Source: Mesorhizobium sp. SARCC-RB16n (GTDB lineage: Bacteria > Pseudomonadota > Alphaproteobacteria > Rhizobiales > Rhizobiaceae). Taken from it: a DNA stretch of 64,000 nucleotides. The notes beneath the pieces were generated by a model. That model was given only the letters and a program-made list of their open reading frames with translations. It did not search any database and had not been told where the DNA came from. The stretch covers positions 31,218 to 95,217 of the forward strand of contig NZ_ML703274.1 in NCBI RefSeq assembly GCF_008520305.1, given 5' to 3'. The position numbers were made by a program, and so were the translations under genes. Shown here piece after piece: positions 1 through 64,000 of this stretch; position 1 is the stretch's first letter; the number at the start of each line of letters is the position of its first letter.

Positions 1-1737
1 GACCACCGTCTCACCCTTGTCGCGGGCTTGGGCGGCGCGCTCATTGTAGCCGTCGATGTTGCGCACGCCGAGCCGCGCCATCTTGCGGTAGCGGTCCTCC
101 ATCTCGCGTACAGCCCATTTGAGCGCGGTAACGGCCTTCTTGGGGTCAGTGACGACGGGGGTCAGAAGGTGCGGGATACCGTCATAGACGGAGAGTTCGA
201 GCATTTTCGGGTCGACCATGATCAGCCGGCATTCTTCCGGCTTCAGCCGGTAGAGTAGCGACAGGATCATGGTGTTGATGGCGACCGACTTGCCGGAGCC
301 GGTGGTGCCGGCGACGAGCAGATGCGGCATCTTCGCCAGCTCGGCGATGACAGGTTCGCCGCCGATCGTCTTTCCGAGGCAAAGCGCCAGCTTGCAGCTG
401 GTCTTGCGGAAGCCCTGGGATTCGATCAGTTCGCGGAAATAGACGGTTTCGCGCGTCTCGTTCGGCAACTCTATGCCGATGACGTTGCGGCCCGGCACCA
501 CGGCGACGCGCGCCGAGACCGCCGACATGGAGCGGGCGATGTCGTCGGCGAGACCGATGACGCGGGAGGATTTGACGCCCGGCGCCGGCTCGAACTCGTA
601 GAGGGTGACGACCGGGCCGGGGCGAACATGGATGATCTCGCCGCGCACGCCGAAATCCTCCAGCACGCTTTCCAGGAGATCGGCATTCTGCTCCAGCCGC
701 TCCTGCGACATATAGAAGCCCTGGCCTTCCGGGGGCTGCTGCAGCAATTCCTCCGAGGGGAGCTCGTAGGCTTCGCCCGTAATCGGCTGCGCAACCTTGC
801 CAGCCATCGGCAGCGAAGGCGATCGCACGGCGGGAGTCTGAACGATTTCCCCTAAGCCGTGCGCAGCCTGTGCCGGTACGGTGTTGCCCGCCCGGGATCG
901 CCGCGGCGTGCTGCTCACAGCTGGCTCGGCCACGGCCTTGTTGGAGTTGGCCGGAAAGACGTCCGGGGGGGCCGCGGAGGCCTGGCCAGGAAGGCATTCG
1001 ATGACACGGAACAGGGTCGTGACATCGGCCGCGGCGAGCGGGGAGATATCGGGCCGCGCCGTGGCACCCGGCTGAGCCGGGACCGGCGCACGCGCCACCG
1101 GGCTGACCTGCCGGCCCGGCGACGTGACGTCGACCAGAATAGGCGCCAAGCCCTCGAAGAAGGCGTGATCCGAAAGATAAGGCCGCTTGGCTTTTTCAGG
1201 GTCGGCTGTTTTAACCGTCGCCCCATTCCCAACAACGGGAGTCGGGCGCGTGGCCGCTCGTGCGGGCACCTTCAAAGCCGCCGGCGCAACGCCTTGCGAC
1301 GTCCCGCCGCGTGCTGGCTGAGCGGACGCGGCCGGTGACGGTCCGCGATGCATGACGGCGCCAGCTTGCTGCGTCGGGAGCGCCTGCGGGCCACCCTGCG
1401 CGGCATCCTCGTCCTGCGGCTGGCGATGCTTGGGTTCATAGTCCGGCGTGCGTGTAAAACGCACATTGGGCGCAAGGAAAAAATACTCCTGCCAGGCAGG
1501 GCTTTCGGTGTCGCCGCCCTGCGGGAAAGCATTGTCCGCTGCTGGCTTGCCATTCGGCCCCGCGGCGGGCCTCCTGTCGCCGCCGGGATCGGCAACCCGC
1601 CTGGAATGGCCTGCATGAGAAGCACTGGACTGGCGAACATCCGCCTTGCCGCCCGGGCCGCCGGGACGCTCCCCCTTGGGGTCATCGGGCGAAGCTGTGT
1701 GCAACGAATTGACCCGAGAAAAACGCCTGGCTTCCAT
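1..1737 (-). CDS. FtsK/SpoIIIE-type DNA translocase, 5' part (runs off window start)
   Basis: ATP-driven double-stranded DNA pump family used in chromosome segregation at division. The frame is open from ATG at 1737 to base 1, giving 579 residues; the C-terminal motor and gamma domain lie outside. Residues 1 to about 300 are low-complexity, rich in Pro, Ala, Arg and Gly, with no membrane segment. The conserved alpha/beta motor follows, with Walker [10 protein letters not shown] at about residue 477 and the FtsK signature [17 protein letters not shown] after it. An in-frame TGA lies four codons upstream of the ATG, so a membrane domain is not simply missed; an in-frame TTG two codons upstream is the only alternative start. 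It therefore looks like the second, soluble FtsK paralogue (compare SftA of Bacillus) and not the four-helix FtsK. Family is certain; paralogue role is inferred. Confidence 0.9.
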
Positions 1738-1992
1738 GCTCAAGACTCACTGTGGAACGTCTGCTGAGCAATAGGGAGCGAGTGGTTAACAGTTGCTTCC
1801 GTCAGTGCCGTCGGAGCGACCGAAAAATATCTTTCGCGGCGATGCCGAACGACACGGATTCGAGCACTGGATCGTATTCGACGATCATCCACGTGTACGG
1901 GGGCCGAGCATGAGCAGCGCCGGCCCTTGGCCATCGGGAAACGGCCCGGGCACCAGGATCGAGAGGACGTCTTTCGTGAGCGAAGAGCGGCG

Positions 1993-2571
1993 CTAGCTGG
2001 CCGTCTTGCCGTGCCGGGCCAGATCCTGGGCGATGGAGAGTTGCAGGGCTTCGGCCAGTTCGCGCGCGGCACGATTCTCGGCGTCGATCTGCGCCCGGTA
2101 GGAAGCAAACTCCTGACGCGGCTTGTCGAAGGACGAGGTGATCGCCCGCTTGCCGACGGTGATGACCGCGCCGCTTCTCGCATCGGTCAGCGTATAGCTG
2201 GCGGTCAGCGTCACCGAACCGGCGGTCGGCTCGTCCTGATCGGTTCCGACCTGGACGAGTGCCGAGGATTCAACAGCTTCGGTCACACTGAGATCGAGTG
2301 AATAGAGGGGTGAGGCCGGTTCGCCGGCGCCGCGCCCGAATCCGAAGATCAGATTGTTGCGCACCTGCTGGGCATAACGCGTCCGAACCGGCTTGATGGC
2401 GATCGATGCCATCTCGGCATTGGCGGTCGAGCCCGTCGACAACGGCGCGCTGGAATAGAGCGGCCGCACCTGGCAGGCCGAAATGAGCGCCAGCGAGCCA
2501 ACGAGGCCGGCAAGCGCGATGCGGCGCAGCAAACGGCTCAACTCTGTCTTTTCCCGATCAGGCAACGACAT
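1993..2571 (-). CDS. lptE: LPS-assembly lipoprotein LptE
   Basis: Outer-membrane lipoprotein that plugs the LptD barrel and helps insert lipopolysaccharide into the outer leaflet. The 192-residue protein has a basic N-terminus, a hydrophobic stretch and a lipobox LISAC with Cys at about residue 33, followed by the family opening QVRPLYS. The rest is the small alpha/beta LptE fold ending in a charged helix. The ATG start overlaps the end of leuS by 14 bases, so the two genes are co-transcribed, the usual arrangement in alphaproteobacteria. The next gene downstream is an FtsK paralogue, not the DNA polymerase III delta subunit (holA) that often follows lptE in this group. Confidence 0.88.
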
Positions 2572-5182
2572 TGACGATCCTCTGCGGCACGATGATCACC
2601 TTGCGCGGAGCCTTACCTTCAAGTGCTTTCTGCACGAAGTCGAGAGCCAAGACCGCTTTTTCGACCGCACCTTGGTCCGCGTCGCGGGCAATTGTCAAAT
2701 CCCCCCGCTTCTTGCCGTTGACCTGCACCGGATAGGTGACTTCGTTGTCGACGACCAGTGCTGGATCGAAGACCGGCCACGGCCTTTCGGCAACCAGATC
2801 GGTGCCGCCCAGCGTCTCCCAACACTCTTCCGCAAGGTGCGGCATCACTGGCGCGATCAGATGCACCATGATCTCCACGGCTTCGCGGCAGGCGCTTTTC
2901 AGCGCCGTATCGGCCTTGCCTTCCGCCACCTCGTTGAGTGGGGTGGTCAGCGCGTTGGCCAGTTCATAGATGCGGGCGATGGCACGGTTGAAGGCGAGCT
3001 TCTCGATGTCTTCGCCGACCGCCTTCAGGATCTTGTGCGCGGCCTTGGACACCGCCCCGGCCTCGCCGGCATCGGCCGCCTTGGGTGCGATGCCTGCCAA
3101 CGTCTCGGCCGCTGTCGACACCAGCCGCCAGATGCGCTGCATGAAGCGATGCGCGCCGGCGGCACCGTCGTCGGTCCACTCGACATCGCGTTCGGGCGGC
3201 GAATCCGACAGCATGAACCAGCGCGCCGTGTCGGCGCCGTAGCCGTCGGTGATGTCTTCCGGGCTCACCGTGTTCTTCTTCGACTTCGACATCTTCTCGA
3301 GCGGGCCGATGGCGACCGCTTCTCCGGTGGCGATGTCGATGGCGCGGCGCTTGCCGTCGACATCCTCCAGCCGCACCTCGGTCGGCGCCAGCCAGCGGCC
3401 ATTCGATGCAGTGCCGACACGGTAGGTTTCGTGCACCACCATGCCTTGCGTGAACAGTCCCTTGAACGGCTCGGCCAGGTTGACATGGCCGGTCTCGCGC
3501 ATGGCGCGGGTGAAGAAGCGCGAATAGAGCAGGTGCAGGATCGCATGCTCGATGCCGCCAATATACTGGTCGACCGCCAGCCACTCGTTCGCTGCCTTGG
3601 GATCGGTCGGCTCATGCGCCCAGGGCGCGGTGAAGCGGGCGAAATACCAGGACGAATCGACGAACGTGTCCATCGTGTCGGTTTCACGCCGCGCATCTCT
3701 GCCGCATTGCGGGCATTTCACATGCCGCCAGGTTGGGTGACGGTCGAGCGGGTTTCCTGGCCGGTCGAAATCGACATCGTCCGGCAGCTTGACCGGCAGA
3801 TCGGCCTTCGGCACCGGCACCACGCCGCAATCCTCGCAATGGATCATCGGGATCGGGCAGCCCCAGTAGCGCTGGCGCGAAATGCCCCAGTCGCGCAGGC
3901 GGAAATTCACCTTGCGCTCGGCCATCGGACGGTTGCCGATGGTCTTTTGTTCCAGCAGTCTGGCGACCTCGTCGAAGGCCAGATCCGGTTTCATGCCGTC
4001 GAGGAAGCGCGAGTTGATCATCGCGCCGTCGTCGGCATAGGCCACGTCGACCACATGGAAAGTCGACGGGTTCTCGCCTTCCGGCATCACTACCGGCACC
4101 ACAGGCAGGCCGTATTTGTTGGCGAAGTCGAGGTCGCGCTGGTCATGCGCCGGGCAGCCAAAGATAGCGCCGGTGCCGTATTCCATCAGCACGAAATTGG
4201 CGACATAGACGGGCAGCGTCCAGCTGTCGTCGAATGGATGGACGACGCGGATACCGGTGTCGAAGCCTTTCTTCTCGGCCGTCTCGAGAGCCGCCACCGA
4301 AGTGCCCATATGGCGGACTTCCTCGATGAACTTCGCCAGCGCCGGATTGGTCTCGGCGGCCTTCTTGGCCAGCGGATGATCGGCGGCGATCGCCATGAAC
4401 GAGGCGCCGAAAATGGTGTCGGGCCGCGTCGTATAGACCTCCAGCTCATGCTCGCCGGCAATGTCCGAGGCCAGCGGCCAGCGGATCAGCAGGCCTTCCG
4501 AACGGCCGATCCAGTTCTGCTGCATCAGCTTTACTTTTTCGGGCCATTCGTCGAGACCGTCGAGCGAATCCAGCAGGTCCTGCGCGAAGTCGGTGATCTT
4601 GAAGAACCATTGCGTCAGCTCGCGCTGTTCGACCAGCGCGCCGGAACGCCAGCCGCGCCCGTCGATGACCTGTTCGTTGGCGAGCACAGTCATGTCCTCC
4701 GGGTCCCAGTTGACCTTGGAGGATTTGCGCGTCACCAGCCCCTTCTGGACAAAGTCCAGGAACAGCATCTGCTGGCGGTGGTAATAGTCGACGTCGCAGG
4801 TGGCGAACTCGCGCGCCCAGTCCAGCGACAGGCCCATGACCTTGAGCTGCTCGCGCATGGTGGCGATGTTTTGGTAGGTCCATTCCTTGGGATGGACCTT
4901 GTTCTGCATCGCGGCGTTCTCCGCCGGCATGCCGAAGGCGTCCCAGCCCATCGGATGCAGCACGTTGAAACCCTTGGCCCGCTTGTAGCGCGCCACCACG
5001 TCGCCCATCGTGTAATTGCGGGTATGGCCGATATGGATGCGCCCCGACGGATAGGGGAACATCTCCAGCACGTAATATTTCGGGCGCGGATCGTCATTGT
5101 GCGCTTCGAAAAGCTTCTTCTCGGCCCAGGCCTTCTGCCATTTGGGTTCTGACGCGCGCGGATTGTATCGTTCGGTTGCCAT
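2558..5182 (-). CDS. leuS: Leucyl-tRNA synthetase
   Basis: Class I aminoacyl-tRNA synthetase that charges tRNA-Leu in the cytoplasm. The 874-residue length is normal for bacterial LeuRS. HIGH motif H50-I-G-H53 lies in [15 protein letters not shown], and KMSKS is at 630-634. The CP1 editing domain is present, with the threonine-rich [13 protein letters not shown] and [15 protein letters not shown] segments. A Cys-containing zinc-type loop (HCEDCG and KCPQCGRD) precedes the catalytic core. I chose ATG 5182 (MATERYNP) because it matches the family N-terminus; an in-frame start at 5236 would add 18 residues of no recognisable sequence. It heads the leuS-lptE operon, and no leader peptide or T-box is visible upstream. 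Confidence 0.97.
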
Positions 5183-5334
5183 GGGACGTTTTTCACTTAA
5201 AAGCATGCGAATGCGGGCAAGGGCCCGGCAGTTCACGAAATGTGGTCCGGGTGTTCACCATGGTTTGGCAAACCCGTCAACCATATGGGCATCGCGGCTG
5301 ACAAAAACGCGGGTCAAAACAGCGGGATTTGCAT

Positions 5335-5997
5335 ATGGGCGACACCGTTCAGCAGTTTTTCGCGGTCAAGGCGAAGATCGCCGCGGCCGAGCTGGAGGCC
5401 GGCCGTGAAGTCGGCGCGGTGACGCTGGTTGCGGTCTCCAAGACCTTCGACGCCGCCGATATCCAACCGGTGATCGAGGCCGGCCAACGCGTCTTCGGCG
5501 AGAACCGCGTCCAGGAAGCACAAGGCAAATGGCCAGCGCTGAAAGCGGCTTTCCCAGACATTGAACTGCACCTGATCGGTCCGCTGCAGTCGAACAAGGC
5601 GAAGGAGGCGGTGGCGCTGTTCGATGTCATCGAGACGGTCGATCGCGACAAGATCGCCGCCGAACTCGCCAAGGAAATTGTCCGGCAAGGCCGTGCGCCA
5701 AAGCTCTATGCCCAGGTGAATACCGGTTCCGAACCGCAGAAAGCCGGCATCGAACCGCGCGACGCCGTCGCATTCGTCAAACGCTGCCGGGAAGTCCACG
5801 GCCTCGCCATCGAAGGCCTGATGTGCATCCCGCCGGCCGACGAAAACCCCGGCCCACATTTCGCGCTGCTGGAAAAACTGGCGCGGGAGGCCGGCGTCGC
5901 CAAACTGTCGATGGGCATGTCTGGGGATTACGAGACAGCGATCGCCTTCGGCGCCACCAGCGTCAGGGTTGGTTCGGCGATCTTCGGCAGCCGGTAG
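5335..5997 (+). CDS. YggS/PROSC family pyridoxal-phosphate homeostasis protein
   Basis: PLP-binding single-domain alanine-racemase-like TIM barrel. Members buffer free PLP and affect amino-acid pools; no catalytic activity is established. The protein has 220 residues, with the PLP lysine in LVAVSKTF near residue 34, then FGENRVQEAQGK, HLIGPLQSNK, the MCIPP loop and the C-terminal phosphate-binding signature LSMGMSGDYETAIAFGATSVRVGSAIFG. ATG 5335 is preferred over the in-frame TTG two codons upstream. It is divergent from leuS with about 150 bases between, a common rhizobial neighbourhood. Confidence 0.94.
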   Translation: MGDTVQQFFAVKAKIAAAELEAGREVGAVTLVAVSKTFDAADIQPVIEAGQRVFGENRVQEAQGKWPALKAAFPDIELHLIGPLQSNKAKEAVALFDVIETVDRDKIAAELAKEIVRQGRAPKLYAQVNTGSEPQKAGIEPRDAVAFVKRCREVHGLAIEGLMCIPPADENPGPHFALLEKLAREAGVAKLSMGMSGDYETAIAFGATSVRVGSAIFGSR

Positions 5998-6016
5998 TCC
6001 GGCCGAACCTCCCAGC

Positions 6017-6057
6017 TTGCTGAGGCATGAGTCGGATGCTATATCTAGCCAAGCTAG
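6017..6057 (+). promoter_or_regulatory. Candidate autoregulated promoter of the phd-vapC operon
   Basis: TTGCTG at 6017-6022 and TATATC at 6040-6045 are separated by 17 bases and resemble a sigma-70 promoter. The -10 runs into a palindrome: CTAGC (6045-6049), CAA, GCTAG (6053-6057). A looser outer match extends it (ATGCT at about 6036, AGCAT at about 6064). Phd/VapB antitoxins normally repress their own operon by binding such palindromes. The site is seen directly; the binding is inferred. Confidence 0.5.
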
Positions 6058-6071
6058 CTAGGAAGCATTCT

Positions 6072-6326
6072 ATGAACTGGCATCTTCAGGACGCAAAAAA
6101 CAATTTCTCCAAGCTGGTCCAACGCGCGCGCAGCGAGGGACCGCAGACGGTGACGTTGCGCGGCGAGCGGGCCGCGGTGGTTCTCTCCGCCGAGGATTAC
6201 GATCGTCTGGCTGGAAAGAAAAAGTCGTTGGCTGAGTATCTTTTGACAGGCCCGGTTTGGGATGATGATTTCGCCGAGGAGGTCAACCGTCGCCCGGAAA
6301 CGATGATCCGGAACGTCGATCTCTGA
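6072..6326 (+). CDS. Phd/YefM family antitoxin
   Basis: Antitoxin of a type II pair: it binds and neutralises the downstream PIN toxin and represses the operon. The 84-residue protein has the Phd fold at the N-terminus (MNWHLQDAKNNFSKLVQRA, then VTLRGERAAVVLSAEDYDRL) and a C-terminal toxin-binding tail with LLTGPVWDDDF. ATG 6072 is chosen because AGGA lies just upstream at 6061 and this is where family similarity begins; the frame is open to 6027, but that part overlaps the promoter and operator. Its TGA overlaps the toxin ATG, indicating translational coupling. Confidence 0.9.
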   Translation: MNWHLQDAKNNFSKLVQRARSEGPQTVTLRGERAAVVLSAEDYDRLAGKKKSLAEYLLTGPVWDDDFAEEVNRRPETMIRNVDL

Positions 6327-6727
6327 TGTATCTGCTCGATACGAACATCGTTTCCGACGTGCAGAGGCGGCTACCCAGGCCGACTGAATGGTTGGCTTCG
6401 GTAGATCCAACATCGGTGAATCTCAGCGTCATTACCCTTGGTGAGATCGAGCGTGGGATCGTCAAGCTGGGCAAGGTCGATTCCGAAAAGGCGACACGCC
6501 TCGATTTATGGCTACGGGAGCTTCGGCGTGACAACGTCGACCGTATTCTTGCTGTCACGGAAGATGTGGCATTGACTTGGGGCCGCATCACCGCCGCCCG
6601 AACACGAGGCAGCGCTGACACGCTCATCGCCGCAACCGCACTTGTCCATGACCTCGTTCTGGTAACTCGCAACGTCATCGACTTTGAAGATACTGGCGTG
6701 ACGGTGCTCAATCCCTGGGACATCTAA
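6326..6727 (+). CDS. VapC/FitB-type PIN-domain toxin
   Basis: Mg-dependent ribonuclease toxin; VapC members cut tRNA or rRNA and stop translation when the antitoxin is lost. The 133-residue protein has the PIN acidic residues in order: Asp in MYLLDTNIVSD (residue 5), Glu in LGEIERG (about 40), Asp in GSADTLIAATA (about 98), and Asp in LVTRNVIDFEDTGV near the C-terminus. The ending LNPW is typical of the FitB-like branch. It begins at the antitoxin stop codon (ATGA overlap). All catalytic residues are present, so it is probably active. Its target is unknown. Confidence 0.92.
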   Translation: MYLLDTNIVSDVQRRLPRPTEWLASVDPTSVNLSVITLGEIERGIVKLGKVDSEKATRLDLWLRELRRDNVDRILAVTEDVALTWGRITAARTRGSADTLIAATALVHDLVLVTRNVIDFEDTGVTVLNPWDI

Positions 6728-6874
6728 GCGCTCCTTTCTACCCCGCAGCGCACCATTTTCGCCTATGCCACATCGTTGGGCCTGGTCCAAAAGCGCCATT
6801 ATGCCAATGCTTGAAACGAAACGTACCGTTCCTATTTGTCTTGTGTCACCTACACATTCTCCTGGAGCTTCGCC

Positions 6875-7924
6875 ATGCGTTACAATCAGCTTGGAAATAC
6901 CGGGCTATTCGTCTCCGAACTTTGCCTCGGCACCATGACCTTCGGCGCCGCCGGCCAGAACGCCCAATGGGGCCTGATCGCCAGCCTCGACCAAAAGGGT
7001 GTCAACGAGATCGTCGGCCGCTCGATCGCGGCCGGCGTCAACTTCTTCGACACGGCGGACGTCTATTCGTTCGGCGAGTCCGAGCGCCTGCTCGGCCAGT
7101 CGCTCCGGGACCTCGGTATTGCCCGGTCGAATGTGGTCATCGCGACCAAGGTCCATGGCGCCATGGGCGAAGGCCCGAACCAGCGCGGCTCCTCGCGCGG
7201 CCACATCATGGATTCGGTCGATGCCAGCCTCGAACGGCTGCAGCTCGACCATATCGATCTCTATCAGCTGCACGGCACCGACGCGGTTACGCCGATCGAC
7301 GAGACGCTGCGGGCACTCGACGATCTCGTCTCCAGCGGCAAGGTCCGCTATGTCGGCGTGTCCAACTGGCAGGCCTGGCGCATCGCCAAGGCGCTCGGCA
7401 TCGCCGACCGCAAGGGCTTTGCCCGCTTCGAGACCATCCAGTCCTATTATTCGATCGCCGGCCGCGACCTCGAACGCGAGATCGTGCCGCTGATCAACGA
7501 GGAGAAGCTCGGCCTGATGGTGTGGTCGCCGATGGCCGGCGGCCTGCTGTCGGGCAAATACGGTCCCGGCGCGCCGGGCAATGGCGAGGGCCGGCGCGCG
7601 TCCTTCAACTTCCCGCCGGTCAACGAGGACCGCGCCTGGGCGGCGGTCGCCGTCATGCGCGAGATCGCGAAAAAGCATGATGTCAGCGTCGCCACGGTGG
7701 CGCTCGGCTATGTCCTGGCCAAGCCTTTCGTGATGAGCGTCATCATCGGCGCCAGCCGCATGGACCAGCTCGAGCAGAACCTCGCCGCCACCAACCTCGA
7801 GCTCGATGCGGACGATCTCGCCAGGCTGGACGAAGCGAGTGCATTACCCGCCGAATATCCCGGCTGGATGGTCGAACGCCAGGGTGCGGGCCGTCGTCCG
7901 GCCCCTTTCGTGCCTAAGGCATAG
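6875..7924 (+). CDS. Aldo/keto reductase
   Basis: NADPH-dependent oxidoreductase of the AKR TIM-barrel superfamily, cytoplasmic; substrate unknown. It has 349 residues. The catalytic tetrad is visible: Asp and Tyr in NFFDTADVYSFGESE (about 59-64), Lys in VVIATKVHG (about 92) and His in LYQLHGTDA (about 134). The cofactor end is VIIGASRMDQLEQNL near residue 290. The start ATG 6875 has CTGGAG just upstream and begins the family opening MRYNQLGNTGLFVSEL. A paralogue lies at 10238, on the other side of a LysR/MFS pair, so the four genes look like one cassette. Confidence 0.93.
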   Translation: MRYNQLGNTGLFVSELCLGTMTFGAAGQNAQWGLIASLDQKGVNEIVGRSIAAGVNFFDTADVYSFGESERLLGQSLRDLGIARSNVVIATKVHGAMGEGPNQRGSSRGHIMDSVDASLERLQLDHIDLYQLHGTDAVTPIDETLRALDDLVSSGKVRYVGVSNWQAWRIAKALGIADRKGFARFETIQSYYSIAGRDLEREIVPLINEEKLGLMVWSPMAGGLLSGKYGPGAPGNGEGRRASFNFPPVNEDRAWAAVAVMREIAKKHDVSVATVALGYVLAKPFVMSVIIGASRMDQLEQNLAATNLELDADDLARLDEASALPAEYPGWMVERQGAGRRPAPFVPKA

Positions 7925-7951
7925 TTCGAACCGCGAGCCAGCCAGCCTTCT

Positions 7952-7986
7952 CGAAAGCCGCGTGCCCCATGGACGCGCGGCTTTCG
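7952..7986. terminator. Bidirectional hairpin between AKR and lysR
   Basis: CGAAAGCCGCG (7952-7962) and CGCGGCTTTCG (7976-7986) form a perfect 11-bp stem with a 13-base loop. It abuts the stop codon of the converging LysR gene. The base of the stem gives A/T tracts on both sides, so it can serve both genes. Confidence 0.6.
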
Positions 7987-8892
7987 TCACAGCCGAACCG
8001 TCTCGGCCAGAAAGTCGAGAAAGACGCGCACCCGCGCAGGCAGATGCTTGCCCTGGCCGACATAGACGGCATGCGTCGGCTCTTCGTCGCCGGGATTGAA
8101 GTCTTCCAGCAGCGGCACAAGCCTGCCGGCGGCAATGTCGGGCTCGACATGCCAGCGCGCCAGTCGGGCAATGCCCGCCCCGGCGACGGTCGTTTGGCGC
8201 ATCGCCTCGCCATCGGTCAAAGTCAGGTTTCCGACAATGGGGATGATGATCGGCGCGCCTGCCGCATCGACAAAAGGCCAGCCGTCGATATGCCGCGCGA
8301 AGCCGAAGGCGAGCATGTTGTGACGCTGGAGAGCGGACAGCGTACGCGGCATGCCGTGTGCTTCGAGATAGGAAGGCGCCGCGACCAATACCATCCGGCT
8401 TTGACCGAGCTTGCGCGCCACCAGCCGTGATTCGCTCAGCGGCCCGGCGCGTATGGCCACATCGGCGCGCTCTTCCAACAAGTCGATCACGTTGTCGGTC
8501 AGCACAGCCTCGACGGAAATCTCCGGATATAGTTCCAGAAAACGCGGCAGCAGTGCCATTAGCCGGTGTTGGCCGAACGGAACGTAGCTGTTGACCCTAA
8601 GCCTGCCGCGCGGCGCGGCTCCTGCCGCCGCTTCACGCTCGGCCTTATCCATGTCGGCCAGGATGCGCACGCCGCTCTCGTAGAACACGGTCCCTTCCGG
8701 TGTCAGTTGCAGCTTGCGCGTCGAGCGGCTGACCAGGCGCGCGCCGAGCCGCGCCTCCAGCCGCGCGATCAGCTTGCTGACCGCCGATGGCGTCATGCGC
8801 AGCCGCCGCGCCGCAGCCGAAAAACTGCCCGCCTCGACGACGCGCGCGAAGACTTCGATCTCGCCGGAGCGGTTGATATCGGGCCTGGCCAT
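7987..8892 (-). CDS. LysR-family transcriptional regulator
   Basis: The 301-residue protein has an N-terminal winged HTH (residues about 8-67: FARVVEAGSFSAAARRL, TPSAVSKLIARLEARLGARL) and a periplasmic-binding-like effector domain from about 90. The GRLRVNSY segment and the ending ARVRVFLDFLAETVRL match the CrgA/YafC-type branch, which often controls a divergent efflux or oxidoreductase gene. It is transcribed away from the MFS gene at 9010. ATG 8892 is chosen because it begins a standard LysR N-terminus, although there is no Shine-Dalgarno sequence. Instead a perfect palindrome touches the start codon, so the mRNA may be leaderless or very short-leadered. The effector is unknown. Confidence 0.92.
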   Translation of the reverse strand: MARPDINRSGEIEVFARVVEAGSFSAAARRLRMTPSAVSKLIARLEARLGARLVSRSTRKLQLTPEGTVFYESGVRILADMDKAEREAAAGAAPRGRLRVNSYVPFGQHRLMALLPRFLELYPEISVEAVLTDNVIDLLEERADVAIRAGPLSESRLVARKLGQSRMVLVAAPSYLEAHGMPRTLSALQRHNMLAFGFARHIDGWPFVDAAGAPIIIPIVGNLTLTDGEAMRQTTVAGAGIARLARWHVEPDIAAGRLVPLLEDFNPGDEEPTHAVYVGQGKHLPARVRVFLDFLAETVRL

Positions 8893-8911
8893 CTGTGAAT
8901 CTATTTCACAG
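8893..8911. promoter_or_regulatory. Palindromic LysR-type operator at the lysR start codon
   Basis: CTGTGAA (8893-8899), five bases, TTCACAG (8905-8911) is a perfect 7-bp inverted repeat and contains the LysR-box pattern T-N11-A. It lies in the lysR-MFS intergenic region directly before the lysR ATG. This fits autorepression plus control of the divergent exporter. Sequence seen directly; regulator assignment inferred from position. Confidence 0.6.
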
Positions 8912-9009
8912 GAAATATGCCTTGGGCAAGTCTGGTTCACAGCATGGCGGATCACGATCTTCCGGGCCGGGGCGCGGAGCGTCCCTTGCTGACAGATGGA
9001 CCCACCGCC

Positions 9010-10197
9010 ATGCCTCTTGCTCTTTACGCCCTCACCGCCGGCGCCTTCGGCATCGGCGTAACTGAATTCGTCATCATGGGACTGCTGCTCGACGTCAGCG
9101 CCGATCTCGGTGTCTCGATCTCGGCGGCGGGCCTGCTCATTTCCGGCTATGCGCTAGGCGTGGTTGTCGGTGCGCCGCTGCTCGGCGCGGTAGCCGGCCG
9201 CCTGCCGCGCAAGACCTTGCTGCTTGCCCTGATGGTGGTTTTCACCGTCGGCAACCTCGCCTGCGCGCTGGCGCCCGACTACTGGACGCTGATGGCCGCG
9301 CGCGTGCTCACCGCCTTCGCTCATGCCTCCTTCTTCGGCGTCGGCTCGGTTGTTGCCACCGGCCTCGTCGCACCCAACAAGAAGGCTTCGGCCATCGCTC
9401 TGATGTTCACGGGCCTGACCGTCGCCAACATTCTGGGCGTGCCGTTCGGTACCTGGCTCGGCCAGGCCTATGGCTGGCGCTCGACTTTCCTTACCGTCAC
9501 GCTGGTCGGCGTTGTCGCCTTTGCCGTGATTGCGCTGCTGGTGCCGCGCGACGCACCGGCCGTGGAGGATGAAGAGGAAAGTTCCGGGGGCACACTTGCC
9601 GTGCTTGGCCGCCGGCCGGTGCTGCTCGGCCTTTTGACCACCGTGCTGAGCTGGGTCGGCGTCTTTGCCGCCTTCACCTATCTGGCGCCGATCCTCACCC
9701 GCATCAGCGGCTTTTCAGAAGCCGCCGTGTCGCCGATCCTGCTCGTCTTCGGCGGCGGGCTGGTCGCCGGCAATCTGCTCGGCGGCCGCCTCGCCGACCG
9801 ACATCTCATGCCGACGGTCATCGGCACGCTGGTCGCGCTTTCAGCCGTGCTCTTCGTCATGACCGCGGCCGTGCACCAGCCGGTCGCGGCGATCATTGCC
9901 ATCGGTCTGCTGGGCGCGGCGGCCTTCGCCACGGTAGCCCCACTACAGATATGGGTGCTTGAGAAGGCCAAGGGCGCCGGCCAGGGTCTGGCCTCCTCCT
10001 TCAACATTGCCGCCTTCAATCTCGGCAATGCGATCGGCGCCTGGCTCGGCGGTTTCGTCATCGATCACGGCCCCGGCCTCGGCTTCGTTCCCTTGATCGC
10101 CGGCATCGTGCCACTCGCAGCACTCGCTGTGGTGTTTCTGGCGCTGCGCCTGGAGCGCGGCCCTGCGGTCGCCGTGCCGGCCACGGCCCAGTGCTGA
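9010..10197 (+). CDS. MFS transporter, DHA1-type (AraJ-like exporter)
   Basis: Inner-membrane proton-coupled exporter. It has 395 residues and about 12 hydrophobic segments, opening with MPLALYALTAGAFGIGVTEFVIMG, the characteristic start of AraJ/YdhP-like DHA1 permeases. The loop 2-3 signature appears as AGRLPRKTLLLAL, and the central loop is acidic (AVEDEEESS). ATG 9010 is used because the first membrane helix starts there; the frame is open further upstream but without family sequence. It is divergent from the LysR gene and followed 40 bases later by an aldo/keto reductase, suggesting export of a compound that the reductases also act on, or of its product. Confidence 0.93.
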   Translation: MPLALYALTAGAFGIGVTEFVIMGLLLDVSADLGVSISAAGLLISGYALGVVVGAPLLGAVAGRLPRKTLLLALMVVFTVGNLACALAPDYWTLMAARVLTAFAHASFFGVGSVVATGLVAPNKKASAIALMFTGLTVANILGVPFGTWLGQAYGWRSTFLTVTLVGVVAFAVIALLVPRDAPAVEDEEESSGGTLAVLGRRPVLLGLLTTVLSWVGVFAAFTYLAPILTRISGFSEAAVSPILLVFGGGLVAGNLLGGRLADRHLMPTVIGTLVALSAVLFVMTAAVHQPVAAIIAIGLLGAAAFATVAPLQIWVLEKAKGAGQGLASSFNIAAFNLGNAIGAWLGGFVIDHGPGLGFVPLIAGIVPLAALAVVFLALRLERGPAVAVPATAQC

Positions 10198-10237
10198 CCG
10201 AACCAAATCCACAACCGACATCACAAGGAGCTAAATC

Positions 10238-11272
10238 ATGGACTATCGACGTCTCGGCGCATCGGGCCTGAAGGTCCCGGCGCTTTCATTCGGCGCCGGC
10301 ACCTTCGGCGGCTCCGGCCCGCTGTTCGGCGCCTGGGGCAACAGCGACGCGCAAGAGGCGCGGCGTCTTATCGACATCTGCCTCGAGGCCGGCGTCAATT
10401 TGTTCGACACCGCCGACGTCTATTCGAACGGCGCCTCGGAGGAGGTGCTCGGCGAGGCGATCAAGGGCCGCCGCGATGCCGTGCTGATCTCGACCAAGAC
10501 CGCGCTGCCGATGGGCGACGGGCCCGCCGATTACGGCTCCTCGCGCTCGCGGCTGATCAAGTCCGTGGATGCCGCGCTGAAGCGCCTCGGCACCGACTAT
10601 ATCGACCTGTTGCAGCTGCATGCCTTCGATGCCGGCACGCCGATCGAGGAAGTGCTGTCGACGCTCGACAACCTCGTGTGCGCCGGCAAGCTGCGTTATG
10701 TCGGCGTCTCCAACTTCTCCGGCTGGCAGGTGATGAAGTCGCTCGGCCTGGCGGAGAAGAACGGCTATCCCCGCTATGTCGCGCACCAGGTCTACTATTC
10801 TCTCGTCGGCCGCGACTATGAGTGGGAGCTGATGCCGCTTGGCCTCGACCAGGATGTCGGCGCGCTGGTGTGGAGCCCGCTCGGCTGGGGTCGCCTGACC
10901 GGCAAGATCCGCCGCGGCCAGCCCTTGCCGGAAAAGAGCCGGCTGCACGACACCGCGAGCTTCGGCCCGCCGGTCGAGGACGAGCATCTCTACCGGGTCA
11001 TGGATGCCCTCGATGCGGTGGCGCAGGAAACCGGCAAGACGGTTCCGCAAATCGCCATCAACTGGCTGCTGCAGCGCCCGACCGTTTCATCGGTGATCAT
11101 CGGCGCTCGCAACGAGGAGCAACTGCGCCAGAACCTTGCCGCCGTCGGCTGGGCCCTGACGCCGGAGCAGATGAAAAAGCTCGACGCGGCAAGCGAGGTC
11201 ACCGCGCCCTACCCGTACTTCCCCTATCGGCGCCAGGAGGGTTTTGCCCGGCTCAATCCACCGGCGGTGTGA
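10238..11272 (+). CDS. Aldo/keto reductase, paralogue of the gene at 6875
   Basis: The 344-residue AKR TIM barrel has Asp and Tyr in NLFDTADVYSNGASEE (about 58-63), Lys in VLISTKTALPMG (about 87), His in LLQLHAFDAG (about 128) and the cofactor segment VIIGARNEEQLRQNL. It starts with MDYRRLGASGLKVPALSFG, preceded by AAGGAG at a good distance. The RRQEGF tail is found in the YajO/YhdN-like group. It lies 40 bases after the MFS exporter and is probably co-transcribed with it and LysR-controlled. The 8-bp repeat CCGCTACG/CGTAGCGG at 11284-11336 downstream may end the transcript, though no T-run follows. Confidence 0.93.
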   Translation: MDYRRLGASGLKVPALSFGAGTFGGSGPLFGAWGNSDAQEARRLIDICLEAGVNLFDTADVYSNGASEEVLGEAIKGRRDAVLISTKTALPMGDGPADYGSSRSRLIKSVDAALKRLGTDYIDLLQLHAFDAGTPIEEVLSTLDNLVCAGKLRYVGVSNFSGWQVMKSLGLAEKNGYPRYVAHQVYYSLVGRDYEWELMPLGLDQDVGALVWSPLGWGRLTGKIRRGQPLPEKSRLHDTASFGPPVEDEHLYRVMDALDAVAQETGKTVPQIAINWLLQRPTVSSVIIGARNEEQLRQNLAAVGWALTPEQMKKLDAASEVTAPYPYFPYRRQEGFARLNPPAV

Positions 11273-11369
11273 CCAGCTCGGAACCGCTACGGGGACAATT
11301 GTCTTTCACTGGGGCGCGCAAAGCGCGGCGTAGCGGCTCGACAGTGCCGACCAATCTGCATATCGTGTT

Positions 11370-11729
11370 GTGGTGGATAGACTGAATTTAAGTACTGACT
11401 ACTACGCCACGTCCGATGCAGATGGACGGTTTCAACATGGCGTGATTTTCCATATCACGCGCAACAAAGCTGGTGGGTCTATCAGCACCCCTGTGGGGCG
11501 CTTTTATACATGGCGACCAGAGATCCATCCGGAGGGGTATTTTGACCATTCTAGGGTCGACTGTTACGTTGACGATCATCGCCTTGCACCAGAGCCAAGC
11601 TGGCTTGCACGCACGCTTCTAGGCGCCCTTGTAGAACTAGGCAGCGTATCAGAGCCGATATGGTTGGGGTGGCATCGGTCCAAAGAATTGGATGGCGAAG
11701 AACGGGGTAAGGTCTTCGATCTCGACTAA
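11370..11729 (+). CDS. Hypothetical protein, 119 aa, atypical composition
   Basis: I do not recognise this protein. It is soluble, with no signal peptide or membrane segment, and rich in aromatic residues (YYATSD, FYTWRPEIH, PIWLGWH), ending in an acidic tail. The start is one of two adjacent GTG codons (11370 or 11373) without a clear Shine-Dalgarno sequence. The stretch is visibly less GC-rich than its neighbours and uses codons rare around it (TTA, ATA, CTA, AGA), which suggests recent acquisition. Its stop overlaps the stop of the converging usg gene by four bases, with no space for a terminator. Coding status is likely but not certain. Confidence 0.5.
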   Translation: MVDRLNLSTDYYATSDADGRFQHGVIFHITRNKAGGSISTPVGRFYTWRPEIHPEGYFDHSRVDCYVDDHRLAPEPSWLARTLLGALVELGSVSEPIWLGWHRSKELDGEERGKVFDLD

Positions 11730-12010
11730 TGCAGCACGAACTCTCCATCCACCTTGCGCCATTCATTCGGCGCGATCAGCTTCTGGTGCGTATAGACCAC
11801 CGAATGCAGCGGCCCATCCAGCTTGGCTTTCCAGAATTCGATGAACCGGATCAGCACCGGGAACTTCGGAGCGAGGTCGTAGTCCTGCCAGACGAAGCTC
11901 TGCAGGAGATGCGGGTGGTCGGGGAAATGATAAAGAATCTTGGCCGTCGTCAGGCCGTAGCCTTTGAGCATCAGGTCCATTTCAAGATGGTCGCGCATTG
12001 CGGTCCCCAA
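11726..12010 (-). CDS. usg: Usg-like family protein
   Basis: Small conserved alphaproteobacterial protein of unknown function, named for its position upstream of trp genes in some species. The core is MDLMLKGYGLTTAKILYHFPDHPHLLQSFVWQDYDLAPKFPVL, continuing through FIEFWKAKLDGPLHSV to an LH ending, all hallmarks of the family. I place the start at TTG 12010, giving 94 residues: AGGAG (complement of 12019-12023) lies eight bases upstream of it, but 20 bases from the next in-frame ATG at 11998, too far to serve that codon. No trp gene is nearby. Confidence 0.85.
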   Translation of the reverse strand: MGTAMRDHLEMDLMLKGYGLTTAKILYHFPDHPHLLQSFVWQDYDLAPKFPVLIRFIEFWKAKLDGPLHSVVYTHQKLIAPNEWRKVDGEFVLH

Positions 12011-12304
12011 GGTTGATTCTCCTTTCCTCCCAGGCACCAATTGTGCGCGCCGTTACTTAACTGTCTATTGATTTTTCTTGATCGCAAAACGAACTTTTCC
12101 CGCAAAAACATGCAGTTAGCAGCGAACCCATTCGAGTGCTGACAGCCCCGGAGAAGCCGCCTGCGGCATCCCGCCACGCGAATCCAACGTCTAATGTTGC
12201 CGTCGCGGCGGAACTGGTAATAATGCCGCCGAATTCGCGGCTGCGTCGCCGCGATCCCGCGGGTGTTTCAAGCCGGCGGATTGGTTCGGGAGGAAAGCGA
12301 AGAA

Positions 12305-14259
<1,955 letters not shown>

Positions 14260-14260
<1 letters not shown>

Positions 14261-15012
14261 TGCGGGAAGACGCGGCATTGGGCACCGTCACCCAGCTGTG
14301 GCGCTATCCGGCGAGTTCGCTCGCCGGCGAGCGCCAGGACGCCATCCTGGTCGGCACCGACAGCATCGAGGGCGACCGTATGTTCGGCCTCGTCGATATC
14401 GCGGACAATGAAATTGCCCGGCCCGATCGCGACGTCAAATGGCACAAGGTGCCGCGCATCCGGACCCGGTTGAGCCGTAGCGGCGAATTGGAAATCGCCA
14501 TCCCCGATGGCGACTGGCTAGCCGCACCCAGCGCTGAATGCGACCGCGCGGTGTCGGCCTATCTCGGCTTCGGCGCCTCGATCCGGCCGTATCGCAGGGA
14601 AAACCCGGCCGGCTATGCCGGGCCGCTGACCGCGGAGCGCTACCGCAAGGCGCCGATCCACCTTCTGACCACGGCATCCCTGGCGCGGCTGAAGGCACTG
14701 CATCCGGACGGAGCCGCCGACCCGCGACGCTTCCGGCCCAACATCGTCGTCGACATGGCTTCGGTCGACGGCTCGTTTCCCGAAACCGAATGGATCGGCC
14801 GCAAGCTCGCCATCGGCGACCTCGTCTTGACGATCTCCGAGCCGTGCCGCCGCTGCGGCTTCACCATCATCGCCCAGGACGGCTTCGACAATGATCCGGC
14901 CATCCTGCGCAATCTGGTCCGCCACAACGCGCATAATCTCGGTGTCTATTGCACCGTCGACCAGCCCGGCCGGGTCGAGATCGGCGCGCCGATGCGGTTC
15001 GTGACGGCATAG
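14260..15012 (+). CDS. MOSC-domain protein with MOSC N-terminal beta-barrel
   Basis: The 250-residue protein has an N-terminal barrel (LWRYPASSLAGER, DRMFGLVDIADNEIARPD) and a C-terminal MOSC sulfur-carrier domain. The signature region RRFRPNIVVD comes first, and the conserved Cys sits in ISEPCRRCGFTII near residue 195. MOSC proteins bind molybdenum cofactor or transfer sulfur; the YcbX/mARC-like branch reduces N-hydroxylated compounds. No reductase partner is adjacent. The ATG overlaps the last base of the acsA stop (TGATG), so translation is coupled to acsA, although no functional link is known. Confidence 0.87.
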
Positions 15013-15168
15013 CCCTCGTAGCTCGCCGCCCTGGTGCGATAGAGATGTGGCGGCCCTCTTCACACGGCTTGTAATACGCGTGACAGAAAACCGCGCCATA
15101 CAGCTGGCGCGCGACCCGCCTTGCCGCTTCCGTCGGCATCCATTTCAGATCCACCAATCGGAGTGCCG

Positions 15169-15987
15169 ATGACTTCCCTGCCCATCCTTGGCGCCGCCAT
15201 GACCCTGGACGACCTCGAAATCCACCGCGACTGGCTTTTCGAAAAGCAGCGTGACCTCGAATTGCAGAGCTTTGCCGAGGCCAGTGTTCTCAACGGCGAC
15301 TGGGCACCGCTCGCCGCCCGCGCCAAAAAGCTTCTCGGCGGCTATCAGGGACGGCTCGGGATACACGGGCCATTCTGGGGCTTCACCATCGCCTCGCAGG
15401 ACCCCGACATTCGCGACGTCGTCGGCAAACGCCTGCTGCAAGGTCTCGATGTCTGTGCCGCCATCCGTGCGACGCATATGGTCGTTCACAGCCCCTATAC
15501 GACCTGGTCCTACAACAACCTCGACAACAATCCCGGCGAACGCGAAAAAATCATCGAATACTCTCAGCTGACGCTGCGCGACGCCGTCAAGCGGGCCGAA
15601 GACATCGGCTGCACCATGGTGCTGGAGAACATCGAGGACAAGGATCCGCAAATCCGGGTGGCGTTGGCGGACAGCTTCAAGTCGCCCGCGGTCGCGGTCT
15701 CCATCGACACGGGCCACGCCTACTATGCCCATGGCTCGACCGGTGCTCCGCCGGTGGACTACTATGTGCACGCCGCCGGCAACCGCCTGCAGCATGTCCA
15801 TCTGCAGGATGCCGACGGCTACGCCGATCGTCATTGGAGCCTCGGCGAAGGCACCATCCAATGGCGTTCGGTCTTTGCCGCGCTCGCTAGGCTCGAAAGC
15901 AATCCGCGCCTCATCATCGAAATCAAGGACAAGTCCAAGATCCCCGCTTCGGCGGCCTATATCGCCTCGCTCGGCATCGCCGAGTGA
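15169..15987 (+). CDS. Sugar-phosphate isomerase/epimerase family TIM barrel
   Basis: The 272-residue protein has the xylose-isomerase-like/AP-endonuclease-2 fold. Metal-binding segments are seen in order: IHGPFWGF, HMVVHSPYTTW, MVLENIEDKDP (Glu ligand), VSIDTGHAYYAHG (Asp and His ligands), LQHVHLQDADGYADRHWSLGEG, and RLIIEIKD (last Glu). The family isomerises or epimerises sugars, inositols or keto-acids; the substrate here is unknown. ATG 15169 has CGGAG five bases upstream and begins MTSLPILGAAMTLDDL, the usual opening. It stands alone between the MOSC gene and the converging cfa gene. Confidence 0.87.
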   Translation: MTSLPILGAAMTLDDLEIHRDWLFEKQRDLELQSFAEASVLNGDWAPLAARAKKLLGGYQGRLGIHGPFWGFTIASQDPDIRDVVGKRLLQGLDVCAAIRATHMVVHSPYTTWSYNNLDNNPGEREKIIEYSQLTLRDAVKRAEDIGCTMVLENIEDKDPQIRVALADSFKSPAVAVSIDTGHAYYAHGSTGAPPVDYYVHAAGNRLQHVHLQDADGYADRHWSLGEGTIQWRSVFAALARLESNPRLIIEIKDKSKIPASAAYIASLGIAE

Positions 15988-16013
15988 GATGTGGCAAATG
16001 AGAGCGTTCCGCC

Positions 16014-17282
16014 TTACCGGTACAAATCCGCCCGTGTCGGTGGCAAGCCGCTCGGGCCTCGCGCCCGTTTGGTGGCGACGGTCTGGAATATCTGCGCCGA
16101 GGCGCGTTCGAAGGTGATGGAGCAGCCGCTCAGGTAAAGCAGCCACAGCCGCGCCTTGGCTTCGCCGACCTCGGCGATCGCCTCGCCGAACCGCGCCTGC
16201 AGACGCTCGGCCCACAGCCTGCAGGTGCAGGCATAGTGCTCGCGCAAATTCTCGACATCGTAGACGAGGAAGCCGTGTGCTTCGAGATTGCCTACTGTCA
16301 TGCCGATCGTGTCGAGTTCGCCACCCGGGAAGATGTATTTGATCAGCGCCTTGTATTCCGGCCCCTTGCGCAGCGTCTTCTTGATGTCGCCCTTGCTGCG
16401 CCTTGTGATGGCGTGATGCAGATAGATGCCGCCTGGTTTCAGCAGCCGGTGGACAGCGGAGAAGTAGGCGGCATGGTTTGCCAGGCCTAGATGCTCGAAC
16501 ATACCGATGGACGATATCTTGTCGAAGGTGCCGGTGAGCTCCGCGTAGGACTTTATCTCGATGGTGATCTTGTCCTCCAGACCCTCGGCGCGAATGCGCT
16601 CGCGGGCAAGCGAGGTCTGGGCTTGCGACAGCGAGACGCCGTGCCCGACGACACCGTAGTTTTTCGCGGCATGGATCAGCATCGCGCCCCAGCCGCAGCC
16701 GATGTCGAGCAATCTTTCACCGGGTTTCAGCCGAAGCTTGCGGCAGATATGGTCGAGCTTGTCGACCTGCGCCTCGTCGATGCCGTTTGCGAAATCCTGG
16801 AAATACCCGCAGCTATAGACCATGCGCTGGTCTAGAAAGAGCCCGTAGAAGGCATTCGAGATATCATAGTGATGCTGGATCGCCTCCTTGCTGGAGCCGC
16901 TGACGAACGGGTTGCGACCGGCGAGATCAACCCGCGACGCCATCTGCTTTCTCGAAAACAGCACCGCCGGCAAGTCACGCAGAAGCGCCCGTTTCGGCAA
17001 TGCCTTCAGCTTCGACCGCAGCTTGCCCGTCGAAGGCAGGGCATAGAAATCGAACAGCGATCCATCCTCGATGTCGACTGCCTTGGAAATCCACATCTCG
17101 ATTAGGGTCGACAAGGACGGTCGGCGAACAATCCGCCAGACAATGTCGCGGTCGTTGATAACGAGCACGGGCCCCGTGGCGGGGCCGATCCGCTCGCCGG
17201 TCCACAGTCTGACCGCGAAGCCGGGCTTCACCGCCTCGACTACCGTTCGAACGATGCGCGCAGCTCTTTCGGTGGCGTCCAT
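16014..17282 (-). CDS. cfa: Cyclopropane-fatty-acyl-phospholipid synthase family protein
   Basis: SAM-dependent methyltransferase that adds a methylene across membrane-lipid double bonds. Visible: the N-terminal lipid-binding domain, the segment AIQHHYDISNAFYGLFLDQRMVYSCGYF, the SAM site LLDIGCGWGAML, the catalytic-region SIGMFEHLG, and LSGCSITFERASAQIFQ near the end. ATG 17282 (MDATERAARIVRTV) has GGGGAAGGGC just upstream and gives 422 residues. The frame stays open to 17405 with an arginine-rich 41-residue extension that I regard as untranslated, but it cannot be excluded. Divergent from the micro-gene at 17455. Confidence 0.93.
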   Translation of the reverse strand: MDATERAARIVRTVVEAVKPGFAVRLWTGERIGPATGPVLVINDRDIVWRIVRRPSLSTLIEMWISKAVDIEDGSLFDFYALPSTGKLRSKLKALPKRALLRDLPAVLFSRKQMASRVDLAGRNPFVSGSSKEAIQHHYDISNAFYGLFLDQRMVYSCGYFQDFANGIDEAQVDKLDHICRKLRLKPGERLLDIGCGWGAMLIHAAKNYGVVGHGVSLSQAQTSLARERIRAEGLEDKITIEIKSYAELTGTFDKISSIGMFEHLGLANHAAYFSAVHRLLKPGGIYLHHAITRRSKGDIKKTLRKGPEYKALIKYIFPGGELDTIGMTVGNLEAHGFLVYDVENLREHYACTCRLWAERLQARFGEAIAEVGEAKARLWLLYLSGCSITFERASAQIFQTVATKRARGPSGLPPTRADLYR

Positions 17283-17454
17283 GCCCTTCCCCGCGGTCGA
17301 TGGCCAATCTTGTCCGTTTGAGACCTGGATCGCAAGCCAAAGCATGCGGCGCCATCTTCCGGCAAGGAATGCCTTTTTCAGCATGGTACTTGTCATTTGC
17401 TGCAACGCACCCCATCATGGGTGTGTGTTCAACGAACTGAAAGGAGGTGATCCG

Positions 17455-17526
17455 ATGTCGAGTGATTTCGTTTTCCAGAACGTGGCCTCAGCGGATTGCA
17501 CTTTCGGGAAGCAGTCTTCCCGTTAA
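17455..17526 (+). CDS. 23-residue micro-gene with near-perfect Shine-Dalgarno sequence
   Basis: AAAGGAGGTGATCC at 17440-17453 is complementary over 14 bases to the usual 3' end of 16S rRNA and stands one base before ATG 17455. The reading frame encodes 23 residues starting MSSDFVFQNVA, with one Cys, and ends in TAA at 17524. It has no membrane segment or signal peptide. A 10-bp stem with one bulged G (17541-17565) and a strong terminator (17595-17630) follow, so the whole transcript would be under 250 bases. I know no named homologue. It may be a true small protein, or a ribosome-binding leader or sRNA whose short frame serves regulation. Such a ribosome site followed by a clean stop is hard to explain by chance. 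Confidence 0.6.
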   Translation: MSSDFVFQNVASADCTFGKQSSR

Positions 17527-17540
17527 GGCGCGAGATGCGC

Positions 17541-17565
17541 GGCGGGTGACGTGAGCGTCACCGCC
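17541..17565 (+). other. Stable RNA hairpin after the micro-gene
   Basis: GGC (17541-17543) and GGTGACG (17545-17551), separated by one bulged G, pair with CGTCACC (17556-17562) and GCC (17563-17565) around a TGAG loop. It lies 14 bases after the micro-gene stop and before the terminator, so it is part of the same predicted short transcript. Confidence 0.5.
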
Positions 17566-17594
17566 ATTGAGCCGCGTCATGGACGGAAACACGG

Positions 17595-17630
17595 AAGGCC
17601 GCCGGCTTCGAAAGAAGCGGCGGCCTTTTC
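17595..17630 (+). terminator. Intrinsic terminator of the micro-gene transcript
   Basis: AAGGCCGCCG (17595-17604) pairs perfectly with CGGCGGCCTT (17618-17627). The stem continues inside as CTTC-GAAA-GAAG with a GAAA tetraloop after a single bulged G. TTTTCCTTTT follows on the plus strand; no T-run follows on the minus strand, so it serves the plus-strand transcript and not tadG. Confidence 0.8.
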
Positions 17631-17645
17631 CTTTTGGGCCGGGTC

Positions 17646-19007
17646 CTACTTCGTCAAAGCAAGGGCTTCGATGTTGCGGGCGATTGTCTGAAAGGCCGAA
17701 TCCAATTCGGCGCCATCGGCGGCCTGGTAGAAATGCTTGACCGAACCGGTATCGGGGCTGGCACAATTCTGGAGCGTCGAAGCGGCATTCGTCTCGTCGA
17801 GTTTGAAGCCGATCGTGAAGATCTCTATGCCTTTGTCGCGCATGGCAGCGCAGAGTTTTGTCGCCGCCGTGCGGGTCGTTTCCTTGCCGGCGTCGTTATA
17901 GACCCCACCAACGCTGGTCGCGTCGAAATAGGACAGGTTGAATTCGCCGTCCGTCATGAGGATCGCGTACTTGCCAACTTTCTTGGGATCGAGCTTGGCT
18001 GGCCGCTGAGAGGCATTGAGCACACTGCCCCAGCTTTCCGACAGCATATACCAGGTCCATTGGACGCCGATGTGGCCGGCGGTGCCTCCCGAGGCGACAA
18101 GATTCTTGATGACATTCTTGAGCGTGGCGACGTCAGCCGTCAAAGGGACGAGCGCGGCGGCCGGACAAGCTGCGGTGTTTGTGTTTGCAGCGAAGCTCGA
18201 CAACAGATAGTCGCGGTTGACCATGCTGGAGACAGGACCTGCGTCCGAATATTGATCGGCCCCTTTGCGTTCGGTGGCGCAATTGTCCGGGCGTGGGGAC
18301 GCCGAAGCAGACTGAGCGCTCGCATTGCCGGGCGCCTGTTTGCGCTGGCTGGCATTGGCTTCCACATAGACGCTGCTGGCCGCAAGTTGGCCGGTATTGA
18401 CCGAATTGGCGTAGGGCACGATGGAGAGGCGAACGCGCGGCTTGTTCGGGTCCTGACTGCCTAGAAAGCTGTCCACCGCATTGGCGGCGGCGGTTTTCAG
18501 GTCCTTGATTTTCTGACCGGCCATCGATCCGGTTACATCGAGCATCATCGCCACTTCGATGGTCCTGTCCGAATAAAGCGATGTCGTCGAAGCAGTGACC
18601 CGCCTCGCATCGTCCGTGCCGAAAATCGGGAAGAACAGGGCAACATCGACATGGGCGTCCACTTGGACCGTTTTTGCGGTCTTGTCGACGATCAGCTTGT
18701 CGAGCACGATCTGGCCGGCGTGCAGAATGCCCGCCGTGCTGTTGGCGTCGAGAAAGGCCTGCACGGATTTGTTGGCGTCGGCTTCCTTGATGGCGCCGGT
18801 GGTCAGGTCACGTGCTGTCGATGTCACGGCCGCATCGACCACGCCCTGCAGGCTCGATTTGGCATTGTAGAGCTGAGTGACATTGACCGAAAAGCCCGCG
18901 ACCAGCGCCAAGACCGAGGCAGCAAAGCCGAACAGGACTGCGAAATTTCCACCACGATCTCTGGCGAACTCGCCGACCGCGTGAACAAGACCCCCGTAAT
19001 TCCGCAT
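17646..19007 (-). CDS. TadG-like pilus-assembly protein with von Willebrand A domain
   Basis: The 453-residue protein has a single N-terminal membrane anchor (about 17-40, in RDRGGNFAVLFGFAASVLALVAGFSVN), the TadE/TadG-type prepilin-like helix. An extracytoplasmic VWA domain follows. The metal-site motif is a DxTxS variant in VAMMLDVTGSMAGQKI near residue 160, with the later acidic YAILMTDGEFN. In Tad systems TadG stabilises the pilus at the envelope. Here it is an orphan with no other tad gene within the window, which is common in rhizobia. ATG 19007 is chosen because the anchor follows directly; the upstream open frame is Cys- and Arg-rich and unlike protein. Confidence 0.85.
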   Translation of the reverse strand: MRNYGGLVHAVGEFARDRGGNFAVLFGFAASVLALVAGFSVNVTQLYNAKSSLQGVVDAAVTSTARDLTTGAIKEADANKSVQAFLDANSTAGILHAGQIVLDKLIVDKTAKTVQVDAHVDVALFFPIFGTDDARRVTASTTSLYSDRTIEVAMMLDVTGSMAGQKIKDLKTAAANAVDSFLGSQDPNKPRVRLSIVPYANSVNTGQLAASSVYVEANASQRKQAPGNASAQSASASPRPDNCATERKGADQYSDAGPVSSMVNRDYLLSSFAANTNTAACPAAALVPLTADVATLKNVIKNLVASGGTAGHIGVQWTWYMLSESWGSVLNASQRPAKLDPKKVGKYAILMTDGEFNLSYFDATSVGGVYNDAGKETTRTAATKLCAAMRDKGIEIFTIGFKLDETNAASTLQNCASPDTGSVKHFYQAADGAELDSAFQTIARNIEALALTK

Positions 19008-19382
19008 CCAACAGCCTCCGCTTGCCTCGGCCTCGTCGCCGCGGACAGGGCAATGCAGGATTCCAGCCGGATGACGCCGCCTCACGCCGGGACACCCTCG
19101 GCAAGACATCAACCTGTTGTTTTTGCTTACTTTCGACCTTCGTAAAGGTGAACGACTGGTAAACGAAAAAACACGGTTGTCGCCGCGTTTACCAAGCGCT
19201 TACCATGCTGGAGGCGAGGCCATCGCCGAAGCGTGGCGACGTCCTGTTGCGGCACAGCCTTTCTGTGCCGAAGCGGACCAACTGTCCCAGGATTGAAGGC
19301 CCCGCGAACTGGTCAGCGGCAAAATGTGTTTGGATGTAGGGCCTGTTAGGAAGATCAGGCCGGCCTCACCTGAATATCATAG
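19008..19382. other. Gene-free stretch between tadG and the transglutaminase gene
   Basis: No supported coding sequence. It contains AT-rich DNA around 19110-19200 that probably holds the tadG promoter, with a perfect 9-bp inverted repeat TGGTAAACG (19157-19165)/CGTTTACCA (19186-19194), arms about 29 bp centre to centre. TTAC-N7-TTACC at 19189-19204 is a degenerate match to the CtrA pattern TTAA-N7-TTAA. I see nothing recognisable in 19210-19382. Confidence 0.5.
19157..19194. promoter_or_regulatory. 9-bp inverted repeat upstream of tadG, possible operator
   Basis: TGGTAAACG and CGTTTACCA are exact complements separated by 20 bases, about 150 bases upstream of the tadG start. The spacing (about three helical turns between centres) suits two protein dimers or a looped dimer. 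No regulator is known from the sequence. Confidence 0.4.
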
Positions 19383-20252
19383 CTAGGCCAGCATCTGTGC
19401 GCTGACCGTCCTGTTGATGCCGCGATGGGGCGGGTTGAACAGCCTGCCTTCCTGCTCATAGGTCCACACCTTGAAAAGGCTGAGCCGGTGCGGGCCGAAG
19501 CTGTGCAGCAAGGGAACGTCGGTGGCATCGCGGCCGCGCGCGATGACGACACGACCGATCCTGGGCCGGTTGTGGCGCGGGTCGAACGTATACCACTTGC
19601 CGTCGAGGAACGCTTCCATCCAGGCCGAGAAATCCATCGGCGCCGGATCGGCCGGCACACCGATGTCGCCGAGATAGCCGTTCACGTAACGTGCCGGAAT
19701 GTTCATGCAGCGGCAGAGCGTGATCGCCAGGTGGGCGAAGTCGCGGCACACCCCGACGCGTTCCTCGTGCGCCTGCGCGGCGGTGCGGGTCGAACGCGCA
19801 TAGCCGTAGCCGAAGGACAGGCGGTTGTGGACATAGTCGACGATTGCCTGTACCCGCGCCCAGCCGGACGGAAGATGGCCGAACAGCTGCCAGGCGAGAT
19901 CGCTCAGGTGATCTGTCTCGCAATATCGGCTGCCCAGGAGGTAGCAGAGCACCTCGTCGGGCAACTCGGCGACCGGCATTTCGCTGGCCAGCGTATTGAC
20001 CTCGTCCATCTCGCCGCTGTCCTCGATCACCGCGTCGTAGAGGATGCGAAAGCCGCCGGCGGGCGCGGTAAAACGACGACAGGCATTGCCATGCAGGTCG
20101 TGATAGAGCGTGGTCGGCACCGATGGCGAGGTGAGCATACGTGTCTGCCGTTTGATGTCGGCCTGCCTGTCCTTGTGAATCTCGAGCAGAGAAATCACCG
20201 GAGTTGCCTCGGCACATTCAATGGCGATCTCGTAGCCGAGGCGTATCAGCAT
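19383..20252 (-). CDS. Transglutaminase-like cysteine protease family protein
   Basis: The 289-residue cytoplasmic protein has an N-terminal beta domain (MLIRLGYEIAIECAEATPVISLLEIH) and a C-terminal transglutaminase-like core. The catalytic triad is visible: Cys in EERVGVCRDFAHLAI (about 170), His in MDFSAWMEAFLDGKWYTFDPRHNRPR and Asp in the same segment. The family is widespread in proteobacteria, often beside alpha-E and circularly permuted ATP-grasp genes, which are absent here; its substrate is unknown. ATG 20252 is used because family similarity starts there; the longer frame running to 21008 is antisense to the HAD gene. Confidence 0.9.
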   Translation of the reverse strand: MLIRLGYEIAIECAEATPVISLLEIHKDRQADIKRQTRMLTSPSVPTTLYHDLHGNACRRFTAPAGGFRILYDAVIEDSGEMDEVNTLASEMPVAELPDEVLCYLLGSRYCETDHLSDLAWQLFGHLPSGWARVQAIVDYVHNRLSFGYGYARSTRTAAQAHEERVGVCRDFAHLAITLCRCMNIPARYVNGYLGDIGVPADPAPMDFSAWMEAFLDGKWYTFDPRHNRPRIGRVVIARGRDATDVPLLHSFGPHRLSLFKVWTYEQEGRLFNPPHRGINRTVSAQMLA

Positions 20253-20424
20253 GGGCGTGGTCCCCTGGTTCGCATGATGGGAATGGTACGGTTTCAAACG
20301 TTGCAAGGTGACGGTGGTTCCCTCGATCGCGCCCCAAATGCGCTCTCGCGCCTTTCCATGTCGGCGCCTTGGCGTTACGGTTGCGTCCTCCCTCGACACC
20401 CTCCCCCAGACTTCAAGGAACATC

Positions 20425-21090
20425 ATGTTTGCTGGCAGAAAATTCGCCGCCTTCCTTTTTGACATGGACGGCACGCTCATCAATTCCATCGCCTCCGCGG
20501 AGCGGGTCTGGGGCGATTGGGCGCGGCGCCACGGCCTCGACGTCGCGGCCTTCCTGCCGACGATCCACGGCGTGCGGGCGATCGAGACCATCACCGCGCT
20601 GGCGCTCACGGGCGTCGACCCGAGACACGAAGCGGATCTGCTGCTGAAGGCAGAGGCTGACGATCTCGAGGGCATCGTCCAGATCGCCGGCGCCGTGGCG
20701 TTTCTCAACGCGCTGCCGCCGGAACGCTGGGCGATCGTAACCTCGGCGCCACGCTCCTTGGCGCTTGCACGCATGAAGGTCGCCGGCATTCCTGTCCCTG
20801 CGGTCCTCGTCGCGGCAGAGGACGTTTCCCGCGGCAAGCCGGCGCCCGATTGCTTCCAGCTAGGCGCAAGACGGCTTGGCTTCGACGCACGCGATTGTCT
20901 GGTGTTCGAGGATGCCCCGGCCGGCATCGCGGCGGCGGAGGCGGCTGGCGCTTCGGTCATGGTGATCAACGCCACGCACCAGCATCCCTTGGCAACGCAG
21001 CATGCCACAATCGCCGGTTATGATGCGATCGACATCACCGTCGACGAACGCGGCTGGATTGCGCTCGAGCCGCAGCGCAACGCTGCTTAG
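20425..21090 (+). CDS. HAD-superfamily sugar-phosphatase-like hydrolase
   Basis: The 221-residue protein has HAD motif I FLFDMDGTLINS (Asp nucleophile and acid at about 11 and 13), motif II WAIVTSAPR, motif III Lys in VSRGKPAPDCF, and motif IV CLVFEDAPAGIAAAEAAG. The alpha-helical cap between motifs I and II places it in the beta-phosphoglucomutase/GPP-like group, which dephosphorylates small sugar or polyol phosphates such as glycerol-phosphate or 2-deoxyglucose-6-phosphate. ATG 20425 has CAAGGAA a few bases upstream. Divergent from the transglutaminase gene. Confidence 0.9.
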   Translation: MFAGRKFAAFLFDMDGTLINSIASAERVWGDWARRHGLDVAAFLPTIHGVRAIETITALALTGVDPRHEADLLLKAEADDLEGIVQIAGAVAFLNALPPERWAIVTSAPRSLALARMKVAGIPVPAVLVAAEDVSRGKPAPDCFQLGARRLGFDARDCLVFEDAPAGIAAAEAAGASVMVINATHQHPLATQHATIAGYDAIDITVDERGWIALEPQRNAA

Positions 21091-21100
21091 GGAACAGTCC

Positions 21101-21322
21101 CTAGAAGTCGCTGGTCAGGCCCTTGACCTCCCAGTCGCCATAGCGGCCGGGCTCCTTGCCGCCACGGCCGCCGATCTCCCGGGGCAGCGCCGCTTCCTTC
21201 TCGCGGTAGTCCTGCCGCCTTGCCTCGGCTTCCTGCAGCGCGCGGTGGGCGGCGGGCGTCAGTTCTTTTGGCGGCGTGCCGTCATCGGGACCGGCCGGCG
21301 TTTTACTGGTTTCGTCGTTCAT
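21101..21322 (-). CDS. DUF1674 protein (SDHAF4-like)
   Basis: The 73-residue protein has the family-defining C-terminus RYGDWEVKGLTSDF and a charged N-terminus, and belongs to DUF1674, the bacterial relatives of mitochondrial succinate dehydrogenase assembly factor 4. SDHAF4 binds flavinylated SdhA before complex II assembly; the same role is inferred here. It is not near sdh genes but next to htpX, a recurrent rhizobial neighbourhood. It converges with the HAD gene, ten bases away. ATG 21322 (MNDETSKTP) is the natural start; earlier in-frame codons give a Cys/Arg-rich nonsense extension. Confidence 0.88.
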   Translation of the reverse strand: MNDETSKTPAGPDDGTPPKELTPAAHRALQEAEARRQDYREKEAALPREIGGRGGKEPGRYGDWEVKGLTSDF

Positions 21323-21423
21323 GCGTATCTCGAGCGGATTGAAACAGGAACAGGCATTTCCCATCATATAGCGATGACGTCGCGAGGATCGACCCTTTTT
21401 TACCATCCGGACAGGAGCAGACG

Positions 21424-22443
21424 ATGAACACCATTCGCACCGCCATGCTTCTCGCCACCATGACGGCGCTGTTCATGGGCGTCGGTTTCCTGATCGGCGG
21501 CTCGGGCGGCATGATGATCGCGCTGGTGGTCGCCGCCGGCACCAATTTGTTCAGCTACTGGAACGCCGACAAGATGGTGCTGTCGATGAACCGCGCCGTC
21601 GAGGTCGACGAGAAGAATGCGCCGGAATATTACGCCATCGTCCAGGCACTGGCCAAGCAGGCCGGGCTGCCGATGCCGAAAACCTATCTGATCGACAATC
21701 CGCAGCCGAATGCCTTTGCCACCGGCCGCAATCCGCAGAACGCGGCGGTCGCCGCCTCCACCGGCCTGTTGCAGCGACTGACCCATGAAGAGGTCGCCGC
21801 CGTGATGGCGCATGAGCTCGCCCACGTCCAGCACCGCGACACGCTGACCATGACCATCGTCGCCACCTTTGCCGGCGCCATCTCGATGCTCGGCAATTTC
21901 GCGTTTTTCCTCGGCGGCAATCGCGACAACAACCCGTTCGGCTTTGTCGGCGTGCTGGCGGCGATGATCGTGGCGCCCTTCGCGGCCATGATCGTGCAGA
22001 TGGCGGTCAGCCGCACCCGCGAATATGAGGCCGACCGGCGCGGCGCCGAAATCTGTGGACACCCGCTATGGCTGGCCTCCGCGCTTGACAAGATCGCCCG
22101 CGGGGCCGAACGCATTCCCAACCCCGATGCCGAGCGCAACCCGGCGATGGCACATCTCTTCATCATCAACCCCCTGCATGGCGAGCGCATGGACAGTCTG
22201 TTCTCCACCCATCCGAGCACCGACAACCGCATCGCCGCCCTGCAGGCGATGGCGCGCGAAATGGCCGATGGCGCTCCGCGAACCGCGCAGCGCCAGGCAC
22301 CGACGCCAGCGCAGGCGAACGAGCCGCAATCGGCCGGACCGTGGGGCAAGCCGGCTGAACCGGAACAGGCGGCCGAACCGGCCAGCCCGAAGCCCAATCC
22401 GTGGGGTCGCAACCCGACCGGGCCCAAGGGCCGGTGGTCGTGA
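21424..22443 (+). CDS. htpX: Protease HtpX homolog
   Basis: Membrane-bound zinc metalloprotease (M48B) involved in quality control of inner-membrane proteins. The 339-residue protein has two N-terminal membrane helices, the zinc motif HELAH at H130-H134, two further membrane helices at about 145-200, and the third ligand Glu in [17 protein letters not shown]. The [14 protein letters not shown] end of the catalytic domain follows. The last 60 residues are a Pro/Ala/Gln-rich tail with repeated PWGK/PWGR, typical of rhizobial HtpX. An AGGAGCAGACG stretch precedes the ATG. Its stop overlaps the rsmB GTG start. Confidence 0.96.
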
Positions 22444-23831
22444 GCGTGGCGGGCAGAGCACCTCGACGTACGGTTTCAGGCGATCAGGACCACGATCCCG
22501 GCGGCGAATTCGTTGCCGGCCTCGCGGCGCGCAAGGCGGCGGCGCGCTTGCTGGCTGCCGTCATCGACGCCCGCACGCCTCTTGATGGCCTGACCGACCA
22601 CGAGAACGGCCATCCGCAATACAGGGCGCTCGATTTGCGCGACCGTGGCCTGGTTCGCGCCATACTGGTCACCGCGCTGCGCTACCGCATGACCATATCG
22701 GGACTGCTGGCGCGGCGCCTGGAAAAGCCGCTGCCGCCCAACGCGACCGTCTTGTCGCACATACTGCATGTGGCGGCAGCGCAGATCCTGTTCCTCGACA
22801 TTCCCGACAGCGCCGCCGTCGACCTCGCCGTGACGCACGCCAAGTCCGATCCCCGCACGCAGCGTTTTTCCGGCCTGGTCAACGGCGTGCTGCGCACGCT
22901 GGCGCGAGCCAAGGAAGCCGAACTTCCGGCCGCGCTTGCCGCCACCGACGAAGCGCCGAAATGGTTTTCCGACCGGCTGAAGACCGCCTACGGCTCCGAG
23001 AAGGCCCGGCAGATCCTGGCCGCCCATCGCCACGAGGCGCCGGTCGATTTCTCGGTCAAGGCCGATGCTGAACTCTGGGCCGAAAAGCTCGGCGGCATTG
23101 TCCTGCCCACGGGAACGGTTCGGGTGGAGGAGCTTGCCGGCGCCGTCACCGAATTGCCTGGCTTCGCGGAGGGCGCATGGTGGGTCCAGGATGCGGCCGC
23201 CAGCCTTCCCGCCCGGCTGTTCGGCGATGTCAGCGGATTGCGCGTCGCCGATCTCTGCGCCGCGCCCGGCGGCAAGACCGCGCAGCTCATTGTCGCTGGC
23301 GCCAAGGTTACAGCGGTAGACACCTCGAAGAACCGCCTAGTGCGGCTGGCGCAGAATCTCGACCGCCTTGGCCTCTCCGCCGAAATCGTGCAGGCCGACT
23401 TGCTCAAATTCGAGCCCAGCGAATTGTTCGACGCCGTGCTGCTCGATGCGCCGTGCTCCTCGACCGGTACGGTGCGCCGGCATCCGGACGTGCCGTGGAC
23501 CAAGACGGCAGCGGACGTCGAAAAACTTGCCGACCTGCAACGCAGGCTGCTTACCCGCGCCGTTACGCTGGTCAGGCCCGGCGGCCGGATCGTCTTTTCC
23601 AATTGTTCGCTCGATCCGATCGAGGGCGAAGAACTGCATCGTTCCTTTCTCGAGAACACGGCTGCGGTCATTGACGATCCGCTGCGGCAGGGCGAGATCG
23701 CCGGCATCGATTCGTTCCTGACGCCGCAAGGCACGCTGCGCACCACACCCGCCGATCTTGACCTCGGCGCCCCGGAGCGCTCCGGTCTGGACGGCTTCTT
23801 CGCCGCGCGGATGCGTCGAACCTCGGCCTAA
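22440..23831 (+). CDS. rsmB: 16S rRNA (cytosine-5)-methyltransferase RsmB-like
   Basis: Methylates a cytosine of 16S rRNA (C967 in E. coli numbering) with SAM. The roughly 463-residue protein has an N-terminal NusB-like RNA-binding domain (about 20-160) and a C-terminal Rossmann methyltransferase. SAM motifs are [15 protein letters not shown] and [15 protein letters not shown]; catalytic motif IV is [10 protein letters not shown], and motif VI appears as [13 protein letters not shown] with the second Cys. I chose the GTG at 22440, which overlaps the htpX stop as GTGA; other GTG codons at 22434 and 22437 are possible. It belongs to the htpX-rsmB-heparinase-purH run conserved in Rhizobiales. 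Confidence 0.93.
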
Positions 23832-23970
23832 CCACCCGGATTTGCAGATTTTTTGGGAAGGACCCTGTCCGAAAGCAGGGGACCCTGCTCCGTCCTATGG
23901 AATCCGCCTTCGCATAAGTTCTTGAATCATATAAGCTTGTGCTTGGGGTAGAGGACGATCAGGAGGGGTT

Positions 23971-25695
23971 TTGGCACTGGCTGCCAGCAACACGACGCGT
24001 CTGTGGACGCTGGTCGCGAAGGAGTTCTGGCGCAAGACGCGCCGGCGCCTGCGTGCCGGCCCGATCTATCGTTGGCGCTATTCCGGACGCACGCCCGAAC
24101 GTGTCCTGATCGCGCCGCCGGACCTGCGCCTCGCCGATCCGCAGATCGCACTCGAGATCTATTACGGCCGCTATCCCCTGTCGGGGCACCTGGTCGAGAC
24201 CGGCGGCAAGTCGCCCTTCCAGATCAATGTCCCCAATCACGGGTGGCAGAAGACGCTGCATGGCTTTCGCTGGCTGCGCCATATGCGTGCCGCCGGCACG
24301 GAGCTTGCCGCCGCAAACGCCCGCGCGCTCGTCTCCGACTGGATCGCCATGCATGGCAACCATATTTCGGGCATTGCCTGGGAGCCAGGTACGACGGCCA
24401 AACGCATCATCGCCTGGCTGCAGCATTCTTCCGTCGTGCTGCAGGGTGCCGAGTTCCCCTTCTATCGCGCCTTCCTGAAATCGCTGGCCATGCAGATCCG
24501 CTATCTCAGGTCGATGGCGCGCGAAATGCCCGACGGCAAGGACCGGCTGCGCGCCCGCATCGCGCTGGCCTTCGCCGCACTGTCCCTGCCGGCGCCGGCC
24601 TCGGCGTTGCGCGGCGCCACGCGCAACCTCGCAGACGAACTCAATCGCCAGATTCTTGCCGACGGCGGTCATGTCTCGCGCAATCCAATGACGGTGCTGG
24701 AAATCCTCGCCGACCTCCTGCCGCTGCGCCAGACCTATGCCAACCAGGCCGAAGCGCCGCCGCAGGCGCTGATCGGCGCCATCGACCGCATGCTGCCGGC
24801 GTTGCGCTTCTTCCGGCATCAGGATGGCAGCCTCGCCCGCTTCAACGGCATGGGCGCCACCATCCACGACCGCATAGCCACCATCCTGCGCCATGACGAC
24901 ACCGCGGGCTCGCCGCTGCTGCATGCGCCGCATTCGGGCTATGAGCGGCTGGCGATGGGCGGCACCACCGTCATCGCCGATACCGGCCTGCCGCCGCCGG
25001 TCGACGTGTCCAATGCAGCGCATGCCGGCTGCCTCGCCTTCGAACTGTCGTCGGGCCGCCAGCACTACATCGTCAATGCCGGCATCGACACCTACGGCGC
25101 CGCCGAGTTCCGGCCGCTGGCCCGCGCCACCGCCGCGCATTCGACGGCCACCATCAACGACACGTCTTCGGCGCGTTTCACCCACTCGCTGCGGGTCAAC
25201 GACCAGTTGGGTTCGCCGTTGATCGGTGGGCCGCAGCAAGTGCAGTGCAAACGCATCGACCAGAAAGGCGTCCACGGCTTCATCGCCCGTCATGACGGCT
25301 ATCTGCAGCGTTTCGGCTTCCTGCACGAGCGTGAGCTGAAGCTCTCCGCGGACGGCAATGTGCTGGCGGGCCGGGACCGGTTCCTGCGGCCCGGCAATGC
25401 CGCGATCCGCAACAACGGCCGCGATTTCATCACCGTGCGCTTTCACGTCCATCCGGACATCAATCTGCTGCAGGACGAACAGGAGCGTCTGGTCCTGACC
25501 GCCGATCAGGCCGACACCTGGGTGTTCACCTCAGGCGAAGTCATGCCCGAGGTGGAGGAATCGATCTATTTCGCCGGTCTGGGCGGTCCGCGCCGCAGCC
25601 GCCAGATCGTCCTCGCCTTCAAGGCGTCCGAAATTGCCGAAGTCCACTGGCAGCTGACGCGGACAACGATCGCCGGTTATCCCGAAAACAACTGA
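23971..25695 (+). CDS. Heparinase II/III family protein
   Basis: The 574-residue protein has an N-terminal alpha-helical toroid (about 40-300) and a C-terminal beta-sandwich of the heparinase II/III type (about 310-560, with HSGYERLAMGGTTVIADTG and SRQIVLAF). Lyases of this fold cleave acidic polysaccharides; the rhizobial rsmB-linked member has no proven substrate and may act on a cell-envelope polymer. No signal peptide is obvious: residues 1-40 are basic and not hydrophobic. The start is TTG 23971, supported by AGGAGGGG five bases upstream. Spacing to purH is 94 bases. The position between rRNA methylation and purine genes is conserved but unexplained. Confidence 0.9.
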   Translation: MALAASNTTRLWTLVAKEFWRKTRRRLRAGPIYRWRYSGRTPERVLIAPPDLRLADPQIALEIYYGRYPLSGHLVETGGKSPFQINVPNHGWQKTLHGFRWLRHMRAAGTELAAANARALVSDWIAMHGNHISGIAWEPGTTAKRIIAWLQHSSVVLQGAEFPFYRAFLKSLAMQIRYLRSMAREMPDGKDRLRARIALAFAALSLPAPASALRGATRNLADELNRQILADGGHVSRNPMTVLEILADLLPLRQTYANQAEAPPQALIGAIDRMLPALRFFRHQDGSLARFNGMGATIHDRIATILRHDDTAGSPLLHAPHSGYERLAMGGTTVIADTGLPPPVDVSNAAHAGCLAFELSSGRQHYIVNAGIDTYGAAEFRPLARATAAHSTATINDTSSARFTHSLRVNDQLGSPLIGGPQQVQCKRIDQKGVHGFIARHDGYLQRFGFLHERELKLSADGNVLAGRDRFLRPGNAAIRNNGRDFITVRFHVHPDINLLQDEQERLVLTADQADTWVFTSGEVMPEVEESIYFAGLGGPRRSRQIVLAFKASEIAEVHWQLTRTTIAGYPENN

Positions 25696-25789
25696 CCCTG
25701 TCTTCCAGCGCCGACCTTGCGGTTTGATTTCCTGATGTCATGTGCTACGGCGCGGGCCTGCTCCTCCAGACTTGAAAGGCCGCCAGCCC

Positions 25790-27406
25790 ATGGTCGTTCC
25801 TGCCAAGAACATTCTCGCCCCCGACCTCGTTCCGGTCCGCCGCGCGCTGCTGTCCGTTTTCGACAAGACCGGACTGATCGACTTTGCCAGGGCATTGGCC
25901 GCGGCCGGCGTCGAGCTGGTCTCCACCGGCGGCACGGCAAAAGCAATCGCCAAAGCCGGCATGGCGGTGCGCGATGTCTCCGAACTCACCGGCTTTCCCG
26001 AGATCATGGATGGCCGCGTCAAGACGCTGCACCCGTCCGTGCATGGCGCGCTGCTTGGCGTGCGCGACGACCCCGAGCATGCATTGGCGATGCGCAAATA
26101 CGGCATCGAGCCTATCGATCTGGTGGTCTCCAACCTCTATCCGTTCGAGGAAGTCCGCCGCTCCGGCGCCGACTACGCGTCGGTCGTCGAGAACATCGAC
26201 ATTGGCGGCCCGGCGATGATCCGCGCCTCGGCCAAGAACCATGCCTATGTGGCCATCGTCACCGATCCCGGCGACTACGCCGCGGTGCTCAACGCGCTGG
26301 AGATGAACATCGGCTCGCTGTCGCTGGATTTCCGCAAGAAGCTGGCGGCCAAGGCCTTCGCCCGTACCGCCACCTACGACGCGGCGATCTCGGGCTGGTT
26401 CGCCGAGGCGCTGGAGATCGAGCACCCGACCTGGCGCGCCTTCGGCGGCAGGCTTGCCGAGGTGATGCGCTACGGCGAAAACCCGCATCAGGGCGCCGGC
26501 TTCTACGTCAATGGCGACAAGCGGCCCGGCGTCGCCACGGCGCGGCAGCTGCAAGGCAAGCAGCTATCCTACAACAACATCAACGACACCGATGCCGCCT
26601 TCGAACTGGCCGGCGAGTTCGATCCGAACCGCTCTGCCGCAGTCGCTATCATCAAGCATGCCAATCCGTGCGGCGTCGCCGAAGGCACGTCGCTGAAGGC
26701 GGCCTACGCCAAGGCGCTCGCCTGCGACCCGGTCTCGGCCTTCGGCGGCATTGTCGCCATGAACCGCACCCTCGACGCCGAGGCGGCCGAGGAAATCGTG
26801 AAAACCTTCACCGAGGTGATCATCGCGCCGGACGTCACCGACGAGGCCGCGGCAATCATAGCCGCCAAGAAGAATTTGCGCCTGCTGGTCACCAGCGGCC
26901 TGCCCGATCCGCGCGCGGCCGGTACCGCGGTCAAGTCCGTCGCCGGAGGCCTTCTCGTCCAGGGCCGCGACAATGCCGTGGTCGACGACCTCGAACTGAA
27001 GGTGGTGACGAAGCGCGCCCCGACGCCGGCCGAAATGGCCGACCTCAAATTTGCCTTCCGCGTCGCCAAGCACGTCAAGTCGAACGCCATCGTCTATGCC
27101 AAGGACGGCGCCACGGTCGGCATCGGCGCCGGCCAGATGAGCCGGGTCGATTCCTCACGCATCGCAGCGCGCAAGGCGCTCGACGCCGCGGAGGCGGCTG
27201 GACTGGCCGAGCCGCTGACCAAAGGCTCGGTTGTCGCTTCCGACGCGTTCTTCCCCTTCGCCGACGGCCTGCTGTCGGCCATCGAAGCCGGTGCCACCGC
27301 CGTGATCCAGCCGGGCGGCTCGATGCGCGACGACGACGTCATCGCCGCCGCAGATGAACATGGCATCGCCATGGTGTTCACAGGCGTGCGGCATTTCCGG
27401 CATTGA
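25790..27406 (+). CDS. purH: Bifunctional AICAR formyltransferase/IMP cyclohydrolase
   Basis: Catalyses the last two steps of de novo IMP synthesis. The 538-residue protein has an N-terminal MGS-like cyclohydrolase domain ([46 protein letters not shown]) and a C-terminal formyltransferase domain ([39 protein letters not shown], the [17 protein letters not shown] loop). It ends in FTGVRHFRH, the invariant C-terminus. ATG 25790 ([16 protein letters not shown]) is the expected start; earlier frame bases lie in the leader. It is followed directly by a terminator hairpin. Confidence 0.97.
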
Positions 27407-27447
27407 GCGCCACTTCCTTCTCCTCTTGTAGAAGAAGGAAGCGGCGC
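27407..27447. terminator. Convergent terminator between purH and the UMF1 MFS gene
   Basis: GCGCC (27407-27411) and CTTCCTTCT (27413-27421) pair with AGAAGGAAG (27433-27441) and GGCGC (27443-27447) with one mismatch, leaving an 11-base loop. It fills the whole 43-base gap between two converging stop codons. Confidence 0.6.
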
Positions 27448-27449
27448 TG

Positions 27450-28826
27450 CTACTCCACCGGCCGGTCCGCCGGATAGGGCGTCCTCACCAAAATCGCCAT
27501 GCCGATGGCCAGGAACAAAATAATCGCCGCCATGCCGAGCCGGGCCGAGCCGCTGGTGGCGGTAATCGTCGCCACCATGAACGGCGCCAGGAAACTGGTT
27601 GCCCGCCCTGCCAGCGCATAGATGCCGAAATAGCGGCCGGATTCGGCTGCGGTCACGCTGCGCGCCATGTAGGAGCGCGACGAGGCCTGCACCGGCCCGA
27701 AAGCCAGACCGATCAGCAGGCCATACATGATGTAGGCCTTCTCAGCCGCCGTGCCGAACAGGCCGCCGGAATCGGTGGTGGAAAGCTGGATCAGGCCGAG
27801 CAGCGTGAAGCCGGGCCCAGTCGAGATGACGCCGATGGTGGCGATCGACAGCATGACCAGCGAAATCATCACCACCGCCTTGGAGCCGAGCGCGGTGTCG
27901 AGCCGCGCCGCGATCCAGCAGCCGAAAATGGCGACGATGTTGAGGATAATGCCGAACATGCCGATCTCGGTGATCGACCAGTGGAACATGCCGGCCGCGA
28001 ACGTGCCGCCCAGCGCCAGCAGCGCATTGACGCCATCCTGGTAGATCATGCGGGCGACGAGGAAGCGGAAGATGCCGCCGCGCTTGCGCACCTCGGCCAG
28101 CGTCGATTTCAGTTCCGAAAGGCCTTCGCGCACCGCCGGCCCGATCGGGATGCCCTTGATGGCGTCGGGCGTGAAGAAGAACATCGGCAGGATGAAGAGG
28201 AAATACCAGCCGGCCGACAGCGGTCCGGTGGCGCGGGCATCCTCGCCCAGCTGCGGATCAAGGCCGAACAACGGGGTGATGCCGATGATCGTCTTGCCGG
28301 TCTCCGGCGAGCCGGCCAGGCAGGTGACGACGAAGATCAGCGCGATCATGCCGCCGAGATAGCCGAGCCCCCATGCCATGTTTGAGATGCGGCCGATCTC
28401 GCTCTTCGGCACCAGCCGCGGCATCATGGAGTCGTTGAACACCGTCGAGAACTCCGCCGCTACCGACGCCATGGAAAACAGCGCGACGATCAGGAACAGA
28501 TTCGAGCCCGGTGCGGCGAACCACAGCAGGGTCAGACTGGTGATCTTGATCGCCGCGAAGAAGGCGATCCAGGGTTTGCGCGGTCCGGTCTGATCGGCAA
28601 TCGAGCCAAGAATTGGCGACAGCACGGCGATGACCAGCCCGGCAGCGGCGATGCCATAGCCCCAGACGGCCTGGCCGGTGGTCGGATCGCCCGCCATGCG
28701 CGAAACGAAATAGGGTCCGAAGATGAAGGTGGTGACGACCGTGAAGAACGGCTGCGCCGCCCAGTCGAAGAACATCCACCCCCAGATGCCGCGCCCGGAC
28801 GCCCGCTGCATTGTCTCTACCGCCAT
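27450..28826 (-). CDS. MFS transporter, UMF1 (Atg22-like) family
   Basis: The 458-residue inner-membrane protein has 11-12 hydrophobic segments. The N-terminus [28 protein letters not shown] is diagnostic for the UMF1/Atg22-like branch. Further landmarks are [14 protein letters not shown], the loop 2-3 signature, and [29 protein letters not shown]. Fungal Atg22 exports amino acids from vacuoles; bacterial substrates are unknown. The gene is monocistronic, and a 178-bp repeat element lies in its upstream region. Confidence 0.92.
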
Positions 28827-28906
28827 GATGATTCCCTTGGCATCCGCTCCGCCCGTTCGGGCGCCATGTCTGCATGTTTCCGATGCTCATGCAAATGACA
28901 AGCGCC

Positions 28907-29085
28907 GCGCCGCGCCTCATTGTCCTATCGGACATTTCTCCCTGTATAGTGACGGGAGAAAGACGCGTCGCGGAGGATTTCGCGAATGTCGACGTAACAG
29001 AATTGGCGCCTGCCTTGCGCTCAGTTCCTTTCTCCCCGTCACTATACGGGGAGAAGGTGGCGGCAGGCGGATGAGGGGCAGCGCC
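28907..29085. repeat. ~178-bp palindromic intergenic element, copy 1
   Basis: Starts with GCGCCGCGCCTCATTG and ends with GATGAGGGGCAGCGCC, so the ends are inverted repeats. Inside are two hairpins in opposite orientation: TTTCTCCC...GGGAGAAA (28935-28961, with GTATAGTGAC in the loop) and TTCTCCCC...GGGGAGAA (29030-29055, with GTCACTATAC). Copy 2 is at 54075-54252 and matches the whole layout. It resembles the RIME-type mosaic elements of rhizobia. It fills the gap between the UMF1 promoter region and the 3' end of the glutamate dehydrogenase gene. Confidence 0.8.
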
Positions 29086-29106
29086 AAACCTTGGAGATGA
29101 CCCGCT

Positions 29107-32100
29107 TCACATCCCCGTCAGATCGCTCATCAGCCCTGATGCCACCGACAGCCGCGACACGGTGATGTCGCCGCCTTCGGTCAGCGCCTGCAGCCGATCG
29201 CGGATGCGCGCCACCCGCTCGCCGCCGGCTTCCAACCAGGCCGCCACCGGATCGGCCGCCTTGGCATGGCCGGTGAGCGCAGCGACCGCGATGCCGCGCC
29301 GCGCAGCGCCGATCGTGTCGGTGGCGCGGGACAGAGCGAGCTGATCATAGTAGTCGGAAGGCGTGATCGAACGCGCGGCATCCTCGACGCGCGGAATGCG
29401 GAAGGCGTCGCTGACCGCGAAGAACGCCTTGGCGGTCGCAACGATATCGGCGCCCGCCGTGCGCGCCGTCAGCGCGATGTCGGGGATGAGCTCCGCCACC
29501 TCGCTCATCGCCAGCTGCTCGGCCAGCTTTTCGGGGGCGCCCGCCTTGAACAGACCGTGCCGCTTCTCCTCGATCCGCTCGCGCGAAAAGGCCGGTAGCA
29601 GCGATACCAGCTTGGGCTCCAGCGCCTTGCGCGCATCCTGCAGTTCGGCGATGCGATGGCCGAGCGGTGCCGTGCCGGCATCGTTCTTCAGATACCAGCC
29701 GCTGCTCATATAGATGAGCCGGCTCACCATCTGATAGAGATCGAGTTGCACCTGGCCGTCGATCTGGTTGTCGAGCGCGTCGATCTCGCGATAGAGCGCC
29801 GGCAGCGCAAAGCCGTCGCGCACCACGGCGAAGGTGCGCACCACGTCGGCGGCGGTGCGCCCCGTTGCTTCCTGCAGCCGGTTGACGAAGGACGGGCCGC
29901 CGCGATTGACCAGATCGTTGGCGACGACACGAGCAATGATCTCGCGGCGCAGCCTATGACTGTGGATCTCCGAAGCGTATTTCTTCGCCATCCGGTCCGG
30001 GAAATAACCCATCAGGTCGCGGTCGAAATGCGCATCGTCCGGCACGTCGCTGGCGACGATGTCGGAAAACAGCACGATCTTGGCATAGGCGAGCAGCACC
30101 CCGAGTTCGGCCCGGGTCAGCGGCTCGCCGCGCGCCTCGCGTTCGGCAAGGGCTGCCGGCGACGGCAGTGTCTCGACCATGCGATCGAGCAGGCCACGCG
30201 CCTCCAGCGCCGTCATGAAGCGGCTTTGATGCGCGATGTCGGCGAGGCCGCGCTTGCGGGCGATCGAAAGCGCCAGCGTCTGCTGGTAGTTGTTGGACAG
30301 CACCAGGCTGCCGACCTCGTCGGTCATCTCGGCCAGCAGCTTGTTGCGCGCCGGACGCGTCAACGATCCCTTGCGCATCGCGGATGCCAGCGCGATCTTG
30401 ATGTTGACCTCCACGTCGGAGCAGTTGACGCCGCCCGAATTGTCGATGGCGTCGGAATTGCAGCGGCCGCCATTCATGCCGAACTCGATGCGCGCCCGCT
30501 GCGTGACGCCGAGATTGGCACCCTCGCCGATCACCTTGGCGCGCACGTCGAGCGCTGTGATGCGGATGGCATCGTTGGCGCGGTCGCCGACCTCGGCATT
30601 GGTTTCGGTCGATGCCCTGAGATAGGTCCCGATGCCGCCGAACCACAGGAGATCGACCGGCGCCTTGAGGATGGCGGTCATGATCTCGACCGGCGTGGCG
30701 GTCGTCTTGGCAAGGCCGATCGCGGCCGCAGCGGCCGCCGTTAAGGTGATCGACTTCTGGCTGCGCGAGACGATGACGCCGCCTTCCGACAGCTTGCTCT
30801 TGTCATAGTCCTGCCAGCTTGACCGCGGCAACGCGAACATGCGTTCGCGCTCGGCCATGGAGGCCGCCATGTCAGGATCCGGGTCGATGAAGATATCGCG
30901 ATGGTCGAAGGCCGCGATCAACCGCGTTTTCGGCGATAACAGCATGCCGTTGCCGAACACGTCGCCCGACATGTCGCCGACGCCGACGACGGAGAAAGGC
31001 GAGGTCTGGATATCGCGGTTCATCTCACGGAAATGCCGCTTGACCGCTTCCCAGGCGCCCTTGGCGGTGATGCCCATCTTCTTATGGTCATAGCCGGCCG
31101 AACCGCCGCTGGCGAAGGCATCGTCGAGCCAGAAGCCGTGCTTCTCCGAGATCGCGTTGGCAGTATCGGAGAAAGTCGCCGTGCCCTTATCGGCGGCGAC
31201 GACGAAATAGGGATCGTCCTGGTCGCGGCGCACGACACCCGCCGGCGGGATGACGCCGTCCAGCCCGATATTGTCCGTGATCGACAGCAGGCTGGAGACG
31301 AAGTTCTTGTAGGCAGACGTGCCGGCCTCGAAGATGGCGTCGCGTCCGGCGCTCATCGGCAGCTTCTTGGGATAGAAGCCGCCCTTGGCGCCGACCGGCA
31401 CGATGACGGCGTTCTTGACCTGCTGCGCCTTGACCAGGCCGAGCACTTCGGTTCGGTAATCCTGGGCGCGGTCCGACCAGCGCAGGCCGCCACGCGCGAC
31501 CGGGCCGAAGCGCAGATGAAGGCCTTCGACCTCCGAACCGTAGACGAAGATTTCCCGCCATGGCCGTGGCGCCGGCAGCCCTTCGACTGCCTGCGATTCG
31601 AGCTTGATCGCCAGCGACTGGCCTTTCTCTTTCGTATCGGAAACGAAATGATTGGTGCGCAGCGAGGCTTCGATCAGATTGAGGTAGCGGCGGATGATGG
31701 TGTCGTCGTCGATGTTGGGCACATCTTCCAGCGCATCCTTGATCTTGGCCTTGAGGTGCTTGGCCGCCACCACGCCTTCGGTTTCGGCCGTCGGGCCGAG
31801 CCGGGCGATGAACAGGTCATGCAGGCCGCGCGCGATCTCGGGATAGCGGTTGAGCGCCGCGGCGATGAAATCCTGGCTTTGCGGAATGCCGACCTGCTGC
31901 AGATAGCGGCCATAGGCGCGCAGGATGGTGATCTCGCCCGACCACAGGCCGGCCGTCTGGGCGAGGCCGTTATAACCGTCATTGTCGACGTCGCCGCGCC
32001 ACACCGACAGGAACGCGTCCTCGAACAGCGCCCCGCCATCGGCGTGGTCGATCGGCTTGCCGTAGCTGTTCTCCAGTTCCATGTCGTGGATGAAGGCCAG

Positions 32101-33894
32101 GCCCGACTGGTCGTCGCCGACCTCGAAGGTGCGCTCGCTGATGACGCGGAAGCCGATGTTCTCCAGCACCGGAACGCGCCGCGACAACGCCACCGGGCTG
32201 CCGTGGTGATAGATCTTCAGCGCCGCCTGCTGCGGCTTCTGCTCGGCATGGCGGTAGTAGTCGATGGCGATCGGATTGCCGGCGCTGATCTTGGCGATGC
32301 GTCCGGCATCGGCCAGCGCCACCGCCGCGCTGAACGTGTCCCGGTAGCTCTCCGGCAGCCGCGCGGCGATCGCTTTCAACGCCGGGTCGCTGCCGCTGGC
32401 TTCGGCCGCATCGGCAAGCGCATCTTCCCAGGTGCGCACGATATCGCGGATCGCCGCCTCGATCGTCGCCTGCTCGACCTTCGGCGTCTTGCCGCCGGAG
32501 CGGCCGATGATGAAATGCACGCGCGCCAGCCCGCCTTCGGGGAAGGCCGGGTAGTAGGCCGACAGCCGGCCCTCGAACACGGTTTTCAGATAGGTGCCGA
32601 TCTTCTCTCGCACGACGCTGTCGTAGCGGTCGCGCGGCACGAAGACGAGGATCGAGACGAAGCGGTCGAACTGGTCGGCGCGCACCAGCGCCCGCACGCG
32701 TGGCCGCTCGATCAGGCCGAGAATGGCCGCGGCATGTTTGCGCAGGATCGGTACCGGCACCTGGAACAATTCGTCGCGCGGATAGCTTTCCAGCACATTG
32801 ATTAGCGCCTTGCCGGAATGATCGTGCCGGTCGAAGCCAGACTTGGCGATGATGGTTTCGGCCTTGGACCTGAGATAGGGGATCTTCATCACCGAGCTCG
32901 TGTAGGCGGTCGAAGTGAAAAGGCCGACGATGCGCAGTTCGCCCGCCAACGTGCCCTTGTTGGTGTAGGTCTTGACGCCGATATAGTCGAGATAGATGCG
33001 CCGGTGCACCAGCGACTTGGCATTGGCCTTGGTGACGATCAGCGGCTCCGGTCCGTGCAGGAAGGCGCGGATTTCAGGCGTTGTCGTCACCGCCTCGGTG
33101 CCGCGCCTGAGCACCAGCACATCGGGGTCGGATAGGATGCCGAGGCCCGGCTTCTCGGCCCGCTCCAGATTGCCGCTTTCCTCGCCGCCGGTGTACTTGA
33201 ATTCACGCATGCCGAGGAAGGTGAAATTGTCGTCACGCAGCCACTCCAGGAAGGCGATGGCCTCGGCGACGCTCTTCTTGTCGAGCGGAACCGCCGAATA
33301 GCGGAATTCGGAGATGGCCTGGTCGAGCCGGGCCAGCATCGGCCGCCAGTCGTTGACCGCCGCATGGACCTGGCCAAGCATCTTGCGCAGCCGCTCGGCC
33401 AAGGCATTTGCCTGTTCTGGCGTCAGCCGCGGGATATGGACATGGATCACGCTCAGCCGGTCGTGGCTGCCGTCGTCCTTGGCGAAATTGCCGTCGCCGA
33501 GGATCTCTTCAACCCCGCCTTTGCCATGGCGCACGGTGATGACAGGATGGGTGACCAGCATCGGCTCGCCTGATGTCTCGGTGACTTCGCCGAGGATGGA
33601 ATCGAACAGGAACGGCATGTTGTCGTTGACGACCGTGATGACGGTCACCGGGCGGCCTTCGCGAACCACGCCCGAATCGGCTTCGACGGAGACGACGCAC
33701 TCACCCTTTTTGTGGCCGGCGACCGCGTGGCCGGCAAGATCGGCGGCGCGTTCGAGGTCGGCCACGTCATAGGCGGCGATATCCTCCGCCGGCGCGCGGG
33801 CGAGCAGGTAGTCGGCAAGTCTGGCCGGTCTGTCCTCCGCCTTCGCCGCTGTTGCCTTCTTCTTCGACTTAGCTGCGGATTTCACGCTGGCCAT
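29107..33894 (-). CDS. NAD-specific glutamate dehydrogenase, large (180-kDa) class
   Basis: Oxidatively deaminates glutamate to 2-oxoglutarate and ammonium, mainly in catabolism. It has 1,595 residues, the normal length of the very large proteobacterial class. The long N-terminal half holds ACT-like regulatory regions. The catalytic core lies at about 790-1200, with FGPVARGGLRWSDRAQDYRTEVLGL, KNAVIVPVGAKGGFYPKKLP, the nucleotide-binding stretch VVGVGDMSGDVFGNGML and KVIGEGANLGVTQRARIE. The C-terminal helical domain follows. ATG 33894 (MASVKSAAKSKKK) has GGGAGGGAAG upstream; the extra frame to 34047 overlaps the divergent gene's promoter. Single-gene unit. Confidence 0.95.
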   Translation of the reverse strand: MASVKSAAKSKKKATAAKAEDRPARLADYLLARAPAEDIAAYDVADLERAADLAGHAVAGHKKGECVVSVEADSGVVREGRPVTVITVVNDNMPFLFDSILGEVTETSGEPMLVTHPVITVRHGKGGVEEILGDGNFAKDDGSHDRLSVIHVHIPRLTPEQANALAERLRKMLGQVHAAVNDWRPMLARLDQAISEFRYSAVPLDKKSVAEAIAFLEWLRDDNFTFLGMREFKYTGGEESGNLERAEKPGLGILSDPDVLVLRRGTEAVTTTPEIRAFLHGPEPLIVTKANAKSLVHRRIYLDYIGVKTYTNKGTLAGELRIVGLFTSTAYTSSVMKIPYLRSKAETIIAKSGFDRHDHSGKALINVLESYPRDELFQVPVPILRKHAAAILGLIERPRVRALVRADQFDRFVSILVFVPRDRYDSVVREKIGTYLKTVFEGRLSAYYPAFPEGGLARVHFIIGRSGGKTPKVEQATIEAAIRDIVRTWEDALADAAEASGSDPALKAIAARLPESYRDTFSAAVALADAGRIAKISAGNPIAIDYYRHAEQKPQQAALKIYHHGSPVALSRRVPVLENIGFRVISERTFEVGDDQSGLAFIHDMELENSYGKPIDHADGGALFEDAFLSVWRGDVDNDGYNGLAQTAGLWSGEITILRAYGRYLQQVGIPQSQDFIAAALNRYPEIARGLHDLFIARLGPTAETEGVVAAKHLKAKIKDALEDVPNIDDDTIIRRYLNLIEASLRTNHFVSDTKEKGQSLAIKLESQAVEGLPAPRPWREIFVYGSEVEGLHLRFGPVARGGLRWSDRAQDYRTEVLGLVKAQQVKNAVIVPVGAKGGFYPKKLPMSAGRDAIFEAGTSAYKNFVSSLLSITDNIGLDGVIPPAGVVRRDQDDPYFVVAADKGTATFSDTANAISEKHGFWLDDAFASGGSAGYDHKKMGITAKGAWEAVKRHFREMNRDIQTSPFSVVGVGDMSGDVFGNGMLLSPKTRLIAAFDHRDIFIDPDPDMAASMAERERMFALPRSSWQDYDKSKLSEGGVIVSRSQKSITLTAAAAAAIGLAKTTATPVEIMTAILKAPVDLLWFGGIGTYLRASTETNAEVGDRANDAIRITALDVRAKVIGEGANLGVTQRARIEFGMNGGRCNSDAIDNSGGVNCSDVEVNIKIALASAMRKGSLTRPARNKLLAEMTDEVGSLVLSNNYQQTLALSIARKRGLADIAHQSRFMTALEARGLLDRMVETLPSPAALAEREARGEPLTRAELGVLLAYAKIVLFSDIVASDVPDDAHFDRDLMGYFPDRMAKKYASEIHSHRLRREIIARVVANDLVNRGGPSFVNRLQEATGRTAADVVRTFAVVRDGFALPALYREIDALDNQIDGQVQLDLYQMVSRLIYMSSGWYLKNDAGTAPLGHRIAELQDARKALEPKLVSLLPAFSRERIEEKRHGLFKAGAPEKLAEQLAMSEVAELIPDIALTARTAGADIVATAKAFFAVSDAFRIPRVEDAARSITPSDYYDQLALSRATDTIGAARRGIAVAALTGHAKAADPVAAWLEAGGERVARIRDRLQALTEGGDITVSRLSVASGLMSDLTGM

Positions 33895-34030
33895 GACGCT
33901 TCTTCCCTCCCGTCGTATGCTTTTGCGACTATGGTAGCAGATGACCGCCGTTTGGCGACAAAGGTTTGACGGCTTGCCAAGAATTATCGGAATTCGGGGC
34001 AAGGCATCGCCTGACGAGGAGAAATGATCG

Positions 34031-34594
34031 ATGACCGGCAAAATCACCGCGCTTGACCTGGCCTCCGGAGAGCTGAGCGAGCCGACAAAAGCCTATTTCG
34101 CCAAATGCGAGGAAAAGCTCGGCCTCGTCCCCAACGTGCTCAGGGCCTATGCCTTCGACGACAAGAAGCTGCGCGCCTTCACCGACATGTACAATGATTT
34201 GATGCTGGGCGAGTCCGGCCTCTCGAAGCTGGAACGCGAGATGATCGCGGTCGCCGTCTCCTCGATCAACCACTGCTACTACTGCCTGACCGCGCATGGT
34301 GCCGCGGTGCGCCAGCTCTCGGGCGATCCCGTGCTTGGCGAGATGATGGTGATGAATTTCCGCGCTGCCGATCTTTCCCCGAAGCAAACGGCAATGCTCG
34401 AATTTGCCGTCAAGCTGACCGAAGAGCCGGCAAGGATCGTCGAGGCAGACCGCGCCGCATTGCGCCAGGCCGGCTTCAACGACCGCGACATCTGGGACAT
34501 CGCCTCGACCGCTGCCTTCTTCAATATGTCGAACCGTGTCGCGGCCGCGATCGACATGCGGCCGAACGACGAATACCACGCCATGGCACGGTGA
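34031..34594 (+). CDS. AhpD-like peroxidase-related (carboxymuconolactone decarboxylase fold) protein
   Basis: The 187-residue all-helical protein has the AhpD redox motif CxxC with a following His: NHCYYCLTAHGAAV (about 78-85). It matches the peroxidase-related family, whose members reduce organic peroxides with dihydrolipoamide-like partners, though many are uncharacterised. Start ATG 34031; GAGGAGA lies ten bases upstream. It is divergent from the glutamate dehydrogenase gene with 136 bases between. No AhpC or OxyR gene is adjacent. Confidence 0.88.
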   Translation: MTGKITALDLASGELSEPTKAYFAKCEEKLGLVPNVLRAYAFDDKKLRAFTDMYNDLMLGESGLSKLEREMIAVAVSSINHCYYCLTAHGAAVRQLSGDPVLGEMMVMNFRAADLSPKQTAMLEFAVKLTEEPARIVEADRAALRQAGFNDRDIWDIASTAAFFNMSNRVAAAIDMRPNDEYHAMAR

Positions 34595-34723
34595 GGCTCG
34601 GCAGGAGGCCAGCCCTACATTAGATATCGCTCATTCTCGTTGCTTGTTTGCCGGTTTGGTCCGATGATCAGCATGCGGCATGACCGCATGCCGGTTCGAT
34701 GCCGCTCATCAAGGGAGGAGAAC

Positions 34724-35050
34724 ATGGCGAAGTTTCTCTACGTCTATCACGGCTCCGGCAAGATGCCGACGAGCGACGCCGAGCGAAAGGCGATGACCGA
34801 CGCCTGGACAGACTGGTTTGGAAAGCTCGGTTCGGCTGTTGTCGACCCGGGCAATCCGGTCGGCATGTCGAAGACCGTAATGCCCAGTGGCAAGATAGAG
34901 AACAACGGCGGCAGCAACCCAACCGGCGGCTACTCGATCATCGAAGCCAGGGATATCGACGATGCAGCCGAGAAGGCCAAGGGCTGCCCGATGCTGGCCA
35001 TGCCAAACTGCAACGTCGAGATCGCACCCATCATCAATATGATGGGCTGA
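34724..35050 (+). CDS. YCII-related domain protein
   Basis: The 108-residue single-domain protein has the YCII ferredoxin-like fold: MAKFLYVYHGS at the start, a middle PSGKIENNGGSNPTGGYSIIEARDIDDAAEKAKGCPML and a C-terminal VEIAPIINMMG. The family includes possible catalytic or sensor proteins, often beside ECF sigma factors; none is present here. AAGGGAGGAG three bases before ATG 34724 makes this start clear and predicts strong translation. It converges with the LysE gene, nine bases away. Confidence 0.88.
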   Translation: MAKFLYVYHGSGKMPTSDAERKAMTDAWTDWFGKLGSAVVDPGNPVGMSKTVMPSGKIENNGGSNPTGGYSIIEARDIDDAAEKAKGCPMLAMPNCNVEIAPIINMMG

Positions 35051-35059
35051 CGGGTCGCC

Positions 35060-35674
35060 TCAAGACCGCGCCGCGATGGCTGCCGCGGCACCGGCCATCG
35101 TCGTGGCACTAACCCGGTTGGCTATCTTCATGGCGCGCTTGCTCCTGAGGAGCTTGCGCGCCTGCGAGGCGGCGAGCACCCAGGTGAGATCGATGGCGAT
35201 CAGCACCACCGCCATGGTCGCCGTCAGTTCGACCCAGCCGACGAAACTGACCGAAGCGAGGTCGATGATGGTCGGCAACAGTGCTAGGTAGAACATCATG
35301 ATTTTGGGATTGCCGAGCGTGACGGCCATGCCGGCGAAGAACAGCTTGCCGGCCGAATCTTCCCGCGGCATCTCACCCTCCCTGGCGTCGACAGGCGCCG
35401 TCCACATTTTCCAGGCGAGATAGGCGAGATAGGCGACGCCAACCCATTTCACGATGACGAAAGCGAGATGGAAGGTATGCGCCACCATGGCTAGCCCAAA
35501 CACCGCCAGCGAAAGCCAGATGCCTTCGCCGATCCACATGGCAAGCAGGAACGGAAACACATCGCGAAATCCCTTCGAGATGACGCGCGCGACGAGCGCC
35601 GCAACCGACGGGCCGGGCGAACCGGCGGCCACGAACAAGGCAGCGGCGAAGATCAGGAGCGAGGTGAGATGCAT
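35060..35674 (-). CDS. LysE/RhtB family amino-acid exporter
   Basis: The 204-residue inner-membrane protein has about six helices. The N-terminal signature FVAAGSPGPSVAALVARVISKGFRDVFPFLLAMWIGEGIW and the conserved FFAGMAVTLGNPKIMMFYLALLP are diagnostic of LysE/RhtB transporters, which export amino acids or homoserine lactone-like compounds by proton antiport. ATG 35674 (MHLTSLLIFAA) begins the first helix; a start at 35710 would put 12 polar residues ahead of it. No neighbouring regulator suggests a substrate. Confidence 0.92.
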   Translation of the reverse strand: MHLTSLLIFAAALFVAAGSPGPSVAALVARVISKGFRDVFPFLLAMWIGEGIWLSLAVFGLAMVAHTFHLAFVIVKWVGVAYLAYLAWKMWTAPVDAREGEMPREDSAGKLFFAGMAVTLGNPKIMMFYLALLPTIIDLASVSFVGWVELTATMAVVLIAIDLTWVLAASQARKLLRSKRAMKIANRVSATTMAGAAAAIAARS

Positions 35675-36070
35675 GGCGGATCCTGTCTGACAATCTTTGA
35701 AGCCTGACACTAGCGCAAGCGGTCGAGCTTCGGTGGCGCCGGCGAAAAGACGCTTGCCGGTCCGGCGCCGCGCCGCTAGAAGGGCCGCCGCGAAACAATT
35801 TCGAGCTTCACTTTGCCTCAGTAACCGCCGGTCTCGTCAACTCCCCCGACACACCTGCATGGCGCCGCATCAGCAGTGCCTGTCTCCTTTTTCATGTGTT
35901 CCTCTGGGCGGCGGTTCGAGACCGGTTTGGCACTGCTGAACCGTGGTCGCGCGCTTTCCGCCAGCGACACCTGACTTCACAATCTCCGCAGCCACCCGCC
36001 ACGCCGCGCCCGCACGGGCATCTCGACATCGCCGACCGGATGAGCTTCCCGACGGGAAGGACTTACCGGC
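35675..36070. other. Gene-free stretch with two crossing inverted repeats
   Basis: No convincing coding sequence in about 395 bases. It holds two perfect inverted repeats in an a-b-a'-b' order: CCGGTCTCG (35828-35836) with CGAGACCGG (35917-35925), and TCAGCAGTGCC (35870-35880) with GGCACTGCTGA (35929-35939). As RNA they would form a pseudoknot. The DUF1062 gene starts 131 bases to the right. On the minus strand, toward lysE, an AAAAAGGAG followed by a 20-codon frame is present but poorly spaced. Confidence 0.5.
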
Positions 36071-36697
36071 ATGTCTTCGGCCCTGCGCATCCACTGGACG
36101 ATCGCGCCTGAAATCGCATCACGCCCCCTGATCAACTGCAATCGCTGCGGCTTCGTGAAAGCCTATCGCTGCAGCGGCAAATTCCGCGTCAACGCCAACG
36201 GCAAACGCATCGACGTGTGGCTGATCTATCGTTGCGTCGACTGCGACAATTCCTGGAATTTCGGCATTTTCGAGCGCTGCAACCGCAGGGAGATCGAGCC
36301 GGCGCTGCTTGGGGCCCTCGAGAGCAACGATCCGGCACTCGCGCGGCGCCACGCCTTCGATGTCGTTGCGCTGCGCAGCCGGGTTGGTCGTGTCGAGGAG
36401 TTCTCCGATGTCGTCGTGCAAAAGCAGGTGGTCAGAGACGGAACGGAAGGCGCGACGGCGCTGGAACTCAGGCTTGGGCTCGAAATGCCGACATCGCTCA
36501 GGCTCGACCGCTTGCTCGCCAACGAACTCCGCATCTCGCGATCGCGGCTTCAGGCGCTGGAGGAGCGGCGACTGCTGGTCATCGACCCGGACGGGGCAAG
36601 AGGCCTGCGCAAGCCTGCCCGGGACGGGACGACCATCCGCATTGATCTGGCCGGTGAGGCCGACAGGCATGCCGTCATCTCGGCTGCCGGCGGGTGA
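36071..36697 (+). CDS. DUF1062 domain protein
   Basis: The 208-residue cytoplasmic protein opens with a zinc-ribbon-like pair of CxxC motifs (INCNRCGFVKAYRCSG and YRCVDCDNSWNFGIFERCNR), followed by a helical half containing LRLDRLLANELRISRSRLQALEERRLLVI, which resembles an S4-type RNA-binding segment. It matches DUF1062, of unknown function. The zinc ribbon plus S4-like helices make an RNA- or ribosome-linked role plausible, but this is inference. It converges with typA across a strong shared terminator. Confidence 0.8.
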   Translation: MSSALRIHWTIAPEIASRPLINCNRCGFVKAYRCSGKFRVNANGKRIDVWLIYRCVDCDNSWNFGIFERCNRREIEPALLGALESNDPALARRHAFDVVALRSRVGRVEEFSDVVVQKQVVRDGTEGATALELRLGLEMPTSLRLDRLLANELRISRSRLQALEERRLLVIDPDGARGLRKPARDGTTIRIDLAGEADRHAVISAAGG

Positions 36698-36702
36698 ACG
36701 AA

Positions 36703-36732
36703 AGAGGGCGGAGCACAGGTGCTCCGCCCTCT
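36703..36732. terminator. Bidirectional terminator between DUF1062 gene and typA
   Basis: AGAGGGCGGAGCAC (36703-36716) and GTGCTCCGCCCTCT (36719-36732) are a perfect 14-bp inverted repeat around two bases. It lies just past both converging stop codons. Confidence 0.8.
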
Positions 36733-36753
36733 CAACTCTTGGAAGAGAAAACC

Positions 36754-38583
36754 TTACGCCGCGCCGACCGCCTTGGACGACTTTTCGAAACGCTTGCGCT
36801 CGTTGGGGTCGAGATAGAGCTTGCGCAGGCGAATGGTCTTCGGCGTTACCTCGACCAGCTCGTCGTCCTGGATCCAGGCCAGCGCGCGCTCCAGCGTCAT
36901 GCGGATCGGCGGAGTGAGCTTGACCGCCTCATCCTTGCCGGCGGCACGGATGTTGGTCAGCTTCTTGCCCTTCAGCACGTTCACTTCGAGGTCGTTGTCC
37001 CGGCTGTGGATGCCGATGATCATGCCCTGATAGACCTTGACGCCCGGATCGATGACCATCGGGCCGCGGTCTTCCAGGTTCCACATGGCGTAGGCGACCG
37101 ACTCGCCCTGCTCGTTGGAGATCAGCACGCCGTTGGTGCGGCCGGGCAATTCGCCCTTGTAGGGCTCATAGGCATGGAACAGCCGGTTCATCACGGCGGT
37201 GCCGCGCGTGTCGGTCAACAGTTCCGACTGGTAGCCGATCAGGCCGCGCGTCGGCGCATGGAAGACGATGCGCTGGCGATTGCCGCCAGACGGGCGCAGC
37301 TCGACCATCTCGGCCTTGCGCTCCGACATCTTCTGCACGACGACGCCGGCATGCTCCTCGTCGACGTCGATGACGACTTCCTCGACCGGCTCCAGCAATT
37401 CGCCGTTCTCGCCCTTCTGCATGACGACGCGCGGACGCGAGACGGCAATTTCGAACCCTTCGCGGCGCATGGTCTCGATCAGCACGGCGAGCTGCAATTC
37501 GCCACGCCCGGAGACGAAGAACGAATCCTTGTCGGGCGATTCCTCGATCTTGAGCGCGACATTGCCTTCGGCTTCCCGAAGCAACCGGTCGCGGATGACG
37601 CGGCTGGTCACCTTGTCGCCTTCGGTGCCGGCAAGGGGGCTGTCGTTGACGAGGAAGGACATGGTCACGGTCGGCGGGTCGATCGGCTGCGCATGCAGCG
37701 GCTCGGTCACCGCAAGGTCGCAGAACGTGTCGGCGACGGTGCCCTTGGACAGGCCGGCAATGGCGACGATGTCACCCGCCTGCGCCTCTTCGATCGGCTG
37801 GCGCTCGAGGCCACGGAAAGCGAGGATCTTGGAGATGCGGCCGGTTTCGATCTGGGTGCCGTCATTGTGCAACACCTTGACCGCTTGGTTGGACTTCAGC
37901 GTGCCGCTCTCGATGCGGCCGGTGATGATGCGGCCGAGGAACGGGTTGGCTTCCAGGATGGTGCCGATCATGCGGAACGGGCCGGGGTGGACGGTCGGCG
38001 CCGGCACATGCTTGATGACGAGGTCGAACAGCGGTGCAAGCTGCTGGTCCTTGGGGCCCTCCGGATTTTCCGACACCCAGCCGTCGCGACCCGAACCATA
38101 GAGGATCGGGAAGTCGAGCTGCTCGTCGGTGGCGTCGAGCGCGGCGAACAGGTCGAACACCTCGTTGACCACCTCGACATGGCGCGCGTCGGGACGGTCG
38201 ATCTTGTTGATGACGACGATCGGCTTCAGGCCGACCTTGAGCGCCTTGCCGACGACGAACTTGGTCTGCGGCATCGGGCCTTCGGCGGCGTCGACCAGCA
38301 CGATGGCCGAATCCACCATCGACAGGATGCGCTCGACCTCACCACCGAAATCGGCGTGGCCGGGGGTGTCGACGATGTTGATGCGGGTGTCCTTCCAGTC
38401 GACCGAGGTCGCCTTGGCCAGGATCGTGATGCCGCGTTCCTTTTCGAGATCGTTGGAATCCATGGCGCGCTCGGCGACGCGCTGGTTGTCACGGAAGGAG
38501 CCGGATTGCTTCAAAAGCTGGTCGACCAGGGTGGTCTTTCCATGGTCGACGTGCGCGATGATCGCGATATTACGGAGGTTCAT
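36754..38583 (-). CDS. typA: Translational GTPase TypA/BipA
   Basis: Ribosome-associated GTPase related to EF-G, needed for efficient 50S assembly and stress growth. The 609-residue protein has G1 [16 protein letters not shown] (about 10-20), switch [19 protein letters not shown]4 [10 protein letters not shown], then domain II, domain III ([21 protein letters not shown]) and the TypA-specific C-terminal domain with [24 protein letters not shown]. The start [16 protein letters not shown] is standard. It is monocistronic; the 197 bases upstream have an AT-rich part (38690-38745) that could hold promoters for it and for the small gene at 38781. Confidence 0.97.
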
Positions 38584-38780
38584 GATTCTGGTCTCGGAAG
38601 CGTTGCAGGCAGCAGGCCAAAGGCGCTGCCTCTTTCGGTTGCGCGGCTCATACAGGGTTTTTCGCAGTTGCGAAAGGGGACGCGCGACACCAAATACTCA
38701 TCAAATCTTAAGCATCTGCGTGTGAAATGATTTTGTTAACCAAGGCGGGAACCTTTGAGGGTCCGGGTAGTTCGAACGTC

Positions 38781-39062
38781 ATGACCGACAAACTCAACCG
38801 ATTTTGGCCGTTTATTGCGTCCGCCGCCTTTGCGATGCTGCTGGCGGCCAACGCAGCGCAATCGGCCGCGACGCTGAAGGAAGCGCGACCCGTCCTGCCC
38901 GACAATGCGCCTTCCGCGCAGCAGGCCTTTGCCGACGCGCCCGACGGCGTGGATCCGGTGGTGACCGGACCGGTCAGCGCCGCCTTCAAGCAAAGGCAAG
39001 CCAGCGCCAACTGCGACACGGCGGTTTGGCCCCACATTCCAATGGTCTGCTATCCCGACTGA
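38781..39062 (+). CDS. Small exported hypothetical protein, 93 aa
   Basis: I do not recognise a named family. The N-terminus has a basic start, a hydrophobic core and an Ala-rich end (FWPFIASAAFAMLLAANAAQSAA), a typical Sec signal with cleavage near residue 30. The mature part is about 60 residues, with a C-terminal pair of cysteines in ANCDTAVWPHIPMVCYPD likely to form a disulfide in the periplasm. Short periplasmic proteins with this Cys-x-WPxIP-Cys ending are, to my knowledge, common in Rhizobiales. A start 18 codons earlier (38727) is possible but would put polar residues ahead of the signal. Confidence 0.65.
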   Translation: MTDKLNRFWPFIASAAFAMLLAANAAQSAATLKEARPVLPDNAPSAQQAFADAPDGVDPVVTGPVSAAFKQRQASANCDTAVWPHIPMVCYPD

Positions 39063-39117
39063 CAGTTCGCGCCGTCCGCGAAGCTGCCGATCTCCCCACT
39101 CGCGGGAGATCGCCGCC

Positions 39118-40401
39118 CTATGCTGGTTGCGGTTCGGGATCGAAGGCCGGACGGCTGGTGTTGATCAGGAGCGAAATACAGGCGGCGGCGATTGCCGTCA
39201 TGCCGGCAATCAGGAACGCTAGTTCATAATTGCCCTGCAATTCGCGCATGGTGCCGCCGAAGGCTGCGGCGGTGGCAGCGCCCACCTGGTGGCCGGCGAC
39301 GATCCAGCCGAACACAATCGGCCCGCTGCGGTCGCCAAAGGCTTCGTTGGCGAGCCGCAGCGTCGGCGGCACGGTGGCGATCCAGTCGAGGCCGTAGAGC
39401 ACGGCGAAGATGATCAGGCTGGTCGCCGAGAACCCGGAATAGGGCAGGTAGATCAGCGACAGGCCGCGTACCGCGTAATAGACGCCGAGCAGCTTGCGCG
39501 GGTCGAAACGGTCGGTGAGCCATCCCGACAGCGTCGTGCCGATCAGGTCGAAAATGCCCATCATCGACAACAGGCCGGCCGCCTGCACCTCGCCGATGCC
39601 CATGTCGCCGCAGAACGCGATCAAATGCGTGCCGACCAGCCCGTTGGTGGTGAAGCCGCAGACGAAGAAGGTGGCGAACAGGTACCAGAACACTCGCGTG
39701 CCGGCGGCGCGGCGCAGCGTGTTGAGCGTATGCGCCAGGAAATTGCCTTGCGAGGCCGGCGACACCGGCGGGACGTCATCCGCCTCGGCGCCATAGCGCA
39801 CCATGCCGATCGAGGCCGGACGCTCCGGCACCAGCAGCCAGACCAGAGGGATCAACGCCGCGGTGGCGATCGCGACGGCGATGACAACAGGCTGCCAGCC
39901 GCCAGCCTGGGCAAGCGAGGCGATCAGCGGCAGAAACACCAGCATACCGGTGGCGCTGGAGGCCGACATCAGCCCCATGACAAGGCCGCGATTGGTCTTG
40001 AACCAGCGATTGACGATCGTGGCGCCGAGCACACTGGCGACGGCGCCGGATCCGATGCCGGAAAAAACGCCCCAGGTGATGAACAGATGCCAAGGCTTGG
40101 TCATCAGCAGGCTGAGCGCGGTCGAGCCGGACATGATCACCAGCGATGCAAGCAGCGTGCGGCGCAGCCCGATGCGCTCCATCAGCGCTGCTGCAAACGG
40201 ACCGGTCAGCCCATAGAGCAGGATGCCGACGCCGGCGGCCAGCGAGATGGTGTCGCGCCGCCAGCCGAAACTGTTTTCCAGCGGCAGCATCATGACGGAA
40301 GGCGCGGAGCGCAGGCCGGCCGCGATCAGCAGGCAGAGGAAGATGACGCCAACCACGACGAAAGCGTAGCGCTGGCCAAATGGACGGGATTGAGCTATCA
40401 T
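39118..40401 (-). CDS. MFS transporter, TetR-controlled
   Basis: The 427-residue inner-membrane protein has 12 predicted helices. The N-terminus RYAFVVVGVIFLCLLIAAGLRSAPSVMMLPLENSFGWRRDTISLAAGVGILLYGLTGP matches the monocarboxylate/oxalate-formate-antiporter-like group of MFS proteins. The VNRWFKTNRGLVMGLMSAS segment and DRFDPRKLL loop also fit. ATG 40401 is preferred because the upstream open frame covers the operator DNA. It is divergent from a TetR regulator with twin operators between, so it is probably an inducible exporter or importer of a small organic acid; substrate unknown. Confidence 0.9.
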   Translation of the reverse strand: MIAQSRPFGQRYAFVVVGVIFLCLLIAAGLRSAPSVMMLPLENSFGWRRDTISLAAGVGILLYGLTGPFAAALMERIGLRRTLLASLVIMSGSTALSLLMTKPWHLFITWGVFSGIGSGAVASVLGATIVNRWFKTNRGLVMGLMSASSATGMLVFLPLIASLAQAGGWQPVVIAVAIATAALIPLVWLLVPERPASIGMVRYGAEADDVPPVSPASQGNFLAHTLNTLRRAAGTRVFWYLFATFFVCGFTTNGLVGTHLIAFCGDMGIGEVQAAGLLSMMGIFDLIGTTLSGWLTDRFDPRKLLGVYYAVRGLSLIYLPYSGFSATSLIIFAVLYGLDWIATVPPTLRLANEAFGDRSGPIVFGWIVAGHQVGAATAAAFGGTMRELQGNYELAFLIAGMTAIAAACISLLINTSRPAFDPEPQPA

Positions 40402-40455
40402 GTTACTGACCGGTACGTTGCAAGGTGGGAGCATGTATACGTACCGATCGGTAAC
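40402..40455. promoter_or_regulatory. Twin TetR-type operators between the MFS and tetR genes
   Basis: GTTACTGACCGGTACGT (40402-40418) and the reverse complement of ACGTACCGATCGGTAAC (40439-40455) agree at 15 of 17 positions, so one 17-bp site is present twice in opposite orientation. Each contains an ACCGRTCGGT-like palindromic core. The sites touch the MFS start codon and lie 17 bases before the tetR start, ideal for repressing both genes. Confidence 0.75.
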
Positions 40456-40472
40456 ATTGTCAATCGAGTCCC

Positions 40473-41093
40473 ATGATGCCAACCGACAAAAATATTGAAC
40501 TGATTATCAACGATGGCCATGCATCGGCACCGCCCAAGGCCGCCAAGAAGATCCTCGACGCAGCCTACGACCTGTTCTACCGGCGAGGTATCAGGGCGAT
40601 CGGCGTCGACGAGATCGTCAAGCGCGCCGGCGTCACCAAGCCGAGCCTCTATCGCAGCTTTCCCTCCAAGGACGAACTGGCCGCCTCCTACCTCAGGCAA
40701 TACGATCTTGAATACTGGGAGCGTTTCGATGAGGCCATTGCCGCCAATCCCGGCGACCCGCGCGCGCAGGTCAAGGCTTTCCTGACCCGCATCGGCAAGC
40801 GAACGCAAGTGGCGGACTATCGCGGCTGCGGCATGACAAATGCGGCGGTCGAATATCCCGACCACAGCCATCCGGCCCGCGTCGTCAGCGAGGCCAACAA
40901 GCAGGAATTACGCCGCCGCCTGCGCGCCATGGCGGTTGCGATGGGCGCACAAGACGCCGACACGCTGGGCGACGGGCTGCTGCTGCTCATCGAAGGCGCC
41001 TATATCAGCGGCCAGCTTTTCGGCCTCGGCGGACCCGCGCAGTCGGTCGCCCGCAACGCCGACCTGCTGATCGAAGCGAGCTTGAAGAAATAG
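40473..41093 (+). CDS. TetR/AcrR family transcriptional regulator
   Basis: The 206-residue protein has an N-terminal three-helix HTH (about 20-70: AAKKILDAAYDLFYRRGIRAIGVDEIVKRAGVTKPSLYRSFPSKDELAASYL) and an all-helical ligand-binding domain that includes VADYRGCGMTNAAVEYPDHSHPARVV, typical of the TetR branch that senses small organic or electrophilic compounds. Two adjacent ATGs (40473 and 40476) can start it. It most likely represses itself and the divergent MFS gene through the paired 17-bp sites between them. Confidence 0.93.
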   Translation: MMPTDKNIELIINDGHASAPPKAAKKILDAAYDLFYRRGIRAIGVDEIVKRAGVTKPSLYRSFPSKDELAASYLRQYDLEYWERFDEAIAANPGDPRAQVKAFLTRIGKRTQVADYRGCGMTNAAVEYPDHSHPARVVSEANKQELRRRLRAMAVAMGAQDADTLGDGLLLLIEGAYISGQLFGLGGPAQSVARNADLLIEASLKK

Positions 41094-41137
41094 CGATTGG
41101 CGATACGCTGGGACGACCTCCAACGGAGATCTCCGCG

Positions 41138-41731
41138 GTGCGCAGCCTGTTGATCCCGCTCACCTTCGCCGGCCTTTGCCAGGCGGCACAAGCCGGCGAA
41201 ATATCCAGCGCCTACACCGACCTCGACTGGAAGAAGGATTGCGTGACCTACGCGCACGCCGAGCAGGGAGACGGCGATTGGGCCGACCTCGCCTGCTCCG
41301 GCTATCGCGGCTATCCCGTGCTGGTCGGATATGACGACGCCCGCGAATCGCTGTTCTACGGTTTTCCGCCCGGCGGCGACATGACGTCCGCCTGGGAAAG
41401 TTTCTCGGGCTTCAATTCGTCCGCGGCCAAGGTCGAATGGCGCATCGAAACCACCGGCGACAAGGCCGTGCCCTTCGCGGTCATCCACCGCCGCACGATC
41501 AGCAACGCCGAGGATGAGAACAAGTCGGCCGAGGTGCTGCTCGTCGCCAAGGTCGCCCAGATGGACGCCCGCGACGGCTGCACCGTCGGCCTGGTGCTGG
41601 CCACAGGTAATCCCCAAGCCAACGAGCAGGCCCGCAAGATCGCCGATGAGAAGGCGAAAGGCTTCGCCTGCGGCAAGGACAAGCGCGTAACGATCGGCAA
41701 CGTGCCGGCTTTCGGCCGGGTCGATAACTGA
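41138..41731 (+). CDS. Exported hypothetical protein, 197 aa
   Basis: I do not recognise a named family. It starts at GTG 41138 with a clear Sec signal (MRSLLIPLTFAGLCQAAQAGE, cleavage near 19-20). The mature protein is about 178 residues with four Cys (DCVTYAH, LACSGYRGYP, DGCTVGLV, FACGKDKRV), probably two disulfides, and belongs to a group of uncharacterised rhizobial periplasmic proteins. A CGGAGATCTCCG palindrome overlaps its ribosome-site region. It converges on ppa with nine bases between the stops. Confidence 0.75.
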   Translation: MRSLLIPLTFAGLCQAAQAGEISSAYTDLDWKKDCVTYAHAEQGDGDWADLACSGYRGYPVLVGYDDARESLFYGFPPGGDMTSAWESFSGFNSSAAKVEWRIETTGDKAVPFAVIHRRTISNAEDENKSAEVLLVAKVAQMDARDGCTVGLVLATGNPQANEQARKIADEKAKGFACGKDKRVTIGNVPAFGRVDN

Positions 41732-41740
41732 CCGTTCGAG

Positions 41741-42274
41741 CTACTTGCTCGCCTTCGCCCGATCGACCGCGTCCATGATCATCTTCTTGGCGTATTTGGA
41801 ATCGTGCCAGCCTTCGATCTTGACCCATTTGCCGGGTTCGAGATCCTTGTAGTGCTCGAAGAAGTGCTGCACCTGCTGGCGCGTGATGTCAGGCAGCTGC
41901 GTGTATTCGGTGACGTTTTCGTAGCGCAGCGTCAGCTTCGGTGACGGCACCGCGATGATCTTCTCGTCCTGGCCGGCGTTGTCTTCCATGATCAGCACGC
42001 CGATCGGCCGCACATTGATGACGCAGCCCGGCACCAAAGCGCGCGTGTTGCAGACCAGCACGTCGATCGGGTCACCATCGCCCGACAGAGTGTGCGGCAC
42101 GAAGCCGTAATTGCCGGGGTAGCGCATCGACGTGTGCAGGAAGCGGTCGACGAACAGCGTGCCGGCCTCCTTGTCCATCTCGTATTTGATCGGCTCACCG
42201 CCGATCGGCACCTCGATGATGACGTTGACGTCCTCAGGCGGATTCTTTCCGGTGGCTATGGCTTCGATGCGCAT
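41741..42274 (-). CDS. ppa: Inorganic pyrophosphatase
   Basis: Soluble family I Mg-dependent enzyme that hydrolyses pyrophosphate from biosynthetic reactions. The 177-residue length is standard. Active-site segments are [42 protein letters not shown] (the Asp triad), [15 protein letters not shown] and [19 protein letters not shown] 42274 ([18 protein letters not shown]) is the usual alphaproteobacterial start; the longer frame to 42388 has no family sequence. It is a separate unit; the 190 bases upstream hold no gene. Confidence 0.97.
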
Positions 42275-42464
42275 GGCTTTTGTCCCTCTCTCGATTGGCA
42301 GGAGATAGCGGGCGGCGCAAAATGGTGCAATGCGGCGAATGGTGCTTACATGCATCCGGCGAGACGCGATGGCGTTCGATGCGTTCAATCATCGGCACAA
42401 CATGTTTCAGCGTCGTGATTTTGCGTGAGTGGGGACGTCGCCTTCCGCGATCATCCCCCGGCGG

Positions 42465-42971
42465 TCACTCCCAGACGAAGGCGACCTTCTTCAGCGCCTT
42501 CTGCTCGAAGATCTCGACGCCTTCGGCAATGTCGCGGCCGCCGGCCCCGGCATAGAAGGCGAGTGCGTTCTGGTTGTCTTCCAGCGCCCACACCACCATG
42601 CCTTTCAGCCCGTGGTCGGCGAGACGTGCCCTGGCCGCCGAAAACAGCCGCCTGCCGAGCCCGATACCTTGATATTCAGGGCGCAGGTACAATTCATAGA
42701 TCTCGCCCTGCTGCTTGAGTTCCTTGGCGCGGTTCTTGCCGATCGTCGCATAGCCGGCGATCGTGCCGCCGATCTCGACCACCAGGACGGTGGCGGCGCG
42801 ACGAATCGCATTCGCCCACCAGTCGGCGCCACGGCGGTTGATCATCGACGTCAGCGTGCGGTGCGGAATGATGCCGGAATAGGCGCCGCGCCAGGCTTCC
42901 AGGTGCACCTCGGCAATGGCGCCGGCATCGCGCGGGTCAGCCTTCCGAATGTCGATCGTGAGCGTATTCAT
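42465..42971 (-). CDS. GNAT-family N-acetyltransferase
   Basis: The 168-residue protein has the GNAT fold: the N-terminal IRKADPRDAGAIAEVHLEAWRGAYSGIIP, the acetyl-CoA pyrophosphate loop LYLRPEYQGIGLGRRLFSAARARL (about 97-115) and the C-terminal NQNALAFYAGAGG. The acceptor cannot be predicted; the N-terminal half resembles RimI-like and toxin-inactivating members. A TTAACCA half-site, part of CtrA and CcrM-type motifs in this class, sits just upstream of the start codon. Confidence 0.9.
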   Translation of the reverse strand: MNTLTIDIRKADPRDAGAIAEVHLEAWRGAYSGIIPHRTLTSMINRRGADWWANAIRRAATVLVVEIGGTIAGYATIGKNRAKELKQQGEIYELYLRPEYQGIGLGRRLFSAARARLADHGLKGMVVWALEDNQNALAFYAGAGGRDIAEGVEIFEQKALKKVAFVWE

Positions 42972-43115
42972 GATTGGTTAACCATAAACCCGCATTGCCC
43001 GATTGCAAGAGTCCGGGCAGCCGATGGTCCGCTTTCGCACAGACGATCATGACGCTGGTGACATCCGGCAAAGCCTGTCAGGAGTCCGGCTGAGCAGCGG
43101 TTGCGGGCGAGCTTT

Positions 43116-43754
43116 TCAGATCTCGACCAGATGGTCGTCCAGCTCGTTGGTGTCGCCTTGCGTGAGCGGGAAATGCTCGGCCAGAACCGCCCCTACCTGC
43201 TCGATCGCCTTGACGAAGCCGTCGGCGAGCCGGTCGTCGCCGGCATGCGCGGTGAGATCGCGCACCACTCCATCCCAGACATGCTGGCCGACCTTGGCGT
43301 CGATGCCCGAATCGGCGACCACCTCGGCATAGCGCTCTTCGATCGAGACGAATATCAACACGCCGGTGCGCGCCCTGGTGCGGTGAACGTTGCGGGCGAG
43401 GAACTGCTTGATCGCATTGGCGTGTGCGGCCTGATAGCGCAGCCGGCGTGGCACCATATGGATACGCAGGCCGGGCAGCGTCCACAGCAGGGCAAGCACG
43501 CAGGCCAGCGCCAGCAACTCAGCGATGACGAAATGCGGCAGGCGGATAGTAAGCCACCAAGCCTCCAGCCCATAGGCGACGGCAAGGCTGACGATCAGCA
43601 TGCCGAGCGTCGCCATCAGGGCGGCGGGGGCGAAATAGCCGTCGCTGGCACGCGCCACGACGCAATAGATCTCGCCGTCGGTTTGCGCTTCGGCGGCCTG
43701 GATCGAAGCGGCGATGCGCTCATGATCCTGCGGGCTGATCGGTCGTGTTGCCAT
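43116..43754 (-). CDS. TPM-domain membrane protein (second of two)
   Basis: The 212-residue protein has a short cytoplasmic start (ISPQDHERIAASIQAAEAQTDGEIYCVVARASD), two membrane helices at about 45-65 and 75-95, and a C-terminal TPM domain (GVLIFVSIEERYAEVVADSGIDAKVGQHVWDGVVRDL). This is the small partner that often follows the YgcG-like TPM gene, nine bases upstream here, and LemA. Some TPM proteins have phosphatase activity or act in photosystem repair; in bacteria the role is envelope-linked but undefined. Confidence 0.88.
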   Translation of the reverse strand: MATRPISPQDHERIAASIQAAEAQTDGEIYCVVARASDGYFAPAALMATLGMLIVSLAVAYGLEAWWLTIRLPHFVIAELLALACVLALLWTLPGLRIHMVPRRLRYQAAHANAIKQFLARNVHRTRARTGVLIFVSIEERYAEVVADSGIDAKVGQHVWDGVVRDLTAHAGDDRLADGFVKAIEQVGAVLAEHFPLTQGDTNELDDHLVEI

Positions 43755-43763
43755 GATCCTGTC

Positions 43764-44561
43764 TCACCAGCTTCCTGAAGAGCCGCCACCGCCGGACGAG
43801 CCGCCGCCGCCGGAGAAGCCTCCGCCGCCTGAAGACCCACCCCCGCCGGACGACCAGCCGCCACCCGACGACCACCCACCGGACGACCGTCGTCCGGGCT
43901 CGAAGGTCATGCCGAGCCAGCGATAGCGTCCGGGTCCGAGCTTCTGGCCGAAGATCGGCGGCAGGACCGAGGCCGCGATGCTGCCGAAGAAAATGACCGC
44001 CCAGATGCCGATGAAGATGGCAAAGAACAGGTCGTCGGAATTGAACGGCGCCTGTTCGTTGCGCTTGCCGCGCGCCTCCAGTTCCTCCGGATTGCCGTTC
44101 AGCACCATGATCATGTCGTCGACGGCCTTGTTGATGCCGCCGGAGAAATCGCCGGCACGGAAGGCCGGCACCATGTCGTTCTCGATGATCAGCTTGGTGT
44201 GCAGGTCGGTCAGCGTGCCTTCGAGGCCATAGCCAACCTCGATGCGCATCTTGCGGTCGTTCGGCGCGACGAGGAGCAGGACACCGTTGTTTTCCTTGGC
44301 CTGGCCAAGCTTCCAGAAGCGGAACAGACGGTTGGCGTAGGGCTCGATCTCCTCGCCGTCGAGGCTGGGTATGGTGGCGACGACGATCTGGTCGGAACCT
44401 TTGGTCTCAAAGTCCGCCAGCTTCTGTGTCAGCGCGGCCTTGGTTCCGGCGTCGATGATGCCGGCATTGTCGACGACCCGGCCGGTTAGAACGGGGAGAT
44501 CGGCGGCGAGGGCCGCAAGCGGCAGCACAAGGATAAAGAGCAGTACAGCTACACGACGCAC
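43764..44561 (-). CDS. YgcG-type TPM-domain protein with glycine/serine-rich tail
   Basis: The 265-residue exported membrane protein has a signal peptide (VAVLLFILVLPLAALAA), a TPM domain at about 25-155 (LTGRVVDNAGIIDAGTKAALTQKL, IVVATIPSLDGEEIEPYANRLFRFWKLG, VLLLVAPNDRKMRIEVGYGLEG) and one membrane helix at about 185-205. The last 45 residues are almost only Gly, Ser and Trp (repeats of GGWSSGGG), hallmark of YgcG. I chose GTG 44561, with GAGGGG nine bases upstream; an earlier ATG at 44597 adds 12 polar residues. Middle gene of a lemA-TPM-TPM operon. Confidence 0.9.
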   Translation of the reverse strand: MRRVAVLLFILVLPLAALAADLPVLTGRVVDNAGIIDAGTKAALTQKLADFETKGSDQIVVATIPSLDGEEIEPYANRLFRFWKLGQAKENNGVLLLVAPNDRKMRIEVGYGLEGTLTDLHTKLIIENDMVPAFRAGDFSGGINKAVDDMIMVLNGNPEELEARGKRNEQAPFNSDDLFFAIFIGIWAVIFFGSIAASVLPPIFGQKLGPGRYRWLGMTFEPGRRSSGGWSSGGGWSSGGGGSSGGGGFSGGGGSSGGGGSSGSW

Positions 44562-44612
44562 GATAGTTTGCCCCTCATCGGCCTGCAGGATTGCCACGCC
44601 GGACTCCGGTTA

Positions 44613-45251
44613 TCACCCACCCTGCTTCGTGCCGAAATCGACCTTCGGCGGCTGCATCTTGTCTTCGTCGACGGTGAAGTTGGCGAAGGGCTCGTTGCCG
44701 CGGAACCAGAAGGTCGCCCACAGCACCGACGGGAAGGTCTTCAGGGTCAGATTGTAGTCCCTGACGGCCTGGATGTAGTCGCGACGCGCCACTGCGATGC
44801 GGTTCTCCGTGCCTTCGAGCTGCGCCTGCAGCGCCAGGAAATTCTGGTTGGCCTTGAGGTCGGGATAGGCCTCCGACACCGCGATCAGCCGCGACAGCGC
44901 GCTGGTCAGCCCGGCCTGCGCATCCTGGAACTTCTTGAGGGCTTCCGGGTCCTTCAGCGTTTCCGGCGTGACCGTGATCTGCGTCGCCTTGGCGCGCGCT
45001 TGGACAACAGCGTCGAGCGTATCCTTTTCATGCGAGGCATAGCCTTTGACCGTCTCGACCAGATTGGGAATGAGGTCGGCGCGCCTTTGGTATTGGTTCA
45101 GCACCTCGCTCCATGCCGCCCTGGCGTTCTCTTCCGCCGTCGGGATGGTGTTGTACCCGCAGCCGGCAAGCAGCGGCAGCAAGATTGCCATCATCAGGAA
45201 GGCGGGCAGCGTGCGGAATGTCGATGGTCGAGCAAGGCGCTGGGCAAGCAT
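44613..45251 (-). CDS. lemA: LemA family lipoprotein
   Basis: The 212-residue protein has an N-terminal membrane segment ending in a lipobox (LLPLLAGCGYN, Cys about 31), then the all-helical LemA domain: AWSEVLNQYQRRADLIPNLVETVKGYASHEKDTLDAVVQARAKA and LIAVSEAYPDLKANQNFLALQAQLEGTENRIAVARRDY. It probably sits in the outer leaflet of the inner membrane or the outer membrane. LemA with two TPM genes is a recurrent bacterial module of unknown function. ATG 45251 begins the signal; the longer frame is unlike protein. Confidence 0.92.
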   Translation of the reverse strand: MLAQRLARPSTFRTLPAFLMMAILLPLLAGCGYNTIPTAEENARAAWSEVLNQYQRRADLIPNLVETVKGYASHEKDTLDAVVQARAKATQITVTPETLKDPEALKKFQDAQAGLTSALSRLIAVSEAYPDLKANQNFLALQAQLEGTENRIAVARRDYIQAVRDYNLTLKTFPSVLWATFWFRGNEPFANFTVDEDKMQPPKVDFGTKQGG

Positions 45252-45412
45252 AAGGGGTCCCCCGATAGAAGTTGCAGGCGAAGCATTACCACAATCGGCG
45301 CGCAAGAAAACGGCCTCGACCTCTGCAGCAGGCTCGGCATGGATCGCGCCGCGCAAGGCCCTGTGATTGGCCCCGCGAACGCGATAAGGTTCGATCAGAA
45401 CGGGACATCATC

Positions 45413-45664
45413 ATGGCGCAACGCCAAGACAGTGACAGTGAATCGCGCCGTATCCTCCAGCGCGTCGCGCAGGAGACCGATCCGGCCGGCAACTCTTTCG
45501 TGGCACGGACGACAAAGGGCATCCGCGACCATGTCTCGGCGGCCGATGCCGACCGCACGGACCCGATCGAGGTCTGGGGCACGCGCGTTGGCAGGATACT
45601 CGGCCTGCTTCTGGCGCTGGGCCTGATGGTCTGGCTCGTGCTTTTCCTCACCCGGGGCAGCTAG
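45413..45664 (+). CDS. Small membrane protein, 83 aa
   Basis: I do not recognise a named family. A charged cytoplasmic N-terminal part (MAQRQDSDSESRRILQRVAQETDP) is followed by SFVARTTKGIRDHVSAADADRTDPIEVWGTRVGR and one C-terminal membrane helix (LGLLLALGLMVWLVLFL, about 62-80): a tail-anchored layout. It is 13 bases upstream of pdxY and in the same direction, so probably co-transcribed. Small proteins of this type near pdxY are, to my knowledge, common in Rhizobiales, but no function is known. Confidence 0.75.
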   Translation: MAQRQDSDSESRRILQRVAQETDPAGNSFVARTTKGIRDHVSAADADRTDPIEVWGTRVGRILGLLLALGLMVWLVLFLTRGS

Positions 45665-45677
45665 GAATCAAGAAACA

Positions 45678-46562
45678 ATGAGCGCCGAAAAAACCGACGC
45701 GCCGCGCGCGGTCATCGTCATTTCCAGCCATGTCGCCCGTGGCTCCGTCGGCAACCGCGCCGCAGTCTTTGCGCTGGAGACACTGGGCTTTCCGGTCTGG
45801 GCCGTGCCCACCGTCATCCTGCCCTGGCATCCCGGTCATGGGCGGGCGACCCGCATCGTGCCGCCGCTCGACCAGTTCAAGGCGCTGATGGCCGATCTGG
45901 AGCGGGCGCCATGGCTCGGTGAAGTCGGCGCCGTGCTCTCCGGCTACCTCGGCGAGGCCGGCCAGGCCGAGGCGGTCGCCTCGCTGGTCGCCGCGGTCAA
46001 GGTCAGGACGCCTGACGCCGTCTATATCTGCGATCCGGTGATGGGTGATTCCGGTGGCCTTTATGTGCCCGAGCCCACAGCCGCAGTCATGCGCGACCGG
46101 CTCATGCCGATCGCCGACATCGCTACCCCCAACCGCTATGAGCTGGAATGGATGGCCGGTGCGCCGCTCCCCGATTTGAAATCGGTGATCTCAGCCGCCC
46201 TCCATGCTGGACCGTCGACCATGCTGGTCACCTCGGCACCGTCCATGATGACCGGCGGCACCGGCAATCTGCTGCTCGACGGCACCCAGGCGCTGCTCGC
46301 CGAGCACCGCCTGATCGACAGGCCGCCGAACGGCTTGGGCGACCTGACGGCGGCCGTCTACCTGGCGCGCATCCTGTCCGGCCAGCCAGCGATCAAGGCG
46401 CTGCAGTCGACGACGGCGGCGGTCTACGAGATCCTGGCGCGCACGGCAAAACGTGGCGGCGACGAATTGCAGCTTGAAACCGATGCGCAAAGCCTGTCGC
46501 ACCCGATGGCCATGGTCCAGCTTCGCCACCTCACGCATCCGGGGCGGGACCGCAGGGCGTGA
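45678..46562 (+). CDS. pdxY: Pyridoxal kinase
   Basis: Ribokinase-like enzyme that phosphorylates pyridoxal in the vitamin B6 salvage pathway. The 294-residue protein has the N-terminal substrate segment VIVISSHVARGSVGNRAAVFALETLGFPVWAVPTVILPWHPGHG, YICDPVMGDSGGLYV, TPNRYELEWM and the anion-hole/catalytic segment PNGLGDLTAAVYLARIL with the base Asp near 222. The length is normal. It follows a small membrane protein by 13 bases and overlaps the next gene by four bases (GTGA), an operon of three. Confidence 0.94.
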   Translation: MSAEKTDAPRAVIVISSHVARGSVGNRAAVFALETLGFPVWAVPTVILPWHPGHGRATRIVPPLDQFKALMADLERAPWLGEVGAVLSGYLGEAGQAEAVASLVAAVKVRTPDAVYICDPVMGDSGGLYVPEPTAAVMRDRLMPIADIATPNRYELEWMAGAPLPDLKSVISAALHAGPSTMLVTSAPSMMTGGTGNLLLDGTQALLAEHRLIDRPPNGLGDLTAAVYLARILSGQPAIKALQSTTAAVYEILARTAKRGGDELQLETDAQSLSHPMAMVQLRHLTHPGRDRRA

Positions 46563-47350
46563 CCCCGGCCAAAGTCGTGCTCGTCGGCGCCGATGGCTGC
46601 AAGGCCGGCTGGATCGCCGTGCTGCGCGAACCCGGTTCGACACCTCGTAACCCGGACGCCGCACCTTCGGTCAATGTCTTCCCCACCTTCGCTGCCCTGC
46701 TGGCGGCGATCCCAGACCATGCGGTTGTCGCCGTCGACATGCCGATCGGCCTGCCCGAATTTTCCAGCAAAGGTGGGCGCGGGCCGGAAGCGCTGGTGCG
46801 GCCGCTGCTCGGTGCGCGCCAGTCCAGCGTCTTTTCGATCCCGTCGCGCGCCGCGCTCTATGCCGACACCAGCGGCTTCACCACGATCGAAGCCTGGTAC
46901 GCGGCACATCTCAGGGCAAGCAACGTGGCCAAGACCACATCGGACCCTCCGCGCGGCGTTTCCATCCAGGCCTTCGGCATCTTTTCAAAGATCCGTGAAA
47001 TCGACGAGTTGCTGATCGCGCGGCCCGAGCTGCGCGGCCGTGTCTTCGAATCGCATCCGGAAGTCGCCTTCTGCCGCCTGAACGGCGACCGGGCCATGCT
47101 GTTCCCGAAGAAGATCAAGGGCAGTGTCAATCCGGCCGGTATGGCTGAGCGCAAGGCGCTGCTTTGCCGGCACGGCTATGACATGGACTTCCTCGACCAG
47201 CCGCCGCCGCGTGGCGCGGCCGCCGACGATTTCCTCGATGCGGCCGTAATGGCGCTGATCGCCGGCCGCATCGCCGGCGGTGAAGCAAAACCGTTTCCCA
47301 ACCCGCCGCTCGCTGACGGTTTTGGCATACCGGTCGCCATCTGGGCGTGA
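46559..47350 (+). CDS. DUF429 domain protein
   Basis: The 263-residue cytoplasmic protein has an RNase-H-like fold of DUF429, with acidic residues at expected places: VGADGCKAGWIAVL (about 8-20), VVAVDMPIGLPEF (about 57-68), RVFESHPEVAFCRLNG and AADDFLDAAVMALIAGRIAGG near the C-terminus. The family is predicted to be a nuclease-like enzyme, but none is well characterised. The GTG start overlaps the pdxY stop, so it is translated together with pdxY. Confidence 0.88.
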   Translation: MTPAKVVLVGADGCKAGWIAVLREPGSTPRNPDAAPSVNVFPTFAALLAAIPDHAVVAVDMPIGLPEFSSKGGRGPEALVRPLLGARQSSVFSIPSRAALYADTSGFTTIEAWYAAHLRASNVAKTTSDPPRGVSIQAFGIFSKIREIDELLIARPELRGRVFESHPEVAFCRLNGDRAMLFPKKIKGSVNPAGMAERKALLCRHGYDMDFLDQPPPRGAAADDFLDAAVMALIAGRIAGGEAKPFPNPPLADGFGIPVAIWA

Positions 47351-47496
47351 CAATGTCGGCGGGCGTCACGCTTTGGCGCATGGCATTTGTGGCCAGCCCC
47401 CGCAATTCTGCATTGCTTGTAGCGGGTTTTTACCGTTAGAGCCTTCCTCGACCGCAACGAGCTGCCGCCTCCAACCCGGAAAGGCCTTAGCCGCCC

Positions 47497-48141
47497 ATGC
47501 CTCATCTTCCCGACCACCTCCTCGCCGGCTACCGCAATTTCATGAACGGCCGCTACCTCACTGAGAGCGGCCGCTATCGCGAGCTCGCCCGTGAAGGCCA
47601 GGCGCCGGAGACCATGATCGTCGCCTGTTGCGACTCGCGATCCGCGCCCGAGGCGATCTTCGACGCCGGCCCCGGCGAGCTCTTCGTGCTGCGCAATGTC
47701 GGCAATCTGGTGCCGCCTTACGAGCCGGACGGCGAGTTCCATTCGACCTCGGCCGCGCTCGAATTCGCCGTGCAGAGCCTCAAGGTCAAGAACATCGTCG
47801 TCATGGGCCACGGCCGCTGCGGCGGCATCCGCGCCGCGCTCGACACCAACGCCGCGCCGCTGTCTCCCGGCGACTTCATCGGCAAGTGGATGAGCCTGAT
47901 CGCGCCCGCCGCCGAGACGGTATCGGCCAGCACCTTCATGACGGCGACAGAGCGCCAGACTGCACTGGAGCGCATCTCGATCCGCTACTCCCTCGCCAAT
48001 CTCAGGACCTTTCCCTGCGTCTCGATCCTCGAGGGCAAGGGGCGGCTGTCACTGCATGGAGCATGGTTCGACATCTCGACCGGCGAGCTCTGGGTGATGA
48101 ACAAGGAAACCGGCGATTTCGAGCGGCCGGTGCTGGAATGA
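47497..48141 (+). CDS. Beta-class carbonic anhydrase
   Basis: Zinc enzyme interconverting CO2 and bicarbonate; supplies bicarbonate to carboxylases. The 214-residue protein has C44-x-D46-S47-R48 (in VACCDSRSAPE) and H105-x-x-C108 (in MGHGRCGG), the full zinc and Asp-Arg set. Other conserved parts are FVLRNVGNLVPPYE and the C-terminal HGAWFDISTGELWV. The start ATG 47497 is preceded by GGAAAGG at a long distance. Its last bases overlap the next start (ATGA). Confidence 0.94.
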   Translation: MPHLPDHLLAGYRNFMNGRYLTESGRYRELAREGQAPETMIVACCDSRSAPEAIFDAGPGELFVLRNVGNLVPPYEPDGEFHSTSAALEFAVQSLKVKNIVVMGHGRCGGIRAALDTNAAPLSPGDFIGKWMSLIAPAAETVSASTFMTATERQTALERISIRYSLANLRTFPCVSILEGKGRLSLHGAWFDISTGELWVMNKETGDFERPVLE

Positions 48142-48572
48142 GCGGGGCGGCGCGCCAGCTGACGAACGCCCGGTCGGTCGTTTTCACGGCCGCCGCGCTG
48201 CTTATGGCGATTGTTGCCGCCCGAGCCGATGATCGCGCCATCATCAGCCGCTGGTATTCGGCGCTGCTGGTCGCCGATCGCACCGAGCTGGCGGACCTGC
48301 TTGCCGACGACGCCCGCATCAAGCTCGATGACCTCGGCGTCGTTCAGGGCAAGCAGGAATTCATCGCTTCGCTCGGCGAATGGAAAGGTGCGGTTGCCGG
48401 GGCTGCTATCCGGCATCGCATCGAGAAGAGCGAAGGCGGCGTCACCACGGTGATCGCCTGCTACGATTTCCCCAACAATGACATGCTGATGCAGGAAACC
48501 TTCGCGGTGAACGGCAACCGCATCACCGCCAGCTCGCAGGCCGCGATCGCCGAAAACTGCGAGGGCTACTGA
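48138..48572 (+). CDS. Exported NTF2-like protein
   Basis: The 144-residue protein opens with a signal-type hydrophobic segment (SVVFTAAALLMAIVAARAD) and continues with an NTF2/SnoaL-like alpha+beta fold: DDRAIISRWYSALLVADRTELADLLADDARIKLDDLGVVQGKQEF and a strand-rich second half with DMLMQETFAVNGNRI. No catalytic residue is recognisable. It overlaps the end of the carbonic anhydrase gene by four bases, hence is co-translated with it. Function unknown. Confidence 0.75.
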   Translation: MSGAARQLTNARSVVFTAAALLMAIVAARADDRAIISRWYSALLVADRTELADLLADDARIKLDDLGVVQGKQEFIASLGEWKGAVAGAAIRHRIEKSEGGVTTVIACYDFPNNDMLMQETFAVNGNRITASSQAAIAENCEGY

Positions 48573-48663
48573 GGCGGACCGGCCAACTGCCATATTGCGG
48601 GCCCGCCGATCGCGCCCTACATCGGTGACCACCCTCCTTCCCGACGCCAGCGAAAGACCCTCC

Positions 48664-50718
48664 ATGCCCTCCACGAACGCCGTCGACCTCGCCGCCCATC
48701 CGTTGACCGCGTGGCGAGGACCGCTCGGCCTGCCCGATTTTGCCCATATTGGCGACGGTGATTTCTCACCCGTCTTCGACGCCGCGTTGGAGGCGCATGA
48801 AGCCGAAATCGACGCGATCGCCACCAACAAGGATGCGCCGACCATCGAGAACACGCTTGCCGCTCTGGAACTGGGGGGCGAGGCGCTCGATCACGTCTCC
48901 TCGATCTTCTGGTGCCGCGCCGGCGCCTACACCAACGAGACGATCCAGGCGCTGGAGCGCGACATTTCACCGAAGATGTCGAGGCACTTCTCGGCGATCT
49001 CGATGAACGAGAAGCTGTTTGCCCGCATCGACGATCTCTACCAGCGCCGCGAGGCACTGAAGCTCGATCCCGAGACGCTGCGCGTCCTGGAGAAGACCTG
49101 GAAGGGCTTCGTCCGCTCCGGCGCCAAGCTCGACGCCGACGGCAAGAAGCGGTTGGCCAAAATCAACGAGGAGCTGTCGTCGCTCGGGACGACTTTCGGC
49201 CAGAACGTGCTGGCCGACGAACGCGACTGGTCGCTGTTTCTCGACGAGGCCGACCTCGTCGGCCTGCCGGAGTTCGTGAAAAGCTCGATGGCCGAGGCCG
49301 CCGAGATGCGCGGCCAGAAGGGCCGCTACGCCGTCACCTTGTCCCGCTCGATCTATGAGCCGTTCACGACGTTCTCCGAACGCCGCGACCTGCGCGAGAT
49401 CGCCTTCCGCGCCTTCACCATGCGCGGCCAGAATGGCGGTGCGTCCGACAACACGACCGTGGTGCGCGACATGCTGAAGCTGCGCGCCGAAAAGGCGAAG
49501 CTGCTCGGCTACGCCTCCTTCGCCGCGCTCAAGCTCGACGACACCATGGCCAAGACGCCGAAGGCGGTGCATGCGCTGCTCGATCCGGTCTGGGAAAAGG
49601 CGCTGGAAAAAGCGGCCGCCGACCAGAGGGAGTTGGAGCGCCTGGCCGCCGAGGCCGGCAGCAACGAGAAATTCGCCGCCTGGGACTGGCGCTTCTACCA
49701 GGAGAAACTGCGCACCGAAAAATTTGCTTTCGATGAGGCGGAGTTGAAACCCTATCTGCAGCTCGACCGCATCATCGATGCCTGTTTCGACGTGGCAACG
49801 CGCCTGTTCGGCATCACGTTCGCAGAGAAGAAAGGCATTGCGGCCTGGCACCCGGACGCGCGTGTCTTCGTGGTGAAGAACGCCGACGGCAGCGAGCGCG
49901 GCCTGTTCCTGGCCGACTATTTCGCGCGGCCTTCAAAACGCTCCGGCGCCTGGATGAGCGCGCTGAAGTCCGGCTATCGTCTCGGCCATGGCTCGCAGCC
50001 AGTGATCTACAACATCATGAACTTCGCCAAGCCGCCGGCCGGCGAGCCGGCGCTGCTGTCGGTCGACGAGGCGAAGACGCTGTTCCACGAATTCGGCCAT
50101 GCGCTGCACGGCATGCTGACCGACGTCACCTGGCCGTCGGTCGCCGGAACCTCGGTCAGCCGCGACTTCGTCGAATTGCCCTCGCAGCTTTACGAGCACT
50201 GGCTAACGGTGCCGGCGGTGCTGGAAAAGCATGCGCTGCATGTCAAGACCGGCCAGCCGATGCCGAAGGCGCTGCTCGACAAGATGCTGGCCGCGCGCAC
50301 CTTCGGCGCCGGCTTCGCCACCGTCGAATTCACCGCCTCTGCCTTGATCGACATGGCTTACCATGCGCGGCCGGACGCGCCGGAAGAGCCGCTTCGATAC
50401 GAGGCCGAGACACTGGAAAAGCTCGACATGCCCGACACCATCGCCATGCGCCACCGCACCCCGCATTTCGGTCATGTCTTCTCCGGCGACGGTTATTCAG
50501 CCGGCTATTATTCCTATATGTGGTCGGAAGTGCTCGACGCCGACGCCTTCGCCGCCTTCGAGGAGACAGGCGATCCCTTCAACCCGGCGCTGGCCGAACG
50601 GCTGAGGAAGAACATCTACGCCGCAGGCGGCTCGAAGGACCCCGAAGAGCTCTACACGGCGTTTCGCGGCAAGATGCCGTCGCCGGAAGCGATGATGGTG
50701 AAAAGAGGGTTGGTGTAG
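48664..50718 (+). CDS. M3 family metallopeptidase (oligopeptidase A/Dcp-like)
   Basis: Cytoplasmic zinc peptidase that degrades short peptides, including cleaved signal peptides. The 684-residue protein has the zinc motif H475-E-F-G-H479 in DEAKTLFHEFGHALHGML, the third ligand Glu in VSRDFVELPSQLYEHW, and the substrate-binding GHVFSGDGYSAGYYSYMWSEVLDADAF near 600. ATG 48664 (MPSTNAVDLAAHPLTAWRG) starts the family; upstream codons overlap the leader. It is 91 bases after the NTF2-like gene and converges with the M81 gene. Confidence 0.94.
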   Translation: MPSTNAVDLAAHPLTAWRGPLGLPDFAHIGDGDFSPVFDAALEAHEAEIDAIATNKDAPTIENTLAALELGGEALDHVSSIFWCRAGAYTNETIQALERDISPKMSRHFSAISMNEKLFARIDDLYQRREALKLDPETLRVLEKTWKGFVRSGAKLDADGKKRLAKINEELSSLGTTFGQNVLADERDWSLFLDEADLVGLPEFVKSSMAEAAEMRGQKGRYAVTLSRSIYEPFTTFSERRDLREIAFRAFTMRGQNGGASDNTTVVRDMLKLRAEKAKLLGYASFAALKLDDTMAKTPKAVHALLDPVWEKALEKAAADQRELERLAAEAGSNEKFAAWDWRFYQEKLRTEKFAFDEAELKPYLQLDRIIDACFDVATRLFGITFAEKKGIAAWHPDARVFVVKNADGSERGLFLADYFARPSKRSGAWMSALKSGYRLGHGSQPVIYNIMNFAKPPAGEPALLSVDEAKTLFHEFGHALHGMLTDVTWPSVAGTSVSRDFVELPSQLYEHWLTVPAVLEKHALHVKTGQPMPKALLDKMLAARTFGAGFATVEFTASALIDMAYHARPDAPEEPLRYEAETLEKLDMPDTIAMRHRTPHFGHVFSGDGYSAGYYSYMWSEVLDADAFAAFEETGDPFNPALAERLRKNIYAAGGSKDPEELYTAFRGKMPSPEAMMVKRGLV

Positions 50719-50750
50719 CGCCCCTCCTCCCCTTGGGAGAAGGGAGAACT

Positions 50751-52226
50751 CTACACCGCCCACGGATCAGCCACCCGTGGCCACATCGGCCGCGTCAGCT
50801 TCGTGTAATTCGTCGCCGCCGGATTGCTGGGATACGAACTCGGCGCCGCGACATAGATGATCTCGGCGGCGATCGGTTCGAAGCCGGCGTAGAAGTGGTT
50901 TGTCGACTTGATCAGCAAAATGTCTTTCGACAGCGGATCGACGCCGACGTTGGAAAAGATATCCGGTTCGAAGGTCTGCGTGCGATTGGTGTTCAGGATC
51001 ACGTCGACTTCGGTGCCTTCGATGCGCACCACCGCTGACGGTCCCAATGTCACGCGGCTCGGCCCGAAACTCTGCCATCCTTCGCCGACAGCCTTCAGCA
51101 CGGTGACGCGCGCGTCGATCGGCTCGCCCGCCTGCGGCCCCGCCTTGCCGCCGAAGCGCAGGTCGATGACCGCGCCCTCGCCGGCCGCTTGGCAGAAGGT
51201 CACCGCTATCGGATCCCAGATCGTCGCCACGCCAACGCTTGTGATGCCGCGCGCCAGGAGTTCGCGCAGCACGATGGTGCCGTCGCCCGGCACCCCGCCA
51301 CCGGGATTGTCCCAGATATCGGCGATGACCACCGGCTTGTCCTTGCGCTGCGCACGCACCGCGAGCGCCCTCTCGATGCCGTCGGTCGCACTCAGCATGG
51401 TCATCGCCGTCGTTTCGCGCATGGCATAGAGCTCGCGTCCCAGCCGCTCCGCCAGCGCATCGCCCTTGGCCTTGTCATTGTCGGTGACGACCAGGATGCG
51501 CGTGCCCATTTCCGGCACGTCGGCGGCCATGAAGCCGTGGATGACCGAAACCGACAACACGCCGTCCTTGCCGTGCAGCGCCTTGATGCGGTCGACGAAG
51601 GAACGCATCGGCTCGCGACTGGTCGGCAGCACCTGGATCATGCGGCAGTCGAACGTCGAGATGACGGGTTTGATCTCGCCGCGCGCGGCGGCAAGCCCCA
51701 GTTCGACAACGTGCTCGCCGCGCTCATAGAAATCGGTGTGCGGGAATTCGAGGAAATAGGCCATGATGTCGGATGCCGCCACGCGCTTCGGCGTCAGATG
51801 GCTGTGCGGATCGAACTCGCAGGCAATCACGACGTCAGGTCCGACGATGCCGCGCACGCGCTCCAGCAGATCGCCCTCGCAGTCGTCATAGCCCTGCGCC
51901 ACCATGGCGCCATGCAGGCCAAGCATGACGGCGTCGACCGGCACGGCGGCCTTCAGTTGATCGAGGATTTCGTCGCGCAGCGCCTCATAGGTCTGCCGCT
52001 GCACGAGGCCGCCCGGCTCGGCCCAGGTCGCGGTACCCTCGATCACGGTCAGGCCTTCCGTGGCCGCGCGCCGGCGCAGCGCCACGATCGGCGAGGAGCA
52101 CAGGGTCGGTGTCTCCGGATGCTTGCCCGGCGCGGCGTAGAACGCCATCTCGAACGAGGCCCGGTCTGTCGGCACCGGCGAGAAGGTGTTGGTTTCCGTC
52201 GCCAGCGACGCGGTGAAGATGCGCAT
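50751..52226 (-). CDS. M81 (MlrC-like) family protein
   Basis: The 491-residue protein has the N-terminal DUF1485/M81 domain: MRIFTASLATETNTFSPVPTDRASFE, VMLGLHGAMVAQGYDDCEGDLLERVR, IACEFDPHSHLTPKRVAASDIM and EFPHTDFYERGEH, whose Asp and His residues are likely metal ligands. The MlrC C-terminal domain follows (VVIADIWDNPGGGVPGDGTIVLRELLARGI, NTNRTQTFEPDIFSNVGVDPLSKDILLIKSTNHFYAGF). MlrC of Sphingomonas takes part in degrading microcystin peptides; most relatives sit beside ABC transporters with unknown substrate. It is last after SBP and two permeases, from which it is separated by a 44-bp repeat. Confidence 0.92.
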   Translation of the reverse strand: MRIFTASLATETNTFSPVPTDRASFEMAFYAAPGKHPETPTLCSSPIVALRRRAATEGLTVIEGTATWAEPGGLVQRQTYEALRDEILDQLKAAVPVDAVMLGLHGAMVAQGYDDCEGDLLERVRGIVGPDVVIACEFDPHSHLTPKRVAASDIMAYFLEFPHTDFYERGEHVVELGLAAARGEIKPVISTFDCRMIQVLPTSREPMRSFVDRIKALHGKDGVLSVSVIHGFMAADVPEMGTRILVVTDNDKAKGDALAERLGRELYAMRETTAMTMLSATDGIERALAVRAQRKDKPVVIADIWDNPGGGVPGDGTIVLRELLARGITSVGVATIWDPIAVTFCQAAGEGAVIDLRFGGKAGPQAGEPIDARVTVLKAVGEGWQSFGPSRVTLGPSAVVRIEGTEVDVILNTNRTQTFEPDIFSNVGVDPLSKDILLIKSTNHFYAGFEPIAAEIIYVAAPSSYPSNPAATNYTKLTRPMWPRVADPWAV

Positions 52227-52253
52227 GAAAGCTCCGTGGACTTCTTGTTTTTC

Positions 52254-52297
52254 GCAATTCCGGGCGGAAAACCGCTGCGCACTTTTCCTGGAATTGC
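52254..52297. repeat. 44-bp rhizobial palindromic repeat
   Basis: GCAATTCC (52254-52261) and GGAATTGC (52290-52297) enclose a middle of the pattern GGCGGAAAACCGC...CACTTTTCC. This ending CTTTTCCTGGAATTGC is, from memory, a frequent intergenic palindrome in Rhizobiales. It lies between the stop of the permease gene and the start of the M81 gene, inside the presumed operon. Confidence 0.6.
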
Positions 52298-52304
52298 TGG
52301 GATG

Positions 52305-53144
52305 CTATTTGACCGCCCCGAGCGCCAGCCCCCTGACGAGATAGCGCTGCAGCCATATGAACAGGATCGCCACGGGCAGCGTCGCCAGCAGCGTCGCCGC
52401 CATGACATGATGCCATTCGATCGTGTAACGGCCGGCGACCAGCGAGAACACCTGGATCGGCAGCGTGTAGCTTTCCTGGCTGCGCAGCATGGTCAGCGCC
52501 ACGACGAACTCGTTCCAGGCGTTGATGAAGGTGAAGATCGCCGTCACCGCGATCGCCGGCAGGCAGAGCGGCAGGAACACTTTTCGCAAGGTCAGCCAGC
52601 GCCCGGCGCCTTCCATCCAGGCAGCCTCCTCGAGGTCGCGCGGAATGGTGTCGAAATAGCTCTGCAGCATCCAGACCGTGAAAGCGACGTTGAAGGCCAT
52701 GTAGATGAAGCCGAGCGCGGTGGTCGATTCGACCAACCCCCAGGCGGCCATCAGCCGGAACAGGCCGAGCACCAGCACGATCGGCGAGATCATCTGCGAG
52801 ATCAGCAGGAACTGGCGGAAGGCGCCGTAGCCGGCAAAGCGGAAGCGCGACATCGCGTAAGCCGCCGGCACCGAGATCAAGATGGCGCCGACGGTAGCGA
52901 TCACCGAGACGTAGAGCGAATTGACCAGCGCCTGGCCGAAGCCAGTCGCCACCCACATGTCGGAAAAATTCGACCAGTGGAACTCGCTCGGCCACCAGGT
53001 GGGTGTCAGCACTTCGGTCCGAGGCTTCACCGCGGTCAGGAACATCACCGCGAAGGGGAAGATCGTCACCACGATCAAAGGCGCCAGCAGCAGCCAGGCG
53101 ATGACGGTGCGCTTCAGCTTGCCGGTCGTAAATCCATTTGTCAT
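52305..53144 (-). CDS. ABC transporter permease, carbohydrate type (MalG-like)
   Basis: The 279-residue inner-membrane protein has six helices. The family signature is the EAA loop [31 protein letters not shown] (about 190-220), which contacts the ATPase. The N-terminus and [31 protein letters not shown] are typical of the CUT1 MalG/UgpE group. The ATG overlaps the end of the preceding permease gene (ATGA), so the two are translated together. Pairs with the permease at 53141, the SBP at 54387 and, by position, the ATPase at 56568. Confidence 0.94.
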
Positions 53145-54010
53145 GCGCGCTGCTCCCGCATGGCGAGGCGCACGTAGATCATGGTGAAGATCAGCAATAT
53201 GGCGAACATCACCAGCGACACCGCCGAGGCCTCGCCGAGTTTGCCGATGCGGAAGGCCAGCTTGTAGAGGTGGGTGACCAGGATGTCGGTCGAATTGGCG
53301 GGCCCGCCCTGCGTCATCACCCAAATGATCGGGAACGAATTGAAGACGTAGATGGTGTTGAGCACGATGGCGATGTTGATGAAGGGTTTCAGGAGCGGAA
53401 AGGTGATCTCGCGGAACTGCTGCAGCGGCGTCGCCCCTTCCAGTGCGGCCGCCTCGTAGAGATCGTCGGGGATCGACGACAGGCCGCCGAGGAAGATCGT
53501 CGTGGTGAACGGCACCGTCACCAATATGCCGATCAGCACCTGCATCGGAAATGCGGTACCGGCCTGTGCCAGCCACTGGATGTTATGGTCGATCAGGCCA
53601 AGCCCGATCAGCGCCGAATTCAGCATGCCGCTTTCGCCGCTCAGCGCCCATCGCCAGACCACCGCCGTCATGGTCAGCGACACCGCCCAGGGCAGCATGA
53701 TGATGACACGGGCAAGGCCGCGGCCATAGAAGTCGGTGTTGAGGATCATCGCCACCGGAATCGAGACCAGCAGCGCGCCGCCGACCACCAGCACCGTCCA
53801 CAGCCCCGTGCGCCAAAGGGCGGCGACGAAGTCGGGATCGGCGGTTAGCGCGGCGAAATTGGCGAGACCGCTGAACTCGCGCAGCTGGCCGAAGCGATTG
53901 ACGTCATGCGTCGAAATCTGGAGCAGGTCCCAGACCGGCCAGAAGATGACCACCGCTGCCAGGAACAGGCTGGGCAAGGTCAGGAGATAGGGCAAGAAGC
54001 GATTTTGCAT
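53141..54010 (-). CDS. ABC transporter permease, carbohydrate type (MalF/UgpA-like)
   Basis: The 289-residue inner-membrane protein has six helices and an N-terminal [28 protein letters not shown], common in CUT1 permeases. The EAA loop reads [25 protein letters not shown] (about 195-220), followed by [32 protein letters not shown], the standard MalF-type ending. It is first of a two-permease operon with four-base overlap. A 376-base gap containing a repeat and a terminator separates it from the binding-protein gene. Confidence 0.94.
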
Positions 54011-54074
54011 CGGCTGGTTTGTACCGTAATTGCTGTGGGCTTGGGTGGCCTTGAATTCCTTACACGCGGTCTGC

Positions 54075-54252
54075 GCTGCCCCTCACCTGCCTGCCGGCAT
54101 CCTCTCCCCGTATAGTGACGGGGAGAGGGGCGCTTTCGTCACCGCCTTCGCCAATCACCAGCGTCCAAGAAGGGCGCCGAGGTTGGGGCCAGCCTCTTTC
54201 TCCCCGTCCCTATACGGGGAGAAATGCCCGGCAGGGCAATGAGGGGCGGCGC
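54075..54252. repeat. ~178-bp palindromic intergenic element, copy 2
   Basis: Starts GCTGCCCCTCACCTGC and ends CAATGAGGGGCGGCGC. It holds CTCTCCCC...GGGGAGAG (about 54111-54127, loop GTATAGTGAC) and TTTCTCCCC...GGGGAGAAA (about 54197-54224, loop GTCCCTATAC) in opposite orientation, the same layout as copy 1 at 28907-29085. It occupies most of the 376-base gene-free stretch 54011-54386; the remainder holds the terminator of the binding-protein gene, and I see no coding sequence. Confidence 0.8.
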
Positions 54253-54333
54253 GACGTCGACGATCTTGTCCCGATGTGCCTTGTCGGTCTTCGCCATTTA
54301 TCGCAGGCACCGCTGCATACTTCTTCCAAAAGT

Positions 54334-54367
54334 GTGGCGCGCCCCGCCTGAGTCGGGGGCGCGCCAC
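54334..54367 (-). terminator. Terminator after the solute-binding protein gene
   Basis: GTGGCGCGCCCC (54334-54345) and GGGGCGCGCCAC (54356-54367) form a perfect 12-bp stem with a ten-base loop. On the minus strand it is followed by ACTTTTGG. It lies 20 bases after the binding-protein stop and before the permeases, so it probably makes the binding protein more abundant than the permeases. Confidence 0.7.
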
Positions 54368-54386
54368 GGGCGCAGGGAGATACGCC

Positions 54387-55613
54387 CTATTTCTTCAGCA
54401 CCGCATTGGCCTTGGCCGCCGCGTCCTTCAAGCCTGCCTCGGGGTCGCCGCCGAGATAGATCTTCTGCATGGCATCCGAGGTGATCTGGGCGACTTCTTC
54501 CCAGCCCGGGATGACCGGCGCGAAACGGGCGTCCGGCAGCAGTGCGGTAAAGGCGGCCAGATCGGCGTTGTTGACGTAATAATCCATCTTGGCCTCTTCC
54601 TTGTTCACCGGCAGGAAGCCTTCGCCTTGCGTGAATTTGGCGCGCTGCTCCGTGGTGAACAGGAAGTCCATCAGCTTCCAGGCCTCGTCCTTGTTCTTGG
54701 AGTTCTTGAACATGATCATGGAGTCGGTGACGCCATACGTGCCGCGCGCGCCGGTCGGACCGGCTGGAATGGCGGCCACGCCGTATTTCAGGCTCGGCGC
54801 CTCGTCCTTGATCTGGTTGGAGAGGAAGGGCGCCGTGATCATCATGCCGACCTTGCCCTGCTTGAACAGGTTCTGCACGTCCTCGCGGTTGTTGGAGGTG
54901 ACGCCGGGCTCCGTCAGCCCCTCGTCGATCATCGACTTGTAGAGCTTGGCGGCTTCGAGCGCGCCCGGCGTGCTCAGGCCCGACGTACCGTCCTTGTTGA
55001 GGATCTCGGTGCCCTGCGACCACATCGCGTAGTAGTAATAGACGTCGGTCTCGATCTCCTTGCCCTGCAGGCCGAAACCGAAGGCACCCTGCGCCTTGAT
55101 CTTGCGCGCATCCTCCTGCAGTTCGGTCCAGGTTGCCGGCGGCTTGGCGATGCCGGCCTTCTCGAACAGTTCCTTGTTGTAATACATGGCGCGTGCCGAA
55201 GCGGCGATCGGCAGGCCATAGGTCTTGCCGCCCATGATCGAGGGCGACAGGAAGGTGTCGATGAAGCGGCCCTTGAATTCGGGCGTGATGTAGCCGTCGA
55301 GCGGCTCGGCCACATCCTGCTGGACAAAGTCGATCAGCCAGCGCGTACCGATGATGGAGAGATCCGCATTGGTACCGGCGGTGATGTCGGTGGTCAGTTT
55401 CTGCAAGAGCACATCCCACGGCACAACCTCGAACTTGACGGTGATGCCAGGATTCTTCGCCTCGAACTCTTTCTTGACCTGCTCGAAGTAGGGGCCGGTC
55501 TTGGCGCTGTATTCGGCAACGGTAACCCGCACTTCGCCGGCCTCTGCCTGCGCTGCGAAGGCCAGCATGCCCATTCCGGCCATCAGGCCGGCAGTCCATT
55601 TCGCAAGGTTCAT
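54387..55613 (-). CDS. ABC transporter solute-binding protein (carbohydrate, family 1)
   Basis: The 408-residue periplasmic protein has a signal peptide (AKWTAGLMAGMGMLAFAAQAEAGE, cleavage near 25). The mature part has the MalE-like cluster B layout: FEQVKKEFEAKNPGITVKFEVVPWDVLLQKLTTDITAGTNADLSIIGTRWL, YYNKELFEKAGIAKPPATWTEL, and SMIMFKNSKNKDEAWKLMDFLFTTEQRAKF. The ligand could be a sugar, polyol or glycoside; the many aromatic residues (VYYYYAMWSQG) suit ring stacking. ATG 55613 begins the signal. First gene of the minus-strand transport operon. Confidence 0.94.
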   Translation of the reverse strand: MNLAKWTAGLMAGMGMLAFAAQAEAGEVRVTVAEYSAKTGPYFEQVKKEFEAKNPGITVKFEVVPWDVLLQKLTTDITAGTNADLSIIGTRWLIDFVQQDVAEPLDGYITPEFKGRFIDTFLSPSIMGGKTYGLPIAASARAMYYNKELFEKAGIAKPPATWTELQEDARKIKAQGAFGFGLQGKEIETDVYYYYAMWSQGTEILNKDGTSGLSTPGALEAAKLYKSMIDEGLTEPGVTSNNREDVQNLFKQGKVGMMITAPFLSNQIKDEAPSLKYGVAAIPAGPTGARGTYGVTDSMIMFKNSKNKDEAWKLMDFLFTTEQRAKFTQGEGFLPVNKEEAKMDYYVNNADLAAFTALLPDARFAPVIPGWEEVAQITSDAMQKIYLGGDPEAGLKDAAAKANAVLKK

Positions 55614-55794
55614 CCGATCTCTCCCATTTGTTTCGCGCATTCGCGCTCCCCGTGCCGGTGCTGACACAAGATTTATGTGACTTTCCTACATTATCGATGA
55701 ATTTGCCGCATGCAAGCGGATTATGATGTTGCTTAATTACATTCCATTCTTTAGCCTGTCGGCATCTGCCTGACCTGCGGGAGGAGTAAGCGCC
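55614..55794. promoter_or_regulatory. Divergent control region of the ABC/SDR locus
   Basis: AT-rich 181 bases between the divergent binding-protein and SDR genes. Candidate operators are CCGC-ATGCAA-GCGG (55706-55719) and CACAA-N5-TTGTG-like CACAAGATTTATGTG (about 55666-55680). An RpiR regulator encoded downstream is the natural ligand-responsive partner. The palindromes are seen; the binding is inference. Confidence 0.4.
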
Positions 55795-56565
55795 GTGGTT
55801 TCGAGAGCCGAATTCGAAGGCAGGACCATCGTTGTCACCGGCGCCGGTGGCGGCCTTGGCTCGGCGATCGTCGCACTGCTGGCCGGCAGGGGCGCGCGGG
55901 TGGTCGGCTGCGACCAGTCCGAGGAGGCGCTGGCGAGCCCGCACCTTGCCTCGCGCCATGTCTTCGATCTTCTCGATCGGGCTTCGGTCGAAGCCGCGAT
56001 CGCCGCCGTGCTCGAAAAGGACGGCGTCCCCGACATCCTGATCAACAATGCCGGCTGGACGCGAGCCGAGACGCTTGATGCGTTGACGGCGGACAGGATC
56101 GAGCATGAGCTCGGCCTCAACCTGACCGGTGTGATGATTTTCGCCGATCCCATCGCCAAGGCGATGGCCGCGCGCGGTTCGGGCAGCATCGTCTTCATAT
56201 CCTCCGTCAACGCCATCGCGCATTTCGGCAACCCCGCCTATGCCGCCGCCAAGGCCGGCATCAACGCCTATGCCAAATCGATCGCCGTCGAGCTTGGCCG
56301 CAGCGGCGTGCGCGCCAATGTGGTCTGCCCCGGATCGATCCGCACCGCCGCCTGGGACCATCGCCTCGCCAAGAACCCTGACATAATCGGCAAGCTCAGG
56401 CGGCTCTATCCGCTCGGCCGCATCGTCAACGCCTCGGAAGTGGCCGAAGCGGTGGCTTTCCTTGCTTCCGACCGGGCGTCGGGCGTAACAGGCGTGGTGA
56501 TGCCCGTGGATGCGGGATTGACCGCCGGCTGCCTGCCGTTCATCGACGACATATTGGGAGCGTGA
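55795..56565 (+). CDS. Short-chain dehydrogenase/reductase
   Basis: The 256-residue Rossmann-fold oxidoreductase has the cofactor glycines TGAGGGLGSAI (about 15-25), NNAG (in ILINNAGWT), catalytic Ser in IVFISSVNAI (about 140) and YxxxK in YAAAKAGINAYAKSIAVE (Tyr about 153). The ending GVTGVVMPVDAGLTAG is typical. The Asp after the second strand (VVGCDQSE) suggests NAD rather than NADP. GTG start at 55795 with GGGAGGAG upstream. First gene of an operon with the ABC ATPase and RpiR, so it probably oxidises the imported compound. Confidence 0.93.
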   Translation: MVSRAEFEGRTIVVTGAGGGLGSAIVALLAGRGARVVGCDQSEEALASPHLASRHVFDLLDRASVEAAIAAVLEKDGVPDILINNAGWTRAETLDALTADRIEHELGLNLTGVMIFADPIAKAMAARGSGSIVFISSVNAIAHFGNPAYAAAKAGINAYAKSIAVELGRSGVRANVVCPGSIRTAAWDHRLAKNPDIIGKLRRLYPLGRIVNASEVAEAVAFLASDRASGVTGVVMPVDAGLTAGCLPFIDDILGA

Positions 56566-56567
56566 CC

Positions 56568-57638
56568 ATGACCGACGTCGAGTTTCGCAACCTGTCGAAA
56601 TCCTTCGGCCAGCACAAGATTCTCGAGGACATCAGCCTCGACATCAAGAGCGGCGAGTTCGTGGTGCTGGTCGGCCCGTCCGGCTGCGGCAAGTCGACCT
56701 TGCTGCGTATGCTGGCGGGGCTGGAGACCATCAGCTCCGGCGATCTCCTGATCGGCGGCACGCGCGCCAACGACCTGCCGCCGCAGCAACGCAACATCGC
56801 CATGGTGTTCCAGTCCTATGCGCTGTTCCCGCACCTGAAGGCTTCGGACAATATCGGCTTCGGCCCGAAGATCCGGGGCGAGAACCGCACCGCCATCGAC
56901 CAGAAGGTCAAGAAGGCCTCCGGCGTCCTCAACCTGTTCTCCTATCTCGACCGTTATCCCCGCCAGCTCTCAGGCGGCCAGCGCCAGCGGGTCGCCATGG
57001 GTCGCGCCATCGTGCGCGAACCCTCGGTGTTCCTGTTCGACGAGCCGCTCAGCAACCTCGATGCACAGCTGCGCGTGCAGATGCGCACCGAAATCAAGGC
57101 GCTGCACCAGCGGCTGAAGTCGACCATCGTCTACGTCACCCACGACCAGATCGAGGCCATGACCATGGCCGACCGCATCGTGGTGATGGACCGTGGCAGG
57201 ATCCAGCAGGTCGGGGCGCCGTTGGAACTCTATGACAGGCCGGCCAACAAGTTCGTCGCCGGCTTCCTCGGCTCGCCGTCGATGAGCTTTGTGTCCGGGG
57301 CGCTCAAGACGACGCCCGATCAGACCTGGTTCGAGTCGGTCGGCGGTGGACGGCTTGCGCTCGCCGGCAAACCGGTGCCGGCAGGCAGCGCGGTTGAGGC
57401 CGGCATCCGGCCCGAGCATTTCATCATCGGTGAAGCCGCCGACGCCATGGCGCTCAAGGTTGACGTCGTCGAGCCGACCGGTTCCGAAACCCATGTCTAC
57501 GGCGCCATCGGCGCCGATACGGTGCGCGCCGTGTTCCGCGACCGGGTGCCGGTCCGGCCTGGCGACCTGCTGCCGGTCTCGGTCGACCCCGGCAACATCC
57601 ATCTGTTCGACACGGCGACGGGTCTGCCGCTGAGATGA
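56568..57638 (+). CDS. ABC transporter ATP-binding protein, UgpC/MalK type
   Basis: The 356-residue protein has Walker A GPSGCGKST (about 38-46), Q-loop FQSYALFPHLKASDNIGFG, signature LSGGQRQRVAMGRAI, Walker B VFLFDEPLSNLDA and switch His in YVTHDQIEAMTMADRI. A C-terminal TOBE regulatory domain follows (AGIRPEHF, DVVEPTGSETHVYG). It energises the two permeases encoded divergently. ATG 56568 has GGGAG seven bases upstream; GTG 56562, overlapping the SDR stop, is an alternative start. Confidence 0.95.
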   Translation: MTDVEFRNLSKSFGQHKILEDISLDIKSGEFVVLVGPSGCGKSTLLRMLAGLETISSGDLLIGGTRANDLPPQQRNIAMVFQSYALFPHLKASDNIGFGPKIRGENRTAIDQKVKKASGVLNLFSYLDRYPRQLSGGQRQRVAMGRAIVREPSVFLFDEPLSNLDAQLRVQMRTEIKALHQRLKSTIVYVTHDQIEAMTMADRIVVMDRGRIQQVGAPLELYDRPANKFVAGFLGSPSMSFVSGALKTTPDQTWFESVGGGRLALAGKPVPAGSAVEAGIRPEHFIIGEAADAMALKVDVVEPTGSETHVYGAIGADTVRAVFRDRVPVRPGDLLPVSVDPGNIHLFDTATGLPLR

Positions 57639-57654
57639 CGACGGAAACTCCGAT

Positions 57655-58536
57655 ATGAAGACGCCGGCCGACATCATTACGCGGCTGCAGCTGATGTCTC
57701 AGGACGGCACCAAGTCGGATCGCCGGCTGGCAAGCCTCGTCCTGTCCGATCTCGACTTCGCCTCCAAGGCCGCGATCTCCGAGATCGCCGCGCGCGTCGG
57801 CGTCAGTGAGCCGACGGTCACCCGTTTCTGCCGCAATCTCGGCTGCGAGGGCCTGCGCGACTTCAAGTTCCACCTGGCGCAGGCCATCGCCATCGGTGGC
57901 CAGTACCTGTCGCCGGAGCCGCTGAGCCGCGACGCCCGCGAGCAGCGCATTGCGTCGGCCATCACCGAAGCGGCTGTTACAGCTATCCAGCGTGCCAGCG
58001 AGAATCTCGACATGACGACGCTGGTCGACGTCGCCGCGCGCCTCGCGGCATCGGGCAATGTGCTGTGCATCGGTTCGGGTGGCATTTCCTCGATGATGGC
58101 GACCGAAATGCAGAACCGGCTGTTCAGGCTCGGCCTGCCGGTTCTGGCGCAGATCGACGGGCAGCTGCAGCGGATGTATGCCGCCGTTGCCACGCCAGAC
58201 ACCACCGTGGTCGCCTTCTCGGTCTCAGGCTATGCGCGGTCGGTCATCGAGGCGGTGCAGGTCGCCCAGCAATATGGCGCCGCCACGGTGGCCGTCACCG
58301 CGCCCGACTCCGCACTGGCCAAGGCGGCCGATACGGTCATCCACCTGCAGCCGCTCGAGGACGGCAATATCTACAAGCCGACATCGTCGCGCTACGCTCT
58401 GCTGGCGATCGTCGACATGATCGTGACATCGGTCGCCGAGACGCGCGGCCCGAAGGTGCTGGAGAACCTGCGCCGCATCAAGCAGAGCGTGAACACATTG
58501 AAGGTCGACGATCCGCGTTTGCCGCTGGGCGATTGA
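57655..58536 (+). CDS. RpiR-family transcriptional regulator with SIS domain
   Basis: The 293-residue protein has an N-terminal HTH_6 domain (about 1-80: AISEIAARVGVSEPTVTRFCRNLGCEGLRDFKFHLAQAIA) and a C-terminal SIS sugar-phosphate-binding domain (about 120-255: NVLCIGSGGISSMMATEMQNRLFRLG, VAFSVSGYARSVIEAVQVAQQYGAATVAVTAP). RpiR proteins sense phosphosugars and control nearby sugar genes. It is 17 bases after the ATPase gene and is the likely local regulator, implying that the imported compound is or becomes a phosphorylated sugar. It converges with the DUF167 gene. Confidence 0.93.
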   Translation: MKTPADIITRLQLMSQDGTKSDRRLASLVLSDLDFASKAAISEIAARVGVSEPTVTRFCRNLGCEGLRDFKFHLAQAIAIGGQYLSPEPLSRDAREQRIASAITEAAVTAIQRASENLDMTTLVDVAARLAASGNVLCIGSGGISSMMATEMQNRLFRLGLPVLAQIDGQLQRMYAAVATPDTTVVAFSVSGYARSVIEAVQVAQQYGAATVAVTAPDSALAKAADTVIHLQPLEDGNIYKPTSSRYALLAIVDMIVTSVAETRGPKVLENLRRIKQSVNTLKVDDPRLPLGD

Positions 58537-58539
58537 ACT

Positions 58540-58863
58540 TCAGGTAGATGATTGACCGCAGAGCGCTTCGACACTTCTTGCCAGCGCCTCCGGATCACCC
58601 ACAATGCGCAATGTCTTGAGCCGGGCCGTGCCGCCGGCAACGACCGAAACGGCCGATGCCGGCGCGCCCAGCGCCTTGGCGACCAGCTTCTCCAGCGCTT
58701 GGTTGGCGGCGCCGTTTTCCGGCACGGCGCGGACCCGCGCCTTCACATGACTTCGTCCGTCCGCCGATGTTTCGACGCCTTCGAGCCGGTCCACGGAAGA
58801 CTTCGGCGTCAGCCGCACGAACAGATCGACGCCGTTCTCGCGAATGCGATGCGGCGCGCTCAT
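58540..58863 (-). CDS. DUF167 (YggU) family protein
   Basis: The 107-residue protein has the conserved DUF167 core: [19 protein letters not shown], the central [26 protein letters not shown] and a C-terminal [20 protein letters not shown], the YggU fold. Function unknown. It lies seven bases after the YggT gene on the same strand, a pairing found in many proteobacteria. Its stop is three bases from that of the converging rpiR. Confidence 0.92.
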
Positions 58864-58870
58864 GCGACCG

Positions 58871-59164
58871 TCAGGCCAGCAGCAGCGGCGCGATCGTGGT
58901 GAGAATGAACTGCCTGAGGAAGAACAGGATCAGCAGCAGGATGATCGGCGAGATGTCGATGCCGCCAAGGTCGGGCATGAAGCGGCGGATCGGCCGCAGC
59001 GCCGGCTCGGTCAGCCGGTAGAGCATGTTGCCGATGCTGCCCACGAACTGGTTGCGCGAGTTGACGACATTGAAGGCATAGAGCCAGGAAAAGATCGCCG
59101 AGGCGATGATGACCCACCAATAGAGGTCGAGCGCCATGACGATGGTTTGAATGAGGGCGAGCAT
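58871..59164 (-). CDS. YggT family membrane protein
   Basis: The 97-residue protein has two membrane helices (about 2-27 and 65-95). The YGGT repeat motif lies between them: [51 protein letters not shown]. Bacterial YggT proteins are linked to osmotic stress and to cell-division or membrane organisation; the single-repeat length is normal in alphaproteobacteria. ATG 59164 starts the first helix; the frame's extra 17 residues to 59215 are polar. Confidence 0.92.
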
Positions 59165-59312
59165 GCCGGTCTCCGATTGTTGCCGACATGTAGCCATTAC
59201 GCGCCAAACCGGCAAGGGCAGGGTTCCGCCACGCGACCGACGGTCGGGTTTTCGGTGAAGCGCCGCCTTGACAGGAAACCGCGTCGCCCGATAAATGCGC
59301 CATCCGCTGGAC

Positions 59313-59388
<76 letters not shown>

Positions 59389-59708
59389 GCGGAATAATCG
59401 ATTGTCAGCCTTTCCCGCGCGGTAACGCCCAAGCGTCATCCGATACGCGCGATGCGTCACACGGCGTCGATACCCCCAAAAATGGCCAGATGCGATTTCG
59501 CCGTTTCCAGGCGAAATGGTTGTCAATTGGACTTATGGCGATGACCGCTGTCCGATCGACGCTATTTTTTTTGCGAGCCGTCCCATTAGACTGGCGTTCT
59601 CAAATCAGTTTTTTCTGTGTGTTGTGACAAGGCGTTTCGGCGGGGGCGACCGAAGGCGCTATATGGATTCCGAGTCGAAATGAAGAATTCGCCTGCGAAA
59701 GCAAAGAC
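59389..59708. other. Gene-free stretch between tRNA-Ala and the HTH gene
   Basis: No supported coding sequence. An 8-bp perfect hairpin ATTTCGCC (59495-59502)/GGCGAAAT (59510-59517) lies about 107 bases after the tRNA and may mark the end of its transcript. The part after 59520 is more AT-rich, with a run of eight T at about 59565, and probably holds the promoter of the HTH gene. No second copy of the tRNA 3' end was seen, so there is no sign of an integrated element. Confidence 0.5.
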
Positions 59709-60458
59709 GTGTCCATTCGCGAGAATCTTGCTGCAAATCTCAGGCGGCTCTGCAAGGACCATGCTTCCGTCAGCGCGGTATGCCGCGAGTTGGGCATCAA
59801 CCGCACGCAGTTCGAGCGTTACCTGCAGGGGCAGACCGTTCCCAACAAGGCCACCGCCAAGCTGATCTGCGACTACTTCCGCATCGACGAAGCCGAACTG
59901 TACCGGGATCCCGGCACGCCTGAACCCACGGCTCCCGGCCTGCCGCCGATTTCCGAAAGCCTGTTCACCCAGATGATCCGCCCGCCCGCCCCATCGATCG
60001 CGGGCGGCACATATTTCACCTATTTTTCGATCCCGACCCGCTCCGACCTCCTGATGCGGTCGGTGACCTTCGTGCGTCGCGAGGCCGAATTGGTGACGTT
60101 CCGCCGGGTCACAGGATGGTCGGAGCGCCGCGGCTCGACTTGGGGGCGGGCGCGCGGCAATCACTATGGCGTGGCGATCTCGCGCCTCAACTGGATCTAT
60201 TTCAGCGGCGTCAACCGCCGCCAGATGGGCGAGCCATCGCTGATCTCGGTACAGTGGGCGCCTATCTCCGAACCGGTGCTGACCGGCAAGGCCATGCTTC
60301 TGACCGAAGCCGGGCCGGCATTCGTGTCGGTCATCATGCGGCAGGACATGTCCAATATCCGGCCCAGGCATGCGATCCGCATGGCGCATGTCGTCAGGCT
60401 CGATGATCCCAGCATCGATCAGCTCGTCGTCAGCCTCGCCCGAGACGGGCTGGATTAG
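59709..60458 (+). CDS. Helix-turn-helix protein with unknown C-terminal domain
   Basis: The 249-residue protein starts at GTG 59709. Residues 1-65 form an XRE/Cro-like HTH: NLAANLRRLCKDHASVSAVCRELGINRTQFERYLQGQTVPNKATAKLICDYF. The remaining 180 residues (YFTYFSIPTRSDLLMRSVTFVRREAELVTFRRVTGWSER and WGRARGNHYGVAISRLNWIYFSGVN) have a beta-rich look that I cannot place in a family. It may be a ligand-sensing domain or a DNA-binding partner. It is a single-gene unit downstream of tRNA-Ala and upstream of a CtrA-linked small gene. Confidence 0.8.
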   Translation: MSIRENLAANLRRLCKDHASVSAVCRELGINRTQFERYLQGQTVPNKATAKLICDYFRIDEAELYRDPGTPEPTAPGLPPISESLFTQMIRPPAPSIAGGTYFTYFSIPTRSDLLMRSVTFVRREAELVTFRRVTGWSERRGSTWGRARGNHYGVAISRLNWIYFSGVNRRQMGEPSLISVQWAPISEPVLTGKAMLLTEAGPAFVSVIMRQDMSNIRPRHAIRMAHVVRLDDPSIDQLVVSLARDGLD

Positions 60459-60601
60459 CCGCCTGCTTACGCTAAATAAGAACAAGGATATCCCGAAAGA
60501 GCGTATGCCGGCGATTGCCTACTCCGTATCTGAGTAAAATCGATTTTTTAGACTTTACAGCCGAGAAAGATATTTTAGATCATATTTGATTTACTACAAT
60601 T

Positions 60602-60617
60602 TTAACAAAGAATTAAC
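60602..60617. promoter_or_regulatory. Perfect CtrA-type site TTAA-N7-TTAA
   Basis: TTAA (60602-60605), seven bases, TTAA (60613-60616) followed by C matches the alphaproteobacterial CtrA consensus TTAA-N7-TTAAC exactly. It lies in unusually AT-rich DNA (60525-60620), 137 bases upstream of the small gene at 60754. No other gene lies between, so that gene is the likely target. Regulation itself is inferred. Confidence 0.65.
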
Positions 60618-60753
60618 TCTCCGGACCTTACCTTTGTTCTCGCGGGTCCGAACTTGGCCCGCATTCAGCGGCTCGGCCGACCAATTGGCCGACTCGACAT
60701 GTCAGTGTAGCCAATACGCATTCCTGAGTTCCATCCGATGACAGGAGCAGCAC

Positions 60754-61005
60754 GTGTCAAATCAGTCACTACGTCAGTCAGAGCTCGATAGTCTGCAATA
60801 TATCGCGACGATGACCAACGAGCTGGTGCAGATGGCGGAAGCAAGCCGTTTTCCCATGATCTCCTATCTGCTCGGCATGGCCTATGCCGAGGCCTTCGAT
60901 GTCTTGCGCGGCGCAAGGCCCGCCAGACATGCGCAGCTCAGCGGCAACCCGATGCACCCCAAGGCACACGCGAAAGACAACCACGCTCAGCCAAGAACAG
61001 CGTAG
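60754..61005 (+). CDS. Small hypothetical protein, 83 aa, downstream of a CtrA site
   Basis: I do not recognise a named family. GTG start at 60754 with AGGAG six bases upstream. The first 55 residues look helical and amphipathic (ELDSLQYIATMTNELVQMAEASRFPMISYLLGMAYAEAFDVLRGARP); the last 25 are polar and basic. It has no signal peptide. A plausible small cytoplasmic or membrane-surface partner protein. The upstream 295 bases hold the CtrA-type site at 60602 and AT-rich DNA but no other gene. Confidence 0.7.
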   Translation: MSNQSLRQSELDSLQYIATMTNELVQMAEASRFPMISYLLGMAYAEAFDVLRGARPARHAQLSGNPMHPKAHAKDNHAQPRTA

Positions 61006-61075
61006 CGCGATGGGCGGCTGCTAATGCATGTCGCCCGGAAGTGTCCTCGGTTCCGGGATAACGACCTGCATAACA

Positions 61076-62068
61076 TCAGAAGCTTACAGCAGGTCGGGCG
61101 AATCCTATTCGCCGCGACATGCTGTAGTCCCGCAAACTGAACACGAATGGCGCCGTGCGGCTGACGCGCGAGCCGAGTTCCGGCGGCGGCGCCGGCACGG
61201 TGGCGCCCTGCAGCACCGCGAGCGCGGCACGGTCTAGTTCGGCGTCGCCGGACGAACGGACGACCCGGGCCGACAGGATCCGGCCGGACGGGTCCATGGT
61301 GAAAGTCACGTTCACATTGCCCTGCGCGCGCCGCGATTTCGCGGCGCTCGGGTAGCGCTTGTGCCGGTTGATCCACGCCGTCAGCCGCGATTCCCATTTG
61401 GCCGGGCTGACACCCGAAAACCCCGCCACGGATCTCGGCGCCGCTGCCTTGGCGGCGGGCCTGGCCTCGGCGCTCGCCGCACTTACCGTCTTCAGTGGTA
61501 CCGCCTCTTCCTTCCTCGGCTTTGGTTTGGGATTGTCGACAGGTTTTTTGACCATGGCTTCGGTCGGTTTCTTTTCCTTGCGCCGCTCCGTCGGCCTTGC
61601 CTGCGGCAGCGGAACGACAACCTCCGGCGCGACGGCCTCGACAATATCGGGGACGACCTCCTCCAGCGGTGGCTGGTCGTCCGGTTCGGTCTTCATCATC
61701 TCCGTGGGCCCGTCCGGCGGCGCCGTCTCCGGCTCGGCAGCAGGTTCCGCTTGCTCGATCACCTTGTCGGGCTCGGCCTCGGCGGTCTTCTCGCTCTCTT
61801 CCACCGGCTCGGTCTGGTCGGAAATGGCCGCATCGAGCATCGCGGCCTGTTCGGGCACCGCCGGCGTCACCATCATAGGCGCCATTTCGATCACCGGAGC
61901 CGGCGGCGGTCCGCCATCCGAGGGTTCGACTGAACTGAAATTCTGCACGGCATAAGCGACCGCGACATGCGCACCAAGCATCAGCACGGCCGCACATGCC
62001 CACAGGACAAGGTCGCGCCAGCCGAAGCATGACAGCGCCACCGTGGGCGAGGCGGCCGATCGTGTCAT
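61076..62068 (-). CDS. tonB: Energy transducer TonB
   Basis: Couples the inner-membrane proton-motive force to outer-membrane receptors for iron chelates. The 330-residue protein has one N-terminal membrane anchor (about 20-42, LVLWACAAVLMLGAHVAVAYAV), a long Pro/Glu/Lys-rich periplasmic linker (about 50-215), and the C-terminal TonB domain (about 225-315: WESRLTAWINRHKRYPSAAKSRRAQGNVNVTFTMDPSGRILSARVVRSSGDAELDRAALAVL). Its ATG overlaps the exbD stop (ATGA). Last gene of an exbB-exbD-tonB operon with an IRO-type box upstream. Confidence 0.94.
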   Translation of the reverse strand: MTRSAASPTVALSCFGWRDLVLWACAAVLMLGAHVAVAYAVQNFSSVEPSDGGPPPAPVIEMAPMMVTPAVPEQAAMLDAAISDQTEPVEESEKTAEAEPDKVIEQAEPAAEPETAPPDGPTEMMKTEPDDQPPLEEVVPDIVEAVAPEVVVPLPQARPTERRKEKKPTEAMVKKPVDNPKPKPRKEEAVPLKTVSAASAEARPAAKAAAPRSVAGFSGVSPAKWESRLTAWINRHKRYPSAAKSRRAQGNVNVTFTMDPSGRILSARVVRSSGDAELDRAALAVLQGATVPAPPPELGSRVSRTAPFVFSLRDYSMSRRIGFARPAVSF

Positions 62069-62532
62069 GGGGCGGCCGCTGCGCCTGGCACCGGTGCGGC
62101 GGCATCACCGGTGGGAGCGGCCTCCAGGCCGACCAGGGCGACCTTCAGGTAGCCGGCGCCGCGCAGCAGGTTCATCGCCTCCATCAGGTCGCCATAGGCG
62201 ACCGCCTTGTCGGCGCGCAGGAAGATCCGCATCTGCTTGTCGCCCTTGGTGCGGCTGTCGAGCGTGGCGGCAAAAGCCGGGCGCGGCACGGTGTCATTGC
62301 CGATCGCGAGCGTGAGATCATCCTTCAATGTCAGGAAAAGCGGGGTCTCGGGGCGCGGCGCCGGCGTCGCCGTCGAGCCCGGCAGGTCGACATCGACATC
62401 CACCGTCGCCAGCGGCGCGGCGACCATGAAGATGATCAGGAGCACCAGGATGACATCGATGAAGGGGGTGACGTTGATCTCGTGGCTCTCCTCGAGATCG
62501 TCATCCATGGTCTGTCGGATTCTGCTACCCAT
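62065..62532 (-). CDS. exbD: TonB-system transport protein ExbD
   Basis: The 155-residue inner-membrane protein has a cytoplasmic N-terminus (MGSRIRQTMDDDLEESHEINVTPFIDVILVLLIIFMVAAPLATVDVDVDLP). Its single membrane helix carries the essential Asp in PFIDVILVLL (about residue 26), part of the proton path. The periplasmic C-terminal domain follows (LFLTLKDDLTLAIGNDTVP, RIFLRADKAVAYGDLMEAMNLLRGAGYLKVALVG). It lies 12 bases after exbB and overlaps tonB. Works with ExbB as the motor of TonB. Confidence 0.95.
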   Translation of the reverse strand: MGSRIRQTMDDDLEESHEINVTPFIDVILVLLIIFMVAAPLATVDVDVDLPGSTATPAPRPETPLFLTLKDDLTLAIGNDTVPRPAFAATLDSRTKGDKQMRIFLRADKAVAYGDLMEAMNLLRGAGYLKVALVGLEAAPTGDAAAPVPGAAAAP

Positions 62533-62544
62533 GGTCTTGCTCCG

Positions 62545-63493
62545 CTACTCGGCCGCCAGCGCTGTCGCGGGCGCGACGGCGCGGAAATCGAGGTCGCGGC
62601 TGACCAGCCTTTCGACGCCCGCCGAGGCGTCGGCCAGGATCTGCCGGTAGCCGGCTATCGAGCGGGCAAAGACGTTATAGACCACCACCGCCGGAATTGC
62701 CGCGACCAGACCCATCGCGGTGGCCAGCAGCGCCTCGGCGATACCTGGCGCGACCACGGCGAGATTGGTGGTCTGCGCCTGCGAAATGCCGATGAAGGCG
62801 TTCATGATGCCCCAGACGGTGCCGAACAGGCCGACGAAAGGCGCGGTGGAACCGATCGTCGCCAGCAGGCCGGTGCCGCGCGACATGCGCCGCGACGCCG
62901 CCGCCTCGATGCGCGACAGGCGCGAGGTAACCCGTTCCTTCAGCCCGTCCCCGCCGACGTGGTCGAGCGCGCCGGCCGAAAGCGCGGTCTCTTCCTCCGC
63001 GGCCCGGACTAGGAGCGCGCCGGGGCCGCCACTGCGGTCGAGCGCATGGCTCGCCTGCTTCAACGTCGCGGCATCGCCGATCGCGCGGACAGCACGGCGG
63101 ACGCGCAGCTTGCCGCCGAAAATCTCCAGTGATTTGGCCAGCCATATCGTCCAGGTGACCAGCGACGCGAAGGCCAATCCGATCATCACTGCCTTCACGA
63201 TAATGTCGGCGGCGATGAACATGCCCCAAGGCGAAAGGTCGTGCGGCAGGTTAAGCTCCATCGTCCCCGCAGGTGCCGCCCCGGCCGGCAGCGCGGGCGC
63301 CGGCGACGCTGGTGCGGCAGCCGCCGGCAGTTTGAGCCGGCGCGGCAGGTGCCCCGACTGCTGGAGTAGCGCTGGCCGGTTGCTCCTGGGCCATCGCGCC
63401 GGCCGCCGCCAGCATCACCGATGCGACAAACGCCGCCAACAAACCATGTCTCGACACGAGCTTCTTCCTTGCTCTCACAGCGGCCCTGGTCAT
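62545..63493 (-). CDS. exbB: TonB-system proton channel ExbB, apparently frameshifted
   Basis: The conserved MotA/TolQ/ExbB domain (three membrane helices) is intact from ATG 63261 to 62545: [31 protein letters not shown], then [30 protein letters not shown] and [24 protein letters not shown]. Rhizobial ExbB normally begins with a signal peptide and Pro/Ala linker. That start exists here at ATG 63493 ([23 protein letters not shown]...AMAQEQPA) but in another frame, ending at 63251. Removing one G of the run near 63324-63327 joins the two into one continuous protein through an uninterrupted Ala/Pro linker. It may be a real mutation, an assembly error, or an operon reading from the internal ATG. 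Confidence 0.85.
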
Positions 63494-63566
63494 GGCATTT
63501 CTGCAGCGCGGCCGGCGCTTTCCAATCCTGGCTACGGCAGGCAGGTGCCCCGTGTGCTAAAAAACA

Positions 63567-63581
63567 TGATCTTTCTAGTCA
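63567..63581. promoter_or_regulatory. IRO-type (RirA) box upstream of exbB
   Basis: TGA (63567-63569), nine bases, TCA (63579-63581) matches the iron-responsive operator pattern TGA-N9-TCA recognised by RirA in rhizobia. It lies 74 bases before the signal-peptide start of exbB. A -35-like TTGACT, read on the minus strand at 63583-63578, overlaps it, so binding would block the promoter. Iron-replete repression of the TonB operon is inferred. Confidence 0.65.
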
Positions 63582-63752
63582 ACATTGAAGATGACTGCAA
63601 CACTCAACAATCTTGGGAATGTGCCGTAAAACCCTGAAACGCTACGGCGCGGTGGCCCGGCGATATCTGTCCCAAGCTGCACGATGCCGGGCATCCGGTG
63701 TCGCCGCATCGATGCGAACTCGCTAGAGTGATCGGGCGGCAAGGAGTCCCGG

Positions 63753-64000
63753 ATGATCAAGGCAACACCCTTCGACTACCCCTATGACGGCAGGCTGGTG
63801 CCGCAAAACACAGCACTCGTCGTCATCGACCTGCAGCAGGATTTCCTGTCGACGACGGGCTATTTCGCCCGGAAGGGGTATGACCCCTCGCCGCTGCGGG
63901 CGATCCTGCCCACTGTGAACCGCCTGATCGCGGCCGCGCGCAGGGCCGGGCTCACAATCGTCCACACTAGATGTTTGATCCCAGGGTTTGATGGTGCATT
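63753..64000 (+). CDS. Isochorismatase-family cysteine hydrolase, 5' part (runs off window end)
   Basis: The first 82 codons are visible, starting at ATG 63753 with AAGGAG six bases upstream. TALVVIDLQQDFLSTTGYFARKGYDPSPLRAI contains the catalytic Asp (about 25) of isochorismatase-like hydrolases, the group that includes biuret and ureidoacrylate amidohydrolases. After LTIVHTR the expected family continuation is absent: the last about 35 bases read CLIPGFDGA, use codons uncommon here (AGA, TTG) and drop in GC. The gene may be interrupted by an insertion element at about 63967, or my reading of the family may fail there. Confidence 0.8.
   Translation, partial: MIKATPFDYPYDGRLVPQNTALVVIDLQQDFLSTTGYFARKGYDPSPLRAILPTVNRLIAAARRAGLTIVHTRCLIPGFDGA

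Follow-up and report, generated by a model that had tools for sequence, protein, structure and literature searches.

In Bacillus, the unusually strong Shine-Dalgarno (SD) sequences near the 5' end known as STAB-SD (cry1Aa, hbs) bind ribosomes, and in preQ1-II, SAM-II, and the rpsO leader the SD is sequestered by a pseudoknot. A short unit in the window, by which we mean the whole 64,000-nucleotide stretch of Mesorhizobium sp. SARCC-RB16n analyzed here, resembles the latter group in carrying its SD in the stem of a possible pseudoknot beside a start codon; it differs from them in that the SD partner lies inside the reading frame, there is no known ligand, and no downstream gene is served. From STAB-SD, which requires no start codon or frame, it differs by keeping the length of its frame. 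A further comparison is rnTrpL of Sinorhizobium, presented in PMC10117765 as a transcript of small size in which a very short frame is translated; translation of the window frame is predicted. In contrast to the window unit, rnTrpL derives from an operon's attenuator, located upstream of the operon genes, and has a functional peptide of 14 aa, according to the passages of that paper that deal with it.

On sequence comparison, the unit is distantly related to RF01867 (CC2171), an RNA family already known but unexplained. Both have the 5' module GAAAGGAGGUGAUCC-N-RUGUC, a long-range helix that encloses the RNA, and a terminator, but the unit scores below the family cut-off and its interior aligns poorly. 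PMC5596092 and PMC11701678 concern CC2171/RF01867 and name no function in their passages on it; in the searched literature, as far as its available passages extend, we recognized neither a function for the family nor a description of the anatomy (frame, mimic) of an RF01867-like RNA. Table 1 of PMC5596092 lists MH_s33 of M. huakuii 7653R, annotated as RF01867, with a 215-nt RNA-seq product, and places it between two same-strand genes, as in the window. We infer that MH_s33 is the counterpart of the window unit. The published strand of MH_s33 is minus, with minus/minus flanks; in M. huakuii NBRC 15243 (L043), the unit runs opposite to both flanks.

We give an even chance to the proposal that the unit is a free-standing, structured small mRNA of ~200 nt, akin to the Caulobacter CC2171 RNA, that would act as a translation-gated switch. 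The best reading of such a switch RNA is that ribosome traffic, and not the peptide, would be under selection.

Layout of the Unit and Its Shine-Dalgarno Sequence

The letters of the window read, in this order, as a complement of the 16S tail, an ATG, 23 codons, a TAA, and a strong terminator (Table 1). The ATG at 17455 follows the SD after one spacer base, the TAA occupies 17524-17526, and the hairpin CGGGAAGCAGTCTTCCCG closes the reading frame in the fold of the window RNA. The initial annotation had described a 14-base anti-SD match ahead of a 23-codon frame, followed by a stable hairpin and a strong terminator. This description was confirmed, and the match is in fact 15 bases long, as the 14-mer AAAGGAGGTGATCC at 17440-17453 is extended by a G at 17439. 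The RNA spanning 17430-17632 folded at -96.2 kcal/mol versus -72.8 +/- 4.7 for its shuffles (z -5.0). The terminator was missed by a simple terminator scan; it is conserved in Mesorhizobium among the aligned close relatives.

Table 1. Features of the unit and of its flanking genes, in window coordinates.
Feature	Position	Strand	Basis or remark
Promoter-like -35 TTGTCA / -10 CATCAT, 17-nt spacer	17390..17418	+	9/12 matches; putative function
Leader with putative 5' end (TTCAAC...)	17428..17438	+	Start placed by promoter spacing
Shine-Dalgarno GAAAGGAGGTGATCC, complementary to the 3' tail of 16S	17439..17453	+	Sequence, computed pairing
Reading frame ATG...TAA (MSSDFVFQNVASADCTFGKQSSR), 23 codons	17455..17526	+	Length constrained, sequence not
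P1 5' strand, codons 2-7 (TC, GTG, TTTCGTTT paired)	17458..17473	+	Partner-swap covariation; window duplex -10.7 kcal/mol
16S-tail mimic (internal anti-SD) GGATTGCACTTTC within the frame	17493..17505	+	SD pairing -12.2 kcal/mol; family-wide enrichment
Hairpin region GGGAAGCAGTCTTCCC ahead of the stop	17508..17523	+	Computed fold, visible in the letters
P1 3' strand (P1') GGACGGAAACACGGA	17581..17595	+	Covariation, duplex energy
Intrinsic terminator: GC-rich hairpin, GAAA loop, then TTTTCCTTTT	17597..17635	+	-24.9 kcal/mol
cfa-like protein, divergent neighbor, outside the unit	16017..17384	-	Pfam PF02353 CMAS 1.5e-88
VWA-domain protein, convergent neighbor, outside the unit	17646..19112	-	ORF; Pfam PF00092 1.7e-8 on 17649-19049

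Upstream of the SD, the commonest base among 136 representative copies was T at both -50 (0.62) and -23 (0.55) from the AAGGAGG string, with CTTG near -50 in many of the printed rows, and the leader consensus cAAcaa..GA was conserved in the same set.

The 14-mer AAAGGAGGTGATCC has a single exact copy in the window, where sites with two or fewer mismatches number 2 in all (shuffle mean 0.15). In three relatives, it occurred once per genome, a count that leaves the 16S genes out, and AGGAGGTGATC occurred 13, 13, and 14 times in the same genomes. As to the 16S tail itself, a 53-base 3' end containing GGATCACCTCCTTTCT was found at 100% identity in named alphaproteobacterial plasmid/chromid records, for example from Phyllobacterium, whose copy was read, and from Rhizobium and Methylobacterium. 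RNA genes are absent from the gene tables of the plasmids, and we infer that the matched records are rRNA loci. The sequences of two relatives' genomes, G002 and G003, whose chromosomes are titled complete, yielded no 16S rRNA gene, the rRNA genes being probably missing from these sequences; in one of these two, the sole match to the 15-base tail string was the reverse strand of the SD unit. The computed pairing of the SD with the 16S tail amounts to -29.9 kcal/mol, compared with -19.3 for the best site upstream of 69 long ORFs of the window, with the first ATG taken as the start of each.

Conservation, Genomic Context, and the Wider Family

A search anchored by synteny on the neighboring cfa protein found 66 loci, of which four unrelated ones were dropped; the 62 kept belong to Mesorhizobium or Aminobacter. 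The SD, the ATG, and the 23-codon frame were present in all 62, upstream of cfa on the opposite strand. Five loci (L025, L029, L037, L038, L039) have their SD 0.8-1.4 kb further from cfa than the other 57, with offsets of 1144-1640 versus 212-355, and an extra gene may lie between the unit and cfa in these five.

Across the 136 representative loci, crude ORF calls placed the downstream gene in convergent orientation in 65 and on the same strand in 47, and found none in 24, and the eight upstream neighbors put to Pfam represented eight different kinds of protein. No conserved neighbor or orientation was seen in these 136 orientations and eight Pfam assignments. Given such varied upstream proteins and mixed orientations, the RNA gene looks free-standing. 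This agrees with the earlier view that the unit is separate from cfa and tadG, the latter being the name that the initial annotation gave to the convergent VWA-domain neighbor. Its proposals of a self-contained short transcript and of a regulatory RNA also gained support, from the unit's own promoter-like sequence and terminator and from the 215-nt RNA-seq product that the MH_s33 entry of PMC5596092 records for an RF01867 RNA of M. huakuii. An attenuator or leader peptide of a downstream gene was considered separately and ruled out by orientation, the downstream gene of the window being convergent.

At the gathering threshold, Rfam reported only a tRNA in the window. At a low threshold, the unit matched RF01867 with 35.4 bits, versus a curated cut-off of 75, and an E-value of 5.7e-6, or 3.5e-6 with a shorter stretch. 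It aligned at full length to positions 1-159 of the model with GAAAGGAGGUGAUCC and UGUC matched, and the invariant SD module probably contributes, by our estimate, the bulk of the score. The enclosing long-range helix that RF01867 carries before its terminator is present in the unit as P1. Of 150 genomes examined from the order, 72 gave a match to the family, ten of them above the cut-off; in a set of 14 named controls, Caulobacter alone gave one.

Of 397 genomes searched in the order, 181 contained the exact SD-start string AAGGAGGTGATCCNRTG, and none its reversed control. Each positive genome had one site, except for two in G146; the variants of the different clades may be orthologs. AAAGGAGGTGATCCNRTGTC was found in 52 of 385 genomes of the class and AAGGAGGTGATCCNRTGTC in 62 of 398 genomes of the phylum (controls 0 in both), the three genome samples overlapping. 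From part of the positive genomes, 235 copies were taken by SD plus start codon alone, 189 of them distinct, and a k-mer filter reduced these to the 136 representatives, in which relatedness is only partly removed. One locus, L094, is without the exact string, and L103, L176, L177, and L190 have longer frames.

Pairing within the RNA and Constraint on the Frame

Codons 2-7 pair with the stretch right before the terminator to form the helix P1, which displays strong covariation. Over 130 loci, the mean duplex energy was -12.05 with own partners and -7.68 +/- 0.25 with swapped ones, the best of 200 swaps reaching -8.29. A gap-free layout of the 77 of these 130 loci with a purine motif (53 left out) had 72% of its cells paired, versus 61% after swapping and a maximum of 66% in 500 swaps. 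Examples are CAUUGUC/GACAAUG and CAUGAGAU/AUCUCAUG; in the window, GUG-A-UUUCGUUU pairs with GGACGGAA-A-CAC, and the energy given in Table 1 includes an A.A mismatch and a small internal loop. The region of the P1 3' strand is nearly invariant among 63 aligned close relatives.

The second half of the frame contains a degenerate copy of the 16S tail, the mimic, that is able to pair with the SD. Over 126 loci, pairing of the SD with the frame segment (+21 to the stop) averaged -12.34; none of 61 decoy SDs, made of the same bases as the true one, went below -11.52, and no target shuffle out of 60 below -10.49. The SD surpassed every decoy in clades A, B, and D, and in clade C (7 loci) one decoy ranked above it (-11.09 vs -11.00). 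For the 26 held-out loci, the SD gave -11.15, with 100 decoys at a mean of -8.77 and a best of -11.13, and the best of 100 shuffles at -9.37. In many loci of clade A, the mimic reads TGGATCNTCGCCTCY, which copies the 16S tail TGGATCACCTCC with a bulge.

In most loci, the mimic ends before or near the stop. The best SD partner ended before the stop or no more than 6 nt from it in 98 of 126 loci, with the frame making up 57% of the searched length, and its distance to the following stop was 0-35 nt in 75% of the 126, compared with 47% for decoys (maximum 60% among 25). The stop tracked the mimic weakly in comparison with permuted stops (0.746 vs 0.659, maximum 0.754 of 2000). In L092, the mimic is positioned earlier, at +30 to +44, with the stop at +42. 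Most loci differ from the 18-codon examples L161 and L165, where the stop precedes the best SD partner.

When the whole body was searched, at least one of 25 decoys exceeded the true SD (-13.46 vs -13.08), and sequestration of the SD by nested folding did not go beyond shuffles (unpaired 0.49 with its own body, 0.42 with a shuffled one). The post-stop stretch paired with the SD at -9.36, the best of 60 shuffles giving -9.33 and decoys reaching -11.32; with P1' included, the value was -10.05 vs -9.51 +/- 0.18 for shuffles. With its slight advantage over shuffles, the post-stop stretch is a candidate for the SD partner beside the mimic. An anti-SD after the stop was marginal at best (-10.62 in group D vs -10.59 for the best shuffle). 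A local anti-anti-SD hairpin acting as a competitor was rejected, with no covariation between own (-9.82) and swapped (-9.64) partners.

The mimic could have another role, that of an mRNA-repressing seed: the unit would then be a trans-acting anti-SD small RNA, with the CCUC in the mimic as its active part and the SD as an intramolecular cap removed by the 30S subunit. The TGGATCNTCGCCTCY of many clade A rows agrees with this idea, as does the common 10-mer anti-SD motif that Caulobacter SisA-D share in the account of PMC12559287. We nevertheless consider it unlikely, since a seed should be invariant and here the mimic is variable and degenerate, whereas the SD is invariant (partly through the search string). 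The near-invariant TC after the start codon also argues against it, and the constraint on frame length would be left without an explanation.

That constraint is evident in the 136 representatives, 85% of which have frames of 20-27 codons, compared with 11% of dinucleotide shuffles (maximum 19% in 300 rounds) and with 5% and 4% in the +1 and +2 frames; for 18-30 codons, the values were 91% and, in shuffles, 17%. Among the 26 held-out copies, 16 had 18 codons, three had 14 or 15, and seven had 20-27, with 19% of each wrong frame at 20-27 codons. Because the held-out copies fell mostly outside it, the 20-27 range does not carry over; the 18-30 class took in 23 of the 26. By these counts, the frame is short and clade-typical, with 14-27 codons in most. 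Clades with 18 codons include L161, L165-L168, L274-L280, L282, L283, and L285-L291, and a 14-codon variant (VSFTKRCHLAGIAR and near copies) occurs in L092, L093, L179, L292, and L293.

The encoded peptide behaves differently from the length of its frame. In 47 disjoint close pairs, 13 of them from Mesorhizobium, pN/pS was 0.82 (0.70-1.00) versus 0.83 and 0.81 in the wrong frames, and purifying selection on amino acids was not found by this measure; from codon 8 on, differences at codon positions 1/2/3 numbered 104/99/103. Across clades, the peptides were by eye not alignable past MS/VS. Gap lengths divisible by three accounted for 17 of the 70 gaps within frames and for 21 of the 206 that follow stops (78 pairs, in a gap-prone alignment). 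The longer frames of Azospirillum type, which served as the positive control for the codon-position count, gave third-position excesses of 23 vs 14/12 and 23 vs 14/14 in two pairs, and it seems that in this lineage the frame became, or stayed, one coding for a small secreted protein. The same SD-start module heads a 55-57-codon frame with a signal-peptide-like start in L271 (Azospirillum argentinense chromid), L103, L176, and L177.

An ordinary small-protein gene, with the 23-residue peptide as its product and a very strong ribosome site, would be consistent with the perfect SD, the well-placed start codon, the frame kept in every close relative, and the Azospirillum-type lineage. The even spread over codon positions, a pN/pS no different from that of wrong frames, and the unalignable peptides make this quite improbable, and they tell against the abundant small protein that had been proposed at first. 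The conservation in relatives named earlier as a check is borne out for the frame and the ribosome site, with frame length depending on the clade, and not for the peptide. As shortness is kept and the protein sequence is not, translation itself appears to matter: the comparison suggests that the frame is selected and the peptide is not, and that being translated counts for more than what is made.

A Proposed Translation-Gated Switch

Comparison of the loci thus revealed a complete 16S-tail complement with a well-spaced start codon, a length-constrained frame, P1, and the mimic, and the switch that we propose would operate on these elements. Without ribosomes, the SD in the 5' tail would pair with the mimic and the RNA would be closed. 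The SD:mimic pairing and P1 cross, and together they would therefore form an H-type pseudoknot whose first loop holds the start codon; the two pairings may instead be alternate states. Should a 30S subunit be first to capture the SD, it would open P1 and start translation. Ribosomes crossing the frame and stopping at its end would cover the mimic, so that the SD stays free and translation becomes self-sustaining, and the stop codon would keep them off P1' and the terminator. A device held open by passing ribosomes would account for a frame that spans the mimic and ends before P1'. Ribosome loading would be reported through the fold or the lifetime of the RNA, with the peptide as a by-product. 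Candidate outputs are stability, release of the CCUC-bearing mimic onto other mRNAs, and ribosome binding itself. The sign of the feedback is our supposition; in either state, 30S binding at the SD would compete with structure.

The initial annotation also offered a ribosome-titrating RNA. Such an RNA, or one that parks 30S subunits, would compete for them and lower initiation, for example when growth slows, and is very unlikely in our judgment. It would make sense of complementarity that spans the whole tail and of an SD pairing that exceeds by 10 kcal/mol the best one at the first ATGs of the 69 long ORFs, but it requires ribosome-like abundance, and abundance values were looked for and not found, MH_s33 being absent from Table 2 of PMC5596092; a pure decoy could do without a short frame and without constraint on its stop. 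Equally improbable, by analogy with the Bacillus elements, is a stabilizing SD at which a 30S subunit merely shields the body of a regulatory RNA from RNase E: the SD lies within ~12 nt of the putative 5' end and a strong terminator closes the other end, but such a role would not require a kept frame length.

The translation-gated switch may be taken one step further, to an RNA that would sense free and competent 30S subunits across the class. Once a ribosome is captured, the throwaway frame would keep this RNA lastingly open, and the open state would set a downstream output. As the RNA holds both halves of an SD:anti-SD pair, intramolecular pairing would compete directly with the 16S 3' end. 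We put this forward as a tentative and rather doubtful extension.

If the proposed switch is true, a large part of the Alphaproteobacteria would have an RNA whose function is the act of translation, with the peptide as waste, and in which the 16S tail is copied within an mRNA as a competitor. This would provide a testable hypothesis for an RNA that reads ribosome supply, and it would give a function to the Rfam family RF01867, for which the available passages of the searched literature described none. A conserved ribosome site and frame need not mean a conserved small protein.
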